64,000 bases of DNA from Acrocarpospora phusangensis. GTDB taxonomy: Bacteria; Actinomycetota; Actinomycetes; Streptosporangiales; Streptosporangiaceae. Within the stretch, counting starts at the first letter, position 1. Every line of letters starts with the position of its first letter. Location of the stretch: assembly GCF_016862995.1 (NCBI RefSeq), contig NZ_BOOA01000003.1:1-64000 (forward strand). Direction: 5' to 3'. The position numbers were made by a program, and so were the translations under genes. Below the pieces are notes generated by a model, which had not been told where the DNA came from, did not search any database, and saw only the letters and a program-made list of their open reading frames with translations. This document shows, piece by piece, positions 1 to 64,000 of this stretch.

Positions 1-13
1 GGAGGATCGGCCA

Positions 14-1003
14 ATGTCACAGAAAGGAGCCGTTATGGGAACGCGTGCCCCGGAGCGCCCGGCCGCTCCGCCACGCCCCACCGGGAAACGGCGGAGGTTC
101 AACGGGCGCCACTGGCGCTACCAGGTCGACGTCAAAGGCTCGCCGTACGCCTACGTCGCGCCGTTTTTTCTGTTGTTCTGCGCCTTCGGGCTGTTCCCGC
201 TGCTCTACACGGCCTGGGTCAGCCTGCACGAGTGGACGCTGCTCCAGGACGAGCACCCGTTCGTCGGCCTGGACAACTTCACCGCCGTGGTCCAGGACTC
301 CTACTTCTGGAACGCCACCTTCAACACCCTGTCGATCGGGTTCCTGTCCACCGCGCCGCAGCTGCTGCTGGCGATCTGGCTGGCGCATCTGCTGAACCGG
401 CCGCTGCGCGCCCAGACGGTGTTCCGGGTCACCCTGCTGCTGCCCAACGTGACCAGCGTGGTCGCCGTGGTGGTCATCTTCAGCCAGATCTTCGGGCGGG
501 ACTTCGGGCTGCTCAACTGGGTGCTCTCGATCTTCGGAGCGGGTGAGATCGACTGGCGGGCCGGGACCGGGACCTCGCACATCGCCATCTCGACCATGAT
601 CATGTGGCGGTGGACCGGGTACAACGCGCTCATCCTGCTGGCGGCCATGCAGGCCGTACCCAGGGAGCTGTACGAAGCGGCCACCATCGACGGCGCGAGC
701 AACCTCACCCAGCTGCGCAAGATCACCATTCCGATGGTCCGGCCGACGATCATCTTCGTGGTCATCACCTCGACCATCGGCGCCATGCAGATTTTCGCCG
801 AGCCGCTGCTGTTCGGCGCGTACAGCGTCACGGGCGGCCAGGACCGGCAATACCAGACGCTCGCGCTGTTCATCTACGAGAACTTCGCCCGCCTGGACTT
901 CGGCTACGCCTCGGCCATCTCCTGGATGATGTTCCTCTTCATCGTGGTGATCGCCGGCATCAACTTCCTGCTGACCAGCAGGACGAGGGGGGACCTGCGA
1001 TGA
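14..1003 (+). CDS. Sugar ABC transporter permease (MalF-type, CUT1)
   Basis: A 329-aa integral membrane subunit of a carbohydrate importer. An Arg/Pro-rich cytoplasmic N-terminus of about 45 residues is followed by roughly six hydrophobic segments. The cytoplasmic EAA loop that contacts the ATPase begins near residue 218 (ELYEAATIDGAS) and ends in a conserved PMVRPT. GGAGG at bases 1-5 fits the ATG at 14; an internal ATG at 35 also has an AAAGGAG and cannot be excluded. The solute-binding protein is expected just upstream, outside the window. The gene overlaps the next permease by ATGA. Substrate is inferred to be a beta-glucoside such as cellobiose, because a GH1 beta-glucosidase and a LacI repressor follow. 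Confidence 0.9.
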   Translation: MSQKGAVMGTRAPERPAAPPRPTGKRRRFNGRHWRYQVDVKGSPYAYVAPFFLLFCAFGLFPLLYTAWVSLHEWTLLQDEHPFVGLDNFTAVVQDSYFWNATFNTLSIGFLSTAPQLLLAIWLAHLLNRPLRAQTVFRVTLLLPNVTSVVAVVVIFSQIFGRDFGLLNWVLSIFGAGEIDWRAGTGTSHIAISTMIMWRWTGYNALILLAAMQAVPRELYEAATIDGASNLTQLRKITIPMVRPTIIFVVITSTIGAMQIFAEPLLFGAYSVTGGQDRQYQTLALFIYENFARLDFGYASAISWMMFLFIVVIAGINFLLTSRTRGDLR

Positions 1004-1821
1004 GGGCTGCGAAAGGCATGCGGCTCACCTATCTCACCCTGATGGGCGTCGCCTTCTTCACCGCGCTGCCGCTCTACTTCAGCGTCGTGGTGGCCTCCCG
1101 GGACAACGCGGCGCTGGCCCAGGTGCCGCCGCCGCTGATCCCCGGCGGCAACTTCTTCGAGAACATCGGCCGGGTCTTCGACACCGTGCCGTTCGGGCTG
1201 GCCATGCTCAACTCGGTCATCGTGTCGGGGTCCATCGCCGTGGCGGTGATGTTCTTCTCCACGCTGGCCGGGTTCGCGTTCGCCAAGCTGGCGTTCCGCG
1301 GCCGGCAGGCGCTGCTGCTGATCACCGTGGGCACCATGATGGTGCCGTCGCTGCTCGGCATGATCCCGCTCTACATGCTGATGGTGAAGCTGGAGTGGAC
1401 CGGCAGCATCTACGCGCTGATCGTGCCCGGCCTGGTCAACGCGTTCGGCGTCTTCTTCATGACGCAGTACCTCTCCCGCGCGCTGCCCACCGAGCTGCTC
1501 GAGGCGGGACGGGTGGACGGCTGCACGACCTGGGGCCTGGTCTGGCACGTGGTCTTTCCGGCCGCCCGCCCGGCCGCCGCCGTGCTCGGCATGCTCACGT
1601 TCATGAACGCCTGGAACGACTACATGTGGCCGCTGCTCGTGCTCACGCCGGAGAACCCGACCGTGCAGGTGGCCCTGTCCACCCTCGCCGCGGGCTACGT
1701 CAACGACTACGTGATGGGCCTGGCCGGTACGGCACTGGGCACCCTGCCGCTGGTCATCGTCTTCGCGTTGCTCGGCAAACACATCATCGGAGGAATCATG
1801 CAGGGAGCGGTCAAGGGATGA
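1000..1821 (+). CDS. Sugar ABC transporter permease (MalG-type, CUT1)
   Basis: The 273-aa partner permease. The start ATG at 1000 shares bases with the upstream TGA, so the two subunits are translationally coupled. Six hydrophobic segments are visible, and the EAA loop (ELLEAGRVDGCT, about residue 165) lies before the last two, as in MalG-type proteins. The C-terminus is short and basic (MQGAVKG). The pair forms the membrane channel of a CUT1 importer. No ATPase gene is present in the window; actinomycete CUT1 systems often share one MsiK-type ATPase encoded elsewhere. The gene overlaps the GH1 gene by ATGA. Confidence 0.9.
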   Translation: MRAAKGMRLTYLTLMGVAFFTALPLYFSVVVASRDNAALAQVPPPLIPGGNFFENIGRVFDTVPFGLAMLNSVIVSGSIAVAVMFFSTLAGFAFAKLAFRGRQALLLITVGTMMVPSLLGMIPLYMLMVKLEWTGSIYALIVPGLVNAFGVFFMTQYLSRALPTELLEAGRVDGCTTWGLVWHVVFPAARPAAAVLGMLTFMNAWNDYMWPLLVLTPENPTVQVALSTLAAGYVNDYVMGLAGTALGTLPLVIVFALLGKHIIGGIMQGAVKG

Positions 1822-3242
1822 CGTCGACCATCGAGACTCGGGGGCGTGGGAAGGTCGAACCCTCGGCACAGGCTTCCTCCGTGGTCTTTCCCGACGGCTT
1901 CATCTGGGGCGCGGCCACCGCCTCCTATCAGATCGAGGGGGCCGCGCGCGAGGACGGCCGAGGTCCGTCGATCTGGGACACCTTCTCGCGGACGCCCGGC
2001 CGGGTGACCGACGGGCACACCGGCGACGTGGCCTGTGACCACTACCACCGCTACCGCGAGGACGTCGGGCTGATGGCCGGCCTGGGGCTCGCCGTGTACC
2101 GGTTCTCCACGGCCTGGCCGCGGGTCGTGCCGGACGGCTCCGGCCCGGTCAACCCGCGGGGTCTCGACTTCTACGACAAGCTGGTCGACGAGCTGCTCGG
2201 GGCGGGCATCACGCCCTATGTCACGCTTTATCACTGGGATCTTCCGCAGAACCTGGAGGATCGGGGCGGGTGGGCCAACCGGGACACCGCTTACCGGTTC
2301 GGCGACTACGCGCAGGCCGTACAGCGGCGGCTCGGGGATCGGGTGCGGACCTGGACCACCTTGAACGAGCCGTGGGTGTCGGCGTTCCTCGGCTACTGCA
2401 GCGGGGTGCACGCGCCGGGACGCCGGTCGGAGGCGGACGCGTTCAAGGCCACCCACCACCTGCTGCTCGCGCACGGGCTGGCCGCCCAGGCGCTCACCGG
2501 GGAGCTCGCGCTCACCCTCAACCTGGCGCCCGTGGTCACGCCCGCGCAGGCCCTCGACCCCTCGGCGCCGATCTCCGACGCCGACCGGGAGGCGGTGAAC
2601 CGGATCGACGCGCTGCTCAACCGGCAGTTCATCGACCCGGCGCTGCGCGGCGCGTACCCGCCGGAGGTCCTGGAGATCGCGGCGCGGCACGGCGGCCTCG
2701 ACCACATCAGGGACGGCGACCTGGAGATCATCCATCAGCCCATCGACCTGCTCGGCATCAACTACTACAACCCGTGCGTCGTGGAGTCGGCCCCCGGCAC
2801 GCCGGCCCACGAGGCGTACCCGGGCTCCGAGGGCATCGGCTTCGCCAGCCTGGACGTGCCGTCCACCGCGATGGGCTGGCCCATCATCCCGTCCGGCCTC
2901 TCCTCCCTGCTCGTACGGCTCAGCCAGGACTACCCCGAGGTCGGGCTGATCGTCACCGAGAACGGCGCCGCGTTCGACGACGTCGTGGTGGGCGACCGGG
3001 TCCCGGACGCCGACCGGGTGGCCTACCTGGACGGCCATCTGCGCGCCGCGCACGCCGCCATCGAGGCCGGCGCGGATCTGCGGGGTTACCTCGTCTGGTC
3101 ATTGCTGGACAATTTCGAATGGGCCGAGGGATACCACCTGAGGTTCGGCATCGTCCGCGTGGACTACGGCACGCAGCGCCGGCTGCTCAAGGACAGCGCG
3201 CTGTGGTACCGCGGGGTCATCCAGCGAAACGGAATCGATTGA
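1818..3242 (+). CDS. GH1 beta-glucosidase
   Basis: A 474-aa cytoplasmic glycoside hydrolase of family 1, a retaining beta-glucosidase expected to cleave imported cellobiose or other beta-glucosides. The family start motif (FIWGAATASYQIEGA) is followed by the acid/base motif TLNEPW with Glu184 and the nucleophile motif VTENG with Glu381; the glycone-site WSLLDNFEW is near the C-terminus. Length is typical (450-480 aa). The start ATG overlaps the permease stop. The stop codon TGA (3240-3242) lies inside the TTGA that borders the TnpB element, so the insertion has not altered the protein. Confidence 0.93.
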   Translation: MTSTIETRGRGKVEPSAQASSVVFPDGFIWGAATASYQIEGAAREDGRGPSIWDTFSRTPGRVTDGHTGDVACDHYHRYREDVGLMAGLGLAVYRFSTAWPRVVPDGSGPVNPRGLDFYDKLVDELLGAGITPYVTLYHWDLPQNLEDRGGWANRDTAYRFGDYAQAVQRRLGDRVRTWTTLNEPWVSAFLGYCSGVHAPGRRSEADAFKATHHLLLAHGLAAQALTGELALTLNLAPVVTPAQALDPSAPISDADREAVNRIDALLNRQFIDPALRGAYPPEVLEIAARHGGLDHIRDGDLEIIHQPIDLLGINYYNPCVVESAPGTPAHEAYPGSEGIGFASLDVPSTAMGWPIIPSGLSSLLVRLSQDYPEVGLIVTENGAAFDDVVVGDRVPDADRVAYLDGHLRAAHAAIEAGADLRGYLVWSLLDNFEWAEGYHLRFGIVRVDYGTQRRLLKDSALWYRGVIQRNGID

Positions 3243-3420
3243 CTTCCTCCCTCTCCTAAAGGAGGGGGAGTCCCACCTTCACAGGTGAGCTTTCCCGCTT
3301 CACCGCCGATCGCCGAAGGGAGGACCCTTGCGGTCTCACATCAGCTCCACGGGCCGACACGGCAAGACCTGCCGCCAGGATGTTCTTCGCGGCGTTGACG
3401 TCCCTGTCGTGCAGGGTGCC
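3243..3420 (-). ncRNA. Predicted omega RNA of the TnpB element (approximate)
   Basis: In known TnpB systems the guide RNA scaffold comes from the 3' part of tnpB plus the right end, and the guide is the flanking host DNA. Here the scaffold would end at the right-end hairpin (about 3246-3270) and the following TCAA, and the guide would start at 3238 on the minus strand (TCGATTCCGTTTCGCTGG, inside the beta-glucosidase gene). The 5' limit is a guess. This is inferred from family behaviour; only the hairpin and TCAA are seen. Confidence 0.35.
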
Positions 3421-4455
3421 GCATCCCGGGCACGTCCAGTGCCGGGTGCTCAGCGACAGCGCGGGAAGCAGATGCCCGCACGCCGAGCAGGTTTTCGAGC
3501 TGGGGAGCCAGCGGTCGATCACGATCAGGTGGCGTCCGTATTTCGCGGTCTTGTACTCCAGCATGCGGCGGAAGGCGCCCCACCCGCAGTCGGAGATCGC
3601 CTTCGCCAGCGACCGGTTACCGGCCATGCCCCTGACGTTCAGGTCTTCGATCACGATCACGTCGTGGTCGCGGACCAGGCGGGCGCTGGTCTTGTGCAGG
3701 AAATCGGCGCGGGCCGCTTTCACCTTCCGGTGGGCGCGGGCGACCTTGGCCTTGGCCTTGGCCCGGTTGGCCGATCCGGTTTGCTTGCGGGCCATGCGCC
3801 GCTGGTAGCGGGCCAGGCTCGCAGCTCTGCGCTCCAGGTGGCGCGGGTTGGCGATCTTCTCCCCTTCCGAGGTGACCGCGAAGTCCTTGATCCCCACGTC
3901 AACACCCACCATGGCGCCGGTCGTGGGAGCCTGCTCGGGTTCCGCGACGTCCACGGCGAAGGACACATACCAGCGTCCGCACGGGTCACGCGAGATGGTC
4001 ACCGTGGTCGGGTCGATCGCTGCGGGGTCGATGCCGGGCCAGGACCACACGAAGGCCAGCGGCGTGTCCATCTTCGCCAGCAACAGCCGCCCGTCGCGGT
4101 AGCGGAAACCCGAACGGGTGTACTCCGCGCTCTGACGGCCGTTGCGGGACTTGTAGCGCGGGTAGCGGGTGCGCCCGGCGAAGAAGCTGGTGAACGCCAC
4201 CTGCTGGTGGCGGATCGCCTGCTGCAACGGGACCGAGGACACCTCGTTCAGCCATGCGGTCTCGCTGCCGGCTTTCATCGCCGTCAGGTGGGCGTTGGCC
4301 TGCACGAAGTTGGTCTTGACCTGCTCGCGGTGGAAGCGCTGGTGCCGCCAGGCGAGGGTCTGGTTCCATACGAAGCGGACGCAGCCGAAGGTGCGGTTCA
4401 GCACGCTGGCCTGTTCGGGTGCCGGGTAGGCCCGGCACTTGTACGCCGTCCGCAT
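3256..4455 (-). CDS. tnpB: TnpB RNA-guided nuclease (IS605 OrfB family)
   Basis: A 399-aa TnpB of normal length. The N-terminal OrfB motif (YKCRAYPAPEQ) is followed by a split RuvC domain with all three acidic residues: Asp186 in GVDVGIKDFA, Glu270 in VIEDLNV and the DRD at 350-352 before VNAAKN. A zinc finger (CSACG and CPGCG) lies between the last two. TnpB proteins are omega-RNA-guided DNA nucleases that cut the empty site and help retain the element. The start ATG at 4455 is chosen because residues further upstream would come from the antisense of the LacI gene. The stop codon lies inside the right-end hairpin, as is usual. Confidence 0.92.
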   Translation of the reverse strand: MRTAYKCRAYPAPEQASVLNRTFGCVRFVWNQTLAWRHQRFHREQVKTNFVQANAHLTAMKAGSETAWLNEVSSVPLQQAIRHQQVAFTSFFAGRTRYPRYKSRNGRQSAEYTRSGFRYRDGRLLLAKMDTPLAFVWSWPGIDPAAIDPTTVTISRDPCGRWYVSFAVDVAEPEQAPTTGAMVGVDVGIKDFAVTSEGEKIANPRHLERRAASLARYQRRMARKQTGSANRAKAKAKVARAHRKVKAARADFLHKTSARLVRDHDVIVIEDLNVRGMAGNRSLAKAISDCGWGAFRRMLEYKTAKYGRHLIVIDRWLPSSKTCSACGHLLPALSLSTRHWTCPGCGTLHDRDVNAAKNILAAGLAVSARGADVRPQGSSLRRSAVKRESSPVKVGLPLL

Positions 4456-4557
4456 AAAATTGACTTTACTGAATCCATCTGCTTTGGATAAGCCGAACGC
4501 CGTGGCTCCGGCTTTCCTCCCCGCTCTGAAGGACGGGGTCTCCACCTTGAGGTACCG

Positions 4558-5553
4558 ATGAAACGTCCTACCTTGGAGGCCGTGGCCGCCAGGGCCGGTG
4601 TGTCCAAGTCCACTGTCTCCCGGGTCGTGAACGGTGACACGACGGTGACCCCCGACTTCCGCGAGGTCGTGCTGCGCGCGGTCAACGAGCTGGGCTACGT
4701 GCCCAACTCGGTGGCCCGCAGCCTGGTCACCCAGCGGACCAACTCGATCGCGCTCATCGTCTCCGACCCTCCCGCCGGGCTGTTCTCCGACGATCCGATG
4801 TTCTCCGCCGTGGTCCGGTCGGCCAGCCGGGCCCTGGAGGCGGCCAGCAAACAGGTCGTGCTGATGCTGGCCGGCTCGGACGAGAGCCGCCTGCGGGTGC
4901 AGGAGTACATCGCCGCCGGGCACGTGGACGGCGTCATGCTGGTCTCCTTCTACGGCGCCGATCCGCTGCCCGCGGCGCTGGTACGCATGGGGTTGCCGAT
5001 CGCGTCGTTCGGGAAACCGGTGTCGGCGCCGTCCATGCCGTACGTGGACAACGACAACCACGACGGCGCCGCCCAGGCCGTACGGCATCTGCTGGAGCGG
5101 GGGCGGCGGCGGATCGCGACCATCTCCGGGCCGCTGGACATGATCGCGGCCCAGGACCGGCTGACCGGCTACCGGGACACGCTCCGGGACACCGGCAGGC
5201 GCTCGATCATCGCGGTCGGGGACTTCACCCGGGTCTCCGGCGACCAGGCGATGGGCCAGCTGCTGGAGGACGACCCGGGGCTCGATGCGGTGTTCGCGGC
5301 CAACGACCTGATGGCGATCGGGGCGCTGCACGCGCTGCGGCGGGCGGGCCGGCGGGTCCCCGACGACGTGTCGGTGGTCGGCTACGACGACATCGAGGCG
5401 GCGCTCTACACCGATCCGCCGCTGACCACGGTGCGCAGCCCGATGGCCGACCAGGCGCTGGCCGTGGTCAGCCAGCTGCTGGGCCTGTTCGAGGGCGGGT
5501 CACCCGATCCCGTCATCATGCCGACGGAACTGGTGGTGAGGGAGTCGAGCTAG
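4558..5553 (+). CDS. LacI-family transcriptional repressor
   Basis: A 331-aa sugar-responsive regulator. The N-terminal helix-turn-helix is classical (TLEAVAARAGVSKSTVSRVV, residues 4-23), followed by the hinge helix (NSVARSL) and a periplasmic-binding-protein-like effector domain from about residue 60 (NSIALIVSDP). It probably represses the permease/beta-glucosidase operon upstream. The ATG lies 7 nt after the TnpB element, and its ribosome site GAGG (4549-4552) straddles the element border. Before insertion the gene would have followed the beta-glucosidase stop codon by only 7 nt. Confidence 0.92.
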   Translation: MKRPTLEAVAARAGVSKSTVSRVVNGDTTVTPDFREVVLRAVNELGYVPNSVARSLVTQRTNSIALIVSDPPAGLFSDDPMFSAVVRSASRALEAASKQVVLMLAGSDESRLRVQEYIAAGHVDGVMLVSFYGADPLPAALVRMGLPIASFGKPVSAPSMPYVDNDNHDGAAQAVRHLLERGRRRIATISGPLDMIAAQDRLTGYRDTLRDTGRRSIIAVGDFTRVSGDQAMGQLLEDDPGLDAVFAANDLMAIGALHALRRAGRRVPDDVSVVGYDDIEAALYTDPPLTTVRSPMADQALAVVSQLLGLFEGGSPDPVIMPTELVVRESS

Positions 5554-5634
5554 GTCTCACCCTGCAGTAAGCAAATGCACCAATTCGAGCTGGTATTAGT
5601 GGTATTGATGCATTCACGGACGCTTGGGGAGCAT

Positions 5635-7011
5635 ATGTCCGTAAAGCTCGGATTGGTGGATCTGCGGGACGCCGAATACTCCTACCTCGACGCGCGGGGG
5701 CACGTCTACCTCGACTACACGGGGTCCGGGCTGCCCTCGCGTCACCAGATCCGCGCCCACGCCGAACGGGTGATCGGCGGCTGCTACGGGAATCCGCATT
5801 CCCAGAACCCCACCTCCAGCGCGGCGACCGCCCTGGTGGACGGCGCGCGGGCGGCCATCCTCGCCTATTTCAACGCCTCTCCCGACGAGTACGCGGTGAT
5901 CTTCACCGCCAACGCCACCGGGGCCTGCCGGCTGGTCGGCGAGGCCTATCCGTTCGGCCCGGAGACCCGGCTCGTGCTGACGAGCGACAACCACAATTCG
6001 ATCAACGGCATCCGCGAGTACGCGCGAGCGCGCGACGCCGAGGTCACGACCATCGGAATGGTCAGCCCCGAACTGCGGGTGGACGAGGGCGAACTCCTCT
6101 ACGCGCTGGACGGCACCCGGGGACTGCTCGCTTTCCCCGCCCAGAGCAATTTCACGGGTGTCCAGCATCCGCTGCGCTGGGTCAGCGAGGCGCGGGCGCG
6201 CGGCTACGACGTGCTGCTCGACGCCGCCGCCTTCGTGCCCGCCAACCGGCTCGATCTCAGCGTGATCCGTCCGGACTTCGTGCCGGTCAGCTGGTACAAG
6301 ATCTTCGGGTATCCGACGGGCGTCGGGTGCCTGATCGCGCGCCGCGAGGCCCTGTCGCGACTTATCCGTCCATGGTTCGCGGGCGGCACGATCAAGGCCG
6401 TCAGCGCGTACGGCAACTGGCATGTCTTCAACGAGGACGAGAGCGCGTTCGAGGATGGCACCCTCAACTTCCTGTCCATCCCCGACGTGGAGGTCGGGCT
6501 GGCCTGGATCGCGGCGATCGGCATCGACGCCATCCACGATCATGTGACCCGGCTGACCGGGGTGCTGCTGGACCGGCTCACGTCCTTACGCCACCGGAAC
6601 GGCGCGCCCTTCGTGAGCGTGTACGGCCCTACGGACACGCGTGATCGCGGTGCCACCGTCACCTTCAACTTCCGTACGCCCGAGGGTGACGTCGTCGACG
6701 AGCGCGATGTGGCACGTTCCTCGGCCGCTGCCGGCATATCGCTGCGGACCGGCTGCTTCTGCAATCCGGGGGCCGGTGAGGGAGCGTTCGCCATTGACGA
6801 GACTTTGCTGGCGGGGCCGTACTTCCATGCCGATCTGACCCTGGATGACTATCTGCACGCCCTGGGGTTGCCCAGTGGGGGAGCCGTCCGGGTTTCCCTC
6901 GGGCTGGCGTCCAATGTCGCGGACATCGACCGTTTCATCGAGTTCGCGACCGAGGCGTATCTGAACCGGGTGCCGGACTACGCGGACCTCGCGCCGCGTC
7001 TGCGCTGCTGA
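5635..7011 (+). CDS. Class V aminotransferase-fold protein, MOCOS-like
   Basis: A 458-aa PLP enzyme of the cysteine desulfurase superfamily, closest by motif to the N-terminal domain of molybdenum cofactor sulfurase. Seen: YLDYTGSG near residue 22, NPHSQNPTS, the PLP lysine in SWYKIFGYPTGVG (Lys222) and the active-site cysteine loop RTGCFCNPGA (Cys374/Cys376). MOCOS-type enzymes move sulfur from cysteine to Mo cofactor. No MOSC domain follows, so the acceptor is unknown. ATG 5635 is chosen because GGGGAG precedes it, although the spacing of 3 nt is short; in-frame ATGs at 5575 and 5608 lack a ribosome site. Confidence 0.8.
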   Translation: MSVKLGLVDLRDAEYSYLDARGHVYLDYTGSGLPSRHQIRAHAERVIGGCYGNPHSQNPTSSAATALVDGARAAILAYFNASPDEYAVIFTANATGACRLVGEAYPFGPETRLVLTSDNHNSINGIREYARARDAEVTTIGMVSPELRVDEGELLYALDGTRGLLAFPAQSNFTGVQHPLRWVSEARARGYDVLLDAAAFVPANRLDLSVIRPDFVPVSWYKIFGYPTGVGCLIARREALSRLIRPWFAGGTIKAVSAYGNWHVFNEDESAFEDGTLNFLSIPDVEVGLAWIAAIGIDAIHDHVTRLTGVLLDRLTSLRHRNGAPFVSVYGPTDTRDRGATVTFNFRTPEGDVVDERDVARSSAAAGISLRTGCFCNPGAGEGAFAIDETLLAGPYFHADLTLDDYLHALGLPSGGAVRVSLGLASNVADIDRFIEFATEAYLNRVPDYADLAPRLRC

Positions 7012-7016
7012 GCGGC

Positions 7017-7442
7017 TCAGCGGTGGAGGGACCACTCGACGCCGGGGCAGCGGTTCATGACCACGTCGAGGCCGGCGGCCTGGGCGCGGAGGGCGGACGG
7101 GACGTCGATGACGTCTAAGGGGAGCCAGATGGCGCCGGCCTTGATGGTGATCGCCTGGGTGATGGGTTCCGCGGCGTGGGCGGAGCGGCGGTAGACGGCC
7201 ACGACGTCGACGGGGCCGGGAATGTCGAGCAGGGTGGGGTAGCCCTTCTCGCCGAGGACGGTCTCCGCCAGCGGGTGCACGGGCACGATGGTCCGGCCGC
7301 GTCGCTGGAGGAGCCTGGCCTGGTCGTACGCGGTCCGGCTGGGGTTGTCCGACAGCCCGACGAAGGCCCAGGTCTGGGCGTCGTGCAGGAGTCGCCGGAT
7401 GACGGTCAGGTCGGCGAAACGATCGCCCGCGCGGGGGTCCAT
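7017..7442 (-). CDS. CoA-binding protein (YccU-type Rossmann fold)
   Basis: A 141-aa single-domain protein. The segment WAFVGLSDNPSRTAYDQA near the N-terminus is the nucleotide-binding turn of the CoA_binding family, followed by the typical TIVPVHP and a C-terminal NRCPGVEW. Biochemical role is unknown; relatives bind CoA. The gene converges with the MOCOS-like gene, 5 bp apart. GAAGGAG lies 2 nt before the chosen ATG, which is close, so an upstream in-frame start (ATG 7475) remains possible. Confidence 0.8.
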   Translation of the reverse strand: MDPRAGDRFADLTVIRRLLHDAQTWAFVGLSDNPSRTAYDQARLLQRRGRTIVPVHPLAETVLGEKGYPTLLDIPGPVDVVAVYRRSAHAAEPITQAITIKAGAIWLPLDVIDVPSALRAQAAGLDVVMNRCPGVEWSLHR

Positions 7443-7742
7443 GGCTCCTTCAACATCGGGGACGCCGAGAACCATCCAGGGCCGCGAACCCGGCTGTTCA
7501 GATCGTCCTCCCCATTCGCACATATTCGGAAAAATGCGCTGATGACAATGCCCCCGCACCACGAGCCACACCGGCAGTCAACGCGGATACGAGTAATATT
7601 CACCTCCGGTCGAGGCCCAGGTGAGAGGCCACTTCACGGCCGCACCCGTGATGTTTGCCCATGCGTCATTGGTTGAATTTGTAACTAGGAACTCATCGGG
7701 TTATCCGTAATTCTCTCTGTAGAGGAAAGCAGGGAGATGGCC
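7443..7742. other. Intergenic region upstream of the lanthipeptide operon
   Basis: About 300 bp between divergent genes. It is less GC-rich than its surroundings near 7660-7715 and must hold the promoter of the lanthipeptide operon, but no convincing -35/-10 pair or regulator palindrome was found. AGGGAG at 7731-7736 is the only clear ribosome site. Confidence 0.5.
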
Positions 7743-10202
7743 GTGAATGACCAGTATGAACTTTATTGCCTGGTGGACCGGCTTTTTTATGACACGCCGG
7801 ACAACCGACGGTCCCAGCACCCCGATTTCCCGGTGGCGGACCGGGAGGTGCCGGCCGGTTGGGAGCACCAGCCCAGCGACACCTGGATGCACTACGCGCC
7901 GGAGACCCGGCAGATCGCCAAGCAGGGCTGGAAGATCCACGTTTCCGCCCGGCTGGAGGACGCGAACCGGGCACTGGCCGCCGTCTGGGACTACTGCGTC
8001 CCCCGCGACATCCCGTTCAAGTTCCTGCGCAGCGCCCCGGTCGTCACCATGTTCAACTCCAAAGCCGCCTCCCGCGGCGCGAGCGGCAAGCTAATCACGA
8101 TATATCCGCTCGAATCGGAGCTTGAGCTGGCGCTCAAGGAGCTCGACACGCTCCTGCGCGGCATCCAGGGCCCCTACATCCTCAGCGACCTGCGCTACGC
8201 CGACGGCCCGCTCTACGTCCGGTACGGCGGCTTCGTCGCCCGCCACTGCCTCAGCGGCAACGGCGAACAGGTCACCGCGATCGAGAACGCCGACGGCGAC
8301 CTCGTCCCCGACGTCCGCGGCCCCGCCTTCACGGTCCCGCCCTGGATCCCCCTGCCGGAGTTCCTCGAACCCCACCTCAAGGCCAGGAACACCGTCACCA
8401 CCGGCGACCTGCCGTACGACATCGAGCAGGTCATGCACTTCTCCAACGGCGGCGGCGTCTACCTCGGCCGGGACCGGCGCACCGGCGAGCGGGTGGTGCT
8501 CAAGGAGGCCAGGCCGTACGCGGGACTGGACGCCGGCGGACGGGACGCGGTCACCCGACTCCAGCACGAACGGGACATGCTGCGTCGCCTGACCGGCCTG
8601 GACGCGGTCCCGGAATACCGCGACTACCTCACCCTCGGCGAGCACCACTTCCTCGTCATGGAGTTCGTGGACGGGAACCCGCTCCAGCGCCAGCTGGTCC
8701 ATCGGTACCCGCTGACCAGGGCCGACTGCTCGATGGAGAGCCTGGCCGAGTACACGGCGTGGGTGCTGGAGACGCTGCCCAAGGTCCGCGCCGCGGTCGA
8801 GTCGCTGCACGGGCGCGGCGTGGTCTTCGGCGACCTGCACCCGAACAACATCCTGGTCACCGAGACCGGCCGGGTGGTCCTGATCGACTTCGAGGTGGCC
8901 ATGCCCGTCGAAGCCCAGGGCCGGTCACTGCTCGCGCACCCCGCCTTCCAGGCCCCGCCGGACCGGCGCGGCGCCGACGTCGATCTCTACTCGCTGGCCT
9001 GCCTCTGCTTCGGCCTGTTCGCCCCCCAGGCGACCATCATGCTCCCGCTCACCCAGAACAAGATCACCCAACTGGCCCGCCTGATCACCACGACCTTCCC
9101 GGTCCCTCCGGAGACCATCGAAACCGCCCTGCGCACCATTCGCGGCACCGCGGACGACCTGCCCTACGGCTGGCCGTCCGGTCCGGCCGCGATGGTCCGG
9201 GCGATCCTGGCGACCGCCACGCCCGGTCGCCAGGATCGGCTCTTCCCCGGGGACATCGCGCAGTTCCGGCCGGGCGGCGGCATCAACGTCGCGTACGGCG
9301 CGGCCGGCGTGCTCTACGCGCTGGACGCGGCCGGCGCCGGGCGGTATCCCGACCACGAGGAATGGCTGCTGGACAGGGCCGCGCGGCCCGAGCCCGGCAC
9401 CCCGCCCGGCTTCTACGACGGCCTGCACGGCGTCGCCCACGTGCTCGACCGGTTCGGGCATCGGCGGACCGCCCTCACCCTGGTCGACCGGGCGATGTCC
9501 GAAGCCTGGCGGCGGCTGGACACCGGCCTGGCCACCGGACTGGCCGGAATCGGGCTGAACCTGCTCCACCTCGGGCTGGACGCGCAGCCGATCATCGAAG
9601 CCTGCGTCGACCGCTTACCGGCCGACGTGCCCGAACTGAGCGGCGGCGCCAACCCCAGGGCCGGGCTCATGCACGGCGCGAGCGGCTCCGCCCTGCTGTT
9701 CCTGCACGCCTACGAGCGAACCGGCCAGAGCGTGCTGCTCGACCTCGCCGAGCAGGCGCTCCGGCAGGATCTGCGGCGATGCGTCCGCACCCAGGACGGT
9801 TCGCTCCAGGTCAACCAGGGCTGGCGCACGCTGCCGTACCTGGAGGAGGGGTCGGTCGGGATCGCTCTCGTGCTGGCCCGATACCTCACCCACCGGCCCG
9901 ACGAGGAACTGCGCGCGGATCTGGACGCGCTGCTGCTCGTCACCCGGTCCCGCTACTTCGTGCAGCCCGGCCTGTTCGCCGGCCGGGCGGGCCTGGTCCT
10001 CGCCGAACCGGGGCTGATCCCCGGCCTGGACTGGCATGCCCTTCCCTACCGGGACGGACTCGCGTTCCCCGGTGACCAGCTGCTCCGCATCTCGATGGAT
10101 TTCGCCACCGGGACCGCGGGCGTGCTGTTCGCCGTGAGCGGCGCTCCGCTCCCCTTCCTGCGACCGCCTGGCGATCCCGCCGGTTCAGGGGCGCCCCTGT
10201 GA
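7743..10202 (+). CDS. lanKC: Class III lanthipeptide synthetase LanKC
   Basis: An 819-aa three-domain enzyme that phosphorylates Ser/Thr in the precursor, eliminates phosphate and forms (methyl)lanthionine or labionin rings. Residues 1-200 are the lyase-like domain (YELYCLVDRLFYDTP, FKFLRSAPVV, NSKAASRGASGK). The kinase domain spans about 220-500, with the ATP lysine in VVLKEARP (about 256), the catalytic loop FGDLHPNN (about 362) and DFE in place of DFG. The C-terminal cyclase-like domain lacks the CHG/Cys zinc ligands of classes I, II and IV, which defines class III. GTG 7743 is preferred to ATG 7737: AGGGAG abuts the ATG directly but lies 6 nt before the GTG. Confidence 0.93.
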   Translation: MNDQYELYCLVDRLFYDTPDNRRSQHPDFPVADREVPAGWEHQPSDTWMHYAPETRQIAKQGWKIHVSARLEDANRALAAVWDYCVPRDIPFKFLRSAPVVTMFNSKAASRGASGKLITIYPLESELELALKELDTLLRGIQGPYILSDLRYADGPLYVRYGGFVARHCLSGNGEQVTAIENADGDLVPDVRGPAFTVPPWIPLPEFLEPHLKARNTVTTGDLPYDIEQVMHFSNGGGVYLGRDRRTGERVVLKEARPYAGLDAGGRDAVTRLQHERDMLRRLTGLDAVPEYRDYLTLGEHHFLVMEFVDGNPLQRQLVHRYPLTRADCSMESLAEYTAWVLETLPKVRAAVESLHGRGVVFGDLHPNNILVTETGRVVLIDFEVAMPVEAQGRSLLAHPAFQAPPDRRGADVDLYSLACLCFGLFAPQATIMLPLTQNKITQLARLITTTFPVPPETIETALRTIRGTADDLPYGWPSGPAAMVRAILATATPGRQDRLFPGDIAQFRPGGGINVAYGAAGVLYALDAAGAGRYPDHEEWLLDRAARPEPGTPPGFYDGLHGVAHVLDRFGHRRTALTLVDRAMSEAWRRLDTGLATGLAGIGLNLLHLGLDAQPIIEACVDRLPADVPELSGGANPRAGLMHGASGSALLFLHAYERTGQSVLLDLAEQALRQDLRRCVRTQDGSLQVNQGWRTLPYLEEGSVGIALVLARYLTHRPDEELRADLDALLLVTRSRYFVQPGLFAGRAGLVLAEPGLIPGLDWHALPYRDGLAFPGDQLLRISMDFATGTAGVLFAVSGAPLPFLRPPGDPAGSGAPL

Positions 10203-10258
10203 CCGGACGCCGAGCGGCACCCGTACCGACCAGCGATCGAAGGAGGTGACACACGCAC

Positions 10259-10393
10259 ATGGTTCTTCTCGACCTCCAGGCGATGGAAGTTCCCGGCGGT
10301 GGCCACGGCCACGGCGGGGGCGGCAGCACGCTGACCCTGCTCGGCTGCCAGTCGAACTCGCCGAGCAACCTGAGCCTTCTGCTCTGCCACTGA
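10259..10393 (+). CDS. lanA1: Class III lanthipeptide precursor, copy 1
   Basis: A 44-aa precursor peptide with an ideal AGGAGGTGA ribosome site 9 nt upstream. Residues 1-12 (MVLLDLQAMEVP) contain the LLDLQ recognition motif of class III leaders. A Gly/His linker follows (GGGHGHGGGG, 13-22), then a core with two ring motifs: Ser23-x2-Thr26-x3-Cys30 and Ser36-x2-Ser39-x3-Cys43, each fitting a labionin or lanthionine, with Thr26 giving a possible methyl form. The architecture resembles RamS (SapB) and flavipeptin precursors. The likely leader cut is after Pro12 by the prolyl oligopeptidase of the cluster. The only other proline, Pro35, sits between the rings. Confidence 0.95.
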   Translation: MVLLDLQAMEVPGGGHGHGGGGSTLTLLGCQSNSPSNLSLLLCH

Positions 10394-10433
10394 TGACGCT
10401 TCCGAAATCCCCCGATAAAGAAGGAGCACGATC

Positions 10434-10568
10434 ATGGTTCTTCTCGACCTCCAGGCGATGGAAGTTCCCGGCGGTGGCCACGGCCACGGCGGCGGTGGGA
10501 GCACGCTGACCCTGCTCGGCTGCCAGTCGAACTCGCCGAGCAACCTGAGCCTGCTGCTCTGCCACTAG
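10434..10568 (+). CDS. lanA2: Class III lanthipeptide precursor, copy 2
   Basis: It encodes a 44-aa peptide identical to the first copy, starting 175 bp further on. The two genes differ at four synonymous positions (three Gly codons at residues 20-22 and one Leu codon at 41) and in the stop codon (TAG versus TGA). It has its own AAGGAG 7 nt upstream. The duplication presumably raises precursor supply, since both copies give the same product. A strong hairpin follows 10 nt after the stop. Confidence 0.95.
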   Translation: MVLLDLQAMEVPGGGHGHGGGGSTLTLLGCQSNSPSNLSLLLCH

Positions 10569-10578
10569 GACGAGTCCC

Positions 10579-10609
10579 CGAGCCCTGAGCTGCCCCAGCT
10601 CAGGGCTCG
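10579..10609 (+). terminator. Hairpin between precursor genes and exporter
   Basis: A perfect 14-bp stem (CGAGCCCTGAGCTG with its complement) closed by a 3-nt CCC loop, without a T run. Its position just after the second precursor gene and before the ABC genes fits an attenuator or mRNA-stabilising structure that keeps precursor transcript above exporter transcript, as in other lanthipeptide operons. Confidence 0.75.
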
Positions 10610-10639
10610 GCCCGTCCGTGTTTCGCGGAAGGAGAGCCG

Positions 10640-12265
10640 GTGCGTACCGCGGATCAGCTGGTGGCCGGGGCGATCAGGCGCGGCGGCCCGGCCGTCGGGG
10701 TCCTGGCCGTGACCTCGGTGGCCGGGGGGGTGCTCGCGCTGGCCCTGCCGTACGCGCTGGGGCGGGCCGCCGACGCGAGGTCCGGGGGCTGGCTCGCCGG
10801 GTGCGTCGCGGTCGTCGGGCTGCTGGTCGTCTGTGACACATTCGGGGTGTGGGCGGGAGGCGCGAGCGGGGCGCGGGCCTCGGCCTGGGTGCGGCACCGG
10901 GTGCTGCGGCATGTGCTCGGGGTCGGGCCGGGATTGACCCGGTCGGTGCCGGAAGGCGATCTGGTGACCCGGCTCGGGATGAACGCGGAAGAGGTCGGGC
11001 GTGCCCCGGATGCCGCGATCACCGGCGCGACCATGCTCATTCCGGCGGTGGGCAGCCTGGTGGCGCTCCTGCTCATCGATCCCTGGCTGGCGCTGACGCT
11101 GGTGGCCGGGCTCACACTGATCATGCTGGTCCTGCGGGCGTTCCTGCGGGTCTCGACCGCGCTGGCGGGGGACTACCAGGAGGCGCAGGCCGACATCGCG
11201 TCCCGGCTGGTGGACGCCGTCGCCGGGGCCAGGACCATCGCCGCCGCCGGCACCGCCGCCCAGGAGACCCGCCGCGTGCTGTCGGCGCTGCCGCGGGTCC
11301 GCGCGCACGCCCTGGAGCTGTGGCGGGTGCGCGCCCAGGCGGGGGTGCGGGCCGCCGTGGTGGTCCCGCTGCTCGAAGTGTGCGTGCTCGGCGTCGGCGG
11401 GTACCGCCTCGCCGCCGGCGACCTGACCGCCGGTGAACTGTACGCCTCCGCCCGCTATGTCGTCCTCGGCGCCGGCCTCGGCTCCGCCCTCGGCTACGTC
11501 AGCCAGGTCGCCCGTGCCCGCGCCGCCGCCCGCCGCCTGGTCCGGCTCCTGGACGAATGCCCGGCTCCCCATGGCGTACGGCGCCTGCCCGACGGACCCG
11601 GCGTCCTCGTCTTCCACGACGTGATGGCCCGCGGCCTCCACATCCCCGACCTGACGATCCCCGGCGGCTCCGCCGTCGCCGTCGTCGGCCGCTCCGGCTC
11701 CGGCAAATCCCGCCTCGCCTGCCTGGCCGGCCGCCTCGCCGACCCCGCCAGAGGCCAGGTCCTCCTCGACGACGTCCCCCTCAACCGCCTGTCCCGTACG
11801 GCCCTGCGCGAAGCGATCGGCTACGCCTTCGAGCGCCCCTGCCTGGTCGGGGACACGGTCGCCGACGCCATCGGACCCTCGGCAGAACAGGCCGCCCAGG
11901 CCGCGGGGGCCGACGCGTTCATCAGGCGGCTCCCGTCCGGGTACGCCACGCCGCTCGCCGACGCGCCCATGTCCGGCGGCGAACGCCAGCGCGTCGGCCT
12001 GGCCCGCGCGTTCGCGCACGGCGACCGGCTGCTGGTGCTGGACGACGCCACCTCCAGCCTGGACACCATCACCGAGCACCAGGTGGGGGCCGCGCTGGCG
12101 GCGGATCGCCGTACCCGTCTGATCGTCACGCACCGGGCCGCCATGGCGGCCCGCGCGGACCTGGTCGTCTGGCTGGAGCGGGGCCGGGTGCGCGGCTACG
12201 ACCGGCACGACCGGCTGTGGCGCAATCCGGACTACCGCGCGGTCTTCCAAGGAGAGGCGTCATGA
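10640..12265 (+). CDS. Lanthipeptide ABC exporter subunit 1 (membrane + ATPase)
   Basis: A 541-aa fused transmembrane-ATPase half-transporter, RamA/RamB-like, expected to export the lanthipeptide. About five or six membrane segments fill residues 1-300. The ATPase carries Walker A GRSGSGKS (about 355), a good signature MSGGE and H-loop VTHRA, but Walker B ends LVLDD: the catalytic Glu is Asp. This half therefore contributes the degenerate ATP site's Walker motifs and the functional signature. GTG 10640 is preceded by GGAAGGAG. The gene overlaps the second subunit by ATGA. Confidence 0.9.
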   Translation: MRTADQLVAGAIRRGGPAVGVLAVTSVAGGVLALALPYALGRAADARSGGWLAGCVAVVGLLVVCDTFGVWAGGASGARASAWVRHRVLRHVLGVGPGLTRSVPEGDLVTRLGMNAEEVGRAPDAAITGATMLIPAVGSLVALLLIDPWLALTLVAGLTLIMLVLRAFLRVSTALAGDYQEAQADIASRLVDAVAGARTIAAAGTAAQETRRVLSALPRVRAHALELWRVRAQAGVRAAVVVPLLEVCVLGVGGYRLAAGDLTAGELYASARYVVLGAGLGSALGYVSQVARARAAARRLVRLLDECPAPHGVRRLPDGPGVLVFHDVMARGLHIPDLTIPGGSAVAVVGRSGSGKSRLACLAGRLADPARGQVLLDDVPLNRLSRTALREAIGYAFERPCLVGDTVADAIGPSAEQAAQAAGADAFIRRLPSGYATPLADAPMSGGERQRVGLARAFAHGDRLLVLDDATSSLDTITEHQVGAALAADRRTRLIVTHRAAMAARADLVVWLERGRVRGYDRHDRLWRNPDYRAVFQGEAS

Positions 12266-13926
12266 GGGCCGCCGCGCGGGTGCTGGCGCGGGCGGTGACG
12301 CGGGAGCCCGGGCGGGCGGCGCGGCTGGCCGCCTGGTCGGTGGCGGAGGTGGCGCCGTCGTTCGTGATCGGGCTGGCGCTGGCGGGCGCCATCGACGACG
12401 GCTTCGGGGCCGGCGAGCCGATGGTCGGGCTGGTCTGGGTCGGCGTGCTGGGTCTGTCGTGGGTGGTGGCGGCGGTGGGCGCGCGGCAGGCGCTGATGGC
12501 GCTGGCCGGGATCGTGGAGCCGTTCCGGGAGCGCCTGGCCGCCGGGGTCGTGCGGGACGCGCTGGCGGGCGGACGGGTGGAGGCCGCCGCCGTGACCCGG
12601 TCGAACCTGCAGGTGGAGGTGGCCAGGGACGCCTTCGCGACCGTGCTCGGCGTGCTGCGGTCCTTCGTGTTCACGCTGGTCAGCGTCGCGTTAGGGCTGG
12701 CGGCGCTGATGCCGGAGGTGCTGGTCTTGGTGCTCGCGCCGTTCGCGCTCGGGCTCGGGCTGTTCCTGCTGTCGCTGCCCGCGCTGGCCCGGCGGCAGCG
12801 CGCGTTCCTCGTGGCCGACGAGCGGACCACGGAATGGGTCACGGTGGCGATGGGCGCGTTGCGGGACGTCACCGCCTGCGGCGCGGAGGAGCGTACGGGT
12901 GAGCTGGTCGGACGCCGGATCGACGAGCAGGCCGCGGCGGCGGGGACACTCGCCCGGGTCACCGCCGTACGGACCTTCGCGCTCGGTCTCGGCGGCTGGG
13001 CCCCGGTGCTGCTGGTCCTGGCCTTCGCGCCCGGCCTGGGGGCGAGCCCCGGCATGGTGGTCGGGATCGTGGCCGCCGTCCTGCAGTCTTTGACTCCTGC
13101 GCTGAACGGCCTGGTGGAGGGGCTCGGTGTGAGCGGGGTCCGGCTGATGGTCACCCTGGAGCGGCTCATGGGCGACCGTCCGGCGGCGGGTCCCGACCGG
13201 CTGACCCCGCCGGACGTACGAGTCGAGCTGTCCGGGGCGACCTTCCGGTACGGACCTCACGCGGACCCCGTCGTCTCGGACCTCGACCTGACCGTGCCGG
13301 AGGGCGAGCATCTCGCCGTCGTCGGCCCGAGCGGAATCGGCAAATCCACCCTGGCCGCCCTCATCACGGGGTTGGTCCAGCCCGGCGAAGGCACGGTCAC
13401 CGTCGGCGGCGTGGCCGCGGAGCGGGTGGACCCGGCCGCGCGGGTGCTCATCCCGCAGGAGGCGTACGTGTTCCGCGGCACGCTCTGGGACAACCTCACC
13501 TACCTGTCGGTCGCCTCGGAGTCCCGGGTCGACGGCGCGGTGGCGGAGGTCGGCGCGGACGGGCTGGTCCAGCGGCTCGGGGGCTACCAGGCCGAGATCC
13601 ACGCGGCGGAGCTGACCCCGGGGGAACGGCAGCTGGTCGCGTTGGTCCGCGCCTACCTGTCGCCGGCACGCCTCACGATCCTGGACGAATCCACCTGCCA
13701 CCTCGATCCCGCCGCGGAGGCCCGCGCGGAGGAGGCGTTCGCCCGCCGGGGCGGCACCCTGATCGTCATCGCCCACCGCCTCACCTCGGCCATGCGCGCC
13801 CAGCGCATCCTCGTCCTGGACGGCGCGGAAGCCGTCTCCGGCACCCACGCCGACCTTCTTCGCACGTCTCGCCTCTACGCCGACCTCGCCGGCCAGTGGG
13901 ACCCCGACCTGGAGCAGGTGTCATGA
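12262..13926 (+). CDS. Lanthipeptide ABC exporter subunit 2 (membrane + ATPase)
   Basis: The 554-aa partner half-transporter. Membrane segments span about 20-300. Walker A is GPSGIGKST, Walker B has the catalytic Glu (LTILDEST), and the H-loop is IAHRL, but the signature reads LTPGE instead of LSGGE. Combined with subunit 1 this makes one consensus ATP site (Walker motifs here, signature there) and one degenerate site, the usual pattern of heterodimeric exporters. It is translationally coupled at both ends (ATGA with subunit 1 and with the peptidase). Confidence 0.9.
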   Translation: MRAAARVLARAVTREPGRAARLAAWSVAEVAPSFVIGLALAGAIDDGFGAGEPMVGLVWVGVLGLSWVVAAVGARQALMALAGIVEPFRERLAAGVVRDALAGGRVEAAAVTRSNLQVEVARDAFATVLGVLRSFVFTLVSVALGLAALMPEVLVLVLAPFALGLGLFLLSLPALARRQRAFLVADERTTEWVTVAMGALRDVTACGAEERTGELVGRRIDEQAAAAGTLARVTAVRTFALGLGGWAPVLLVLAFAPGLGASPGMVVGIVAAVLQSLTPALNGLVEGLGVSGVRLMVTLERLMGDRPAAGPDRLTPPDVRVELSGATFRYGPHADPVVSDLDLTVPEGEHLAVVGPSGIGKSTLAALITGLVQPGEGTVTVGGVAAERVDPAARVLIPQEAYVFRGTLWDNLTYLSVASESRVDGAVAEVGADGLVQRLGGYQAEIHAAELTPGERQLVALVRAYLSPARLTILDESTCHLDPAAEARAEEAFARRGGTLIVIAHRLTSAMRAQRILVLDGAEAVSGTHADLLRTSRLYADLAGQWDPDLEQVS

Positions 13927-15860
13927 CATATCCGTACGCGGAACGCCAGCCCATCGTGGACGTCGTCCACGGTCACCGGATTGAGGATCCGTACCGCTGG
14001 CTGGAGGACCCGGCCAGTCCGGAGACCGAGAAATGGCTGGCAGCCCAGGACGAGCTGTGGCGCGGCCACTCCCTGCCGGCGCGCAGCCGCCTCCGCACCC
14101 GGATCGCCGAACTCACCGCCGTCGGCGTGACCGGCGTGCCCACCTGGCGCGGCGACCGCGCCTTCCGCGTCCGCCGCGACCCCGGCCAGGAGCACGCCAT
14201 CCTGTACGTCGGCGTCCCCGGCCTCCCGTCCGAGCTGGACTGGCGGGTGGTGCTCGACCCGATGATGGTCGACCCCGCGGGCACGACCACGCTGGACGAG
14301 TGGCATCCCTCGCCCGACGGGAAGCTCGTCGCCGTGCAGCTCTCCCGCCGCGGAGCCGAACGCGCCCAGCTCTACGTGCTGGACGTGATGACCGGCGAGA
14401 TCGTGGACGGCCCGGTGGGGGACTGCCGGTACTCGCCGGTGGCCTGGCTCCCGTCCTCGGACGCGTACTACTACATCGGCGGACGAGTGGCCCATCTGCG
14501 GCGCATCGGGGGAGAAGACCACGCCCTGGTCGAAGCGGACGGCCTCGCGCTCAGCGCGGACGGGCGATGGCTCACCCTCTCCACCAACCACGGGACCGGC
14601 AACGACATCCAGCTGTGCGACCTGGCCGGGTCGCGCTGGCGGGAGATCCCGGGCGACGGCGCCAAGACGGCCGTCAACGTGGCGGCGGACGGGCGGCTCT
14701 ACGTCGCGACCACGCGGGACGCGCCCCGGGTGCGGCTCGCCGTCGCCGATCCCGGCGATCCGGAGCACTGGCGGGATCTCGTGCCGGAGGATCCGGAGGC
14801 CGTACTCACCGATTTCGCATTGCTCGACGGCGCGTTGCTGGTCGCCAGGATCAGGCACGCGATCGGCGAGATCAATGTGCACGACCCCGTGACCGGGGAG
14901 TGGAGAAGCGCGGTTCCGCTTCCCGGTCACGGTTCCATCGGGCGGATGTCCGCGCGTGGGCACGAGTGCTGGTTCACGTACGCGGACTATGTGACGCCGG
15001 AGAGCGTGTACCGGTACGACGCCCGTACGGGGGAGACGACGCTCTGGGAGGGCGCGCCCGGGCGGGCCCGGCTGCCGGAGGTCGAGTCGCACCAGATCGA
15101 GTATCCGTCCGCCGACGGGACGCTGATCCGCATGGTGGTGCTGTCCGGTCCCGCCACCGGTCCCCGGCCATGCATCTTGTACGGCTACGGGGGATTCGGG
15201 GTGCCGTTGACTCCGGCGTACTCGAGCTATGTCCTGCCCTGGATCGAGGCGGGGGGAGTGTTCGCTTTCGCGCAGATCCGCGGCGGCGGCGAAGAAGGCG
15301 AAGACTGGCATCGCGCCGGCACCCTCAACCGGAAACAGAACGTCTTCTCTGATTTCGCCGCCGCCGCGGAAGCTCTGATCGCCCGCCGCTGGACCACGCC
15401 CGAACGGCTGGGCATCTGCGGCGAGTCCAACGGCGGGCTGCTCGTCGGCGCGATGCTCACCCAGCGCCCCGACCTGTTCGCCGCCGCCGTCTGTTCCGCC
15501 CCCGTCCTCGACATGGCCCGCTACGAGCTCTCCGGCCTAGGCCCCCGCTGGCGCGCCGAGTACGGCTCCGCCGCCGACCCCGACGCCCTCGCCTGGCTTC
15601 TTGGCTATTCCCCTTATCACCACGTACGCGAGGGAGTGCGGTACCCCGCGACCCTTTTCACGGTCTTCGGGGGGGACACCCGGGTCGATCCCCTGCATGC
15701 CCGGAAGATGTGCGCCGCCCTGCAACACGCCACCGCCGGTCCCCGTCCGATCCTGCTCCGCCATGAGCCCGAGGTGGGTCACGGCGGCCGTGCGGCCAGC
15801 CGTTCCGTCGACCTGGCGGCCGACATGCTGGCCTTCTTCACCGCTCATCTCCGATGCTGA
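13923..15860 (+). CDS. Prolyl oligopeptidase (S9A), probable lanthipeptide leader peptidase
   Basis: A 645-aa serine peptidase: an N-terminal S9 segment (DPYRWLEDP, about residue 20), a seven-bladed propeller, and a C-terminal alpha/beta-hydrolase domain. The nucleophile is Ser502 in GESNGG, the acid lies in GGDTRVDP (about 585), and the base is His in VGHGG near the end. Prolyl oligopeptidases cut after proline in short peptides. A homologue, FlaP, removes the leader in the flavipeptin class III pathway, and here Pro12 of the precursor is the obvious site. No signal peptide is seen, so cutting is cytoplasmic. It is the last gene of the operon, overlapping the exporter by ATGA. Confidence 0.9.
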   Translation: MTYPYAERQPIVDVVHGHRIEDPYRWLEDPASPETEKWLAAQDELWRGHSLPARSRLRTRIAELTAVGVTGVPTWRGDRAFRVRRDPGQEHAILYVGVPGLPSELDWRVVLDPMMVDPAGTTTLDEWHPSPDGKLVAVQLSRRGAERAQLYVLDVMTGEIVDGPVGDCRYSPVAWLPSSDAYYYIGGRVAHLRRIGGEDHALVEADGLALSADGRWLTLSTNHGTGNDIQLCDLAGSRWREIPGDGAKTAVNVAADGRLYVATTRDAPRVRLAVADPGDPEHWRDLVPEDPEAVLTDFALLDGALLVARIRHAIGEINVHDPVTGEWRSAVPLPGHGSIGRMSARGHECWFTYADYVTPESVYRYDARTGETTLWEGAPGRARLPEVESHQIEYPSADGTLIRMVVLSGPATGPRPCILYGYGGFGVPLTPAYSSYVLPWIEAGGVFAFAQIRGGGEEGEDWHRAGTLNRKQNVFSDFAAAAEALIARRWTTPERLGICGESNGGLLVGAMLTQRPDLFAAAVCSAPVLDMARYELSGLGPRWRAEYGSAADPDALAWLLGYSPYHHVREGVRYPATLFTVFGGDTRVDPLHARKMCAALQHATAGPRPILLRHEPEVGHGGRAASRSVDLAADMLAFFTAHLRC

Positions 15861-15871
15861 TTTCCGGTTGG

Positions 15872-16309
15872 TCAGGCACAGGCCATCTCGAACCAGACCT
15901 TGTTCCGTCCGGCCTCGCGGACCATGCCCCAGCGGGCGGAGAGGGCGTCCAGCAGCGGCAGGCCCCGGCCGCTGGAGGCGTTCGGGAGGGAGTGGCCGGC
16001 GCATGGCGGGCTGGCCGATCCCTCGTCCTGGACGCACACCCGGACCCGGCCGCGCGGGAAGGTCACGGTCACCGTGAACTCGCCGCCGTCGCCCGACCGG
16101 GAGTGCACCACCGCGTTGGTGGCGATCTCGCTGGTCAGGAGCACGCAGTCGTCATGTAAAGGGTGGTCGCGCCCGAGTGTCGCCGATACCAGGCGCCGGG
16201 CCTGCACCACCTGATCCCGGCCCCCCGCCAGTCGTGCCTCTACGTTTCCGACCTTCCGGACCTTCTCGACAGTGCTGGTGATCCCCATCTCGTTCCCCGA
16301 CCCGTTCAT
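15872..16309 (-). CDS. Anti-sigma regulatory factor, RsbW-like ATP-binding protein
   Basis: A 145-aa single-domain HATPase_c protein. Seen are the N-box (LLTSEIATNAVVHS), the G1 box (VCVQDEG) and the G2 region (SSGRGLPLLDALS), ending in WFEMA. Such stand-alone kinase-like proteins bind or phosphorylate anti-anti-sigma partners, and actinomycetes carry dozens. No cognate sigma or anti-anti-sigma factor is adjacent, so the target is unknown. AGGAGG precedes the ATG. It is convergent with the lanthipeptide operon. Confidence 0.85.
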   Translation of the reverse strand: MNGSGNEMGITSTVEKVRKVGNVEARLAGGRDQVVQARRLVSATLGRDHPLHDDCVLLTSEIATNAVVHSRSGDGGEFTVTVTFPRGRVRVCVQDEGSASPPCAGHSLPNASSGRGLPLLDALSARWGMVREAGRNKVWFEMACA

Positions 16310-16512
16310 GACCCCTCCTATGGCCGTGCAATGAAGACGCTCGGGCAGCGGTCTTGAGATGTCGCGAGAAGGTAGGAGTTGGCTTCCCTGATAGATCCGG
16401 TTAGTCCGGGATGTGAGGCTTGTGGCGGCGGGGTGGTTCTGGTGCGGGTATGTCTTGGTAGAGGTGTGCCGTTTGTGGGGGTGTTTGGTTAGCCTGTGGG
16501 TGGAGGTGGCTC

Positions 16513-16710
16513 ATGTCTGATCCGGTGGACAGCTCGGGTGCCCAGGCTCACGAGTTCATCGTGGAGCATGTCAGGGATATCACCAAAGGTGAAGAGTTCG
16601 TCATCGAAAGCCACGAGGGCGTCGACACCGCATTCCGCATAATCTTCCCCACCGCGTACGACAGAGTCATTCAGCATCCCCCAACTCAGACCACAGGCGA
16701 AGACAAATAA
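16513..16710 (+). CDS. Small hypothetical protein
   Basis: A 65-aa acidic-to-neutral protein not recognised. A good GGAGGTGG ribosome site lies upstream of the ATG, and the codons look like those of real genes. No membrane segment, cysteine pair or known motif is visible. The stop codon is followed within 30 bp by the tandem repeat array. Confidence 0.5.
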   Translation: MSDPVDSSGAQAHEFIVEHVRDITKGEEFVIESHEGVDTAFRIIFPTAYDRVIQHPPTQTTGEDK

Positions 16711-16737
16711 CCGGTGGTTCCCCCCACCACCCTTTGT

Positions 16738-16936
16738 CGAGCTGGCGCCCCGCCCGTCTTCCGGCACTCGCCGGTATGCCGGGCATAGCCTGCGGCCCAC
16801 CCCTTTTCGAGCTAGCGCTCTGCCCCTTTTCCGGCACTCGCCGGTATGCTGGGCATAGCCTGCGGCCCACCCCTTTCGAGCTGGCGCTCTGCCCTTTTCC
16901 GCGCTCGCCGGTATGCCCGGCATTGGCTGCGGTGGT
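16738..16936. repeat. Three tandem copies of a ~69-bp GC-rich repeat
   Basis: Units begin with CGAGCTGGCGC at 16738, 16808 (CGAGCTAGCGC) and 16877 and share CCGGCACTCGCCGG, a palindromic core, then GGCATAGCCTGCGGCCCACC. The third unit changes into GGCTGCGGTGGTTCTCCC. The same words recur in the large array at 22.7-23.4 kb, so both belong to one dispersed family. The rest of the 430-bp gene-free stretch 16711-17139 shows no gene. Confidence 0.8.
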
Positions 16937-17139
16937 TCTCCCTTTTCGTCATGCCGGGCGGACTTCCTCCGACGCCCTGGGCGTTCGACCCACCATCTTT
17001 GAGTGGCCGACGCACGTCCTTTTTATAGGTCCACCTTTTGGAGTCCAGCACAACGAACCCGGTCACGCTCGGCGCCGGTGCGGCGAGAAGTGTCACCTGC
17101 GTTAACGGCGCCGGATAACGGCGAGAACCGGGCATCCGG

Positions 17140-18255
17140 TTACAGGAGTTCCCGGGTCGTTTCGGTGATGAGTTCGTCGATGACATCGGGGAGGTGGCCG
17201 GTGGTGGTCAGGGTGCGGTGCTGGCGGTGGGAGGAGGTGCCGGTGGTGAGGATTTGGGAGGCGAGGTGGGAGATCTCCTCCCAGTCGCCGAGGTCTTTGA
17301 GAGCTTCCTGGATGTAGTGCATGAAGCGGTCGAGCATGTCCGCGGCGGGGATGTGTTCGGCGGTCATGGGGTCGATGAGGTCGCCGTTCATGCCGGAGCG
17401 GGCCGCCCGCCAGGTGGCGGCCTTGATCATGGGCGGGGAGGTCGGCACCGGGGGTCGTTCGGCCTGGATCTCGTCGATGCAGGTGAGGACCAGCGCCCTG
17501 GCGAGACCGGCGATGAGAACGGTCTCGTCCACGGTGGTGCACGCGTCGGCGATGCGGAACTCAAGCGTGGGAAAGTGCGTCCCCAACCGGGCGTCCCAGT
17601 AGAGGTTCCCCATGTCGGTGAGCGCCTCGATCTCCAGCAACTGCCGGACGTGCTCGGCGTACTCCGCGTGGGAGTCGAACAGCGGCGGCGGCCCTCCGAT
17701 CGGAAACCCGGCCCAGAGCGGGTTGCGAAACGACTGGTAGCCGGTGTCGGCGCCGTCGTAGAAGGGCGAACTGGCGGATACCGCCAGAAACATCGGCAAC
17801 CAGGGCTGGACGCGGTTGAGGACCTGGACGGCGAGTTCCTTGTCGGCGATGCCGACGTGCACGTGACACCCGCACGTGACCCGCCGCTGGACCACATCCC
17901 GATAGTGCTCGAAACACCGGTCATACCGCGGTTTCCGGACAAGCCGCGTGGTACGCCAGTCCGCGTTGGGCATCGTGCCGGCGGACAACACCGACAACCC
18001 GGCCTCCGAGGCGGTGTCCGTGAGAGTTCCCCGGAGCTTTTTGAGCTCCCCCCGGACCTGCCGCAGGCTGTGGCAGACGTCGGTCCTGGTCTCGACCGTC
18101 GACACGTGGAATTCGTGATCGAATCCATGGTAGGCGTCGGGCTCCGAGGCGCACGACGCCAGCAGGTCGCCGATATTCGGCAACCCCTCGGGTGCGAGCA
18201 TTCGGCTCACCGGATCGACAATGAAGAACTCTTCTTCCACTCCCATCGTGAGCAC
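17140..18255 (-). CDS. Carboxylate-amine ligase (GCS2/YbdK family)
   Basis: A 371-aa ATP-dependent ligase of the glutamate-cysteine ligase type 2 superfamily. It starts with the diagnostic MGVEEEFFIVD, has the HVHVGI substrate/metal region near residue 132, and a LEFRIADAC segment near 225. YbdK-type members show weak glutamate-cysteine ligase activity, while related EgtA makes gamma-glutamylcysteine for ergothioneine; the natural substrate here is unknown. It starts at GTG 18255 or ATG 18246, which are in frame and three codons apart. No operon partner is adjacent. Confidence 0.85.
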   Translation of the reverse strand: MLTMGVEEEFFIVDPVSRMLAPEGLPNIGDLLASCASEPDAYHGFDHEFHVSTVETRTDVCHSLRQVRGELKKLRGTLTDTASEAGLSVLSAGTMPNADWRTTRLVRKPRYDRCFEHYRDVVQRRVTCGCHVHVGIADKELAVQVLNRVQPWLPMFLAVSASSPFYDGADTGYQSFRNPLWAGFPIGGPPPLFDSHAEYAEHVRQLLEIEALTDMGNLYWDARLGTHFPTLEFRIADACTTVDETVLIAGLARALVLTCIDEIQAERPPVPTSPPMIKAATWRAARSGMNGDLIDPMTAEHIPAADMLDRFMHYIQEALKDLGDWEEISHLASQILTTGTSSHRQHRTLTTTGHLPDVIDELITETTRELL

Positions 18256-18366
18256 AACGCGACTATACGACCTAATTTCCGAACTTCAAAGCCGCTCAGA
18301 ATTCTTACGTGTTCGGACAATCAATTGTCCCCACCCGGAGAATATCCGGAAAGAATCTACAACGCC

Positions 18367-19650
18367 TTATTCTTCCAGGGCGAGGGCCTTGACCCGGCGC
18401 AGGAACAACGACCGCTCGCGCTCGTTGCGGGTCAGCCCGGCGGCGCGCTCGAACTCCTCCCGGGCCTCCGCCGTACGCCCCAGCCGCTCAAGGAGATCTC
18501 CCCGTACGGCCGGCAACTGCGGATACTCCCGGAGGGCCTTCTCCGCGCGCAGCCCGTCCACGATCTCCAGCGCGGGCAGCGGCCCGGACGCCATGCTCAC
18601 GGCCACCGCCCGGTTCAGCTCGACCACGGGCGAGGGAGCGACGTGGCCGAGCACCAGATACAGGGCGGCCATCCGGTCCCAATCGGTGTCCTCCGCCGAC
18701 ATCGCCCGGGCGTGGCAGGCGGCGATGGCGGCCTGCAGGCCGTACTGGCCCAGGGTGCCGAGGGATTCGGCGTGCTGGAGGGCGGCCAGGCCGCGGCGGA
18801 TGAGCAGCCGGTCCCAGCGGCCGCGGTCCTGGTCGAGCAGCAGGACGGGTTCGCCGTCCGGGCCGAGGCGGGCCCCCGTCCGGGACATCTGGAGCTCCAT
18901 GAGGGCCACCAGGCCGTGTACTTCCGTCTCGCCGGGCATCAGGCCCGCCAGGATGCGGCCGAGTCGCAACGCCTCCTCACAGAGTGAAGGGCGCATCCAG
19001 TCGTGTCCGGCGGTCGCCGCGTACCCCTCGTTGAAGATCAGATAGATCACTTCCAGGACGGACGCCAGGCGCGCGGGAATCTCCGGAAGCGGCGGCATCT
19101 CGATCTTGATCTGTTTCTCGGAGAGGGTGCGTTTGGCGCGGAAGATGCGCTGTCCCACGGTCGGTTCCGGCACCAGGAAGGCCCGCGCGATCTCCTCGGT
19201 GCTCAGCCCGCCGAGCAGCCGGAGCGTCAGCGCGAGCCGCCCTTCCGTGGACAGAACCGGATGGCAGGCCGTGAACAGCAGCCGCAGCACGTCGTCGCCG
19301 AACGGATCGTCGAGCGCGTCCACGACCTCGGCTTCGGTGTCCGCCTGCCGCCGCTCCTGATCCCTGCCGACCTCCTCCAGCTTCTGCTCGTACCGGCTGC
19401 GGCGCCGCAGTAGATCGATCGCCCGGTGTTTGGCCGTGAGCATGAGCCAGCCGCCCGGGTTGTCGGGAACGCCGGATTGGGGCCACTGCTCCAGCGCGAG
19501 CACCAGCGCGTCCTGCGCCAGTTCCTCGGCCAGTCCCACATCCCCCACGATCCGGGCGAGCGCGGCGATCACCCGTCCGGCCTCCATCCGCCAGACCGCC
19601 TCAACCACGCGATTCGGATCGCTCGCCGTCATAACGATCGATCCAAGCAC
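18367..19650 (-). CDS. ECF sigma factor, ECF42-type (with DUF6596 C-terminal region)
   Basis: A 427-aa protein with an N-terminal sigma-2 region (VGLAEELAQDALVLALEQWP), region 4 with a helix-turn-helix (GLSTEEIARAFLVPEPTVGQ, about 145) and a long C-terminal TPR-like extension. This architecture marks the ECF42 group, which lacks a membrane anti-sigma factor and is genetically linked to DGPF (YCII) proteins, as here. The C-terminal extension is thought to act as a built-in regulatory domain. The start is GTG 19650 after GAGGG; ATG 19632 is an alternative. It lies downstream of the DGPF gene beyond a hairpin. Confidence 0.9.
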   Translation of the reverse strand: MLGSIVMTASDPNRVVEAVWRMEAGRVIAALARIVGDVGLAEELAQDALVLALEQWPQSGVPDNPGGWLMLTAKHRAIDLLRRRSRYEQKLEEVGRDQERRQADTEAEVVDALDDPFGDDVLRLLFTACHPVLSTEGRLALTLRLLGGLSTEEIARAFLVPEPTVGQRIFRAKRTLSEKQIKIEMPPLPEIPARLASVLEVIYLIFNEGYAATAGHDWMRPSLCEEALRLGRILAGLMPGETEVHGLVALMELQMSRTGARLGPDGEPVLLLDQDRGRWDRLLIRRGLAALQHAESLGTLGQYGLQAAIAACHARAMSAEDTDWDRMAALYLVLGHVAPSPVVELNRAVAVSMASGPLPALEIVDGLRAEKALREYPQLPAVRGDLLERLGRTAEAREEFERAAGLTRNERERSLFLRRVKALALEE

Positions 19651-19686
19651 GTCGCCCTCAAGAACACGACGGGCCCGGAACGGAAC

Positions 19687-19718
19687 GACCCCCGGTCGAT
19701 GAGTCTCGACCGGGGGTC
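19687..19718 (-). terminator. Hairpin between DGPF and ECF42 genes
   Basis: A perfect 13-bp inverted repeat (GACCCCCGGTCGA and its complement) with a 6-nt loop, no T run. It sits after the DGPF gene and before the sigma factor on the same strand, so it may reduce read-through into the sigma gene. Confidence 0.7.
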
Positions 19719-19733
19719 ATCGCCCCCGAAATA

Positions 19734-20099
19734 TCAGGCGAAGTCTTCCGGGCCGAAGACCCGGTGCACATCGGCTTCCGCCTCGAAGCCCGGCCAGAGG
19801 TCACGGTGGATCTTCAGGAAGCGGCTGCCCCACTCCACCGCCTCCTCCTTGGACCTGACCTGGTACAACGCGTAGCTGATCAGTTCCTTCGCCTCGGCGA
19901 ACGGCCCGTCCGTGACGGTCAGCTTGCCGCCGACCAGCTCCACCCTGGCCCCTTGGTCGCTGGGCGCCAGCCCGCCGTTGTCCAGCAGCGCGCCCGCCTT
20001 CGTGGCCTCCTCACCGAGCTTCGCGATGGCCTCCATCAACTCGCCGGGCGGCGGAGTGTCGGGCCGGTTGGTTACCTTGAGCGTGATCAGGTATCGCAT
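19734..20099 (-). CDS. DGPF/YCII-family protein, partner of ECF42
   Basis: A 121-aa YCII-related protein. It starts MRYLITLKV and contains the family's VTDGPFAEAKELI motif (about residue 75), with LAPSD upstream and a C-terminal RDLWPGFE. DGPF proteins are the conserved neighbours of ECF42 sigma factors and are often their targets or modulators. AAGGAGAG lies 8-10 nt before the ATG. The gene is between the DUF998 gene and the sigma factor, all in one direction. Confidence 0.88.
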   Translation of the reverse strand: MRYLITLKVTNRPDTPPPGELMEAIAKLGEEATKAGALLDNGGLAPSDQGARVELVGGKLTVTDGPFAEAKELISYALYQVRSKEEAVEWGSRFLKIHRDLWPGFEAEADVHRVFGPEDFA

Positions 20100-20118
20100 C
20101 AGCGTTCTCTCCTTGAAT

Positions 20119-20772
20119 TCAGACGCGCTTGTACAGATGCCGGGATACGAGCGAGAACCAGGTCCAGACGACCAGAACACCGCCGACGAAGGCCAGGTTG
20201 CTCCAGGCCGCGCCCCCGCCACTGCCCACGGCGACGAACGTGGCCGCGAACACCGCCCCGGACACCGCCGAATAAACCGCCCATCCCGTACGGCTCTCGC
20301 CCGAGAAGCGCCGCGCCATGATCAGGCACGCCACGACCAGACAGGTGAATCCGATGCCCCCGCAGACGAAGTGCAGGGTGCCGTGCCACGTTATGACTCC
20401 GGGCACTTCGGGCGTACCCGCCGGAAAGCCCAGGGCGGGGTCGGCTCTGAAGATTCCGGCGCCGATCAGGCTCAGGCCGTACACGGCGAGAAGGCGTTGG
20501 AGCCACGCGGAACGGGTGGCGCGGCCGATGCCGGCGGCGGCGGCGAGGGTGGTGAGGCCGGCCACCACGAAGTTGGTGATCTGGATCCAGCCCAGGTCGC
20601 CGTTGGACAGGAAGCTCCACGGGTGGCGGCTGAGGTCGAATCCGGTTCGGGTCAGGGCTTGGGCGAGCGAGACCGTCACGTAGAGCGGACCGGCGAGCAC
20701 TCCGTAGCCGAGTAGGGATTTGGTGAGACTTGTCTGCGGGTCGCAGACGGCCTTCGTCTGCAGCTGGGTCAT
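20119..20772 (-). CDS. DUF998 integral membrane protein
   Basis: A 217-aa protein with about six hydrophobic segments (for example GVLAGPLYVTVSLAQ, ITNFVVAGLTTLAAAAG and VVACLIMA) and the DUF998 pattern DLSRHPWSFLSNG. Function is unknown. GAGGAG precedes ATG 20772, which is preferred to the longer reading from 20829. The last gene base lies 19 bp from the DGPF start, so it is probably the first gene of the ECF42 operon. Confidence 0.82.
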   Translation of the reverse strand: MTQLQTKAVCDPQTSLTKSLLGYGVLAGPLYVTVSLAQALTRTGFDLSRHPWSFLSNGDLGWIQITNFVVAGLTTLAAAAGIGRATRSAWLQRLLAVYGLSLIGAGIFRADPALGFPAGTPEVPGVITWHGTLHFVCGGIGFTCLVVACLIMARRFSGESRTGWAVYSAVSGAVFAATFVAVGSGGGAAWSNLAFVGGVLVVWTWFSLVSRHLYKRV

Positions 20773-20878
20773 GATCCTGCTCCTCGCGCGTCCTGGTTGG
20801 CCAGATGACAACGCGTCGAACGAGGTCATGGGGATTCGACAGCCGCCGAGAAGTTTTTTGAAGATTTTTCGCCGGGGG

Positions 20879-21856
20879 TCAGCGCTGGGGTTCGATGACG
20901 GTCTTGAGGCCTTCGCGGCGGATGGCGGCGGTGAACGCGGCGGGGGCCTCGGCGAGCGGGTAGCGGGCGCTGACCAGTGAGGCGACGTCGACCTTGCCTT
21001 CTTCGACGAGGCGGATGGCGCGGGGGTATACGTCGTTCATTCTGCGTACGAGGGCCAGGGTGAGGCCTTTGCGCCGGGCGAGGGAGGCCCGGAAGGTCGT
21101 GCGGTCGTCGTCGGGGATGCCGACCAGGACGACCCGGCCGCCGGGACGGGCCAGCTCCAGCGACGTGTTAACGGCCGCGTCGTTGCCCGCGACCTCGAAA
21201 ACCACGTCCGCCTGGGCGTCTTCGGCCAGTACGGCACCGAAACGTTTGGCCGCCTCGGCCCGATGGGGGAGCGGTTCGACGGCGATGACCGTGGACGCTC
21301 CGGCCAGGCGGGCGAGCTGGATCAGCAGGAGGCCGATCGGGCCGCAGCCGACCACGGCCACCGTGCCGCCCAGGTGGAGATGGCCCAGGTCGAAGGCGTG
21401 CAGGGCGACCCCGAGGGGCTCCAGCATGGCGCCGTCGCTGTCGGAGACATGATCGGGCAGCGCGTGCAGGAGTTCGGTGGGCCAGGCGATGAGCTCCCGC
21501 AGGCCGCCGTCGAGCAGATCGTGTCCGGCGAACCGGATGTTCGGGCAGAGGTTGCGGTAGCCGCTGCGGCAACTTCTGCAACTTTCACAGGGGATGGCCG
21601 GGTCCACGGCGACGCGACGGCCGTGCGCGGGGCCGCCTTCGACGACGCCGGCGAACTCGTGACCGACGACGAGCGGGCGGGTGATCGTGGCGTCGCCGAT
21701 TCCGCCTTCGGCGTACCAGTGAAGATCCGAGCCGCAGAGGCCGACGGCGGTGACTCTGACAAGGCTCATACCGGGTCCGACCTCGGGTGTCTCCTCCTCG
21801 GTGAGGCGGAGATCGGCCACGCCGTGCAGCCGCGCGACTCTCATGAGGTTGTCCAC
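20879..21856 (-). CDS. Zinc-type alcohol/polyol dehydrogenase (MDR family)
   Basis: A 325-aa NAD(P)-dependent medium-chain dehydrogenase, sorbitol/xylitol-dehydrogenase-like. The catalytic zinc ligand is Cys in GLCGSDLH with GHE (residues about 40 and 65), and the structural-zinc cysteines run PCESCRSCRSGYRNLC. The nucleotide fold shows VVGCGPIGLLLIQLA, then AVEPLPHRA. The start is GTG 21856 or ATG 21844. It is divergent from a GntR regulator with two palindromes between, so its expression probably responds to a sugar or polyol sensed by that regulator. Confidence 0.88.
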   Translation of the reverse strand: MDNLMRVARLHGVADLRLTEEETPEVGPGMSLVRVTAVGLCGSDLHWYAEGGIGDATITRPLVVGHEFAGVVEGGPAHGRRVAVDPAIPCESCRSCRSGYRNLCPNIRFAGHDLLDGGLRELIAWPTELLHALPDHVSDSDGAMLEPLGVALHAFDLGHLHLGGTVAVVGCGPIGLLLIQLARLAGASTVIAVEPLPHRAEAAKRFGAVLAEDAQADVVFEVAGNDAAVNTSLELARPGGRVVLVGIPDDDRTTFRASLARRKGLTLALVRRMNDVYPRAIRLVEEGKVDVASLVSARYPLAEAPAAFTAAIRREGLKTVIEPQR

Positions 21857-21931
21857 ATTTGTGCCATAAGGCTCTGACCTTTACTAGAGTCTGGGAATCT
21901 GTCAAGAATACGTGTAGCCGTCCCGAACGGC

Positions 21932-21955
21932 CGCTTGGTGGGTACCCATTAAGCG
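21932..21955. promoter_or_regulatory. Imperfect 24-bp palindrome, operator candidate
   Basis: CGCTT and AAGCG flank a perfect TGGGTACCCA core (21939-21948) between the divergent dehydrogenase and GntR genes. It lies behind the predicted -35 boxes of both promoters. A TTGACA (21905-21900, minus strand) with TAAAGG 16 nt on is a candidate dehydrogenase promoter. Confidence 0.5.
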
Positions 21956-21979
21956 GACATTGTATAGTTAGGTAGCAGA

Positions 21980-22008
21980 TTGACAATTTGCTATAGCAAA
22001 ACTACGGT
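21980..22008 (+). promoter_or_regulatory. GntR promoter with operator in the spacer
   Basis: A perfect -35 TTGACA (21980-21985) is followed 17 nt later by TACGGT (22003-22008). The spacer holds the 14-bp perfect palindrome TTTGCTATAGCAAA (21987-22000). Transcription would start at about 22015, which is the GTG start codon, so the mRNA is predicted to be leaderless and autorepressed. Confidence 0.65.
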
Positions 22009-22014
22009 GGCGGC

Positions 22015-22704
22015 GTGACCGGCACCGCGCTCTCCCACCTGACCTCCGAGACCCTCGCCGACCAGGCGTACGCCGCCCTCAGGCTGGCCATCGCCAACGG
22101 CGAACTCGCGTGGGGAGAGAAAATCACCGAACGTGGACTGGCGACTCGGCTCGCCGTCAGCCCGACGCCCATTCGCGAGGCGTTGCGGCGACTGGAACAA
22201 GACCGGCTGGTGGAACGCACCGGCCCTCGCTCATTACGGGTGGTACGGCTTTCGCCGGAGACCCTGGCCGAAATTCGCGAAGTGGAGATTCAGCTGCTGG
22301 GGCTGACGGCGCGGTTCGCGGCTCGGAATATCAGCGCGGAGGCGCTCGCGAAGGTGGAGGCGGCCCTGGCGGAAGCTGATCCGCTTCGGGCCAATTTGGT
22401 GCGAATACACAATGCGGGGGGAAACCTGCCCCCTGAGATGGTCCAACGACTACTGGCGGCACTCCGCAGATTTCACGGGATCATCGAAGAGGCGGGGGCC
22501 AATCCCGTGCTCGCGGGTCTGCTGGAACAAGCTCGTGCCTTCAGCCCAGCGGTCCGTGTGGAATCCGCCCTCGCCCAACTCGCGGTCACGGGCGGCGCCT
22601 ACGAGGAACACCACCACCTCCTCCAGGCCCTCCGCGACCGCAACGAATCCCAAGCCGAAGAAATAGCCCGCCGCCACGGCCTCGCCCCATCCCCCGGAGC
22701 GTGA
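22015..22704 (+). CDS. GntR-family regulator (FadR/FCD subfamily)
   Basis: A 229-aa regulator. Residues 10-75 form the winged helix (ADQAYAALRLAIANGEL, then SPTPIREALRRLEQDRLV); the FCD effector domain follows (EVEIQLLGLTARFAARN), ending in the metal/ligand region EEHHHLLQALRDRN. The FCD part is slightly short because one central helix seems reduced. It probably controls itself and the divergent polyol dehydrogenase. GTG 22015 coincides with the predicted transcription start. Confidence 0.88.
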   Translation: MTGTALSHLTSETLADQAYAALRLAIANGELAWGEKITERGLATRLAVSPTPIREALRRLEQDRLVERTGPRSLRVVRLSPETLAEIREVEIQLLGLTARFAARNISAEALAKVEAALAEADPLRANLVRIHNAGGNLPPEMVQRLLAALRRFHGIIEEAGANPVLAGLLEQARAFSPAVRVESALAQLAVTGGAYEEHHHLLQALRDRNESQAEEIARRHGLAPSPGA

Positions 22705-22730
22705 CTTCCCGACCTCCGGCTGTACCGGGG

Positions 22731-23412
22731 CTCTCCCACCCACCTTTGCGAGTCGGAGCTTCACCCGCTGGCTGGCCGCATGCCTGGTATTGCTTGCGGT
22801 GGTTCTCCCCACCCGCCCACCCTTCGTCTTGCCGGGTTGACCAACCATCGCCGGGTGCGCCATGTCTGGGCACAGCTGCGCCGGTTCCGTGTTTGCGCTG
22901 GCGGTGGCTGTCCCCGCCCACCCACCCTTTTGCCGCTGCGCGGCGTCTTGGCCGGTCACCGCAGCGAGAGGTCGCGCAGCGGCCAAAAGGGGTGGGCGAA
23001 CCACCGCAAGCAATACCGGCATGCGGCCAGAGCCGAAGGGGTCCGAGCGCCAGCCCACAAAGAGTGGGCGGGCGGGAGAACCACTGCAAGCAATACCGGG
23101 CTACGGCCAGCCAGCGGGCGAAGCTCCAACCCACAAAGGTGGGTGGGCTGGAGAACCACCGCAAGCAATACGGGTATGCGGCCAGAGCCGGAGGGGGGCC
23201 GAGCGCCAGCTCACAAAGGGTGGGCGGGCGGGAGAACCACCACAAGCAACACCAGGCATGCGACCAGCCAGCGGGCGAAGCTCCAACCCACAAGGTGGGC
23301 GGGCTGGAGAACCACCGCAAGCAATACGGGCATGCGGCCAGAGCCGGAGGAGCGCCGAGCGCCAGCTCACAAAGGGTGGGCGGGTGGGGAGAACACCGGC
23401 ACCCACGAACGT
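22731..23412. repeat. Palindromic array of alternating ~80-bp and ~75-bp repeat units
   Basis: A core of GAACCACCGCAAGCAATAC recurs at 22998, 23078, 23153, 23234 and 23309, with a degenerate copy at 23392; the intervals are 80, 75, 81, 75 and 83 bp. Two unit types alternate: A has AGAGCCGGAGG and GAGCGCCAGCTCACAAAG, B has AGCCAGCGGGCGAAGCTCC. An inverted B copy occupies 22731-22812, and a second inverted pair (CCCTTTTGCCGCTGCGCG near 22930; CGCGCAGCGGCCAAAAGG near 22975) lies between them. The long open frames here are repeat artefacts. 23413-23605 holds the promoter region of the next gene without a clear motif. Confidence 0.85.
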
Positions 23413-23605
23413 GAGGGGAACTGGGCCGACACGGTAAACAGATCCCTCGGGGGAGAAGCGTTCACGCCGCGGTGGCCGGTGTCCGGCCGGGCAGTCCGGG
23501 TGTCTTTGCGGAAAATTGTTATCGCGTGGGGTGCGGGGGGTCTCCTGGTTAGGCGGGTGGGTGCCCGCTGAGTTCTCCTATCCCCTACGAAGGAACTCAT
23601 CGACC

Positions 23606-24916
23606 ATGAGTGAGACTGTTCCGCGGGTGCGTCGGGCTGTGCTGGGATCTGTGCTGGCGGTGGTGCTCGGGGCCGGACTGGTGGCGGGTGCCGTACCGGC
23701 TGGGGCGGCGGAGACGCCGTTGTCGCAGGGACGGGCGGTGACCGCGTCCTCGTCCGAGCGGGGAGATCTGTCTCCGGCCGCGGCGGTGGACGGCAAGCCG
23801 GGAACCCGCTGGTCCAGCAAGTTCAGCGACCCGCAGTGGCTCCAGGTGGACCTCGGCCAGGCCACGGCGATCAAGAGGATCGTGCTCAACTGGGAGCGCG
23901 CGTACGCCACGAGTTTCCAGCTGCAGACGTCCAACGGCGGCGGCGCCTGGACGACGATCCACACCACGACCGCGGGCAAGGGCGGCGTGCAGACGGTCAA
24001 CGTCTCCGCCACGGGCCGCTATGTCCGCCTGTACGCGACGAAGCGGTCGTCCATCTACGGCGTCTCCCTCTGGGAGTTCCAGGTCTTCGGCACGGGTTCC
24101 ACGACGACGCCGAGCACCCAGCCGACGACCCCGACCCCCACCTCGTCGCCGTCGAGCACCCCGACCTCCACGCCCGCGGTCGGCAAGAAGGGCGTCGGCG
24201 TCTGGCAGATGCCGAACGTCAGCACCGCTCTCGCCAACTCGGGCGCGAGCTGGTACTACACCTGGTCCACCAACCACAACGGCATCACGACCCCGGCGTC
24301 CGCCCAGTTCGTCCCGATGATCTGGGGCGCGGCGAGCGTCACCGACAAGAATCTCGCCGAGGCCAAGAACGCCGGGCCGTACCTGCTCGGGTTCAATGAG
24401 CCGGACATGAAGGAGCAGTCCAACATGTCCGTGGAGTCGGCGCTGTCGCTCTGGCCGAAGCTGATGGCGACCGGCCAGAAGCTGGGCAGCCCGGCCGTCG
24501 CGTGGGGCGGGAACAACGCGGGCGGATGGCTTGACCGCTTCATGTCGGGCGCGGCCTCGCGCGGTTACCGGGTGGACTTCATCACCCTGCACTGGTACGG
24601 CGGCGACTTCCGCGCCGACGCCGCGACCAACCAGCTGAAGTCCTACATCCAGGCCGTGTACGACCGCTACAAGAAGCCCATCTGGCTGACCGAGTTCGCG
24701 CTGATCGACTTCTCCAACGGCGTACGCCACCCGACGGAGGCCCAGCAGGCGGCCTTCCTCACCTCCGCCACCCAGATGCTGGGTTCCCTCCCGTACGTCC
24801 ACCGGTACGCCTGGTTCGGCCTCCCGGCCAAGGACAACGAGATCAGCACGGGCCTGTTCCGGAGCAATGGCACCGCCACCCCGGCCGGCCGCGCTTTCCA
24901 GGCCGCTCCCCGCTAA
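23606..24916 (+). CDS. Secreted CBM32 + GH128-like glucanase
   Basis: A 436-aa exported protein. A signal peptide (about 1-33, ending AGAA) precedes an F5/8-type C (CBM32-like) domain, residues 40-160, with the typical WSSKFSDPQWLQVDLGQ. A Thr/Pro/Ser linker covers 165-195, followed by a catalytic domain resembling GH128 (Glyco_hydro_cc) beta-1,3-glucanases: Glu265 in GFNEPD as acid/base, Glu363 in WLTEFAL as nucleophile, with LHWYGG between. It probably attacks fungal or plant beta-1,3-glucan. AAGGAA precedes the ATG. Substrate is inferred from family only. Confidence 0.88.
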   Translation: MSETVPRVRRAVLGSVLAVVLGAGLVAGAVPAGAAETPLSQGRAVTASSSERGDLSPAAAVDGKPGTRWSSKFSDPQWLQVDLGQATAIKRIVLNWERAYATSFQLQTSNGGGAWTTIHTTTAGKGGVQTVNVSATGRYVRLYATKRSSIYGVSLWEFQVFGTGSTTTPSTQPTTPTPTSSPSSTPTSTPAVGKKGVGVWQMPNVSTALANSGASWYYTWSTNHNGITTPASAQFVPMIWGAASVTDKNLAEAKNAGPYLLGFNEPDMKEQSNMSVESALSLWPKLMATGQKLGSPAVAWGGNNAGGWLDRFMSGAASRGYRVDFITLHWYGGDFRADAATNQLKSYIQAVYDRYKKPIWLTEFALIDFSNGVRHPTEAQQAAFLTSATQMLGSLPYVHRYAWFGLPAKDNEISTGLFRSNGTATPAGRAFQAAPR

Positions 24917-25016
24917 ACAACGAAATATCCGGCTATTGACTCACCGATCGGGCACGCATCTTTCCCCGTGTATGCGTGTCCGGTCGGTGTTCGGCCGTCC
25001 GCTAGGTTGCGCTGAC

Positions 25017-25589
25017 ATGAACGACATCACGGCCGCGGTGGCCAGCGCGGCCGGAATGTTCGTCGGCACGAACGTGGACGATCTCCTTGTCCTGACCGTG
25101 CTGTTCCTCTCCGCGCGAGCCCACCGATCACCGCGGCCCTGGCACATCTGGGCCGGGCAGTACCTGGGCATCGCCGTCCTGCTGGCCGTCTCCGGCCTGG
25201 CCGCCCTCGGCCTTTCGATCATCCCGGACGAGTGGATCCGGCTGCTGGGCCTGCTGCCGATCATCCTGGGCGTACGCGGCCTGATCACCGCCGTCCGCCA
25301 CCGGGAGTCGGAGGACCCGCCCCCGGTCGCCACGGGGTCGATCTCGGTCGCCGCGGTGACCATCGCCAACGGTGCCGACAACGTCTCGGTCTACACCCCG
25401 GTGTTCCGGACGATCGGCGCCGACGCGTTCGCCGTGACCATGATCGTGTTCGCCGCCGGAGTCGCGTTGTGGTGCCTCGCCGGTTCCTGGCTCGGCTCCC
25501 ACCAGAAGGTCGTCGCCCTCGTCGAACGCTACGGCCGCTGGCTCGTCCCCGCGGTGTTCATCCTGATCGGCCTGATCATCCTGATCTAG
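25017..25589 (+). CDS. CadD-like cation transporter
   Basis: A 190-aa membrane protein with about five or six hydrophobic segments. The N-terminal GMFVGTNVDDLLVLTVLF and the internal TIANGADNVSVYTPVF form the paired Asp-containing repeats of the cadmium-resistance CadD family within the LysE superfamily. It may export Cd2+ or another divalent ion; the substrate is not determinable. No ribosome site is seen; TAGGTT at 25003-25008 lies 8 nt before the ATG, suggesting a leaderless transcript. Its TAG stop overlaps the convergent P450 stop by the shared CTAG. Confidence 0.78.
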   Translation: MNDITAAVASAAGMFVGTNVDDLLVLTVLFLSARAHRSPRPWHIWAGQYLGIAVLLAVSGLAALGLSIIPDEWIRLLGLLPIILGVRGLITAVRHRESEDPPPVATGSISVAAVTIANGADNVSVYTPVFRTIGADAFAVTMIVFAAGVALWCLAGSWLGSHQKVVALVERYGRWLVPAVFILIGLIILI

Positions 25590-26746
25590 TCCCAGACCAG
25601 CGGAAGCGTGTCCAGCCCGAGCACCAGATCGGCGTGTTCGAGCGGCACGCTTCCTTCCGGAACGCGGTAGTTGGGGATGCGCTTGTGCCACTCCTCCAGC
25701 GCGATGCCCATCTCCGCTCGCGCCAGATGTGCCCCCAGACAGCGATGCACCCCCACCCCGAAGGCGATATGCCGGTTGTGCGGGCGATCGAGATCGACCT
25801 GCGTCGGGTCGGTGAACGTGCCCGGATCCCGGTTGGCCTGGTTCAGCGGCAGCAGGACCATGTCCCCGGTCTTCATCGCGCACCCGTGGAAGTCCGTGTC
25901 CCGGGTGAGCTTGCGGGCCGGCATCACGATCGAATACGCCCGGAGCATCTCCTCGATCGCATCGGTGATCACCCCCGGATGCTCCGCGATCCGCGCCCGG
26001 TCCTTGTCCGCCCCCGCCAGATGCCAGAACGCGTACGACAACTGCGCCGTGACCGTGTCCAGCCCCGCCATGAACAGCAGCAGGCACAGATCCAGCAGAT
26101 CCCGATCCGGTACGGGTTCCCCGTCGATCTCCCATCCGAGTGCCGTACTGATCAGATCGTCCCGGGGTTCCGCCCGGCGCTCCGCGATGACCCTGCTGAA
26201 ATACCCGATGACCTGCCCCATGGCCTGAACTCGGCCGGCGCGTTCGGCGGGTGGCGCGTGCAGGATCGCGTCCTCCCAGGCGAGGAAGGTGGCCAGGTCC
26301 TCGACGGGCAGCCCCATCAGCTCCAGGAACACCGTCGTCGGATAGACCCGGGCGAAGTCGGTGACGAAGTCGCACGAGCCCCGCTCCGCCAGCGACTCGA
26401 CCAGGGCCGCGCACTGCGTTCTGATCTTCTCCGTCCGCGCCGCCACCGCCGCGGGCGAGAACAGCGGCCCGAGCAGCCGCCGCCACACGGTGTGCTCGGG
26501 CGGATCGAGCATCTCCGGAATCCACCGGTACGCCGGCTCGGGATCCAGCACGGACACGGCGGAACTGGAGAACGTCTCCGGGTCCTGGCAGACCTCGACG
26601 ATCTTCTCGTACCTGCTGATCACCCAGAATCCGCTGCCGAACGTGCTGCGGAAGGAGGCATGCTGCTCGCGTAACGCATCGAAGCGCGCGAAAGCCGACC
26701 CAGCCGGCTGCACACCCCCGAGCGGATTGAAGTCGATGTCGGGCAT
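25586..26746 (-). CDS. Cytochrome P450
   Basis: A 386-aa soluble bacterial P450. Seen are the I-helix oxygen-binding segment LFMAGLDTVTAQ (about 235), the ExxR motif EEMLR (about 275) and the heme loop FGVGVHRCLGAHLAR with the Cys ligand (about 337). It probably hydroxylates a small molecule. A methyltransferase gene lies 28 bp upstream in the same direction, so the two are likely co-transcribed and may act on one metabolite. No ferredoxin is adjacent. ATG 26746 is chosen, with GAGGAG 9 nt before. Confidence 0.92.
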   Translation of the reverse strand: MPDIDFNPLGGVQPAGSAFARFDALREQHASFRSTFGSGFWVISRYEKIVEVCQDPETFSSSAVSVLDPEPAYRWIPEMLDPPEHTVWRRLLGPLFSPAAVAARTEKIRTQCAALVESLAERGSCDFVTDFARVYPTTVFLELMGLPVEDLATFLAWEDAILHAPPAERAGRVQAMGQVIGYFSRVIAERRAEPRDDLISTALGWEIDGEPVPDRDLLDLCLLLFMAGLDTVTAQLSYAFWHLAGADKDRARIAEHPGVITDAIEEMLRAYSIVMPARKLTRDTDFHGCAMKTGDMVLLPLNQANRDPGTFTDPTQVDLDRPHNRHIAFGVGVHRCLGAHLARAEMGIALEEWHKRIPNYRVPEGSVPLEHADLVLGLDTLPLVWD

Positions 26747-26774
26747 GTCGGACGGCTCCTCGATCGGAGGGTCA

Positions 26775-27593
26775 CTACCGGATGCGGCCGACGCCGCAGT
26801 AGAACCAGGTCGGCAACTCACGGCCGCGGTACGTGGCGAACGCGGAGTCCTCGTCCGGCCGCCAGTCGTGCAGTCTCACCAAACCGGGCTCAAGGATCTC
26901 GAACCCGTCGAACAGCTCAAGGATCTGCTGACGCTGGCGGAGCGTGATGCTGGCGCTCGCCTTCCGGTAGACGGCCGCGCCCTGCTGGGCGGCCTGGGCC
27001 CGCTCGTCGGCGGTGACGTGGGAGAGGATCAGGTGGCTTCCCGGCGCGAGCGAGTCCCGCAGCCGGGCGAGGACCTCGGTGGGCTTGTCGTCGTCGGTGA
27101 GGAAGTGCAGGACCGCGACCAGGAGGATCGCCACCGGCTGGGAGAAGTCGACCAGATTCCGCAGGTCGGGGTTGTCGAGGATCTCGACCGGCCGCCGGAG
27201 GTCGCCGCGGATCGTCGCGGTTCTGGGGGTCCGGGACAGGATCGCCCGCGCGTGGGCGAGCACGACCGGGTCGTTGTCCACATAGACGACCGTGGCCCCA
27301 GGATCACGGGCGTGGACGATCTCGTGCACGTTGCCTTCGGTGGGCAGGCCGGTGCCGATGTCGATGAACTGCCGGATGCCCGACTCGGCCATGACGTGCC
27401 GGAGCGCGCGCCGCATGAAGGCGCGGTTCTGGCGGGCCAGTTCGCGGGCCTCGGGGGCGACCTGGAGCACCTGCTCGGCGGCCGCGCGGTCCACGGCGAA
27501 GTTGTCCTTGCCGCCGAGGTAGTAGTTGTACATCCGCGCGGCGTTGGGCGTGGTCGCGTCGATCCCCGGGGGCACTGGCGCTTCCTCAGGCAC
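26775..27593 (-). CDS. SAM-dependent methyltransferase (Methyltransf_19/DUF574)
   Basis: A 272-aa protein of the actinobacterial family with the N-terminal PNAARMYNYYLGGKDNF, SAM-binding FIDIGTGLPT (about 80) and YVDNDPVV, ending ELPTWFYCGVGR. Members are numerous in actinomycetes and mostly uncharacterised. GTG 27593 is preferred to the ATG at 27608: AAGGAG (27605-27600) falls inside the longer reading, 6 nt before the GTG. Likely operon with the P450. Confidence 0.85.
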   Translation of the reverse strand: MPEEAPVPPGIDATTPNAARMYNYYLGGKDNFAVDRAAAEQVLQVAPEARELARQNRAFMRRALRHVMAESGIRQFIDIGTGLPTEGNVHEIVHARDPGATVVYVDNDPVVLAHARAILSRTPRTATIRGDLRRPVEILDNPDLRNLVDFSQPVAILLVAVLHFLTDDDKPTEVLARLRDSLAPGSHLILSHVTADERAQAAQQGAAVYRKASASITLRQRQQILELFDGFEILEPGLVRLHDWRPDEDSAFATYRGRELPTWFYCGVGRIR

Positions 27594-28268
27594 GCCCGTC
27601 TCCTTCATCCATCGCCGTCGAAGCCATCGCGAGCCTATTTGCTATCCGCGCAGATATGAATAAACATCCCCGATGCACAACCGCGAATTCTCCTTGATCT
27701 ACGCCGCAAGGCGCGCACCGATGGCGGCCATCTTGTCAGATCTTGGCGGAAGTTGAGACGAGATGGGGGAGCTTGTCCATCTTCGTGTCGCCACAAAGAT
27801 CGGAGGAGTCGTTCCTGCTCGCCACGGCCGGATGTTTCCGCATGTCAGAAGTCCGGACCAGGCGGTGAGGCATACCAAGGCGCGATGGCCCGCCACGCCG
27901 ACCGGCCCGTTGGACATGTCTAATTTCTGACGGTTTTGTGGTTCAGTCTGGAGCGATTGAAGTCTGTTAAGACTGATTTGTGGCGATTTGTGCATCGTGC
28001 GAAGTCCTTTCTCGTTCCCTGCGGAAGGCTAGCGCCGGGGTACGACGAAACTGCTTCGCCGGAGGCGGCCGAAGCTGCCGATGTTTCCTGGTCCGGTGCG
28101 CTCCGGAGGAGATGATGTGCCGCGCCGGGACGGGAGACGTCGGATCTACTTGACGAACTCAGATGAACTCTCGGTGATCACGTGAATTCGTCGCGTCGCG
28201 CGAAGTTAACGCAATATTAAGCGGAAGGCCGTTTGTTACAACAATTATTCAGGACGGCCTCCGGAGAA
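27594..28268. other. Gene-poor intergenic stretch
   Basis: About 675 bp, less GC-rich than the rest of the window around 27610-28010. A 98-codon minus-strand frame (27699-27995) has no recognisable domain, no ribosome site and unusual codon use, so it is not called. A small palindrome AGTCTGTTAAGACT lies near 27963. No RNA gene is recognised. Confidence 0.5.
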
Positions 28269-28346
28269 ATGCGACTGGAACTTGTCCCGATTGCCGTACG
28301 TGATTTGGACCGCGCCAGGGAGTTGCATTCGGAGAGGCGCGGCTTC
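28269..28346 (+). pseudogene. Truncated VOC/glyoxalase-family fragment
   Basis: The frame from ATG 28269 reads MRLELVPIAVRDLDRAREL and then HSERRGF, which matches the first strand and helix of VOC-family proteins (typically ...VxVxDVDRAkxFYxxxLGF). After this the frame runs into sequence antisense to the TIGR03086 gene and similarity stops. It is an N-terminal remnant of about 26 codons. The truncation is inferred from pattern matching. Confidence 0.55.
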
Positions 28347-28361
28347 GGCGGCGGCTGGGGG

Positions 28362-28949
28362 TCATCCGGAACGCGTCCAGTTGGGATCGCGGCCGATGAG
28401 GCCGAGCAGACGGTCCTGCAGAGTGGAGTCTTCGGGGACCTTCACCTCGGGGCCGTAGACGACGATGCCGGGCCCGAACGCCTCCGGGATGCGGAACTCG
28501 GCGGGCACGTGCTGGACGGTCGGCCACATGGACTGGATGTCGGCCGATTCGATGGTCGGATCCTGACCGGTGGCCTTGGCGAGATCCCAGCCGTGCAGGA
28601 CCATGTCGGCGCTGACCACCTGGTCGACGTGCTGTTCCATGGACATGGGGCCGGAGGGGGTTTCGGCGGTGGTCGCGGCGAGTTCGGGGGTGTTCAGGAG
28701 GGTTTCGACGTCGGCGCGGGCGGCCACGAATGCGGCCAGCGGATCGTCCGCCACCGAGGGCGCCGGGCTCAGGCTGCGGCCGAGGGGGGCGAGCATCGCG
28801 CCGTGCATGTCGATGATGTGCTGGACGACATCCCTGGCGGTCCAGTCCGCGCAGGGGGACTGGTTCGACCACTGCTCAGGCCGTACCTGACGGATTTTGG
28901 CCTGAAATGCGTCCGCGCGGGACGTGTATCGGGCGGCGATATCGCTCAT
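28362..28949 (-). CDS. TIGR03086/DinB-like metal-binding protein (mycothiol-dependent type)
   Basis: A 195-aa four-helix protein of the maleylpyruvate isomerase/DinB-like fold common in mycothiol producers. Seen are NQSPCADWTARDVVQHIIDMH (first metal His near residue 50) and MEQHVDQVVSADMVLHGWDLAKATG with two further His. Substrate is unknown; members may conjugate or isomerise electrophiles using mycothiol. ATG 28949 is chosen, with AAGGTG upstream. Confidence 0.82.
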   Translation of the reverse strand: MSDIAARYTSRADAFQAKIRQVRPEQWSNQSPCADWTARDVVQHIIDMHGAMLAPLGRSLSPAPSVADDPLAAFVAARADVETLLNTPELAATTAETPSGPMSMEQHVDQVVSADMVLHGWDLAKATGQDPTIESADIQSMWPTVQHVPAEFRIPEAFGPGIVVYGPEVKVPEDSTLQDRLLGLIGRDPNWTRSG

Positions 28950-29113
28950 TGTGGACACCTTGTCGATAAGCACGTCTCTCGATAACCGTTTGGTAACTTA
29001 TGAGAACTTGATCGCGGCCGTCAACCGGGACACGGCCGGCTTCGGGCCGCGAAGAAGTGGCTTTGTTATCGCAAACATGCTCGTTTCTCGGTGGTCGCGA
29101 ATCGAGAGATCGA

Positions 29114-29127
29114 TGTTAACGCTAACT
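29114..29127. promoter_or_regulatory. LacI-type operator-like palindrome
   Basis: TGTTAACGCTAACT resembles the two TTAGCGCTA boxes in front of the ribulokinase gene. It lies just past the ribulokinase stop, 165 bp before the start of the TIGR03086 gene, so it could tie that gene to the same repressor or act as an auxiliary site. Confidence 0.5.
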
Positions 29128-29147
29128 CTGACTCGGGGCGGGGTGTC

Positions 29148-30812
29148 TCAGGAGTGGAGGGCGCCTCCGGAGCGGAGGGTGTGGAGGCGGTGGAGGGCGT
29201 CGGTGCCGCCGCGGCCGAAGTGGTCGTGGAGCTCGGTGTAGATCGCGTACAGCTGGTCGTAGGCGGCGGCGTTGTTCGGGTCCGGCTCGTAGACGTTCCG
29301 GTGCACCCGGGACATCGCCGCCGAGGCCGCACGCAGATCCGGGTATGCCCCCGCCGCGACCGCGGCGTGGATCGCCGACCCCAGCGCCGGCCCCTGCGCC
29401 GACCCGATGATGCTGAGCGGACGCTGGATGACGTCCGCGTACAGCTGCATCAGGAAGGAACTGCGCAGCAGGCCGCCCGCGACGATCAGTTCGTCCACGC
29501 GGACCCCGCCGCCCTCGAACGCGTCGATGATCGTACGCGTGCCGAACGCGGTCGCCTCCAGGAGCGCGCGATAGACGTCCTCCGGACGGGTCGCGAGCGT
29601 CGCCCCCACCAGCACCCCGGACAGATCGTGGTCCACCAGTACGGACCGGTTGCCACCGTGCCAGTCCAGGGCGATCAGCCCGTGCTGCCCGACCGTCTGC
29701 TTGGCGGCCTTCTCGCTGAGCAGCTCGTGCGCGGACAGGCCGCGCTCCTGCGCCTCGGCCTGGTACTCCTCCGGCAGCCCCGACTCGACGAACCAGGCGA
29801 AGATGTCCCCGACCCCGCTCTGCCCGGCCTCGAACCCCCAGAGCCCGGGAATCACCCCGTCCTCCACCACACCGCACATGCCGGGCACCTCGGCCAGCGC
29901 CGGGCCGTTGATGATGTGGCACGTGCTGGTGCCCATCACCGCGAGCATCTGGCCGGGCTCGATGGCGCCGGCGGCCACGCTGGTGACGTGGGCGTCCACG
30001 TTGCCGATCGCGACCGCGATGCCCTCCGGCAGGCCGGTCAGCGCGGCGGCCCGCGCGCTGAGCCCGCCGGCCCGCTCGCCCATGGCGGAGAGCGGGTGGT
30101 CGAGCTTGGCGACGAAGCCCCCGAAATCAGGATTGAGCGCTTCGAGGAACTCGCGGCTGGGGTAGCTGCCGTCCTGGTGAATCCCCTTGTAACCGGCGGT
30201 GCAGAGGTTGCGGGTCTCCTCGCCGCAGAGTTCCCAGATGATCCAGTCGGCGGCCTCGATCCAGCGCTCGGCGAGCCGGTAGACCTCCGGGTCCTCCTCC
30301 AGCAGCTGGAGCCCCTTGGCGAACTGCCACTCGCTGGAGATCTTCCCGCCGTACCGGGCCAGCCAGGTCTCGCCGCGTTCGGCCGCGAGCGCGTTGATCC
30401 GGTCGGCATGCGGCTGGGCGGCGTGGTGCTTCCAGAGCTTCGGGTACGCATGGGGGCGATCGCGCAGTTCGTCCAGCTCGCAGAGCGGAACCCCCGCCGC
30501 GGTCGTGGGCAGGATCGTGCACGCGGTGAAGTCCGTGCCGATGCCCACCACCTGCTCCGCCGTGACCCCGGCGGCGGCCAGCGCGGCCGGGATGGCGTTG
30601 GCCAGCACGTCCCGCCAGTCCTGCGGAATCTGGAGCGCCCACTGTGGCTTCAGGACCACGTCGGAGTCAGGCAGCCGCCGCTCGACCACCCCGTGCCGAT
30701 ACTCGTGTACGGCCGTGCCGAGCTCGGTCCCGTCCTCGGTCGAGACCACCAGGGCCCGGCCGGACAGGGTGCCGAAGTCGACGCCGATGACGACGGTCGG
30801 AAGTCTGCTCAC
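29148..30812 (-). CDS. araB: L-ribulokinase (FGGY family)
   Basis: A 554-aa kinase that phosphorylates L-ribulose to L-ribulose-5-phosphate in arabinose catabolism. It starts VVIGVDFGTLSGRALVV, the AraB form of the FGGY phosphate-binding turn. GTDFTACTILPT, the WKHHAAQPHADRIN segment and the C-terminal ATP motif IVAGGLLRSSFLMQ are all AraB-like, and the length is typical. GTG 30812 is chosen because AGGAG lies 6 nt upstream. No araA, araD or transporter is adjacent, so the remaining pathway genes must be elsewhere. Three LacI-type palindromes flank the gene. Confidence 0.92.
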   Translation of the reverse strand: MSRLPTVVIGVDFGTLSGRALVVSTEDGTELGTAVHEYRHGVVERRLPDSDVVLKPQWALQIPQDWRDVLANAIPAALAAAGVTAEQVVGIGTDFTACTILPTTAAGVPLCELDELRDRPHAYPKLWKHHAAQPHADRINALAAERGETWLARYGGKISSEWQFAKGLQLLEEDPEVYRLAERWIEAADWIIWELCGEETRNLCTAGYKGIHQDGSYPSREFLEALNPDFGGFVAKLDHPLSAMGERAGGLSARAAALTGLPEGIAVAIGNVDAHVTSVAAGAIEPGQMLAVMGTSTCHIINGPALAEVPGMCGVVEDGVIPGLWGFEAGQSGVGDIFAWFVESGLPEEYQAEAQERGLSAHELLSEKAAKQTVGQHGLIALDWHGGNRSVLVDHDLSGVLVGATLATRPEDVYRALLEATAFGTRTIIDAFEGGGVRVDELIVAGGLLRSSFLMQLYADVIQRPLSIIGSAQGPALGSAIHAAVAAGAYPDLRAASAAMSRVHRNVYEPDPNNAAAYDQLYAIYTELHDHFGRGGTDALHRLHTLRSGGALHS

Positions 30813-30841
30813 TTCGCGCTCCTGAGTATTCGAGTGCCTGA

Positions 30842-30903
30842 TTGTTAGCGCTATCACACATCGGGGTCAAGTGCTCGGCAAGTCGAAAGTGTTAGCGCTA
30901 GCA
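30842..30903 (-). promoter_or_regulatory. araB promoter with two LacI-type operators
   Basis: On the minus strand TTGACC (30870-30865) is followed after 17 nt by TAACAA (30847-30842). The palindrome TGTTAGCGCTATCA (30843-30856) covers the -10 box and part of the spacer, and TGTTAGCGCTAGCA (30890-30903) lies 47 bp upstream, behind the -35. Two sites about 4.5 helical turns apart suggest cooperative or looping repression by a LacI-family protein. Confidence 0.7.
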
Positions 30904-30968
30904 TCGGCTGAGGGTGCTGGTGGGCGCGAGGGCCTGGTTCTGTCGGTGGTGTTGTCTACGCTGGCGCC

Positions 30969-31358
30969 ATGGCTACCTGGGAAGACGTGCGGCGGATCGC
31001 GATGGCCATGCCCGGGACGGAGGAGGTCACGTCCTGGGAGAACCAGTCGTGGCGGGTGAACAAAAAGGGGTTCGTCTGGGAACGTCCGCTCAGACGGGCA
31101 GATCTGGAGGCGCTCGGCGATCAGGCGCCCGAGGGGCCGATCCTGGCGGTGCGGGTCGCGGATCTCGCGGTCAAGGAGGCGTTCCTGGCTGACGATCCGG
31201 AGCTGTACTTCACCACGCCGCATTTCAACGGGTACCCGGCGATCCTCATCCGGCTCGATCGCATCTCGCCGGAGGAGCTGGCGGAGGTGGTGACCGAGGC
31301 GTGGGTGTGCCGGGCGCCGAAGCGGCTGGCGAAGGCGTACCTGGCTGAGCAGAAGTGA
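30969..31358 (+). CDS. MmcQ/YjbR-family protein
   Basis: A 129-aa protein of the YjbR double-wing fold. It starts MATWEDVRRIAMAMPGTEE, which is the family signature, and has the central HFNGYPAILIRLDRI and the C-terminal tail with RAPKRLAKAY. Members bind DNA or act as small adaptors; function is unknown. No ribosome site precedes the ATG, so the mRNA may be leaderless. It is divergent from araB. Confidence 0.85.
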   Translation: MATWEDVRRIAMAMPGTEEVTSWENQSWRVNKKGFVWERPLRRADLEALGDQAPEGPILAVRVADLAVKEAFLADDPELYFTTPHFNGYPAILIRLDRISPEELAEVVTEAWVCRAPKRLAKAYLAEQK

Positions 31359-31412
31359 CGGATGCGGATGTGACGAATGCGGATGTGACGGATGCGGATG
31401 TGATGGATGTGG
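31355..31412. repeat. 15-bp tandem repeat, nearly four units
   Basis: GTGACGGATGCGGAT is repeated at 31355, 31370 (one change), 31385 and, partly, 31400. The first unit contains the TGA stop codon of the MmcQ gene. It is a short variable-number type repeat with no visible gene. Confidence 0.85.
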
Positions 31413-31559
31413 TAATCGCGGGGTGTCTGATCTGGTCGGGTTCATACCGGTATTGATAGGGTGCAGATCTCCGGGGCCGTGGCACGCCGCCGGAGATGGA
31501 CGTTATCCGTTGGGTGGCGTGGTCGGCGCACGCGTTTGAGTCGGAGGGATCGGCTTTCC

Positions 31560-32336
31560 GTGCGCTTTTTAGGTCGGGTCACGCTTGTGGTCTTCAGCCT
31601 GGTCGCGACGATGGGAATCGCCGCGCGGCCGGCCGCGGCTCATGGTCAGCTGGCGGTGTCCGTGCCCGCGAAAGACAGCAAGGTCGACGCTCCGCTGGAG
31701 CGGCTGGAGCTGTACTTCACGGAGAAGCCGGCGTTCAACGCGTACTTCGCGGTGGTGAGTCCTAGTGGGCGGCGGGTTGACGCGCAGTGGTCCCATGGGG
31801 AGCCCAAGCGGCTGGATGAGCCGGTTCGTGAGCTGTGGCTGAACAACGGGAGCTGGGAGCCCCGGCTGTTCGAGACCGGGTTTCCGGCGATGGTTCCGGT
31901 GGCGTACTGGCCGGAGCAGGGTGTTTATACCGCTGAATTTCTTTCGCGAGCTTCGGATGGGGAGCTCGTGAAAGGCGAGGTCAAGTTCGAGTACACCGGG
32001 AAGATGAGCAAGGCGCCGGAGGGGTGGAAGGCGCCGGACAACGAGCCGGATCCGGCGCTTCTGGTGGAACCCGACCACGGGGCTTCCGTCGCGCCGACCA
32101 TGCCAACCAAGCCGACCATGCCGACCATGCAGCCCGGGGCGAGCCAGGGGCCGCAGCTCGTTCAACCCAGCAGTCTCTTCACGCAGCAGCCCGACCCGGC
32201 GGTGGCCGGCACGAGTTCGTCGTCGTCCAGTGGCGACGGGGGGTTCGTGGTGTGGCTGATCCCGGCTGTGCTCGTCGCCGGAGTGTTGATCCTTCTGGTC
32301 AGTACCGCTCGTCGGCCTGCCAACAAGGCCCGATGA
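31560..32336 (+). CDS. CopC-domain secreted/membrane protein
   Basis: A 258-aa protein. A signal peptide (about 1-30, ending AAA) exposes an N-terminal His (HGQLAVSVPAKDS), the copper-binding position of CopC domains, followed by the immunoglobulin-like fold (LELYFTEKP). A Pro/Met-rich stretch with three PTM repeats covers about 175-200, and a C-terminal membrane helix anchors it (WLIPAVLVAGVLILLV). It probably binds copper outside the membrane. GTG 31560 follows GGAGGG. It is the first gene of a three-gene run with a cupredoxin-like lipoprotein and a membrane protein. Confidence 0.85.
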   Translation: MRFLGRVTLVVFSLVATMGIAARPAAAHGQLAVSVPAKDSKVDAPLERLELYFTEKPAFNAYFAVVSPSGRRVDAQWSHGEPKRLDEPVRELWLNNGSWEPRLFETGFPAMVPVAYWPEQGVYTAEFLSRASDGELVKGEVKFEYTGKMSKAPEGWKAPDNEPDPALLVEPDHGASVAPTMPTKPTMPTMQPGASQGPQLVQPSSLFTQQPDPAVAGTSSSSSSGDGGFVVWLIPAVLVAGVLILLVSTARRPANKAR

Positions 32337-32356
32337 CCCGCGTTTGGAGTTACTCG

Positions 32357-32707
32357 ATGAAGTCGCTTATTGCCATTTTTGCCTGCGTTGTTCTGGCGGT
32401 CACGGGGTGTAGCGCGTCCGGTGACCCGGCCACCTTCTCCGGGCCGGCCAAGGAGATCACCGTGACCATCGCCGGGGGGTCGGTGAATCCGCCGCCTGGG
32501 CGTGTGGAGGTCGCGAAGGGTCAGCAGGTGAAAATCGTCGTGACCAGTGACGTGCCGGACGAACTTCACGTGCACGGGTACGACATGTCGGCCGGCTTGC
32601 AGCCCAACACGCCGGCGACGGTGGAGTTCGTGGCTGATCGGGATGGGTTGTTCGAGGTGGAGACGCACGATTCCGAGATGCAGCTCTTCCAGCTTCAGGT
32701 GCAGTGA
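32357..32707 (+). CDS. Cupredoxin-like lipoprotein
   Basis: A 116-aa lipoprotein. The signal peptide ends in a lipobox (LAVTGC, Cys near residue 20). The mature part has a cupredoxin-like beta-fold with VEVAKGQQVKIVVTSD, ELHVHGYDM and THDSEMQLFQLQV. There is no Cys after the lipid-modified one, so a blue type 1 copper site is absent; His and Met residues could still bind copper. ATG 32357 is preferred to the ATG overlapping the CopC stop (32333) because GGAG lies 7 nt upstream and the signal peptide then fits. Confidence 0.82.
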   Translation: MKSLIAIFACVVLAVTGCSASGDPATFSGPAKEITVTIAGGSVNPPPGRVEVAKGQQVKIVVTSDVPDELHVHGYDMSAGLQPNTPATVEFVADRDGLFEVETHDSEMQLFQLQVQ

Positions 32708-32709
32708 CC

Positions 32710-34128
32710 ATGGAACTCGCGCGGCCGGTGGAGATGGTCCTGGCGCACGGGGTGGGCGGGCGGCAGGACCTGCCGATTCCGTTCGAGGCGGCCGTCGCCG
32801 GGGCGGCCGTCGCGCTCGTGGTGTCCTTCGCGGCGCTCGGGTTCGCGTGGCGGGAGCCCCGGCTCGCCGGTGTGCCGTCGTATCTCGGACGGAGTTCGAG
32901 TTGGGTTCCGCAGGCGGTCGGGCTCGTGGTCGCCGCGTATTTCTGCGTCGGCCTGCTGTTCGGTCCTGACACTCCGGACAATCCCACGGCGGGTGTCTTC
33001 TACGTCCTCTTCTGGGTCGGGCTGGTCCCGTTATCCCTGGTCTTCGGGCCCATCTGGCGAAATTTCAATCCATTGCGGACGTTGCACCGGCTGGCGTGCG
33101 CGCTCCTGCGCCGCGATCCCGACCAGGGCTGGCGGCGACTCTCCCCGCGCGTCGGCTACTGGCCCGCCACCGCCGGCCTGCTCGCCTTCGTCTGGCTGGA
33201 GCTGGTGGCCCCCGACCGTGCCACCCTCCCCGTCATCTCCCTCTGGCTGGCCCTGTACGTCGTGGCCACCCTCACCGGAGCCGCCATCTACGGCGCCCAG
33301 TGGTTCGACAAAGGCGACGCCTTCGAGGCGTACAGCACCCTGATCGGCAGCCTCTCCCCGATCACCCGTGTTCCCCCACCCGCTTCCCGCAAGGCCAAGG
33401 CGCGATCAGCCGCCTCCACCAACCCGCGTTCCAAGGGCGGAAAATCAACAGACCGCGCGAAGCGCGCCCCCGGCACCCGGTCGGGGAACGCGTACAAACT
33501 GGCCTGGCGGAACCCCCTCGACGGGATGGCCGGTCTCGCGTACGCGCCCGGTCTACCCGCGCTGGTGATCGTGCTGCTGGGCTCCACCATGTACGACAGC
33601 GTCTCCAACGCCCCCGTCTGGGTGCAGTTCGTCCAGGAAAGCGACCTGCCCGCCCCTCTCATGGGCACCTTCGGCCTGCTCGCCGTCATCGGCCTGGTGC
33701 TCGCGCTGTTCCTGGGCGCGACCACCTGGGCGGCCCGCCTGGGCGGTGCCACTCCCGCCACGACGGCCGGGGAGCTCGCGCACTCCCTGGTCCCGATCGC
33801 GGTCGGCTACCTGGTCGCGCACTACTTCACGCTGTTCCTCTTCGAGGGCCAGCACACCCTGGCCCTGCTCTCCGACCCTCTCGACACGGGCGCGAACTGG
33901 CTGGGCACCGCGAACTGGACATTGCAGAGCATGGGCGCGACTCCCGCGTCCATCGCCATGCTTCAGGTCACGGTCATCGTGATCGGCCACGTGCTCGGCA
34001 CCGTCCTCGCCCACGACCGAGCACTCACGCTCTTCCCGCACCGGACCGCCGTCGTCGGCCAGATCCCGCTGATGGCCCTCATGGTGATCTACACCGTCGC
34101 GGGCCTGCTCTTCCTGTTCGCCACCTAG
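32710..34128 (+). CDS. Polytopic membrane protein linked to CopC and cupredoxin
   Basis: A 472-aa protein with roughly ten hydrophobic segments and a basic, low-complexity cytoplasmic loop at about 220-260 (ASRKAKARSA). No known domain is recognised. His and Trp occur in or near segments (HYFTLFLFEGQH). It follows the cupredoxin-like lipoprotein almost directly; GTG 32704 (overlapping its stop) is an alternative start. The conserved order CopC/cupredoxin/membrane protein suggests a copper-linked channel or assembly factor, an inference from context only. Confidence 0.75.
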   Translation: MELARPVEMVLAHGVGGRQDLPIPFEAAVAGAAVALVVSFAALGFAWREPRLAGVPSYLGRSSSWVPQAVGLVVAAYFCVGLLFGPDTPDNPTAGVFYVLFWVGLVPLSLVFGPIWRNFNPLRTLHRLACALLRRDPDQGWRRLSPRVGYWPATAGLLAFVWLELVAPDRATLPVISLWLALYVVATLTGAAIYGAQWFDKGDAFEAYSTLIGSLSPITRVPPPASRKAKARSAASTNPRSKGGKSTDRAKRAPGTRSGNAYKLAWRNPLDGMAGLAYAPGLPALVIVLLGSTMYDSVSNAPVWVQFVQESDLPAPLMGTFGLLAVIGLVLALFLGATTWAARLGGATPATTAGELAHSLVPIAVGYLVAHYFTLFLFEGQHTLALLSDPLDTGANWLGTANWTLQSMGATPASIAMLQVTVIVIGHVLGTVLAHDRALTLFPHRTAVVGQIPLMALMVIYTVAGLLFLFAT

Positions 34129-34170
34129 GCCGGGCGTAGCCCGTCGAGAGTTCGCGGAGTGACCGGCCGG

Positions 34171-34464
34171 CTATTTGGTGCCGAGCAGGTCCACCGGCCT
34201 GATGTCGGGCGGCTCGGCGAGCATGGTGTCGGCCGCGCCCATCAGGGCCCGCGCGATCTTGCCCTCCATGTGGCTGGTGCGTCCGCCTTCGTTGTTGAAG
34301 GTGTCGAAGAGCCCGAAGGTGGTGGCGCTCTCCCGGAAGGCGTACCAGTGGACGGTGAAGTCCTCCTCGTGGGCGAGGGTGACCGCGTCCCGCAGCATCT
34401 CGGCCACCTGCTCGGCATACTCCGGCTTGGCCTCAATCCTGGCAATAAGCCCGATACTCGGCAT
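34171..34464 (-). CDS. Antibiotic biosynthesis monooxygenase (ABM/YgiN-like) domain protein
   Basis: A 97-aa ferredoxin-like-fold protein. The starting strand IGLIARIEAKPEYAEQVAEML, the central HEEDFTVHWYAFRES and FDTFNNEGGRTSHM fit the ABM family of cofactor-free monooxygenases and quinol-related enzymes. ATG 34464 follows GAGGAGGACG. Substrate is unknown. It is divergent from the tautomerase and BTAD regulator genes. Confidence 0.85.
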   Translation of the reverse strand: MPSIGLIARIEAKPEYAEQVAEMLRDAVTLAHEEDFTVHWYAFRESATTFGLFDTFNNEGGRTSHMEGKIARALMGAADTMLAEPPDIRPVDLLGTK

Positions 34465-34686
34465 CCCGTCCTCCTCTGCCTGAAGCCCGACCTCCGTTAC
34501 AAATAACGACGAACCAACGGAGGCTGGAGTCAACATAGTGGGCGCAGCGAAACAATTGCATGTCGATTGGCGATCGTTGCGGATGTGCAAACATCGTCCG
34601 GGTCCTCGGAAGTGAGGGAAACTCACACGCTGACTCACACGAGGTCCAGGCAAGGTGAACCCTGTCGGAACAATCGAGGGGGAAAC

Positions 34687-34902
34687 ATGCCACTCATCAA
34701 CGTGAAGGTCATCGAGGGCGTTTTCGACGACGCGCAGAAGGCCGAGATCGTCAAGTCCCTCACCGAGGCGATGGTGAGCGTCGAGGGGGAGAACATGCGC
34801 TCGGTCACGTGGGTCGTCATCGAGGACGTCAAGAGCGGTGACTGGGGGATCGGTGGCACGCCGCTGACCACGGGCGACGTGAGGGCCCTGGCCGCGGGTT
34901 GA
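34687..34902 (+). CDS. 4-oxalocrotonate tautomerase family protein
   Basis: A 71-aa tautomerase subunit. After removal of Met the N-terminal residue is the catalytic Pro (PLINVKVIEGVF), and the remainder fits the beta-alpha-beta fold of the family. Members convert keto and enol acids. GAGGGGGAAAC precedes the ATG. It lies directly before the BTAD regulator and opposite the ABM gene. Confidence 0.88.
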   Translation: MPLINVKVIEGVFDDAQKAEIVKSLTEAMVSVEGENMRSVTWVVIEDVKSGDWGIGGTPLTTGDVRALAAG

Positions 34903-34949
34903 CGAAGGAACGCGAAGCGCCGTCGGGATCCCCGAAGGGGTGGAGTGCG

Positions 34950-36764
34950 ATGTTGACGATCCGGTTGCTCGGGGCGCCGGCCATCGAGCGGGACGGCCAG
35001 CCGGTCCGCTCGCCCCGGGGCCGCAAGGCGTGGGCTCTGCTCAGCTACGTGCTGCTGGCGGAGCGCCCGACGAGCCGACGGCACCTGGCCGACCTGCTGT
35101 TCGCCGACGCCGACGACCCGCTGGGCGCGCTGCGCTGGACCCTCGCCGAACTCCGCCGCGCGCTGGGCAAACGCGACGTGCTCGGCGGGGACCCCGTCTC
35201 TCCGGACCTGGGCGAGGACGTGGCCGTCGACCTGGAGCAGATCACCCGGGAGTACGCCGACCCGGCTCCGCTCCTCGACGTCGGCGGAGAACTGCTCGAA
35301 GGGGTGCACCTCACCTCCAGCCTCGAATTCGAGTCGTGGCTGCTGGTGGAGCGCCACCGCGTCTCGGCCCGGGTCGAGGCGCGGCTGCGTCAGGCGGCGG
35401 TCGCGCTGCTGGCCGGGGGACGGGCGCGCGACGCGGTCACGTACGCCTCGCGGGTCGTGGCCCGCAACCCACTGGAGGAGGGAAACCACGAGCTGCTGGT
35501 ACGGAGCCTCGCCGCGACGGGGGACAGGATCGCCGCGCTGCGGCAGGTCGCGGTCTGCGAGGACCTCCTGCGCCGGGAGCTCGGGGTGGCGGCCTCGCCC
35601 GCGCTCCGCGAGGCCGCCACGGTCGGCACGGACAGTCCGATCGCGCCGCCGCTGAGCGGGCGGGCTGCCGCGTCCAGCCAGCTGGACGCGGGGCGGGCCG
35701 CGATCGTGGCCGGAGCCGTGGACGCGGGGTTGCAGTGTCTGCGGCGTGCGGTGGCGGAGGCGGCGCGGTGCCGGGACAGCGCCTTACAGGGGCGGGCGTT
35801 GGTGGCACTCGGGGGCGCGCTGATCCACGCCGCGCGCGGCAGGGACGAGGAGGGCATCGTCGCGATCCACGAGGCCATCCAGCTGGCGAGCACGACCGGC
35901 GACCGGGTCACGGCGGTGACCGCGCATCGGGAGCTGGGCTTCGTGGAGGCGCAGGCGGGGCGGCGCGGTACGGCCGACGCCTGGCTGGCGAAGGCGCAGG
36001 CCTTGGCGGAGACCGATCAAGAGCTGGCCGCGCTGCTGGCGGTGCGGGGGAAGAACGCCTCCGACACGGGGGACTATCCGGCGGCGTTCGGCTATCTCCA
36101 TGACTCGGTGGAGCGTGCGGAGCGTTGCGCCGATCATCGTCAGCAGGCGTGGTCGCTCTCGATGGTGGCGCGGGCGCATCTGCTCCGAGCCGAACGGAGT
36201 CAGGCCGCCGCCGCCCTCGCCCGCGCTCTGGAAGGTGTGTACGAGCAGCGCTGGATGGCGTTTCTGCCCTGGCCGCAGACCCTCCGTGCCGAACTCGACC
36301 TCCAGGATGGTGATCTCGAAGCCGCCGCGGACCGGCTCGAACAGGCGTGGGAACTGGCCCGCCAGCTCGACGACTCCTGCTGGGAGGGCATGGCGGCGCG
36401 TGGACTCGGGCTGCTCAGCGCGGCCAGAGGCGACTATCCCGCCGCCACGAAATGGCAGGACGAGGCGGCCTTCCGGTGCATCCGGACCCCCGACCGATAC
36501 CAGTGGGTCCACGGGTACGGGTTGGACGCCGCCATCGGCACCGCCATCGAGCACGGCGACCATGAGCGGGCCCGCTCCCTGGTCGGGAACCTGGCGTCGC
36601 TGGCCGCGCGCTGCGACATGCGCGAACTGGTGGTGCGTGCGCAGGTGCATCGGTTCCGGCTGGGCGATCAGCCGGCGCTGGCGGCGGCGCGGCTGCTCGG
36701 CGCGGACATCGACAATCCGGCCTTGGCGCGGTTGATCCGCGACGCCGGCAAACGGTCCGCGTGA
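34950..36764 (+). CDS. BTAD-domain transcriptional regulator with TPR repeats
   Basis: A 604-aa regulator. The N-terminal winged helix (MLTIRLLGAPAIERDGQ, then RKAWALLSYVLLAERPTSR) and the bacterial transcriptional activation domain (to about 225) match the SARP/AfsR class. The remaining 380 residues are helical TPR-type repeats without an NB-ARC ATPase. Such proteins activate nearby small-molecule genes. ATG 34950 with GGAG 4 nt upstream is chosen; an in-frame TTG at 34899 would overlap the tautomerase. Targets are unknown; the surrounding ABM, tautomerase and carboxymuconolactone genes are candidates. Confidence 0.85.
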   Translation: MLTIRLLGAPAIERDGQPVRSPRGRKAWALLSYVLLAERPTSRRHLADLLFADADDPLGALRWTLAELRRALGKRDVLGGDPVSPDLGEDVAVDLEQITREYADPAPLLDVGGELLEGVHLTSSLEFESWLLVERHRVSARVEARLRQAAVALLAGGRARDAVTYASRVVARNPLEEGNHELLVRSLAATGDRIAALRQVAVCEDLLRRELGVAASPALREAATVGTDSPIAPPLSGRAAASSQLDAGRAAIVAGAVDAGLQCLRRAVAEAARCRDSALQGRALVALGGALIHAARGRDEEGIVAIHEAIQLASTTGDRVTAVTAHRELGFVEAQAGRRGTADAWLAKAQALAETDQELAALLAVRGKNASDTGDYPAAFGYLHDSVERAERCADHRQQAWSLSMVARAHLLRAERSQAAAALARALEGVYEQRWMAFLPWPQTLRAELDLQDGDLEAAADRLEQAWELARQLDDSCWEGMAARGLGLLSAARGDYPAATKWQDEAAFRCIRTPDRYQWVHGYGLDAAIGTAIEHGDHERARSLVGNLASLAARCDMRELVVRAQVHRFRLGDQPALAAARLLGADIDNPALARLIRDAGKRSA

Positions 36765-36798
36765 GTCCGTTCGGATATCGCAGAAAGCGAGTTTTGTA

Positions 36799-37389
36799 AT
36801 GAGTGGTATTGGGTTTCTTGGCATGCCTGAACTGGGTGACGAGGCGAAGCGCATCTTCGACGAGGACGTGGAGGATCTGGGATATGTCATGAATGTGTCC
36901 AGGCTCTGGGCGTACCAGCCGAAGGCGGTGAAGTTGTTTTTCGGGCTGTTCCGGGAGGTCAGCGTCCCGCATGGACTGGATGATCGGCAGCGCGCGATTC
37001 TGGTGGTCGCCTGTGCGTCGGCGTTCGGGGATTCGTACTGTTCGCTGGTGTGGGGGACGCGGTTGGCCGCCGCCGCCGGGGAGGAGGTCGCGTCCGGTGT
37101 TCTGACGGGGAGTGACACCGGTTTGACCGGTGAGGAGCGGGCGATGGCGCGGTGGGCCCGGAAGGTCGCGCGTGATCCGACGAGGACCACTCAGGCGGAT
37201 GTGCGGGAGCTGAGGGACGCGGGGATCAGTGATGAGCGTATCTTCGCGATGACCGCGTTCGTGGCTCTGCGGATCGCGTTCGCCACCGTCAACGACGCGC
37301 TCGGGGTCCCACCGGACTCCGCGTATCGGACGCGTGCGCCGGAGGCCGTTCTCAGTGCTGTGACGTTCGGTCGTTCGTTTCAGGACTGA
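36799..37389 (+). CDS. Carboxymuconolactone decarboxylase/AhpD-like protein
   Basis: A 196-aa helical protein with the AhpD-like core (LDDRQRAILVVACASAFGDSYCSLVWG). The usual CxxC...H redox site is reduced to a single Cys in YCSLVWG without the following His, so peroxidase-partner activity is unlikely. Its role is unknown. It follows the BTAD regulator by 34 bp. Its 3' end overlaps the convergent phosphatase gene by 38 bp. Confidence 0.8.
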   Translation: MSGIGFLGMPELGDEAKRIFDEDVEDLGYVMNVSRLWAYQPKAVKLFFGLFREVSVPHGLDDRQRAILVVACASAFGDSYCSLVWGTRLAAAAGEEVASGVLTGSDTGLTGEERAMARWARKVARDPTRTTQADVRELRDAGISDERIFAMTAFVALRIAFATVNDALGVPPDSAYRTRAPEAVLSAVTFGRSFQD

Positions 37390-37819
37390 AACGTTCGACC
37401 CAGCGTCGTTGCCAGGGTGTCTCGACCGCGTGCGGATGGTAATTCGCCCGGGTCCAGGCGACCGCTTCTCTGGGTGGCACTCCGGACAGAATGGCGAGGC
37501 ACGCGATCACGGTTCCGGTCCGGCCGATGCCCCCGCCGCAGGCGACTTCCACGTTTCGTCCCGCTTGGGCGAGTTCGTACAGGGCGTGGATTTCGCGGAT
37601 GGCGTGGTTCCTGTCGCGGGGGAGGCGGAAATCGGGCCAGTCGAGCCACTCGTGCGGCCAGGTGAGTGAAGGGTCGTGTTGTTGCCGGAGTCGCGGGGAG
37701 CCCAGGTAGAGGCCGTGATCCGGGGATGGCCTGTCGGGGGCGGGCCGCCGGAGCCCGCGGCCGCGAACCCATGCCTGGCCGGGAAGGTTTATCGCGCCGA
37801 CGAGTCGCCTTTCATTCAC
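37352..37819 (-). CDS. Protein tyrosine phosphatase-like protein
   Basis: A 155-aa protein. The P-loop ACGGGIGRTGTV is a CxxxxxR phosphatase motif with Cys near residue 106. The WPDF motif lies about 30 residues upstream, supplying a possible general-acid Asp, as in dual-specificity phosphatases. Start GTG 37819 is chosen with AGGATGGA upstream. Substrate unknown. It overlaps the carboxymuconolactone gene end to end by 38 bp. Confidence 0.8.
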   Translation of the reverse strand: MNERRLVGAINLPGQAWVRGRGLRRPAPDRPSPDHGLYLGSPRLRQQHDPSLTWPHEWLDWPDFRLPRDRNHAIREIHALYELAQAGRNVEVACGGGIGRTGTVIACLAILSGVPPREAVAWTRANYHPHAVETPWQRRWVERFSPETNDRTSQH

Positions 37820-38081
37820 CTGTCCATCCTGGCGTACACATATGCCGGGACTCCTGGAATGGTTCACGGCTGATTCACGTTCCCGCGCGTCCACCGATCT
37901 TGTTCGGCGTGGCGGAGTACCTTGGTCCGTACGGCTGGCGGCGTTCAGTGCCATTGATCGTCCCAGCTCAACCTGTCCATGACAGTCGTGAGTCATGGTT
38001 TTTGACTCATGCTGTGACTTACTGGGTCTAGATGATCAAAAGCTAATAAGGGGCTCGTGACCGAACTGGAGAGGACCCGAC

Positions 38082-38249
38082 ATGATCGACCAGCGGAGTG
38101 CTTTGATCTGTGTTTTCGGGGCTGTCGCGGCGGCGGTCGCCGCGGGATTGATGCTGGCGGACGCGCAGAGCTGGCCGGCTGCGCTGCTGACCGCGGGGGC
38201 CACATTCGGGACCACGGTGGTGGCCGTCCACACGCTGATCAAACGCTAG
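38082..38249 (+). CDS. Small membrane protein (55 aa)
   Basis: A 55-aa protein with two predicted membrane helices (ALICVFGAVAAAVAAGLML and WPAALLTAGATFGTTVVAV) and a basic C-terminus (LIKR). GAGAGGACC precedes the ATG. Not recognised; the hydrophobic pattern and ribosome site support a real gene. Confidence 0.6.
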   Translation: MIDQRSALICVFGAVAAAVAAGLMLADAQSWPAALLTAGATFGTTVVAVHTLIKR

Positions 38250-38295
38250 CCGGAGTGCATCTGCCCGGGTGACTCGGGTGTCTAGAGTGACCGGT

Positions 38296-38517
38296 ATGAC
38301 GGACACGCGCACCCCTGCCCCCGCGGCGTGTACGACCGGAGCGGGACGGCCTGCCTTCGTCGTGAACATCGAGGTCTTCCTGGAGCGGGACGGGCGCTGG
38401 CTGCTGATCAGGCGAGGGGAGAAGGAGGCGCACGCGCCCGGCACGCTCGCCGGTATCGGCGGCAAGGTCGAGATCGGCCCGCCCTGGATCCTGCGCACCC
38501 TCACCCGTCTCAGGTAG
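38296..38517 (+). pseudogene. NUDIX hydrolase remnant, Nudix box deleted
   Basis: A 73-codon frame. The first part (FVVNIEVFLERDGRWLLIRRG, then PGTLAGIGGKVEIG) is the N-terminal half of a NUDIX domain and ends at the first Gly residues of the Nudix box. It then jumps to PPWILRTLTRLR and stops. The REExxEExGU part of the catalytic motif is missing, so the product cannot hydrolyse nucleotides. The tail looks like the end of a similar protein, suggesting an internal deletion. Its last 8 bp overlap the convergent Lrp gene. Confidence 0.7.
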
Positions 38518-38962
38518 GCAGCGGCCGGTCGTTCACCACGTGCTTCATGACAAGGGTGGAGTTCAGGCGCTGCACCCCGGGAAGCGCGGACAGCACGTCG
38601 TCCTCCAGTTCCTGGTAGGCGGTCAGATCCGCGGTGACGATCCGCAGCAGGTAGTCGGGATCGCCGAACAGCCGCTGCGCCTGGACGACCTCGGGCACCT
38701 TGGCCACGGCCGCCTCGAAGCCGAGCAGCGTCTCCCGATCCTCCTGCCGCATTGTCACGAAAACCAGCGCCTGGAACGTCAACCCGAGCGCGTTGGCGTC
38801 GACCACCGCGCGATACCCGCGAATCGTTCCGCTGCGTTCCAGTTCGCGCAGCCGCCGATGGCACGGCGACACGCTCAACCCCACCCGGGCGGCCAACTCC
38901 GTGATGGTGAGCCGGCCGTCCTCCTGAAGCACCGCAAGGATCTTCCGGTCGATCGCATCCAC
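38510..38962 (-). CDS. Lrp/AsnC-family transcriptional regulator
   Basis: A 150-aa amino-acid-responsive regulator. The N-terminal HTH (MDAIDRKILAVLQEDGRLTI, then GLSVSPCHRRLRELE) is followed by the RAM effector domain (FVTMRQEDRETLLGFEAAV). It is divergent from a LysE-type exporter 110 bp away, the standard arrangement in which Lrp induces export of an amino acid when it accumulates. Confidence 0.92.
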   Translation of the reverse strand: MDAIDRKILAVLQEDGRLTITELAARVGLSVSPCHRRLRELERSGTIRGYRAVVDANALGLTFQALVFVTMRQEDRETLLGFEAAVAKVPEVVQAQRLFGDPDYLLRIVTADLTAYQELEDDVLSALPGVQRLNSTLVMKHVVNDRPLPT

Positions 38963-39072
38963 GGAGAAAATCCTTCCACAGAGCCGCTTTCAACGCGGGA
39001 AACTTAGAAACATCTTTGACCACATCGATCGTATTCTTCCAATGGCTACAGCCTAATGGGAGGAATGCATTC

Positions 39073-39690
39073 ATGCCCGCTACCTCGGTGCTCGCTTTCT
39101 GGGCGGTCGCATTCCTTCTCATCGTCGTCCCCGGCGCCGATTGGGCATTCACCATCAGCGCCGGACTACGCGGCCGATCGGTCTTTCCGGCAGTGACCGG
39201 CCTGGTCGTCGGGTACGGCGCGATCACCGTCGTCGTGGCGGCCGGAGTCGGCGCGCTGGTCGCCGGTTCCCCGGCCGTCCTGACCGGCCTCACCCTGGTC
39301 GGCGGCTGCTACCTCATCTGGCACGGCGTCACGACCTTCGCCCACCCCGCCACTCCCACGACCCCGGCCGGTGACCTGGCCGGGACCGACTGGAACATGT
39401 TCTTGCGTGGCATCGGCGTCAGCGGCCTCAATCCCAAAGGACTGCTGATCTTCCTGGCGCTGCTCCCGCAGTTCACCGACCCCCAGGGCGCCTGGCCTGT
39501 CGCCGGGCAGATCGGCGTGCTCGGGCTGGCGTTCATGGCCACCTGTGCCCTGTTCTATCTCTGTCTGGGCACTCTTGTCCGTACCGCACTGCACCACCGG
39601 CCCGCCGCGGCCCGTCTGATCAGCCGCCTGTCCGGCGCCGCCATGACCGGCATCGGCGCCTGGCTGCTCGTAGAAATACTCGGGCGTTAA
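39073..39690 (+). CDS. LysE/RhtB-family amino acid exporter
   Basis: A 205-aa protein with about six membrane segments. The N-terminal VAFLLIVVPGADWAFTIS and the GLNPKGLLIFLALLPQF motif near residue 115 are diagnostic of the LysE family. It exports a basic or hydroxylated amino acid. GGGAGG lies 9 nt before ATG 39073. Likely controlled by the divergent Lrp gene. Confidence 0.92.
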   Translation: MPATSVLAFWAVAFLLIVVPGADWAFTISAGLRGRSVFPAVTGLVVGYGAITVVVAAGVGALVAGSPAVLTGLTLVGGCYLIWHGVTTFAHPATPTTPAGDLAGTDWNMFLRGIGVSGLNPKGLLIFLALLPQFTDPQGAWPVAGQIGVLGLAFMATCALFYLCLGTLVRTALHHRPAAARLISRLSGAAMTGIGAWLLVEILGR

Positions 39691-39805
39691 TTCGGGCGCC
39701 GGAATTCCGGCTGACTTTGTTGCGGAACCTTTGGCCACCTGTTTGTCTTTCTCCGCCGGCGTCTGCGCGATATCAGCCTGGCGGGTGGAGGTGAGTGCGC
39801 TGCGC

Positions 39806-42800
39806 ATGGCCAAGTACGCCACGCTGATCCTGGCGGGAGCGGCGGCGCTGGTCGCGGGCGGGGTGGCGGTCAACCAGATCCTGGACGACGGGAAACTCAG
39901 CTGGACCTGGGCCTACCTGGCGTTCGGGCTCATGATCCTGAGCGCGCTCCTGGCCTCCGCCGTCGAGATGGCGTACGGCCCGGGCCGCGCGGCGGACCGG
40001 GTCCCCCGGATCTACCGGCGGACGTACATGCGCCAGGTGCGCGCCTCGGTCGCCGACATGGAGACGATCGGCGTCGTCACCCAGGGCGAGTTCGTCCTGC
40101 GGGCGAAACAGGTCTACGTGGACGTGGTCCTGCAACCGCGTCCGGCGCGGGAAGCGGTCGGGGACGGCGGGATCGGCGTGCTCGTGCCGCCTGCCGAGCC
40201 GGGCGCGCGGCGCGGACCGCTGGCGGCGTTCCTCACCCGGGGGCGGGTGCTGGCCGTGCTGGGGCCGGCGGGGTCGGGCAAGACCACGATGGCGCGGACC
40301 ACCGCGCTGCACCTCGCCGAGCGCCACTGGCGGTTCTGGCGGCTGGAGTTCTGGCGGCGGCGGTCCCTGCCGGTGCTGCTGTACCTGCGGGACCACACCG
40401 AGGCGGTGACGGCGGGGGAGCCGCCGACGCTGGCCGAGGTGGCGGTGACCGCGCCGTGGTTGCGCGGGAAGATTCCGGCCCGCTGGCTGGACCGCTGGCT
40501 CGACCGGGGCCGCTGCGTGGTGCTGCTCGACGGCCTGGACGAGATCGCCAGTGTCGAGGAGCGGCGGCGCGCGGTCGTCTGGGTGAGCGGCCAGATCGCG
40601 CGCTATCCCGGCAACGCCTTCGTGGTGACCTCCCGGCCGCACGGGTACCTGAGCAATCCCCTGCCGACCAGCGACGTGCTGCAGGTGCAGCGGTTCACGC
40701 CCGACCAGATCGCGTCGTTCCTGCGGTTCTGGTACCGCGCGATCGAACGGCGGGCCCGGGAGGGCCGCGCCGGGGACGTCCAGATGATCGCCGACAGCCA
40801 GGCGAGCGACCTGGTCGGCCGGCTGCGGCGCACGCCGGCGCTCTACGACCTGGCCACCAACCCGCTGCTGCTCACCATGATCGCGAACGTGCACCGGTAC
40901 CGGGGCGCGTTGCCCGGCAGCCGTGCCGCCCTTTATGCCGAGATGTGCGACGTACTGCTGCATCGCCGTCAGGAGGCCAAGAACCTCGCCGATCCGGCCG
41001 GTCTGGACGGTCCGAAGAAGGAACGCATCATGCAGGAACTGGCCCTGCGCATGATGCGCAACCGGCAGCGCGACATCTCCGCCGAAGACGCGCAGAACGC
41101 GATCAGCGACGTGCTCCACCGCATGGCCCGCCACCTCACCCCGGCGCGGTTCCTGGACCACATCCGGCTCAGCGGCCTCATCCTCGAACGCGAACACGGC
41201 CAGTACGCCTTCGCCCACCTGACCCTGCAGGAGTACCTCGCCGCCATCCGCATCCGCAACCAGCCCGCCGACCTGGCGCTCCTGTCCGAGAACGTCGACG
41301 ATCCCTGGTGGCGGGAGACGACCCTGCTGTGGTGCAGCGGCGCCGACGCCAACCCCGTCGTGCGGGCGTGCCTGGACTCCGGCAGCGTCCAGGCGCTCAG
41401 CCTGGCCTTCGCCTGCGCGGACCACGCTCTCGACCTGGACGCCGAGTCACGCGACGAACTCGACGGCATCCTGGCCACCGCCGCCGCCGACCCTTCGAAG
41501 GCCCGGCTGGTAGCCGCTGTCATCGCCTCCCGCGTGCTGCACGACACGGTGCTGCTGGGCAGCGGCACCAGCCTCTGCCTCAATCCGGTCCCGGGCGATC
41601 TGTGGAACGAGTTCGCCCGCACCGAAGCCCTGCGCGGGCGGCGCACCCCGGCCCGCGACAACGGATCGGCACCGGCGACCGGAGTTCTCGTGACCGACGT
41701 TCCCCGGTTCGTGGAGTGGCTGAACACCTTGTTCGACGACGACACCAGATATACGCCGCCGTCCAGGACGGAGATCACCGGGCCCGGCTCACCCGCCACT
41801 GTCGTCGCTCGCCCCTCCTGGATCTTCGACATCGAGCATCGGCTGTACCTGCCCGCTGACGCCGCCCATCCCTACCGGCCGACTTCGGAACAGGTCGCCC
41901 GGTACCGCCACCTCATCGTCGGCCACGCCTATCCGCTTCTCAGGCTGATCACCAGTGAGTCCCCGATCAGCCTCGCCGGCCGTCTCATCTACGCGAACAT
42001 CACGAAGTGCACCGCTCCCGGCGCTCTCCTCATCCGGACCATCGAGCTTGCGGCGACCCTCTGTCATCTGCGGATCGCCCAGCCCGCTGACACGCGCTCC
42101 AAGCTGCGGGTCCTCATTCGGGTACGCGACCTCGCCCGAGACGTGACCCGCGACCTCCGCCGCGTCCGCGTCGACGTGAACGAGCGCGCGTTGGCAAAGG
42201 TCGAGGAATTGGCCCACAGCCTGGATCTGCGGCTCTCTCCCGCGCGCCCGCGCGGCCTCTTCGCCGACGAGCTTTCGAATGATCCAGGCCTCACGTTCGC
42301 CGGTGATCTCGCTCCGGATCGCATGTCGGGCGTCGTCCATGACCTCGTCCATGACCTCGCCAATGCGATCGCGCGGGCGCGGGACATCCGGATCGACACT
42401 GCGGTCCATCCGGCCGACGGTGCTGACCCGGACCTTGACCTTGGGAGTGATTTCGACAGCGTTCCCGGACGTGATCTCGACCAGGTCCTCGGCCGCCTGC
42501 TCGGCCGTGTCCTCGTCCTCTCCCGCGAGGGTGACGGCGGACAGTCCCTCGCGCTGGCTCTCGACGGTCTCCGCCATCTCGACTTCGACCTCGGTCTCGT
42601 CCGCGTCCTCGGTCGCGTCCTCGATCTCGCCCGCGACCTCTCCTTCGCCCGTTTCCGCGACTTCGACCGTGTCCACACGGAAAACGCCGCTTTCATCGAC
42701 CTGGATACCGCTCTCTTCCAGGACGATTTCGTCGGCCCCGCCCGTGCTCTCGATCTCGCTCTCGCGAACGTCGTTCAGCGCGATTTCGTCGGCCCCACCC

Positions 42801-43339
42801 ATGACCTCGACCTCGCTCTCACGCATGGAGGGCTTCTCGTCGCCGACCTCGCCGTCGCTCGCGCGGCCGTCAGGTATGACCACCTCCAGGACGCGCGAAT
42901 GCTGCTGGCGTGCAAGGCCCTGCTCCGGGCGTGGGCGGCGGCGCGAGCTGCCCGGCGGCGGTCCCGGAGCGATCTCTCCTTGCCGGAATTCCTGGCCCGG
43001 AGTCTGGAATCCGTCGAACAGTGCGTGCCGGCGGACGATCCGCCCGCCGCTCTGCGGAAGGCGGTGAACTATTTGCCGCCAGGGACCGATCGTGAGGTCG
43101 TCGCCGTCATCGAATGCGCGCAAACGCTGGTCGGCCAGATGTGGGGCCGCGCCCGTCCCATGGACGAGCCGACCCTGGCCATGGCAGGCACGGTGATCCT
43201 CGCCGCGCTGGTGCAACTTCCGGAAGTGCCGGCGGCGCGCACGCAACTCCTGTCGGCGCTCGCGACCGTGATCGCCTTCACGTCGCCGGACCACGCCCGG
43301 CCTGCCGCCGAGCCGACTCTCTTCCTCGTACGCGTCTGA
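39806..43339 (+). CDS. Membrane-anchored NACHT NTPase
   Basis: A 1177-aa STAND-type NTPase. Two N-terminal membrane helices (about 4-22 and 34-54) are followed by a linker and the NACHT domain: Walker A GPAGSGKTT (about 153), Walker B VVLLDGLDEIA (about 238), sensor VTSRPHG and a winged-helix end FAHLTLQEYLAA (about 470). The rest is helical with an Asp/Leu-rich, low-complexity part at about 870-1020, which may be a sensor. Bacterial NACHT proteins include antiphage systems, but others are uncharacterised. SD GGAGGTGAG lies 10 nt before ATG 39806. It has no operon partner. Confidence 0.82.
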   Translation: MAKYATLILAGAAALVAGGVAVNQILDDGKLSWTWAYLAFGLMILSALLASAVEMAYGPGRAADRVPRIYRRTYMRQVRASVADMETIGVVTQGEFVLRAKQVYVDVVLQPRPAREAVGDGGIGVLVPPAEPGARRGPLAAFLTRGRVLAVLGPAGSGKTTMARTTALHLAERHWRFWRLEFWRRRSLPVLLYLRDHTEAVTAGEPPTLAEVAVTAPWLRGKIPARWLDRWLDRGRCVVLLDGLDEIASVEERRRAVVWVSGQIARYPGNAFVVTSRPHGYLSNPLPTSDVLQVQRFTPDQIASFLRFWYRAIERRAREGRAGDVQMIADSQASDLVGRLRRTPALYDLATNPLLLTMIANVHRYRGALPGSRAALYAEMCDVLLHRRQEAKNLADPAGLDGPKKERIMQELALRMMRNRQRDISAEDAQNAISDVLHRMARHLTPARFLDHIRLSGLILEREHGQYAFAHLTLQEYLAAIRIRNQPADLALLSENVDDPWWRETTLLWCSGADANPVVRACLDSGSVQALSLAFACADHALDLDAESRDELDGILATAAADPSKARLVAAVIASRVLHDTVLLGSGTSLCLNPVPGDLWNEFARTEALRGRRTPARDNGSAPATGVLVTDVPRFVEWLNTLFDDDTRYTPPSRTEITGPGSPATVVARPSWIFDIEHRLYLPADAAHPYRPTSEQVARYRHLIVGHAYPLLRLITSESPISLAGRLIYANITKCTAPGALLIRTIELAATLCHLRIAQPADTRSKLRVLIRVRDLARDVTRDLRRVRVDVNERALAKVEELAHSLDLRLSPARPRGLFADELSNDPGLTFAGDLAPDRMSGVVHDLVHDLANAIARARDIRIDTAVHPADGADPDLDLGSDFDSVPGRDLDQVLGRLLGRVLVLSREGDGGQSLALALDGLRHLDFDLGLVRVLGRVLDLARDLSFARFRDFDRVHTENAAFIDLDTALFQDDFVGPARALDLALANVVQRDFVGPTHDLDLALTHGGLLVADLAVARAAVRYDHLQDARMLLACKALLRAWAAARAARRRSRSDLSLPEFLARSLESVEQCVPADDPPAALRKAVNYLPPGTDREVVAVIECAQTLVGQMWGRARPMDEPTLAMAGTVILAALVQLPEVPAARTQLLSALATVIAFTSPDHARPAAEPTLFLVRV
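42724..42837 (+). repeat. 57-bp tandem duplication inside the NACHT gene
   Basis: CGATTTCGTCGGCCCC recurs at 42724 and 42781, giving two 19-aa units that both begin DFVGP and contain DLALA or DLALT. They sit in a longer stretch (42300-42840) of recurring CTCGACCTCG-like words in which other frames are also open, a sign of simple-sequence expansion. Confidence 0.75.
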
Positions 43340-43342
43340 GAC

Positions 43343-44617
43343 TCAGGCCACGTTTCCGCCGGGCAGGCGGTACACGGGAGCGGCCTCCAGTTGCTGGACG
43401 GGAGCGCGGCGGCGGCCCGGGCGGGGGTTTGCGCGGAGGTCGGGGGTGTGGTGGGTGGAGATGACCTCGGCCTGGGGGACCGAGGGGGCGCAGAGGTAGG
43501 TGTAGAGGCCGATCATGAGGCGTTGCACGTCGGCGTGGGGGCGGACCACCAGGCGGAGGAACTGGCTGGTGGTGCCCAGCTTGTTGCCGCATTCCCTGAC
43601 GAAGACGCTGTGTTCGGCCATCAGGTAGTCGCGCAGGTCGCGGCCGTCCTTGCCGGGCGGCAGCTTGACCAGGATGAAGTTGCCCTGCGAGGGGAAGACC
43701 GTGAGACCCGTCAGCGAGCGCAGCTGGCGGATCATGGTTTCCCGGTCGTGGGAGAGCAGGCGCAGGCTGTGCTGATATTCCTGCATGTGCTCTTTCAACA
43801 TGAAGACGACAACTTCCGCAAAAGAGTTCAGGTTCCATTTCGGCACCGAGTTGCGGATTTTTCCCGCTATAGCGGGATTTGAGATTAGGTAGCCGAAGCG
43901 GATGCCGTGCAGCCCGAAGTTCTTGCCGAGGCTTTTGAGCACGACCACGTTGGGCCGGATGGCGGCCTGGTCGGCGACACTCGCGTACGGCTCCGCGTCC
44001 ACGAACTCGATGAAGGACTCGTCCACGATGACCAGGTCGAGGTCGGTGAGCCGGTCCAGCATGCGGATGACCTCGTGCCGGGCGAGGTAGCCCCCGTCCG
44101 GGTTGTTGGGGTTGCAGATGACGGCGACCCGCGACCCGCGTTCCCGGATGAAACGGATGTAGGACTCGATGTCCAGCCGGAAGCCCTGGGTCTCCAGCAG
44201 CGGGTACATGTCCACGCGTTTGCCGGTTTCCAGGGGCTGGTCGGTCCACCGGCCGAAGGTGGGCACGGGGATGGCCACGCTCTCCCTGATCATCAGGTGG
44301 TCGATCCAGGTGATTAGCTCGGTGGAGCCGTTGCCCATGGCGACCGTGGCCGGGTTGAGCCCGAGCGTCGAGCAGAGCTCCTTGGTGATCGTGTCTGAGT
44401 CGCTCGGATAGTACTTGAGCACGTCGACCAGGTTCTCCCGCAATCCCTCGAACATGTCCTTCGTCGGGAAGTACGGGTTGCAGGGGATGCAGAAATCCAC
44501 CACTTCGCGCCGGTGGCCGGATGAGCCGCGCTTCAGCGCGAAGTACGACGGGCTGTGCGCGCCGTTCCGCAATAACGCGAGATCGACTGATCCGCTCAAC
44601 TCGCTCCGCCTCCTCAT
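43343..44617 (-). CDS. PLP-dependent class I/II aminotransferase (HisC/CobD-like)
   Basis: A 424-aa fold-type I enzyme. Seen are YYPSDSDTIT, GNGSTELITW, the NPNNPDGG motif (about 170), VDESFIEF and the PLP lysine in LKSLGKNFGLHGIRFGYL (about 230). The pattern resembles histidinol-phosphate aminotransferase and threonine-phosphate decarboxylase; specific function is not determined. A C-terminal Pro/Arg-rich tail of about 45 residues is unusual. ATG 44617 with GAGGAG 6 nt upstream is chosen. It is divergent from the ALDH operon. Confidence 0.85.
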   Translation of the reverse strand: MRRRSELSGSVDLALLRNGAHSPSYFALKRGSSGHRREVVDFCIPCNPYFPTKDMFEGLRENLVDVLKYYPSDSDTITKELCSTLGLNPATVAMGNGSTELITWIDHLMIRESVAIPVPTFGRWTDQPLETGKRVDMYPLLETQGFRLDIESYIRFIRERGSRVAVICNPNNPDGGYLARHEVIRMLDRLTDLDLVIVDESFIEFVDAEPYASVADQAAIRPNVVVLKSLGKNFGLHGIRFGYLISNPAIAGKIRNSVPKWNLNSFAEVVVFMLKEHMQEYQHSLRLLSHDRETMIRQLRSLTGLTVFPSQGNFILVKLPPGKDGRDLRDYLMAEHSVFVRECGNKLGTTSQFLRLVVRPHADVQRLMIGLYTYLCAPSVPQAEVISTHHTPDLRANPRPGRRRAPVQQLEAAPVYRLPGGNVA

Positions 44618-44691
44618 CGCGGGCTCCTCGCCCGTTCGGTGATGCATTGAGGAGTACGCGCGGAGCCGTACCAGAGTTCAATGGGTTGTCC

Positions 44692-44720
44692 TTGACCCCC
44701 ATTCTGATGATGACTAGGTT
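44692..44720 (+). promoter_or_regulatory. Promoter of the ALDH operon
   Basis: TTGACC (44692-44697) and TAGGTT (44715-44720) are separated by 17 bp, giving a start near 44727 and a leader of about 30 nt. TTCATTATCATGAA just downstream (44724-44737) is a palindrome with 5-bp arms and a 4-nt centre, placed like an operator at the transcription start. Confidence 0.6.
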
Positions 44721-44756
44721 CTATTCATTATCATGAAATAAGGGAAAGTCGGGTCC

Positions 44757-46139
44757 GTGGCGGAACGTTCGGAAGTGTTCATCGGAGGGCGTTGGGTCAC
44801 CGGGACGGGGTCGCGGCTGATCGAGGTGCGCAATCCGGCGACGGGGGCACGGGTGGGCCGGGCGGGGCTGGCCTCGCTGGCCGACGTCGACGACGCGGTG
44901 GCGGCGGCGCGCGCGGGGTTCGACTCGGGCGTCTGGGCCGAGGCCGCGCCGGGGCAGCGGGCGCAGGTGCTGCGCACGGCCGCCGACCTGCTGGAGAAAC
45001 GGGCGGGGGAGATCGCCCGGCTGATCACCGCCGAGCTCGGGTCCCCGATCGGGCTCAGCGAGCGGCTGCACGTGCCCGACGCGATCAGGCATCTGCGCTG
45101 CTCCGCGGACGTGGCCGAGAGCTTCCCGTACGACGAGCGGCGCGCCGACGGGGGCGACACCAGCCTGGTGACGCGGCGGCCGGTCGGCGTGGTGGCGGCG
45201 ATCACGCCGTGGCACGGGCCGCTCAGCATGCCCGCCCTGAAGGTGGCCCCCGCGCTGGCGGCGGGCTGCTCGGTGGTGCTGAAGCCGCCGCCGGAGACCC
45301 CGCTCAGCGCGTACCAGCTGGCTGAGGCGCTGGTCGAGGCGGGGTTGCCGCCGGATGTGCTGAGCGTGCTGCCCGGGGATCGGGACGCGGGCGCGCACCT
45401 GGTGGAGCATCCGCGGGTGGACATGGTCGACTTCACCGGCAGCGGCGCGGCCGGGCGTACGGTGGTGTCCGCCTGCGTCAACCGGGCCGCGCGGGTGACG
45501 ATGGAGTTCGGCGGCCGGGCCGCGGCGGTCGTGCTGGACGACGCCGACCTCGACGCGGTGGTGCCCGCGCTGCTGCCGGTGGCCCTGGCGGAGAACGGGC
45601 AGGCGGGGATCGCGCAGACGCGGCTGCTGGTGCCCAGGGCGAAGGCGGACGCGCTGGTCGAGGCGCTGGCCGAAGGGCTGCGCGCGCAGCGGGTGGGCGA
45701 TCCGATGGATCCGGCGACCACGATCGGGCCGATGGTCGGCATGCGGCAGCGGGATCGGGTGCTCGGTTACGTGGAGAGCGGCCGGGAGGCGGGGGCGCGG
45801 GTGGTGACCGGGACGCCGCCGTCCACGCTGCCGGGGTGGTTCGTGACGCCGACGCTGCTGGCCGGGGTGGAGAGCGGGATGCGGGTGGCGCGGGCCGAGG
45901 TCTTCGGGCCCGTGCTGGCGGTCACCGCGTACGAGGGCGAGGACCAGGCGGTGGCGTACGCCAACGAGGAGCCGTTCGCGCGGGCGGCGTCGGTGTGGAG
46001 CGCGGACGCGGAGCGGGCGCTGGCGGTGGCGCGGCGGATCCGGACCGGGACGGTGAGCGTGAACGGGCGGCGGCAGGCCTCCGGCGGGTGCGTGGAAGCT
46101 TTCCGTACATGTCTGGAAAGCAAGTCGATCGCTCTTTAA
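44757..46139 (+). CDS. Aldehyde dehydrogenase-fold protein lacking the catalytic Cys
   Basis: A 460-aa ALDH superfamily protein. The cofactor fold is intact (GSPIGL, ALAAGCSVVLKPPPETP, FTGSGAAGR) and the general base Glu250 is present in MEFGG. At the nucleophile position, where family members read GQxC, it has GQAG (Gly284), and the oxyanion Asn of PWN is His153 in PWHGP. The C-terminal GxxxSGxGRE segment is shortened to ASGGCVEAF before KSIAL. It is therefore probably not a classical aldehyde oxidase. GTG 44757 follows AGGGAAAG. It leads an operon with enoyl-CoA hydratase and acyl-CoA ligase genes. Confidence 0.85.
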   Translation: MAERSEVFIGGRWVTGTGSRLIEVRNPATGARVGRAGLASLADVDDAVAAARAGFDSGVWAEAAPGQRAQVLRTAADLLEKRAGEIARLITAELGSPIGLSERLHVPDAIRHLRCSADVAESFPYDERRADGGDTSLVTRRPVGVVAAITPWHGPLSMPALKVAPALAAGCSVVLKPPPETPLSAYQLAEALVEAGLPPDVLSVLPGDRDAGAHLVEHPRVDMVDFTGSGAAGRTVVSACVNRAARVTMEFGGRAAAVVLDDADLDAVVPALLPVALAENGQAGIAQTRLLVPRAKADALVEALAEGLRAQRVGDPMDPATTIGPMVGMRQRDRVLGYVESGREAGARVVTGTPPSTLPGWFVTPTLLAGVESGMRVARAEVFGPVLAVTAYEGEDQAVAYANEEPFARAASVWSADAERALAVARRIRTGTVSVNGRRQASGGCVEAFRTCLESKSIAL

Positions 46140-46202
46140 AGGGATCTCAGCTGGTCAGAGCGTTGCGCCCAGGGCCGGGCACGCTTCCGGGATCATCGGA
46201 GC

Positions 46203-46826
46203 ATGGCCGTAGAGATCGACCGCCGGGGCTCGGCGCTGTGGATCACCCTCAACCGCCCTGAGCGGCACAACATGTACGACGTGGACATGGCCGACGCCAT
46301 GCTCACCGCCCTGTACGGCACCGCCGGCGCGCAGGCCGTCGTGATCACCGGGAAGGGCGGCGTGTTCTGCGCCGGGAGCGCGTTCGACCAGCTCGAAGAG
46401 GCGCCGCCCGCGCCGCCGCGGGAGCTGCTGGCCACCTCGGCGCGCCTGGTCGAGGCCATCCGCGGCTGCCCGCAGCCGGTGCTCGCGGCCGTGGACGGGC
46501 TGGTGGCCGGGGGCGGCAACGAACTGGTCGTGGCGTGCGACTTCGCGCTCGCGACGCGCAGGTCCTCGTTCGGGCGCATGCGGTCGGCGCGGGCGTGCGG
46601 ACTGCTTGCGGCGCAGGTCGGGGAGCGGCGCGCCAAGGAGATGGCGATGCTGGGCCGCCGGTACTCGGCGCAGCAGGCGCTGGAGATGGGGTTGATCAAC
46701 GAGGTCGTTCCCGACGGGGAACTCGGGGTAGCGGTGGGGCGGTGGCTGACGGAGATCCACGGGCTCAGCCCGCGTCTCCTGGAGACCGCCAAGTCCGAGT
46801 TCCACGCGGAGAGGGCGACCTTGTGA
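46203..46826 (+). CDS. Enoyl-CoA hydratase/isomerase family protein (short)
   Basis: A 207-aa crotonase-fold protein, shorter than the usual 255-270. It has WITLNRPERHN, the oxyanion-hole strands VFCAGSAFDQL and AAVDGLVAGGGNELVVACD, and a shortened C-terminal helical part. The usual catalytic Glu pair is not clear (GNELVVACDF keeps one Glu). Probably acts on a CoA thioester made by the next gene product. Its stop overlaps the ligase start (GTGA). Confidence 0.85.
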   Translation: MAVEIDRRGSALWITLNRPERHNMYDVDMADAMLTALYGTAGAQAVVITGKGGVFCAGSAFDQLEEAPPAPPRELLATSARLVEAIRGCPQPVLAAVDGLVAGGGNELVVACDFALATRRSSFGRMRSARACGLLAAQVGERRAKEMAMLGRRYSAQQALEMGLINEVVPDGELGVAVGRWLTEIHGLSPRLLETAKSEFHAERATL

Positions 46827-48490
46827 GGTACTACCGGGATCTGCGGCCGACCTTTGAGGACCGGGGGGATTGGGCGCTTCCGGGCGTGCTGCGGCATCAG
46901 GCGGAGCGGCGGCCGGACGCGGTGTGGCTGGACGTGCCGGAGGAGGCCCGGACGTGGACGTTCGCGCAGGCGCTGGCCGCCGCGGAGACGGTCGGGCGGG
47001 GCATGGCCGCCTGCGGGGCCCTGCCGGGGGATCGGGTCCTCATCGTCGCGGGCAACTCGTCCGGATTCGTGCGTACATGGCTGGGTTGCGCGATGGCGGG
47101 GCTGGTGGAGGTGCCCATCAACACGGCGTACGAGGGGGACTTCCTGGCCCACCAGGTACGGACGGTCCACGCCCGATACGCCGTGATCGACGACGTCTAC
47201 GCGGGACGCTTCGTGCAGATCGCCGCGGCGTCCACGGACATCGAGAAGTTCTGGGTGATCGACACGGGCAGCCGGGACGCAGCGCTGGAGACGCTGCGCA
47301 GCGCCGGCTGGGAGGCCACCCCCTGGGAGGACCTCGAAGCAGGCGCCTCCGGGGACGGCCATGACGCCCCCCGGATCGCCGCACAGGACGATCACCCGCC
47401 CGCTCTGCCGGTGGTCCGGCCGCGTGACCTGGGGTCGGTGCTGTTCACCTCGGGTACCACCGGCCTGTCCAAGGGCGTGGCCATGCCCCACGCCCAGATG
47501 TACTTCTTCGCCGACCTCTGCGCCTCCCTGACCCGCCTCACCCCCGCAGACGCCTGGATGGTGGTGACCCCGCTCTTCTACGGAAACGCCCAGCTCATGG
47601 CGGCCTACCCCACCCTCGTGGCCGGCGCCAGATTCGTCCTCCGCAGCGGTTTCAGCGCCCGCGACTGGCTCACCCAGATCCGCGAGAGCCGCGTGACCGT
47701 CACCACCTTCGCCGGCGCGATGATAAACGTCATCTGGCAGCAGCCCGCCCGCCCCGACGACGCCGACAACCCCCTGCGCTGCGCCGTCGCCGCCCCCAGC
47801 GCCCCCACCATCCAGCAGCCCATGAAGGCCAGGTACGGCATCGAGGCCTTCGTCGAGGCGTACGGACTGACCGAGATCACCACCCCGATCCTGACGCCGT
47901 ACGGGGAGGAGCGCCCGCCGGGCGCCTGCGGCCTGCAGGCGGACGAATGGTTCGACCTGGCCCTGGTCGACCCGGAGACGGACGAGGAGGTCCGCGCCGG
48001 CGGGACCGGTGAGCTCGTCGTCCGCCCCAAGGTCCCGTTCATCTGCAGCACCGGCTACTACAACATGCCCGACCTGACCGTGGAGGCCTGGCGCAACCTC
48101 TGGTTCCACACGGGCGACGCCCTGCGCCGGGACGAGGACGGCTGGTTCTACTTCGTCGACAGGCTCAAGGACAAACTCGGCAGGGCGGGCGAGAACATCA
48201 GCTCCTACCTGGTGGAGATCGCCATCCTGTCCCATCCGGCGGTGGTCGAGTGCTGCGTGATCGCCGTACCGGGGGAGACGGGGGAGGACGAGGTCATGGC
48301 GTACCTGATCGTCCAGGACGACGTCACGCCCGAGGAGGTCTGGGAGTGGTGTGACACCCGCGTGCCCGACTTCGCCGTCCCGCGGTATCTCCGTTTCGTC
48401 GCGGATCTGCCGAAGACGCCGTCGCAGCGGGTGCAGCGCAACACGCTACGGGCGGCGGGCGTCACCCCGGACACGCACGACCGCGGTTAG
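46823..48490 (+). CDS. Acyl-CoA synthetase (AMP-forming, CaiC-like)
   Basis: A 555-aa ANL-superfamily ligase activating a carboxylate to acyl-CoA. Motifs: LFTSGTTGLSKG (about 210), AYGLTE (about 350), WFHTGDALRRDEDGWFYFVDR. At the C-terminal end the usual GK (catalytic Lys) reads QR in PKTPSQRVQRNTLR. Several CaiC-type ligases have related variants, so loss of activity cannot be concluded. GTG 46823 overlaps the hydratase stop. Probably the final step of this three-gene operon, regulated by the convergent FadR-type gene. Confidence 0.9.
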   Translation: MRYYRDLRPTFEDRGDWALPGVLRHQAERRPDAVWLDVPEEARTWTFAQALAAAETVGRGMAACGALPGDRVLIVAGNSSGFVRTWLGCAMAGLVEVPINTAYEGDFLAHQVRTVHARYAVIDDVYAGRFVQIAAASTDIEKFWVIDTGSRDAALETLRSAGWEATPWEDLEAGASGDGHDAPRIAAQDDHPPALPVVRPRDLGSVLFTSGTTGLSKGVAMPHAQMYFFADLCASLTRLTPADAWMVVTPLFYGNAQLMAAYPTLVAGARFVLRSGFSARDWLTQIRESRVTVTTFAGAMINVIWQQPARPDDADNPLRCAVAAPSAPTIQQPMKARYGIEAFVEAYGLTEITTPILTPYGEERPPGACGLQADEWFDLALVDPETDEEVRAGGTGELVVRPKVPFICSTGYYNMPDLTVEAWRNLWFHTGDALRRDEDGWFYFVDRLKDKLGRAGENISSYLVEIAILSHPAVVECCVIAVPGETGEDEVMAYLIVQDDVTPEEVWEWCDTRVPDFAVPRYLRFVADLPKTPSQRVQRNTLRAAGVTPDTHDRG

Positions 48491-49224
48491 ACGGTGGTCC
48501 ACACGATGGGGGCGGCGAGCGCCTCCGGGTGGCGGCGTTCGGCGTAGCGCCCGTACTCGTCGATGTGTTTGGCCATGGCCGCGGCGGCGGTGTCGGGGGA
48601 ATGTTCGGCGAGCGCCTGGTAGATCCGCAGATGAGCCTTGTGTACGGCGATGCGCCGTACCTCCGGGTAGTCGAGGCCGATGGCCGAGCTGTCCAGCATC
48701 CAGAGCAGGGCGTCGATCAGGTAGCGGAACATGGCGTTGCCCGAGGCGTGGGCGACCAGTTCGTGGAAGCGCCGGTCCTCGGCCAGGAAGACGTTCTGGT
48801 CGTCCAGGTGCTCCCGCATCGTGTCCACGCTGGCCTTCAGCCCGGCGAGCTGCTCGGCGTTCACGTGCTCGGCGGCGAGCCGCGCCACCATGGGCTCCAG
48901 CCCGGCTCTGGCCTGCGCGAGCGTACGGAAGGGCGCGTGCTCGAACTGGAGCAGCAGCGTCAGCGAGGTGGCCAGACTGGTCGCGTCGGGCTCCTGCACC
49001 ACCGGACCGCCACCGGGCCCCGGCTTGAGCGAGAGCACCCCCTGGAGCTCCAGGTATCGCAGGGACTCCCGCAGCGTCCCCCGCCCCACCTCGTACGCGT
49101 CGAGCATCGCCTTCTCCGGCGGCAGCCGGTCCCCGACGACGTTCCCCCGGCGGTTGATGTCCGCGACGATGCGCTGGGCCACCAGCATGGCGGTCTTCTG
49201 CGGACGCAACGAGCCCTGTGCCAT
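48487..49224 (-). CDS. GntR-family regulator (FadR subfamily)
   Basis: A 245-aa regulator: winged helix at 10-75 (VAQRIVADINRRGNVVGDRLP, then GRGTLRESLRYLELQG) and an all-helical FCD domain with the metal-ligand pattern D...H (DRRFHELVAHASGN and HKAHLRIYQAL). FadR-type proteins sense acyl-CoAs or organic acids. It ends in a 4-bp overlap with the acyl-CoA ligase, so it is a likely controller of that operon. Confidence 0.9.
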   Translation of the reverse strand: MAQGSLRPQKTAMLVAQRIVADINRRGNVVGDRLPPEKAMLDAYEVGRGTLRESLRYLELQGVLSLKPGPGGGPVVQEPDATSLATSLTLLLQFEHAPFRTLAQARAGLEPMVARLAAEHVNAEQLAGLKASVDTMREHLDDQNVFLAEDRRFHELVAHASGNAMFRYLIDALLWMLDSSAIGLDYPEVRRIAVHKAHLRIYQALAEHSPDTAAAAMAKHIDEYGRYAERRHPEALAAPIVWTTV

Positions 49225-49363
49225 ATCTCAGGACCTCCGGGGGCAGTGGCCCGCACGATCGTGGGTGATGATCCACGTAAGAATAGTCTTTCACACCGGG
49301 ATAGGGCGGGAGCATGGTGAAGCCGCCGGGTACGATGATCTTTACCCGGAAGGCGGTGGTTTG

Positions 49364-49849
49364 GTGCCATTCGACGAGACCGAACTCGTGCATCTGCGAC
49401 GCTGCGTGGAGCTGGCCGCCGAAGCCGTGGACGCCGGCGACGAACCGTTCGGCTCGGTCCTGGTGGCGGGCGACGGCACCGCCCTGGCCGAGGATCGCAA
49501 CCGCGACCGCACCGGCCGCGACCAGACCATGCACCCCGAGTTCCAGCTCGCCCGCTGGGCCGCCGCCCACCTCACCCCGGAAGAGCGCGCGCTCGCGACC
49601 GTCTACACCTCGGGCGAGCACTGCCCGATGTGCTCGGCCGCCCATGCCTGGGTCGGTCTCGGCCGCATCGTGTACGTGGCGTCCTCGGCGCAGCTCGTCG
49701 GCTGGCTGACCGACCTCGGCGTCGGCCCCGCGCCGGTCAGCCCGCTGCCGATCCAGCAGGTGGCGCCGGGCGTACGGGTGGAGGGCCCGGTCCCGGAGCT
49801 CGCCGAGCGGATCCTCGCCCAGCACAGGCGGTTCCACGCCCGCGGCTAA
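49364..49849 (+). CDS. Nucleoside/guanine deaminase-like protein (CDA superfamily)
   Basis: A 161-aa zinc deaminase. The zinc motif is HPEFQLA (HxE) and SGEHCPMCSAA (PCxxC type, here HCPMC). Helical segment VELAAEAVDAGDEPFGSVLV near the N-terminus is typical of guanine deaminase and tRNA adenosine deaminase relatives. Start is GTG 49364 after GGCGG. Substrate is not determined. Its stop overlaps the convergent small membrane gene by 4 bp. Confidence 0.85.
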   Translation: MPFDETELVHLRRCVELAAEAVDAGDEPFGSVLVAGDGTALAEDRNRDRTGRDQTMHPEFQLARWAAAHLTPEERALATVYTSGEHCPMCSAAHAWVGLGRIVYVASSAQLVGWLTDLGVGPAPVSPLPIQQVAPGVRVEGPVPELAERILAQHRRFHARG

Positions 49850-50124
49850 CGCAGTTTGTTGCGCAGGTTCTCGTCCTCGCCGGGGAGCGGGTTGGTCCAG
49901 GCGATCGTGTCGTCGGTGATGCGGATGGCGCGGCCGACGGGGGCGGCCAGGAGGAGCAGGCCGAAGCAGGTCCAGAACAGCGCCCAGTTGGCGAGGATCA
50001 AGGCGAGTCCGCCCGTGGTGAAGACGATGATCACCACGGTGACGAAGATCCACGAGATGGGGCGGCCGTGCGGATGGCCCCCCGGGGAGATCGGGCGAGG
50101 GGTGCTGCGTGGCACGTCGCTCAT
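49846..50124 (-). CDS. Small two-helix membrane protein
   Basis: A 92-aa protein with a Pro/Gly-rich N-terminus, two membrane helices (WIFVTVVIIVFTTGGLALILA and ALFWTCFGLLLLAAPVG) and a cytoplasmic C-terminal part ending RNKLR. Not recognised. CAGGAAA precedes ATG 50124. Confidence 0.65.
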   Translation of the reverse strand: MSDVPRSTPRPISPGGHPHGRPISWIFVTVVIIVFTTGGLALILANWALFWTCFGLLLLAAPVGRAIRITDDTIAWTNPLPGEDENLRNKLR

Positions 50125-50251
50125 GGCTGTTTCCTGCCCATAAGTCATGCGCTACCCGATATGGCGGTGGGCATGCTGACCCCGGGAGTTCAACTGAGGT
50201 TCCAAGTCCGGCACAGGTGGCCGACAAGGCGTACCTCCAAGACTTGGCGGT

Positions 50252-50794
50252 ATGACGGAACTTCTGGACGCCCTGTACGGGGCCGCCCCCACCAGGCAGG
50301 GCCCCGGCCTCGTGGGGAAGATCATTCTCGTGATCCTCTGGGTGGGCGTCTGCGCCTTCTCCGTGGTGCTGTCGCTGCCCGACATCGACCTGGCCACCGG
50401 CCGTACCGGAACGCCCGGAACGCCCGGAACGCTGACCGTGATCTCCTGTGAGGCGCTCGGCGAGGGGCGATATGACTGCAAGGGCAGCTTCCTCCCTGAT
50501 TCCGGTGGGCCCGCCATCCCCGTCGACGCGTCGCCGGACTCCGACGCGGGCGAGGTGATCCGGGCCCAGCTCACGCCGGCCGGTGACCGCGCGGTCCCGG
50601 CCGGGACGAAGGGCCTGCTCGCGGCCCTCGCCGTACCGGCCGTCGGGGTGGGCGGCATCGGTTTTCTCCCGTACGTGCTGCTCCACTGGGCGGGGATCCG
50701 CCGGGGCAGGCGCGCCGCGGTGACGGTGGGTTCCGTGCTCGCCGTGGCCGGGTTGGCGATGGCCGTCGTGGGTGTGGCGGCCTCCGTGGCCTGA
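50252..50794 (+). CDS. Hypothetical membrane protein
   Basis: A 180-aa protein: one membrane helix at 23-43 (IILVILWVGVCAFSVVLSL), an extracytoplasmic region of about 80 residues with two Cys (SCEALGEGRYDCKG) that could form a disulfide, and two more helices at the C-terminus (LLAALAVPAVGVGGIGFL and VGSVLAVAGLAMAVVGVAA). No known domain. Confidence 0.65.
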   Translation: MTELLDALYGAAPTRQGPGLVGKIILVILWVGVCAFSVVLSLPDIDLATGRTGTPGTPGTLTVISCEALGEGRYDCKGSFLPDSGGPAIPVDASPDSDAGEVIRAQLTPAGDRAVPAGTKGLLAALAVPAVGVGGIGFLPYVLLHWAGIRRGRRAAVTVGSVLAVAGLAMAVVGVAASVA

Positions 50795-50808
50795 GCAAGA
50801 TTGACCCC

Positions 50809-51129
50809 ATGACCGAACACATCGAGGTACGCGTGACCGCCGGAAGCCCAGCGGAGGCGGAGCGGATCTGCGGGGCGGTGGTCGGCGCCCGGCTGGCGGC
50901 GTGCGCGCAGACGGTGGGCCCGATCGTCTCGACCTACTGGTGGGAGGGGCGAGTTCAGCGCTCGGAGGAGTGGCTGCTGCTCCTGAAGACCAGGGCCGAC
51001 CTCTTCGGGGAACTCGTACGGGCGGTGCGCGCGGAGCACTCGTACGACGTCCCCGAGATCGTCGCGGTGAAACTGGCCGACGGACTGCCCGAGTACCTGA
51101 CCTGGATCACCCAGGAAACCGGCGGCTAG
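50809..51129 (+). CDS. cutA: Divalent-cation tolerance protein CutA
   Basis: A 106-aa CutA1 with the typical VTAGSPAEAERI, ARLAACAQTVGPIVSTYWWEG and EEWLLLLKTRADLF, ending HSYDVPEIVAVKL...YLTWI. It forms trimers of ferredoxin-like fold. Its role is linked to metal tolerance but the mechanism is unclear. It starts 14 bp after the preceding membrane gene. Confidence 0.95.
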   Translation: MTEHIEVRVTAGSPAEAERICGAVVGARLAACAQTVGPIVSTYWWEGRVQRSEEWLLLLKTRADLFGELVRAVRAEHSYDVPEIVAVKLADGLPEYLTWITQETGG

Positions 51130-51220
51130 GTAGATCTTTTACGTCCCACAGTAATAATCGGGCATCTCACGCCACTTCCCCATGTCAAATGACTATCCGG
51201 GACACAAAGGGGTTGGGGCG

Positions 51221-51739
51221 GTGACGAGCGATCGGGAACGGTTCACCACCATCTACGACGAATGCCGGCAACGCGTGTGGGCCTACACAGTCAGTCGTGC
51301 GGGACGGCAGGTCGCGGATGAGGTGGTGAGCGAGACGTTCGCCATCGCCTGGCGAAAGTTCGACCAGGTGCCGGAGAACGCCCTGCCGTGGCTCCTCGGA
51401 GTCGCGCGCAACGTGCTGCGCGACAACATCCGAGCCGAGATCCGCCGCGAGGGGCTCGCGCGGGAGATGCGCGAATGGATCTCCGGCGACGTGGCCGACC
51501 ACGTGGCCGAGCGCCTCGGCGTCCTGAAGGCCATGGCCAGGCTCACGCCGGACGACCGGGAGATCCTCATCCTGGTCGCCTGGCAGGGCCTGAGTCCGCG
51601 GGACGCCGCCCGGGTGCTCGGCTGCACGGTCGCCACCTTCCGCGTCCGCCTGCACCGCGCCCGCAAACGCCTCCAGCAGGAGCTCGAACCCAGCGCCGCC
51701 CCGATGTCCCGCGTCCAGCTCACGAAGGAGTGGTCGTGA
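51221..51739 (+). CDS. ECF sigma factor
   Basis: A 172-aa sigma-70-family factor. Region 2 (FTTIYDECRQRVWAYTVSRAG, DEVVSETFAIAWRKF) and region 4 (TPDDREILILVAWQGLSPRD, then GCTVATFRVRLHRARKRL) are both clear. GTG 51221 with AAAGGGG 8 nt upstream is chosen; ATG 51182 is a longer option. It overlaps the next gene by GTGA, which encodes a membrane protein of a type found with such sigma factors. Confidence 0.92.
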   Translation: MTSDRERFTTIYDECRQRVWAYTVSRAGRQVADEVVSETFAIAWRKFDQVPENALPWLLGVARNVLRDNIRAEIRREGLAREMREWISGDVADHVAERLGVLKAMARLTPDDREILILVAWQGLSPRDAARVLGCTVATFRVRLHRARKRLQQELEPSAAPMSRVQLTKEWS

Positions 51740-52875
51740 ACCCTCTCCAGCACCCTCTCGACGAACTGCGCGCCGCGCGTCCCGCCCACCTGGGTGACGC
51801 CCCGGTCGATCCGCAGACCCGGCAATCCGAACTCTCCTACGCCTTCGCCCAGGCCCAGCCCGTACGGCGGAAGAACTTCAAGCCGGTGTGGGGCTTCGGC
51901 CTGGCCGGCGCCGCGGCGGTCGCCGCCGTGGCCGTGTTCACCAGCGGCACCGGGGTCGGCACCGTGACCGGCGGCCCGGCCGGTGTCACCGCCGCCGCGC
52001 CGTCCGGTTCCGGATCGTTCAGCTCCGAGCCGGTCCCGCTGTCCGCGCGCCAGCTGCTCCTGGTGGCCGCGACCAGCGCCGACAAGGAGCCCGCGACGAC
52101 CGGGAAGTTCTGGTTCACCAAGACGGCCTCGCGGGACATCATGTCCGTGGACGGCGACTACGCGCTGCTCTCCGAAGGCGTGGGCGAGTCGTGGCTCACC
52201 GACGGGCAGCAGTGGCACACGTCCCAGTCGCTGGGCACCAAGCCCGCCACCGAAGCCGACCAGGCCGCCTGGGAGGCCGCCGGCTCCCCGACGACCGCCG
52301 GTGTGGGCGAAGGGAAGCGGCTGGAGACCGTGCGGCCCGCCGGCAAGCCGTCCACCGACACCTACAAGAGCAAGTACGTCTACTGGCTGGGCCGCAACGT
52401 CACCCTCGACCAGATGCGCGCCCTGCCGGCCGACCCGGCCAAGCTCAAGGCGTCCCTGCTCAAGTACTACACGGGCAACAGCACCGAGGCGGACGTGCCG
52501 ATGGCCGAGGACAACTGGCTGTTCACCGTCGCCGGTGGCCTGGTCATCGGCGGCCCGGTGAGCCCCCAGGTCCGCGCCGCCGCCTTCCGCATGCTCGCCG
52601 CCCTCCCGTCGGTCACCTCGCTCGGCCAGGTCACCGACTCCACCGGCCGCCCCGGCACGGCCATCGGCATCGAGACCTCCTCCGGCTTCAGGTCCGACCC
52701 TGACAAGGGCGTCCTGCAGGAACGCCTGATCATCGACGAGAAGTCGGGCCGCGCGCTCGCCCGTGAGTACGTCGTGGTCAAGCCGGGCGGCTTCCAGAAG
52801 GGCCTCAAGCCGGGCACCGTCAGCAACTCCACGACCATCGTCGACTCCGGCTGGACCGACACCCGTACCTCCTGA
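51736..52875 (+). CDS. CU044_5270-family protein, sigma-factor partner
   Basis: A 379-aa protein with a cytoplasmic N-terminal part of about 55 residues, one membrane helix (GFGLAGAAAVAAVAVFTSG) and an extracytoplasmic domain with LSARQLLLVAA, typical of the CU044_5270 family. The family is commonly encoded directly downstream of ECF sigma factors in Streptosporangiales, and the GTGA overlap plus AAGGAG support translational coupling. It is probably the anti-sigma or sensor of the adjacent factor; it lacks a recognisable zinc anti-sigma motif. Confidence 0.85.
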   Translation: MNPLQHPLDELRAARPAHLGDAPVDPQTRQSELSYAFAQAQPVRRKNFKPVWGFGLAGAAAVAAVAVFTSGTGVGTVTGGPAGVTAAAPSGSGSFSSEPVPLSARQLLLVAATSADKEPATTGKFWFTKTASRDIMSVDGDYALLSEGVGESWLTDGQQWHTSQSLGTKPATEADQAAWEAAGSPTTAGVGEGKRLETVRPAGKPSTDTYKSKYVYWLGRNVTLDQMRALPADPAKLKASLLKYYTGNSTEADVPMAEDNWLFTVAGGLVIGGPVSPQVRAAAFRMLAALPSVTSLGQVTDSTGRPGTAIGIETSSGFRSDPDKGVLQERLIIDEKSGRALAREYVVVKPGGFQKGLKPGTVSNSTTIVDSGWTDTRTS

Positions 52876-52886
52876 CCCACGGGGAG

Positions 52887-52920
52887 AGCGCGCCGCGAGA
52901 CCGATCTCTCGCGGCGCGCT
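52887..52920. terminator. Bidirectional terminator hairpin
   Basis: A perfect 14-bp inverted repeat (AGCGCGCCGCGAGA and complement) with loop CCGATC, sitting 11 bp after the CU044_5270 gene and 6 bp after the convergent SMP-30 gene. No T run on either side. Confidence 0.85.
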
Positions 52921-52926
52921 CGCGCG

Positions 52927-53811
52927 TCACGCCCCGCGCACGTTGGTCATGATCGCGTACACGGAGGTGGTGGCCGTCATGAACAGCCAGTTGCGCTTGA
53001 GGCCGCCGAAGACCAGGTTCGAGGTCTTCTCCGGGAGCCGGAGCCTGCCGATCAGCGTGCCGTCCGGGTCGAGGCAGTGCACGCCCTCGTGGGTGGACGC
53101 CCAGATCCGGCCCGCCGTGTCCAGCCGGATCCCGTCGAAGCTGCCGGCCGAGCACTCCGCCAGCAGCCTGCCGTTCCGCAGCGCGTCTCCGTCCACGTCG
53201 AAGACCCGCAGGTGTGCGCGGTGGCTGTCGACGATGTAGAGCAGGGACTCGTCCAGCGAGAACGCCAGCCCGTTCGGCCGCACGAAGTCGTCCGCGACGA
53301 CCGTGACCTCGCCGGTCTCGCCGTCCACCCGGTACACCTGGTCGACGCCGATCTCGCTCTCCGCCCGGTGGCCCTCGTAGTCGCTGGCGATGCCGTACCG
53401 GGGGTCGGTGAACCAGATCGAGCCGTCCGACTTCACGACGACGTCATTGGGGCTGTTGAAGCGCTTTCCCTCCCATCGGTCCGCGATCACGGTGATCGTC
53501 CCGTCGTGTTCGGTACGCGTGACCCGCCGGTTGCCGTGCTCACACGAGACCAGCCGCCCCTGCCGGTCGATCGTGTGCCCGTTCGTGTACCCCGCCGGCT
53601 GCCGGAACGGCCCCACGTTCCCGGTCATCTCATCCCAGCGCAACATCCGGTCGTTGGGGATGTCGCTCCACACCAGATACCGCCCCGCCGCCACGTACGC
53701 GGGCCCTTCCGCCCACCGGCACCCGTGGTGGATCCGCTCCACCACATGATCCCCGCCCACCCCGGCGAACCGCTCGTCCAGCACCTCGAACTCTGCCGCG
53801 AATGCCACCAT
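52927..53811 (-). CDS. SMP-30/gluconolactonase-like protein
   Basis: A 294-aa six-bladed propeller. The metal ligand and substrate pattern is present: Glu in CRWAEGPAYV (about 35), NSPNDVVVKSDGSIWFTDP with Asn (about 120), PNGLAFSLDESLLYIVDS and DGIRLDTAGRIWAS. It probably hydrolyses a sugar lactone. No dehydrogenase partner is adjacent, so the substrate is unknown. Confidence 0.9.
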   Translation of the reverse strand: MVAFAAEFEVLDERFAGVGGDHVVERIHHGCRWAEGPAYVAAGRYLVWSDIPNDRMLRWDEMTGNVGPFRQPAGYTNGHTIDRQGRLVSCEHGNRRVTRTEHDGTITVIADRWEGKRFNSPNDVVVKSDGSIWFTDPRYGIASDYEGHRAESEIGVDQVYRVDGETGEVTVVADDFVRPNGLAFSLDESLLYIVDSHRAHLRVFDVDGDALRNGRLLAECSAGSFDGIRLDTAGRIWASTHEGVHCLDPDGTLIGRLRLPEKTSNLVFGGLKRNWLFMTATTSVYAIMTNVRGA

Positions 53812-54004
53812 CCCAACCTTCCCCTCACCGTCTCGTCCCTAGTCGTAGAGGGTAAAGTCCGGCGCGTACGGAAAGCTCGCGGCGATCGTGGTGCCCTGCC
53901 CCGGCGGGCGTGTGGGCATACCGCGACAGTGGCGCCGCGGACCCGGCCGGGAAATCACAATTTTCCTCGATGTGAGGTCGTCGAGGGCCGCTCACGCTGA
54001 ATTC

Positions 54005-55096
54005 ATGAAACGTGTGCTGGCGGCGATCACCGCGGTGGTCGTGATGCTTGGAGCGGGAGCGGTTCGGTGCACCAAATGGTTCGCCGAAGCCGCCGACATA
54101 GTCGCGGTCGCGGTCGACGTGCTCGGCGACGACCCATTCTTCGAAGATTCCCTGGGACAGGACCAGCAGGTCGCCGAGCCGGGCTCCTACGGGGGCGCCC
54201 AGCTCGGCGACCTGCCCGGCCTGTACGGCGGCACCCGCAGGAAACGCGTCTGCGACAAAGAACGACTGATCGAATATCTCACCGACCCGAAAAACAGCAC
54301 GAAGGCCGAAGCCTGGGCACGCGTAAGGGGAATCAAGGTCAACGCCATTCCCAAATACGTACGGAAACTCACCTCCGTGCTGTTGCGAAACGACACGCTG
54401 GTCAAGAACCACGGTTTCCGGGAGGGCGTGGAGACCGTGTTCGAGGCCCTTCTGGAGGCGGGCATCGCGGTGCTGGTCGATGAGCGCGGCCAGCCGGTGG
54501 TCAAATGCAACTGCGGCAATCCGCTGGCCGAGCCGAGCGTGACTCCGGCCGACATCGACCCCGGCGTCATCGCGGACGCGGACTGGCGCGCGCGATTCAC
54601 CCCGGAGAAGGTCACCGTGGTCAAGAAGAGCAAGAGCAAGCGGGTGCGCCGGTTCCATCTGCTGGACGTGCTCACCGGGCGGGGCATCGGCCGGCCGGCG
54701 GGCGCGGACGCGGCGAAGGACGTGGACCTGCCACGGCCGCCCGAGCCGCCCGAGCCGCCCGAGCCGGTCGAGCTGGTCGATGCCACGCTCGTCGGGACGT
54801 GGCGGTCGTCGGGGCCGATCACGGCGCTGGTCCGGGTGGCGGACTCCGGCGGCCTGACGGGCGTCCTGGCCGAGGACATGGTCCTCACCGACAGCTGCGT
54901 GGTGCCCGCGGGCAGGACGGTCTGGCATCCGAGCGGACGAGGCCCCGAATACACCGGTTCGATCACCTCCATCGAGGTCACGACATGCGCCGATATGTCG
55001 GATGTCGAAGCCACGTGGACGGTGAAGGACCAGAACACCATGACGATGTGTGTGGTCGTGGAGCCGGTGCAGTGCTCCGAGTGGTCCAGAACCTGA
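54005..55096 (+). CDS. DUF6777-domain exported protein
   Basis: A 363-aa protein. A hydrophobic N-terminal segment (VLAAITAVVVMLGAGAV) suggests export. The DUF6777 signature follows: GDLPGLYGGTRRKRVCDKERL, YVRKLTSVLLRNDTLVKNHG and LVDERGQPVVKCNCGNPL (about 165). A Pro/Glu linker with repeated PPEP lies at 240-250, and a C-terminal beta-rich domain carries three Cys. Function is unknown. Only a weak ribosome site precedes the ATG. Confidence 0.75.
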   Translation: MKRVLAAITAVVVMLGAGAVRCTKWFAEAADIVAVAVDVLGDDPFFEDSLGQDQQVAEPGSYGGAQLGDLPGLYGGTRRKRVCDKERLIEYLTDPKNSTKAEAWARVRGIKVNAIPKYVRKLTSVLLRNDTLVKNHGFREGVETVFEALLEAGIAVLVDERGQPVVKCNCGNPLAEPSVTPADIDPGVIADADWRARFTPEKVTVVKKSKSKRVRRFHLLDVLTGRGIGRPAGADAAKDVDLPRPPEPPEPPEPVELVDATLVGTWRSSGPITALVRVADSGGLTGVLAEDMVLTDSCVVPAGRTVWHPSGRGPEYTGSITSIEVTTCADMSDVEATWTVKDQNTMTMCVVVEPVQCSEWSRT

Positions 55097-55197
55097 CGCC
55101 GTTCCCCTTACGATTTCTAACGTACAAAAGATGGACGATCGTCGGCGGAACCAGTAACGTCCTCGTGGGCGCAGACCTGACCGCGGAGGAGTCACGC

Positions 55198-55884
55198 ATG
55201 TCCACCAAAGCACACCGCAAGCCCGTGGCACCGCCTCCGCCTGCCCAGACCGCTTCAGCCTCCCGCGTCGTGCTCGTGGCCGCCGTCACCGCGGTCGTCG
55301 CCGGTCTCGCGGGAGGCACGATCGGCTACCTCGTCGGCAGCCCGAGCGCGAGCGAGGTCGCCGTCGCCGAGATGCGCCAGGCCGACGAGGTCCGGGACAA
55401 GCAGCAGGTCGAGGACCTGACCGCCATGGCCAAGTCCACGGCGGAGGAACTGGACAAGGTCCTGGCCGCCTTCGTCCTCGCGGTCCCGCAGGACCCGGCC
55501 GCCCAGCCCCAGCCCGCCGTCCCCGAGATCGTCCACGGCTGGCAGGACGTCGTACGGAAAGTCGCCGAGAAGCACGCCGACTCCCCCTCCGGGATGACGG
55601 CCACCAACGTGGCCCGAGGCGGGTTCCGCAGCGCCGTCAACGCGTTGAGCGCGGCCCTCGACTCGTACGCGGCGGTGCTCGCCCTGCCAGAGGATCAGCG
55701 CAAGCCGCTGCTCGACCTGGTCGCCCGCCAGCGCACCACCGCGATCACGATGTGGTCCGTCGCCGCGACCCAGCTCGACCAGCTCAACGTGGATTCCGGC
55801 CACGGCCACCAGCACGCGTACCTCACAGGAACCCCGGGAGACGGCTCGATCCCCGCCGACAACATCCCCGAAGGCACCGAATAG
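55198..55884 (+). CDS. Hypothetical single-pass membrane protein
   Basis: A 228-aa protein with a basic, Pro-rich N-terminus, one membrane helix (VVLVAAVTAVVAGLAGGTIG, about 22-41) and a helical extracytoplasmic region (EMRQADEVRDKQQVEDL, coiled-coil-like). A His cluster near the end reads GHGHQH. GGAGGAG precedes the ATG. Not recognised; a 101-bp gap separates it from the DUF6777 gene. Confidence 0.65.
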   Translation: MSTKAHRKPVAPPPPAQTASASRVVLVAAVTAVVAGLAGGTIGYLVGSPSASEVAVAEMRQADEVRDKQQVEDLTAMAKSTAEELDKVLAAFVLAVPQDPAAQPQPAVPEIVHGWQDVVRKVAEKHADSPSGMTATNVARGGFRSAVNALSAALDSYAAVLALPEDQRKPLLDLVARQRTTAITMWSVAATQLDQLNVDSGHGHQHAYLTGTPGDGSIPADNIPEGTE

Positions 55885-55916
55885 CCGCCCGCCAGGCACA
55901 GCGCTCCCGAGTGCCA

Positions 55917-55961
55917 GGGCGTTCCAGCTGTTCCGCGCATCCGGAACCGGCTGGAACGCCC
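55917..55961 (+). terminator. Nested terminator hairpin
   Basis: GGGCGTTCCAGC and its complement GCTGGAACGCCC (12 bp) enclose a second stem GTTCCG/CGGAAC. It follows the membrane-protein gene by 32 bp and is followed by CCCTTTGG. Confidence 0.8.
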
Positions 55962-55994
55962 CCTTTGGTAAAGCTCTACGGGAGGCGGGTCATC

Positions 55995-56153
55995 ATGTCG
56001 ATGTCCAGGGATGGTTCGGGTAGTTCTGCTAGTAGGAAGCCTGGGCGCAAGGGTTCCGGCACCGGGCCGGCGAACCGCCAGGACGCCAGGCGGCCGGGCA
56101 GGCGGAACGACGAGCCGCGGCGGCCCGACCGCCGGGATCCGGGGGCCGCGTAG
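55995..56153 (+). CDS. Small basic low-complexity protein
   Basis: A 52-aa protein rich in Arg, Ser, Gly and Pro, with no hydrophobic segment. GGGAGG lies 11 nt upstream of the ATG. It could be a small nucleic-acid-binding protein, but the low complexity makes the call uncertain. Confidence 0.4.
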   Translation: MSMSRDGSGSSASRKPGRKGSGTGPANRQDARRPGRRNDEPRRPDRRDPGAA

Positions 56154-56217
56154 CTGGGGGTTGCATGTCTCTTTAAGTACGCGGCCTGCGGAGTATGGCC
56201 GAGTGACCCTCCGCTAA

Positions 56218-56231
56218 GGGACTTATGGCCC
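56218..56231 (+). promoter_or_regulatory. DevR (DosR)-like dormancy box
   Basis: GGGACTTATGGCCC, 53 bp upstream of the universal stress protein start, fits the dormancy-box pattern (GGGAC...GTCCC) with one mismatch in the second half. It is a plausible binding site for the response regulator encoded 3 kb away. Confidence 0.6.
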
Positions 56232-56284
56232 TGGGTTGGGATGGCATTTACGGAGTCGAATGGGAGGTAGATGGGGGAGAGATA

Positions 56285-56725
56285 GTGATCAATGCGGTTG
56301 ACAGAGAAGCCATGGGCGTCGTGGTCGGGGTGGACGAGAGCTCCGGCTGCGAGTCGGCGCTCGCGTACGCGTTCGAGCAGGCCAACAAGGGCCGCCAGAT
56401 GCTGCGGGCCGTCCACGCGTGGCAGGTGTCGAAGCACGGGATCTGCTCCGACCGGGAGGAGATCGAGCGCAGCATGACGGCGGACCGGCTGGAGGTCTGG
56501 CGGCCGCAGTACCCGGAGGTGACCGTGGTGGCGGATGTCCGGCACGGGCATCCGGTGGACGTGCTCGTCGAGGCGTCCCACGGCGCGGACATGCTCGTCG
56601 TGGGCGCGCGGGGCGACTCCCACAGCGGCGGCGAACTCGGATCGGTGAGCGGGGGTGTTCTCTACCGAGCGAGTTGTCCCGTCGTGGTGGTTCGTTGCCC
56701 CAAACAAGGTCGGGACAATGACTGA
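56285..56725 (+). CDS. Universal stress protein (UspA family)
   Basis: A 146-aa single Usp domain, starting VVVGVDESSGCESALAYAFEQ and ending with the ATP-binding loop VVGARGDSHSGGELGS and ASCPVVVV. Relatives in the mycobacterial DosR regulon are induced in hypoxia. GTG 56285 follows GGGGGAGAG and leaves the dormancy-like box 53 bp upstream. The sensor kinase gene follows after 40 bp. Confidence 0.88.
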   Translation: MINAVDREAMGVVVGVDESSGCESALAYAFEQANKGRQMLRAVHAWQVSKHGICSDREEIERSMTADRLEVWRPQYPEVTVVADVRHGHPVDVLVEASHGADMLVVGARGDSHSGGELGSVSGGVLYRASCPVVVVRCPKQGRDND

Positions 56726-56765
56726 CCGTGGTCGTGCCTGAACGGCGCGGTGGAAGAATGCTGGT

Positions 56766-58454
56766 ATGACGCTGGGTGAGTCGCATCCGCTTCTTCCCAG
56801 CATGCGCCTGGACGAGTTGCTGGCCGAACTCCAGAACCGGCTGGAGGCGGTGCTGTCCACTCGGGATCGGGTGCATGCTCTGCTTGAGGCCGTCGTCCTG
56901 GTGGGCAGTGACCTCGAACTGGAGCTGATGCTCCGGCGGATCGTGGAGACGGCCACCACCCTCGTGGACGCCAGTTACGGCGCGCTGGGGCTCGTCGGCG
57001 AAGAGAACGCGATGGTGGAGTTCATCCCGGTGGGGCTCACCGAGGACCAGATCGCCAAGATCGAGCACTGGCCGCACGGGCTCGGCCTGCTCGGTCTCCT
57101 GATCAAGAAGCCCGAGCCGCTGCGCATGTCGCGCATCTCCGACCACCCCGAGTCGTACGGCTTTCCGCCCGGCCATCCCCCGATGGGGTCCTTCCTCGGC
57201 GTACCGCTCCGGGTACGGGACGAGGTCCTGGGCAACCTCTACCTGACCGAGAAGCGCGGCGGCCTGGAGTTCGACGAGGAGGACGAGGAGGTCGTCGCCG
57301 CCCTCGCCACCGCCGCCGGCGTCGCCATCGCGAACGCCCGGCTGTACGAGGAGACGCGGCGCAGGGAGATCTGGCTCCAGGCGTCCACCGAGGTCACCAC
57401 CTGCCTGCTGTCGGGCGAGGACGTGGACGGGGTGCTGGCCCAGCTGGCCACGCGGGTCAGGGAGATGGCCGACGCCGACGTCACCGTCATCCTGTTCCCG
57501 ACCGGCGAGGAGACCCTGCGGGTGGAGTACAGCGACGGCGTGGACGGGCTGGTCGGGCAGGAGGTGCCCGTGCTCGGGTCGTTCTCCGGCGAGGCGTACC
57601 TGACCGCGCAGCCGCACACGGTCAACGACCTGGGCGGGAAAGGGCTGCGCATCGGGGGGGATCCGCCGATCGGCCCGGCGGCCGCCGTACCGCTCGGGGT
57701 CGGGCGTTCGGTGCGCGGGGTGCTCGCGCTGGGCAGACGCGAGGGCCGGATGCCGTTCACGCCGGGGATGCTGCGCATGCTGCACGGGTTCGCCGGCCAG
57801 GCCGCCATCGCCCTCGAACTGGCCGAGACCCGCAAGGACGCCGAGCGCCTGGGCCTGCTCGAAGACCGCGACCGGATCGCGAAGGACCTGCACGACGTCG
57901 TCATCCAGCGGCTCTTCGCGGTCGCGATGACGCTCATGAGCACGGTCCGCCTGGTCGACCACCCCGAGGCCACCACCCGCCTCCAGCACGGCATCGACGA
58001 ACTGGACGAGACGATCCGGCAGATCCGCTCGACGATCTTCGCCTTCCAGGCTCCCCGTGAGGGCGCCGACGCCGGGCTCCGCGGCCAGATCACCACCCTG
58101 GTGGCGGGCGCCCGCGCGCGCCTGGGCTTCCAGCCCGGCCTCCGCATGGACGGCGCCCTCGACAACGAGATCCCCGACCCCGTCGCCGATCATCTGCTCG
58201 CCGTCCTCCAGGAAGCCCTCTCCAATGTCGTACGGCACGCGAAAGCGTCCCGCGCCGACGTCAGCGTGAAATCGACGCCGGACGGCCTGCTGACCCTGGC
58301 CGTGGAGGACAACGGCGTCGGCATCCCCCTCAACGGCCGCCGCAGTGGCCTGCGCAACCTCCAGGACCGGGCCGTCCGGCTCGGCGGGTCCTTCACGGCC
58401 GACCGGGTGAGCACCGGCGGCACCAAGATCACCTGGTCGGTGCCGTACCGATGA
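56766..58454 (+). CDS. GAF-domain sensor histidine kinase (DevS/DosS-like)
   Basis: A 562-aa kinase without membrane segments. Two GAF domains span about 55-195 and 215-355, a HisKA_3 dimerisation domain has the phospho-acceptor His376 in RIAKDLHDVVIQRLF, and the HATPase domain shows NVVRHAKASRADVSV and DNGVGI. Order and motifs (SFLGVPLRVRDEVLGNLYLTEK in the first GAF) match DevS/DosS, where that domain binds heme to sense O2, NO or CO. Whether the heme His is conserved cannot be decided from the sequence alone. Partner regulator is at 58919-59560. Confidence 0.9.
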   Translation: MTLGESHPLLPSMRLDELLAELQNRLEAVLSTRDRVHALLEAVVLVGSDLELELMLRRIVETATTLVDASYGALGLVGEENAMVEFIPVGLTEDQIAKIEHWPHGLGLLGLLIKKPEPLRMSRISDHPESYGFPPGHPPMGSFLGVPLRVRDEVLGNLYLTEKRGGLEFDEEDEEVVAALATAAGVAIANARLYEETRRREIWLQASTEVTTCLLSGEDVDGVLAQLATRVREMADADVTVILFPTGEETLRVEYSDGVDGLVGQEVPVLGSFSGEAYLTAQPHTVNDLGGKGLRIGGDPPIGPAAAVPLGVGRSVRGVLALGRREGRMPFTPGMLRMLHGFAGQAAIALELAETRKDAERLGLLEDRDRIAKDLHDVVIQRLFAVAMTLMSTVRLVDHPEATTRLQHGIDELDETIRQIRSTIFAFQAPREGADAGLRGQITTLVAGARARLGFQPGLRMDGALDNEIPDPVADHLLAVLQEALSNVVRHAKASRADVSVKSTPDGLLTLAVEDNGVGIPLNGRRSGLRNLQDRAVRLGGSFTADRVSTGGTKITWSVPYR

Positions 58455-58917
58455 TCTGACGGCCGGTGAGCTGCTGGGGGCGCATCACGATGAAATGGTC
58501 GTGGTCGCCGGGGGCCCACGAGGTCAGGGGCAGGGCGTTCAGCCGCTGGAGCTCGTCGAACTCGGTGACGGCCCGCGAACGGCCGACCGCCGTGACCGAC
58601 CAACCGGTCCGGGTGAGAGGGTCGAACTCGTCCACCTCGAAGGCCACGACGGCGCTGCGGGTGGCCGCCGCCAGCCGGGACCCGATGGCCGTGCGGATGA
58701 CGATGTCCTGGCCGACCAGCAGGTAGTTGACCGGCTGCACGGCCGGGAGGGCACGATCGGTGAAGACGATGCGGCCGATCGGGGCCCGGCCGAGCAGGCG
58801 CAGGCAGTCTTCGGACGACAGGACGCGGAGTCCTGCCGAATCCACGTCCTCGGCCGGTCTGGGCACGATGAACCCCGTAGACCGGATCGAGGCGGTGTCA
58901 CGCCGGAAAGAAGTCAT
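58429..58917 (-). CDS. Pyridoxamine 5'-phosphate oxidase-family protein
   Basis: A 162-aa flavin-binding split-barrel protein. Seen are LLGRAPIGRIVFTDRALPAVQPV, VIRTAIGSRL and VVAFEVDEFD; relatives in mycobacterial DosR regulons (Rv3131/Rv2004-like settings) bind FMN or F420. It follows the response regulator gene by 1 bp, so it is co-transcribed with it. The last 26 bp overlap the convergent kinase gene. Confidence 0.85.
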   Translation of the reverse strand: MTSFRRDTASIRSTGFIVPRPAEDVDSAGLRVLSSEDCLRLLGRAPIGRIVFTDRALPAVQPVNYLLVGQDIVIRTAIGSRLAAATRSAVVAFEVDEFDPLTRTGWSVTAVGRSRAVTEFDELQRLNALPLTSWAPGDHDHFIVMRPQQLTGRQIIGTAPTR

Positions 58918-58918
58918 G

Positions 58919-59560
58919 TCACTCTGACCGTTCCGCTTTGAGCCGGGCCGCCAGGGCCGCGGCTTGGGTGCGGCGCTCCATGCTGAGCTTGCCGAGCAGA
59001 TTGGACACGTAGTTCTTCACGGTCTTCTCGGCCAGGAAGAGCCGTTGACCGATCTGCCGGTTCGTCAGGCCTTCACCGATGAGTTCGAGAATCAGGCGTT
59101 CCTGCTCGGACAAGGCGTTCAGCGGATCCTGCCGGGTCGCCTGGTCGCGCAGCCGCTGCAACATCGCGGCCGTGGTCTGCGGGTCCAGCAGCGAATGGCC
59201 TTTCGCCACCGTACGGACCGCGCCGACCAGGTCGGAGCCGTGGATCTGCTTGAGCACGTATCCGGAGGCGCCGGCCATGACCGAGTCGAACAGCGCGTCG
59301 TCGTCCGCGTACGAGGTCAGCATCAGGCAGGCCATCTCCGGAGTTCTGGAGCGCACCTCGCGGCAGATGTCGACGCCGTTGCCGTCCGGCAGGCGTACGT
59401 CCAGGATGGCCACGTCCGGCTTCAACGCGGTGATCCGCGCGACCGCCGATTCGGCGGTTCCGGCCTCCCCGACGATCGTGATGTCGTCCTCGGCGTCGAG
59501 CAGCGCCGCCACACCGCGCCGGACGACCTCATGGTCGTCGACCAGGAACACGTGAATCAT
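58919..59560 (-). CDS. NarL/FixJ response regulator (DevR/DosR-like)
   Basis: A 213-aa regulator. The receiver domain has the phospho-acceptor Asp in VAILDVRLPDG (about 54) and the switch Thr/Lys (LTSYADD, YVLKQ). The C-terminal LuxR-type HTH reads LSEQERLILELIGEGLTNRQ, then IGQRLFLAEKTVKNYVSNLL, which is characteristic of DevR/DosR. It probably activates the universal stress protein and PNPOx genes. ATG 59560 is close to GGAGG (1 nt spacing), so a slightly different start is possible. Confidence 0.9.
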   Translation of the reverse strand: MIHVFLVDDHEVVRRGVAALLDAEDDITIVGEAGTAESAVARITALKPDVAILDVRLPDGNGVDICREVRSRTPEMACLMLTSYADDDALFDSVMAGASGYVLKQIHGSDLVGAVRTVAKGHSLLDPQTTAAMLQRLRDQATRQDPLNALSEQERLILELIGEGLTNRQIGQRLFLAEKTVKNYVSNLLGKLSMERRTQAAALAARLKAERSE

Positions 59561-59597
59561 GCCTCCGAACCTAGGGGAGGCGGTGGGGGTCACAGTA

Positions 59598-59611
59598 GGG
59601 ACCAAGGTCCC
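59598..59611 (-). promoter_or_regulatory. DevR (DosR)-like dormancy box upstream of devR
   Basis: GGGACCAAGGTCCC has perfect 6-bp arms and fits the GGGACNNNNGTCCC core of dormancy boxes. It lies 38 bp before the response-regulator start, consistent with autoregulation. Confidence 0.65.
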
Positions 59612-59756
59612 GCGACCTGGCCTTATCTGGAGCTTTACCGTCTGGGCAGTCCCTTGACGGGCTCGGTACGGAGCCGCGCGGTCCCCTAGTGGTAGGTCCA
59701 TCTGCCGTCGGCTATCCCGGCTAGCGTGACCGTTTGGGCGTTGTATGTGAGGTCTT

Positions 59757-59831
59757 TGGAGGCCGTGACCGGAATCGAACCGGCGTACACCGCTTTGCAG
59801 GCGGTTCCCTGGGCCACTCGGGCACACGGCC
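59757..59831 (-). tRNA. tRNA-Cys (anticodon GCA), CCA encoded
   Basis: On the minus strand the 7-bp acceptor stem is GGCCGTG/CACGGCC. The anticodon loop CTGCAAA gives GCA, the T arm has GTTCGATTC, and the discriminator T is followed by encoded CCA. Length with CCA is 75 nt. Confidence 0.95.
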
Positions 59832-59840
59832 AGGTTTGAT

Positions 59841-60233
59841 CTAGGCGTTGGTGGGGCGTCGGGCCAGGCGGTTGTCCAGGTCGGTGGGGTCCTGGAGGAA
59901 CCAGACCTGGTCGCCCTTGTTGGTTTCGCGGATGAAGTCGCGCAGTGCGGTGCTTGTGGCGGTGTGGTGGGTGATGTCGCCGGTGATCACCAGGAGGAGT
60001 CGGTAGGTGACGAACTTCTGCATGATGGTGCCGGCGAGGCCCGTACGGAGTTGGAAGAAGGCGTCGTCCAGTCGTTGCGCGGGGATCGCGACGACGTCGG
60101 CTTGTTGACCGAAGGCCTCACCGATCAGATCGACGGCGTCGTGTTCGCTTTTCACTGGATTTCCGTCGGGACGGCAAATGAGAACGCGAAATCCATGGAT
60201 GGGGGAAATTGTTTCCGGGATGCCTGAAGACAT
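59841..60233 (-). CDS. DUF4180 protein
   Basis: A 130-aa protein of the DUF4180 family. Family motifs: VVAIPAQRLDDAFFQLRTGLAGTI, QKFVTYRLLLVITGDI and LRDFIRETNKGDQVWFLQD. Function unknown. It lies just beside the tRNA-Cys gene, whose 5' end is 9 bp from the stop codon, on the same strand. Confidence 0.85.
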   Translation of the reverse strand: MSSGIPETISPIHGFRVLICRPDGNPVKSEHDAVDLIGEAFGQQADVVAIPAQRLDDAFFQLRTGLAGTIMQKFVTYRLLLVITGDITHHTATSTALRDFIRETNKGDQVWFLQDPTDLDNRLARRPTNA

Positions 60234-60579
60234 GACTCGCTGCTCCTTTAAGCAGACATGGAAAATCCCTTTGAAAGGGTGAAATTGCGCCGCCGCTCGG
60301 GCTCGCCGCTGCTTGTGGACGGCTGTGACCTGTGAAGTCAGCCTGGAAGAGGCTGTGGGAGATGGCGGCGGGAGATGGCGGCGTGACGTGGAGGTGCGTC
60401 AGGCGCGACAACAGGAGGAGGTGGTCAGCGCACAGGTGTAGCGGGCTGCTGAGACCGCCGCTTTCCTGTTCATCCTCTGACTCCCGTTGCTTCGTCCCCG
60501 TGGGGGACAGTAAATTCTCTACCGAAAATGACGGTAGCAGTCGATATCGTCGGCGTCAATTTCGCAAAGGAGATCCGCC
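60234..60579. other. Intergenic region before the kinase-aminotransferase fusion
   Basis: About 345 bp. GTCCCCGTGGGGGAC (60494-60508) is a palindrome with 6-bp arms, followed by TAAATT (60511-60516), a plausible -10. AAAGGAG lies 7 nt before the fusion start. No gene is seen; one open frame (60332-60583) lacks a domain and ribosome site. Confidence 0.5.
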
Positions 60580-63500
60580 ATGACCGGCCATGATTTTTTT
60601 GCTCAGCCCAATCTGCTTCGGCCTGAGGTGAGTCTTGAGCAGGCGAGGGCGGTGGCCGCGAAGCACTTCCGGATCGTGGGGGAGATCGAGGAGCTGGGGA
60701 GTAACCAGGATCGGAACTTCCGGGTCGACTCGGGGCGGGGACGGTTCCTGTTGAAGGTGCCGAACTCGGCGTACTCCGATCAGGAGTTGGACGCTCAGGA
60801 CCGTGCGTTGTTGCGCTTGGCGGAGGCGGCCCCGGAGTTGCGGGTGGCGCGGCCTGAGCTGAGCTTGGATGGCGGCTATCTGGCCCGGTTCGATGCGGAC
60901 GGCACGAAGCTGCGGGCGCGGCTGTTGAGTTTCGTGCCGGGGTTTCCGTTGTACGACTCGCCGTACCTGGCTCCGGTGGTGGTCGGGCGGCTGGGGGCGA
61001 TGGCGGGGCGGGTCGTGGCCGGGTTGGCGGATTTCGAGCATCCGGGGTTGGAGCGGATGAGCCAGTGGGACCTGCGCAATGCTCGCCGGGTCGTCGAGAC
61101 GTTGATCGGGTTCGTACGCGACGAGGCCGGGGCCGAGCGGGTTCTGCGGGCCGTGGGGGCGGCGTGCGATCACCTGGATGCGCTGGCCGGCGGGCTTCGG
61201 GTGCAGGCGATCCACGGTGACGTCACCGATGACAACGTCGTGTGCGAACGGGATCGGAACGGGCGGGCGCGGCCCACGGGGCTCATCGACTTCGGTGATC
61301 TGGGCAGCGGCTGGCTGGTGGCCGAACTCGCGACGACCTGCGCCTCGATCCTGCACCACTCACCCGAACGCCCCCTCGCGACGCTCCCCGCGATCCGCGC
61401 CTTCCACGAGATCGTCCCCCTCGACGACGCCGAGATCGAAGCCCTCTGGCCGGCGATCATCGCCCGCACCGGCGTCCTCGTGGTCAGCGCCGAGCAACAG
61501 GAACTCATCGACCCCGACAACGACTACGCCACCCAGCGAACCGACCACGAATGGCGCGAGTTCGACGCAGCCACAAGCCTCCCCGCCGAGGTCGCAACCG
61601 CCGCGATTCGCGCCGCCCTGTCCTTCGACAGACCAGTCCGAAGCTCAACGTCGCCCGGCCCTCGGAAGCGAGGAGAGGGGCCGCTTTCCTCGTCTGCGGT
61701 TGAGGATGAGCGAGGGCGGGCGAGCTCGGGCGTCGCGTCGGAGGGGCGAGAGTCTTCGACCGGAGAAACCCGGGAGCGAACTTCGCGTCTGCTTCCCACG
61801 ATCGGTGTCGCCGAGGTGACCGCGCTTGACCTGGCGACCCAGAGTGAAGCGCTGCGCGACGGGAATTGGCTGGACGCCGACGCGGAATCGCGGATCGTGA
61901 GCGGATCCCCGGCGACGACCGCTGTTTTTCGATACGGCGAGGCGCGTCTGACCCGGACGAATCTGCATGCCGATCAAGCCCCTGAGACCGTAGCGCTCGG
62001 GGCGGAGATCTTCTGCCCGCCGGGGACTCCGGTGGTGGCGCCCTTCGACGGAATCCTGCGTTCAGGCGAACCCGGCTCTCTGATCCTGATGGGCGCGGAG
62101 GCCGGCCTTCACCTACACGGGATCAAGCCAGCCGTCGGGTCCGCGAGCCAGTTCCAGACAGACGGCCTGCCCGGCGAGGACGACAGCGTCCTCCTGGCCG
62201 CGGATTCGGGGAACGAGTTCCGCACGGGCGATCTGCTCGGTGATGGCGACCGCGTCCATCCAGGGGAAGCCGACTCGACGGCCGCCGGAGACCGACTTCG
62301 GGCAGGTGATCTGCTGGGGTACACCAGTTCTGTGCCCAGGAGTGGACTCTGGGTGCAACTGTGCACGCTGCCCGATCGCCCGGGCTGGGCACCTCCGGCG
62401 TTCGTCACCGCTGAGACCGCCGAAGCCTGGCGGAGCGTGTGTCCCGATCCTTCGTCAGTGATCGGCTTTGACTGTGCGGCTCCCGTCGAGTCGAGCAGTG
62501 CGGAGATCCTTGAGCTGCGGCGTATCGCTCTGGCTGAGGTGCAGGGGAACTACTACGACGCGCCGCCGAGGATTGAGCGAGGTTGGCGGCAGCATCTCAC
62601 TGACCTTGATGGTCGGACATATCTGGATATGGTGAATAACGTTGCGGCCATTGGGCACGCGCATCCGCGGCTGAGCGCGGCCGTGGCGCGGCAATGGGGG
62701 CTGCTCAACACGAACTCGCGGTTCAACTACAAGGCCATCGCCGAGTTTTCGAAGCGCTTGGCGGATCTGCTTCCCGACCCGCTTGACACCGTGTTCCTGG
62801 TGAACAGCGGCTCGGAAGCCGTGGATCTGGCGCTCCGTCTGGCTCAGACGTTCACCCAGCGTCAGGACGTCTTCTGCGTGACGGAGGCGTACCACGGCTG
62901 GACGATCGGCTCGGATGCCATTTCGACCTCGACAGCGGACAATCCGAATGCGCTGAGCACGCGGCCTTCCTGGGTGCATCCTGTGCTCGCGCCGAACACG
63001 TTCCGGGGAGAATTCCGGGGGGCGGATGCCGGTGCGCGGTATGTGGAGGACGTTCGCCGGGCCATTGCGGAGGCCGTACGAGAGGGGCGGCCGCCGGCGG
63101 CTTTTGTTTGTGAGGCGTTTTATGGGAACGCCGGTGGGGTGCCGTTGCCGGACGGGTATCTGACCGAGGTCTATGCGGATGTCCGTGCGGCCGGGGGGTT
63201 GTGCGTCGCGGACGAGGTGCAGGTCGGGTACGGGCGTCTGGGGCACCACTTCTGGGGATTCGAGCAGCAGGGGGTGATCCCGGACATCGTCACCGTCGCG
63301 AAGGCCATGGGCAACGGCCATCCCCTCGGGGCGGTGATCACGCGGCGGGATGTCGCGGAGACGTTCTCCCGGAACGGCTATTTCTTCTCCTCGGCCGGCG
63401 GCAGTCCGGTGAGTTGCGCGGTCGGCACCACCGTCCTGGACGTCATCGCCGACGAGGGACTCCAGCGGAACGCCGCCGAGGTCGGCGACCACATCCGCCG

Positions 63501-63774
63501 CCGCGTCGAGAACCTCGATCACCCGATGATCGGCGCGGTCCACGGCATGGGTCTCTACATGGGCGTGGAACTCGTCCGGGACCGTACGTCGCTGGAGCCC
63601 GCGGCCGAGGAGACCGCCGCGATCTGCGAGCGCATGCGGGAACTGGGCGTGATCGTGCAGCCCACGGGCGACCACCTCAACGTCCTGAAGATCAAGCCAC
63701 CCATGTGCCTCACCGAAGAAAGCGCCGACTTCTTCGTGGACAAGCTGGACCAGACGCTCCGCGACGGCTGGTGA
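60580..63774 (+). CDS. Fusion: APH-type kinase + M23-like domain + class III aminotransferase/phospholyase
   Basis: A 1064-aa three-part enzyme. Residues 1-350: aminoglycoside-phosphotransferase-like kinase with IHGDVTDDNVV (His212, Asp214, Asn218) and LIDFGDLG (Asp237). Residues 440-640: M23/biotinyl-lipoyl-like hybrid domain (PPGTPVVAPFDG), no metal site evident. Residues 650-1064: class III PLP fold (NSGSEAVDLALRLAQ, CVADEVQVGYGRLG, PLP Lys908 in VAKAMGNGHPLGA). The ends resemble human HYKK (hydroxylysine kinase) and ETNPPL/PHYKPL (phospholyases), so it may phosphorylate an amino alcohol and eliminate the phosphate. Two low-complexity inserts lie at about 355-410 and 515-580. Confidence 0.85.
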   Translation: MTGHDFFAQPNLLRPEVSLEQARAVAAKHFRIVGEIEELGSNQDRNFRVDSGRGRFLLKVPNSAYSDQELDAQDRALLRLAEAAPELRVARPELSLDGGYLARFDADGTKLRARLLSFVPGFPLYDSPYLAPVVVGRLGAMAGRVVAGLADFEHPGLERMSQWDLRNARRVVETLIGFVRDEAGAERVLRAVGAACDHLDALAGGLRVQAIHGDVTDDNVVCERDRNGRARPTGLIDFGDLGSGWLVAELATTCASILHHSPERPLATLPAIRAFHEIVPLDDAEIEALWPAIIARTGVLVVSAEQQELIDPDNDYATQRTDHEWREFDAATSLPAEVATAAIRAALSFDRPVRSSTSPGPRKRGEGPLSSSAVEDERGRASSGVASEGRESSTGETRERTSRLLPTIGVAEVTALDLATQSEALRDGNWLDADAESRIVSGSPATTAVFRYGEARLTRTNLHADQAPETVALGAEIFCPPGTPVVAPFDGILRSGEPGSLILMGAEAGLHLHGIKPAVGSASQFQTDGLPGEDDSVLLAADSGNEFRTGDLLGDGDRVHPGEADSTAAGDRLRAGDLLGYTSSVPRSGLWVQLCTLPDRPGWAPPAFVTAETAEAWRSVCPDPSSVIGFDCAAPVESSSAEILELRRIALAEVQGNYYDAPPRIERGWRQHLTDLDGRTYLDMVNNVAAIGHAHPRLSAAVARQWGLLNTNSRFNYKAIAEFSKRLADLLPDPLDTVFLVNSGSEAVDLALRLAQTFTQRQDVFCVTEAYHGWTIGSDAISTSTADNPNALSTRPSWVHPVLAPNTFRGEFRGADAGARYVEDVRRAIAEAVREGRPPAAFVCEAFYGNAGGVPLPDGYLTEVYADVRAAGGLCVADEVQVGYGRLGHHFWGFEQQGVIPDIVTVAKAMGNGHPLGAVITRRDVAETFSRNGYFFSSAGGSPVSCAVGTTVLDVIADEGLQRNAAEVGDHIRRRVENLDHPMIGAVHGMGLYMGVELVRDRTSLEPAAEETAAICERMRELGVIVQPTGDHLNVLKIKPPMCLTEESADFFVDKLDQTLRDGW

Positions 63775-64000
63775 TCACGGGTTGGCGCGCTGGGAGGCCG
63801 CGGCCTCCGGGTGGAGGTCGGCGAGGGTGAGCCGGTGGGCGGGCGGGTCGGGGAGGATGAGCCGGGTGGTCATGGAGCAGTTCGGGCCCGCGTGGAGGAG
63901 TTCGCCGGGGTTCATCAGCTGCCAGCTGGGGTCGTCGTCCATGGGTTCGCTGGCCACGACGAGGGCGGCTTTGGTGGCCAGGTCGGTGCAGCGCACGTGG
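63775..64000 (-). CDS. Class II glutamine amidotransferase, C-terminal part (EgtC-like)
   Basis: A partial gene running off the window end; its stop is at 63775, directly after the fusion gene stop (TGATCA shared). The visible 75 residues include LVVASEPMDDDPSWQLMNPGELLHA, which matches the C-terminal motif of EgtC-type class II amidotransferases (ergothioneine pathway hydrolases and relatives). The catalytic Cys2 is outside the window, so the call rests on this motif. Confidence 0.65.
   Translation of the reverse strand, partial: HVRCTDLATKAALVVASEPMDDDPSWQLMNPGELLHAGPNCSMTTRLILPDPPAHRLTLADLHPEAAASQRANP

Follow-up and report, generated by a model that had tools for sequence, protein, structure and literature searches.

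The window analysed here, a stretch of 64,000 nucleotides from the soil actinomycete Acrocarpospora phusangensis (a genome of 9.1 Mb in 219 contigs), carries six genes in the same direction on the + strand between positions 7737 and 15860. They encode a class III lanthionine synthetase (LanKC), two precursors of 44 aa with identical protein sequence, a pair of ABC exporter halves (T1 and T2) and an S9A prolyl oligopeptidase (POP) (table 1). An earlier note, made from the letters of this DNA, had described LanKC, a duplicated precursor, an exporter and an S9A peptidase as a complete class III lanthipeptide cluster in one operon, with a dedicated POP; translation and family profile searches recover each gene where it was placed and support that description. 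The note had counted three ATGA overlaps, of which we find two, at 12262 (T1/T2) and 13923 (T2/POP), and the remaining gaps between the six genes, from their coordinates, are 56, 40 and 71 bp.

Table 1. Genes and putative control elements of the lanthipeptide operon (positions in the window).
Feature	Position	Strand	Evidence and remarks
Promoter-like element TGTAACTAG	7680-7688	+	57 bp before LanKC start codon 7737; putative function
LanKC, class III lanthionine synthetase (lyase RamC_N, kinase, LanC-like cyclase)	7737-10202	+	821 aa; alternative start 7743
LanA1 precursor	10259-10393	+	44 aa; PF19402, NF033212 over cut-off
LanA2 precursor	10434-10568	+	44 aa, protein identical to LanA1; translation
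Perfect hairpin, 15 bp, without T run, between LanA2 and T1	10578-10610	+	RNA folding
T1, ABC exporter half (membrane domain and ATPase)	10640-12265	+	541 aa, GTG start; PF00664, PF00005
T2, ABC exporter half (ATPase)	12262-13926	+	554 aa; PF00005
LanP, S9A prolyl oligopeptidase (FlaP-like)	13923-15860	+	645 aa; PF02897 (Peptidase_S9_N), PF00326 (Peptidase_S9)

Synthetase, exporter and genomic context

LanKC passes the curated model NF038151 with 1032.8 bits (cut-off 575) and scores 377.5 bits against the class IV model NF038150, under its cut-off of 650. Its domains match PF25816 (RamC_N), PF00069 (protein kinase) and PF05147 (LANC_like), and solved homologues are 8sao and 8sam (LanKC) and 9ugq (SalKC). 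The zinc-ligand motifs of LanC-like domains are WC[YF]G and C[HG]G; neither occurs in this LanKC, as expected for class III. The start codon is ambiguous, since ATG 7737 and GTG 7743 are both kept in seven aligned relatives; the start at 7743 preferred in the earlier note is the better spaced from an AGGGAG just before 7737. Two more LanKC-like synthetases are encoded in the same genome (G000:C13:78078-80681, L170, and G000:C23:24756-27287, L171); they score 467 and 458 bits, below the LanKC cut-off of 575, and are perhaps class IV enzymes.

T1 has the Walker B motif LLVLDD and the signature MSGGE, while in T2 we read the signature LTPGE and a Walker B of the form ..ILDE. The Pfam membrane domain gave no match in T2, yet hydrophobic stretches are present there. 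The exporter looks asymmetric, with a motif pattern that we take to be that of heterodimeric exporters with one degenerate site, and a family profile search found no peptidase domain in either half.

Among named relatives, LanKC is closest to that of Acrocarpospora corrugata and of A. macrocephala (86% each). The same operon is present in A. corrugata, A. macrocephala, A. pleiomorpha and A. catenulata. Its large genes are each 84-89% identical in three congeners (L032-L034) and 72-79% in a fourth (L035), and this recurrence argues that the gene set is not a product of chance. Flanking genes encode a LacI-family regulator, a class V aminotransferase and a CoA-binding protein on one side and a HATPase_c_2 protein on the other. 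In all four named Acrocarpospora loci that were compared, the cluster has these flanks again, at varying distance, and two Herbidospora loci have them without the aminotransferase; the six genes were therefore treated as the unit. We conclude that the cluster is real and complete, and it is probably functional. A literature search for Acrocarpospora with lanthipeptide found nothing.

Several neighbouring features were observed in passing. The LacI-family regulator (4558-5553, +) is 92-98% identical in the four Acrocarpospora and two Herbidospora loci, where the other genes compared are only 63-92% identical, and is thus unusually constrained. A TnpB gene is listed at 3256-5331 (-) (guided_TnpB NF040570, 347.8 bits, cut-off 100); for the most part, the first ~290 codons of this reading frame overlap the LacI gene on the other strand, and they probably do not encode protein, and a match to the Rfam antisense RNA Sernc389 (3674-4267, +, 128.2 bits) also lies opposite TnpB. 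Intergenic tandem repeats occupy 22990-23398 and 16727-16932, with 75/156-bp and 70-bp units. The first 121 bases of the first array match the genome at 23 places, of which several lie in the window and others on different contigs; this is a dispersed repeat family.

Precursor peptides and core

LanA1 and LanA2 differ at the DNA level by four silent changes and a different stop codon. Having two identical precursors sets the cluster apart from that of flavipeptin in Kribbella flavida. Among 99 precursor-bearing loci (contig-end-cut loci included), 38 have two or more precursors, and 11 have identical ones. The peptide scores 54.8 bits with RamS PF19402 (cut-off 24.3) and 58.7 bits with SapB/AmfS NF033212 (cut-off 25), and an LxLQ leader and two S-x2-[ST]-x3-C motifs place it in the SapB/AmfS family. 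We divide it provisionally into a leader (residues 1-12), a Gly/His linker (13-22) and a core (23-44). The two motifs, S23-T26-C30 and S36-S39-C43, read from the translation as the earlier note had them. Its four dehydration sites are correct for the motif Ser and Thr, and T24, S32 and S34 are further core Ser/Thr. An Sx2Sx3C motif is described as giving lanthionine or labionin (PMC7268733), so the methylation through Thr26 that was predicted for one ring applies only if the first ring uses T26; as that source describes it, a lanthionine would join the first Ser to the Cys and leave Thr26 outside the ring.

Across the 83 precursors found at 59 POP-positive loci, the core has 22 residues with S23, L25, T26, C30, S32, P35, S36, S39, C43 and H44 invariant, and positions 31, 33 and 34 vary; these precursors were picked by their leader and a Cys and not by their core, although the Streptosporangiaceae loci themselves were found by similarity to this precursor. 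The earlier note took the core to differ from known ones including that of flavipeptin. This is not supported, since the same type is present in 22 Kribbella-group loci and in all 83 precursors, and we rejected the idea of a novel core; the likeness to flavipeptin is read from these Kribbella-group loci. Ser32, Pro35 and His44 lie outside both ring motifs and therefore probably have a further role, and a histidinobutyrine through the invariant His44 is possible.

The linker from Pro12 to Ser23 varies among the same 83 precursors, with 8-15 residues of changing letters, and contains His in 66 of them. Noursin (NorKC, NorP) is likewise a class III lanthipeptide with an S9 family peptidase in its cluster, and is reported to bind copper (PMC10206099). 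A product that is antimicrobial or metal-binding, rather than morphogenetic, would fit the linker histidines and this precedent, but we consider it unlikely: the linker lacks the fixed length and letters of the core, and the synthetases of noursin reportedly form a LanKC group of their own (PMC10206099). By description noursin also differs in having one Cys, a labionin plus histidinobutyrine and an LELQEL leader. A copper-binding N-terminus, with His third after Pro12, was considered as a role for the linker and found weak, because this arrangement is rare where the POP is present (5/83, vs 26/47 of the type B precursors that have Pro12 but no POP) and because the linker varies.

SapB has the gene order ramCSAB. 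The cluster resembles SapB and AmfS in its curated precursor family, LanKC, two ABC halves and two S-x2-[ST]-x3-C motifs. It differs from them in its POP, its core and the lack of a LuxR-type (RamR-like) regulator among the five flanking genes scanned, and its Gly/His linker contrasts with the charged leader end of SapB-like Streptomyces rows L141-L143. SapB is described as the most common precursor family (PMC7268733).

Distribution of the cluster POP

At E 1e-3, 73 of the 200 genomes searched in the family, that of A. phusangensis among them, have a precursor relative of either core type; they come from 25 of 68 genera. When 396 genomes drawn across the phylum were searched at the stricter E 1e-5, the A. 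phusangensis genome itself was the one match, and the draw so supplied no independent pair of POP and core. For comparison we took 73 stretches for the family and 52 found by LanKC from named genomes; 50 of the 52 (L105-L154) were compared, L155 and L156 being left out as short matches of 28 and 26% identity. The resulting 124 loci (123 and the window), minus 13 second copies of the same genomes, 6 cut by a contig end and 11 without a leader-pattern precursor, leave 94. One locus without a precursor by that pattern, L064, nevertheless has a POP.

Of these 94 usable loci, 59 have the POP (37 Streptosporangiaceae and 22 of the Kribbella group) and all of them have the core described above, here called type A. 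The other 35, which lack a POP within the stretch fetched, comprise 26 with a type B core (C.PHENSSLS) and nine with other cores, so that no locus is discordant. The Kribbella group consists of 20 Kribbella loci, one Nocardioides and one record titled Streptomyces sp. SID13031. As the loci are related and were found via this precursor and LanKC, the 59 are not independent events, and the association may go back to one ancestral gain.

Eleven further POPs were found by similarity to the general POP, three falling inside the cluster-POP clade and eight outside it. Two of the three, from a Kribbella (L241) and Nonomuraea soli (L243), lie beside a LanKC, an exporter and a type A precursor. The exception is L242 (G210:C5, N. 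soli), a long-branched POP of the cluster clade without a LanKC in 18 kb, in a genome that also has two POP clusters with LanKC (L135 and L243). Near the eight POPs outside the clade, no LanKC match was found in the 18-19 kb fetched.

POPs have been reported in related settings: FlaP-like proteases accompanying homologues of FlaA in Kribbella, Streptomyces, Amycolatopsis and Jiangella (PMC8960859), a POP as LanPB in pneumococcal clusters (PMC7268733) and, in a figure legend, POP in class III clusters together with a leader proline (PMC5719810). The Kribbella group, of flavipeptin type, shares with the A. phusangensis cluster the catalytic residues of the POP, a homologous leader proline and, in all 22 loci, the core type. 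Its gene order is KC-A-POP-T1-T2, vs KC-A-A-T1-T2-POP here, and its exporter halves are 46-51% identical to T1 and T2 and belong to another clade. The POP-less Streptosporangiaceae clusters (e.g. L134, Planotetraspora thailandica) share the leader, with Pro12 in 47 of 49 precursors, the Gly/His linker and the exporter clade, but differ in their C-x-PHENSSLS core and in having no POP within the stretch fetched.

Conflicting gene histories

Trees were quick ones, made without bootstraps on chosen rows. For LanKC (61 rows), a single clade (98) unites the POP-positive Streptosporangiaceae with the Kribbella group and leaves 18 POP-less rows outside it; joining the two Streptosporangiaceae groups instead is rejected (AU p 0.006). 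For the exporter (57 rows, without the Kribbella rows L118, L120 and L150), the two Streptosporangiaceae groups join (100) with the Kribbella group outside, and joining the POP-positive group with Kribbella is rejected (AU p 5e-5); in both cases the groups were named after the identities had been seen, for which the AU test does not allow. Four more distant POP-less loci (L098, L099, L100 and L102) lie elsewhere in both trees. Long branches are L052 and L135 for LanKC, L098 for the exporter and L231, L052, L236 and L044 for POP, and Kribbella rows L127, L137, L152 and L154 have an odd letter make-up in the exporter tree, which could push the Kribbella group outward. The cluster POPs of both groups form one clade (98; 99 with a wider POP set), apart from the general POP. 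We dropped the view of them as its sister, as the wider set does not resolve that fork. Given the conflict between the LanKC and exporter trees, the simplest reading would be a joint move of LanKC, core and POP between the groups, each of which kept or recruited its own local exporter.

The POP and leader removal

Among solved structures, the cluster POP matches prolyl endopeptidases (2bkl, E 4e-125). The catalytic residues Ser502, Asp585, His620, Trp543 and Arg587 are kept in 63/63 cluster POP rows (62 distinct, as L035 = L136) and in 32/32 general POPs aligned. The N-terminus has no hydrophobic stretch (top mean hydropathy -0.05 among 15-residue windows that begin at positions 1-45), and the enzyme is therefore probably cytoplasmic.

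FlaP is described in a review as cutting modified FlaA after Pro(-12), efficiently only when modified (PMC10885120), and by this precedent a cut after Pro12, as the earlier note proposed, is the most likely first cleavage. In precursors of the Kribbella group, for example L119, the homologous proline is at -12, with the first Ser of the core 11 residues further on; here it is at -11. Pro12 is present in 83/83 POP-positive precursors, in the type B precursors at the rate given above and in 4/9 others, which makes 51/58 for POP-less precursors together; we therefore rejected it as a signature of the cluster POP. Being about as conserved without the POP, it is in itself no proof that the POP cuts there.

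The genome also encodes a general POP (G000:C55:36564-38597, L177), 54-60% identical to the cluster POP; on the same contig a peptidase M1 gene, one of four matches in the genome, is ~11 kb away. A POP of 63-91% identity to this general POP is present in 60/60 family genomes searched (32 POP-less by label, 23 POP-positive and 5 without a precursor match). General POPs could thus serve the POP-less clusters, and the cluster POP is perhaps neither the sole nor an essential protease. Carried further, this leads to a scheme in which the general POP or an AplP-like M1 peptidase removes the leader, while the cluster POP trims, recycles or degrades peptides. Removal by a general protease must happen in the POP-less sister clusters, which keep Pro12, and AplP reportedly also processes the precursor of flavipeptin (PMC12328550). 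We nonetheless judge the scheme quite improbable here, given that the POP is present in 59/59 usable loci with this core and 0/35 others (related loci, perhaps one gain), goes with LanKC and core where the exporter's history differs, and has in FlaP a reported precedent as leader protease (PMC10885120).

Leader cleavage by the cluster POP thus remains our preferred reading. That the enzyme also acts as a proofreader, destroying unmodified precursor at the hinge Pro35 until Ser36 is held in a ring and only Pro12 is cleavable, strikes us as very improbable. Pro35 does stand directly before the ring residue Ser36 in 83/83 POP-positive precursors found, and proofreading would account for the POP going with LanKC and core, not with the exporter, and for the reported preference of FlaP for modified peptide (PMC10885120).

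Upstream element and hairpin

The motif [TC]GT[AG]ACT[AGT]G occurs within 150 bp upstream of lanKC in 34/38 POP-positive Streptosporangiaceae loci and is often shared by those labelled POP-less (18/35, a label that includes four contig-end-cut loci, of which L040 and L078 have type A cores). It occurs in 0/22 Kribbella-group and 0/7 outgroup loci, and its rate in shuffled sequences is 0.0065. In 48 of 52 loci it lies 56-60 bp before the start codon, and it agrees with a local form of control in Streptosporangiaceae. A scan for sigma-70-type promoters over 7000-16400 found nothing, as might be expected if the cluster were silent or decayed in this strain. We hold this to be extremely improbable: all frames are open, the catalytic residues are present, the genes are 72-89% identical to those of congeners and the upstream element is conserved.

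The region between LanA2 and T1 (10569-10639) folds with an MFE of -42 kcal/mol (z -5.6), and 0/200 shuffles were as good; a T-run terminator scan over 7000-16400 found nothing, the hairpin included. Perfect stems of at least 9 bp follow the last precursor in 22/39 POP-positive Streptosporangiaceae, 7/30 labelled POP-less and 9/22 Kribbella-group loci, with shuffle rates of 0.17-0.45% over these three sets (0.26% for the first). They also follow it in 4/7 outgroup loci (2.1% in shuffles) and in the one unlabelled locus (5%). The hairpin may stabilize or limit the mRNA, keeping the precursor above exporter levels.

Proposed product and its relevance

We are highly confident in the following reading as a whole: the operon would make a flavipeptin-type class III lanthipeptide of the SapB/AmfS family, which the POP would cut after Pro12, T1/T2 would release and which most likely serves a SapB-like role. 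LanKC would bind the leader (LLDLQ), phosphorylate and eliminate core Ser/Thr (S23, T26, S36 and S39, perhaps more) and form two rings through Cys, of lanthionine or (methyl)labionin type. The POP would then cut after Pro12 to give a peptide of at most 32 residues with a Gly/His N-terminal tail, which a general aminopeptidase may trim toward Ser23; the M1 peptidases could do so. With four dehydrations, the calculated monoisotopic masses are 2958.398 for residues 13-44 and 2228.108 for residues 23-44. The T1/T2 exporter would release the peptide, the order of cutting and export being our assumption. Most likely the product is an amphiphilic, SapB-like surface or morphogenetic peptide, a role that we take from the family. 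Durhapeptin is reported to be morphogenetic (PMC13380574).

The cluster belongs to an already described type (flavipeptin/SapB-like) that is common in Streptosporangiaceae, and is mostly ordinary. New here are the core signature, the association of POP and core with an uninformative leader proline, the conflict between the histories of LanKC/POP and exporter, the upstream element and the hairpin. The flavipeptin-type peptide, known from Kribbella, is now placed within a trait common in Streptosporangiaceae, and its sharp core signature is usable for genome mining. The two related cluster types, with the same leader and with or without a cluster POP, form a natural pair that makes the question of leader removal in class III lanthipeptides directly testable.
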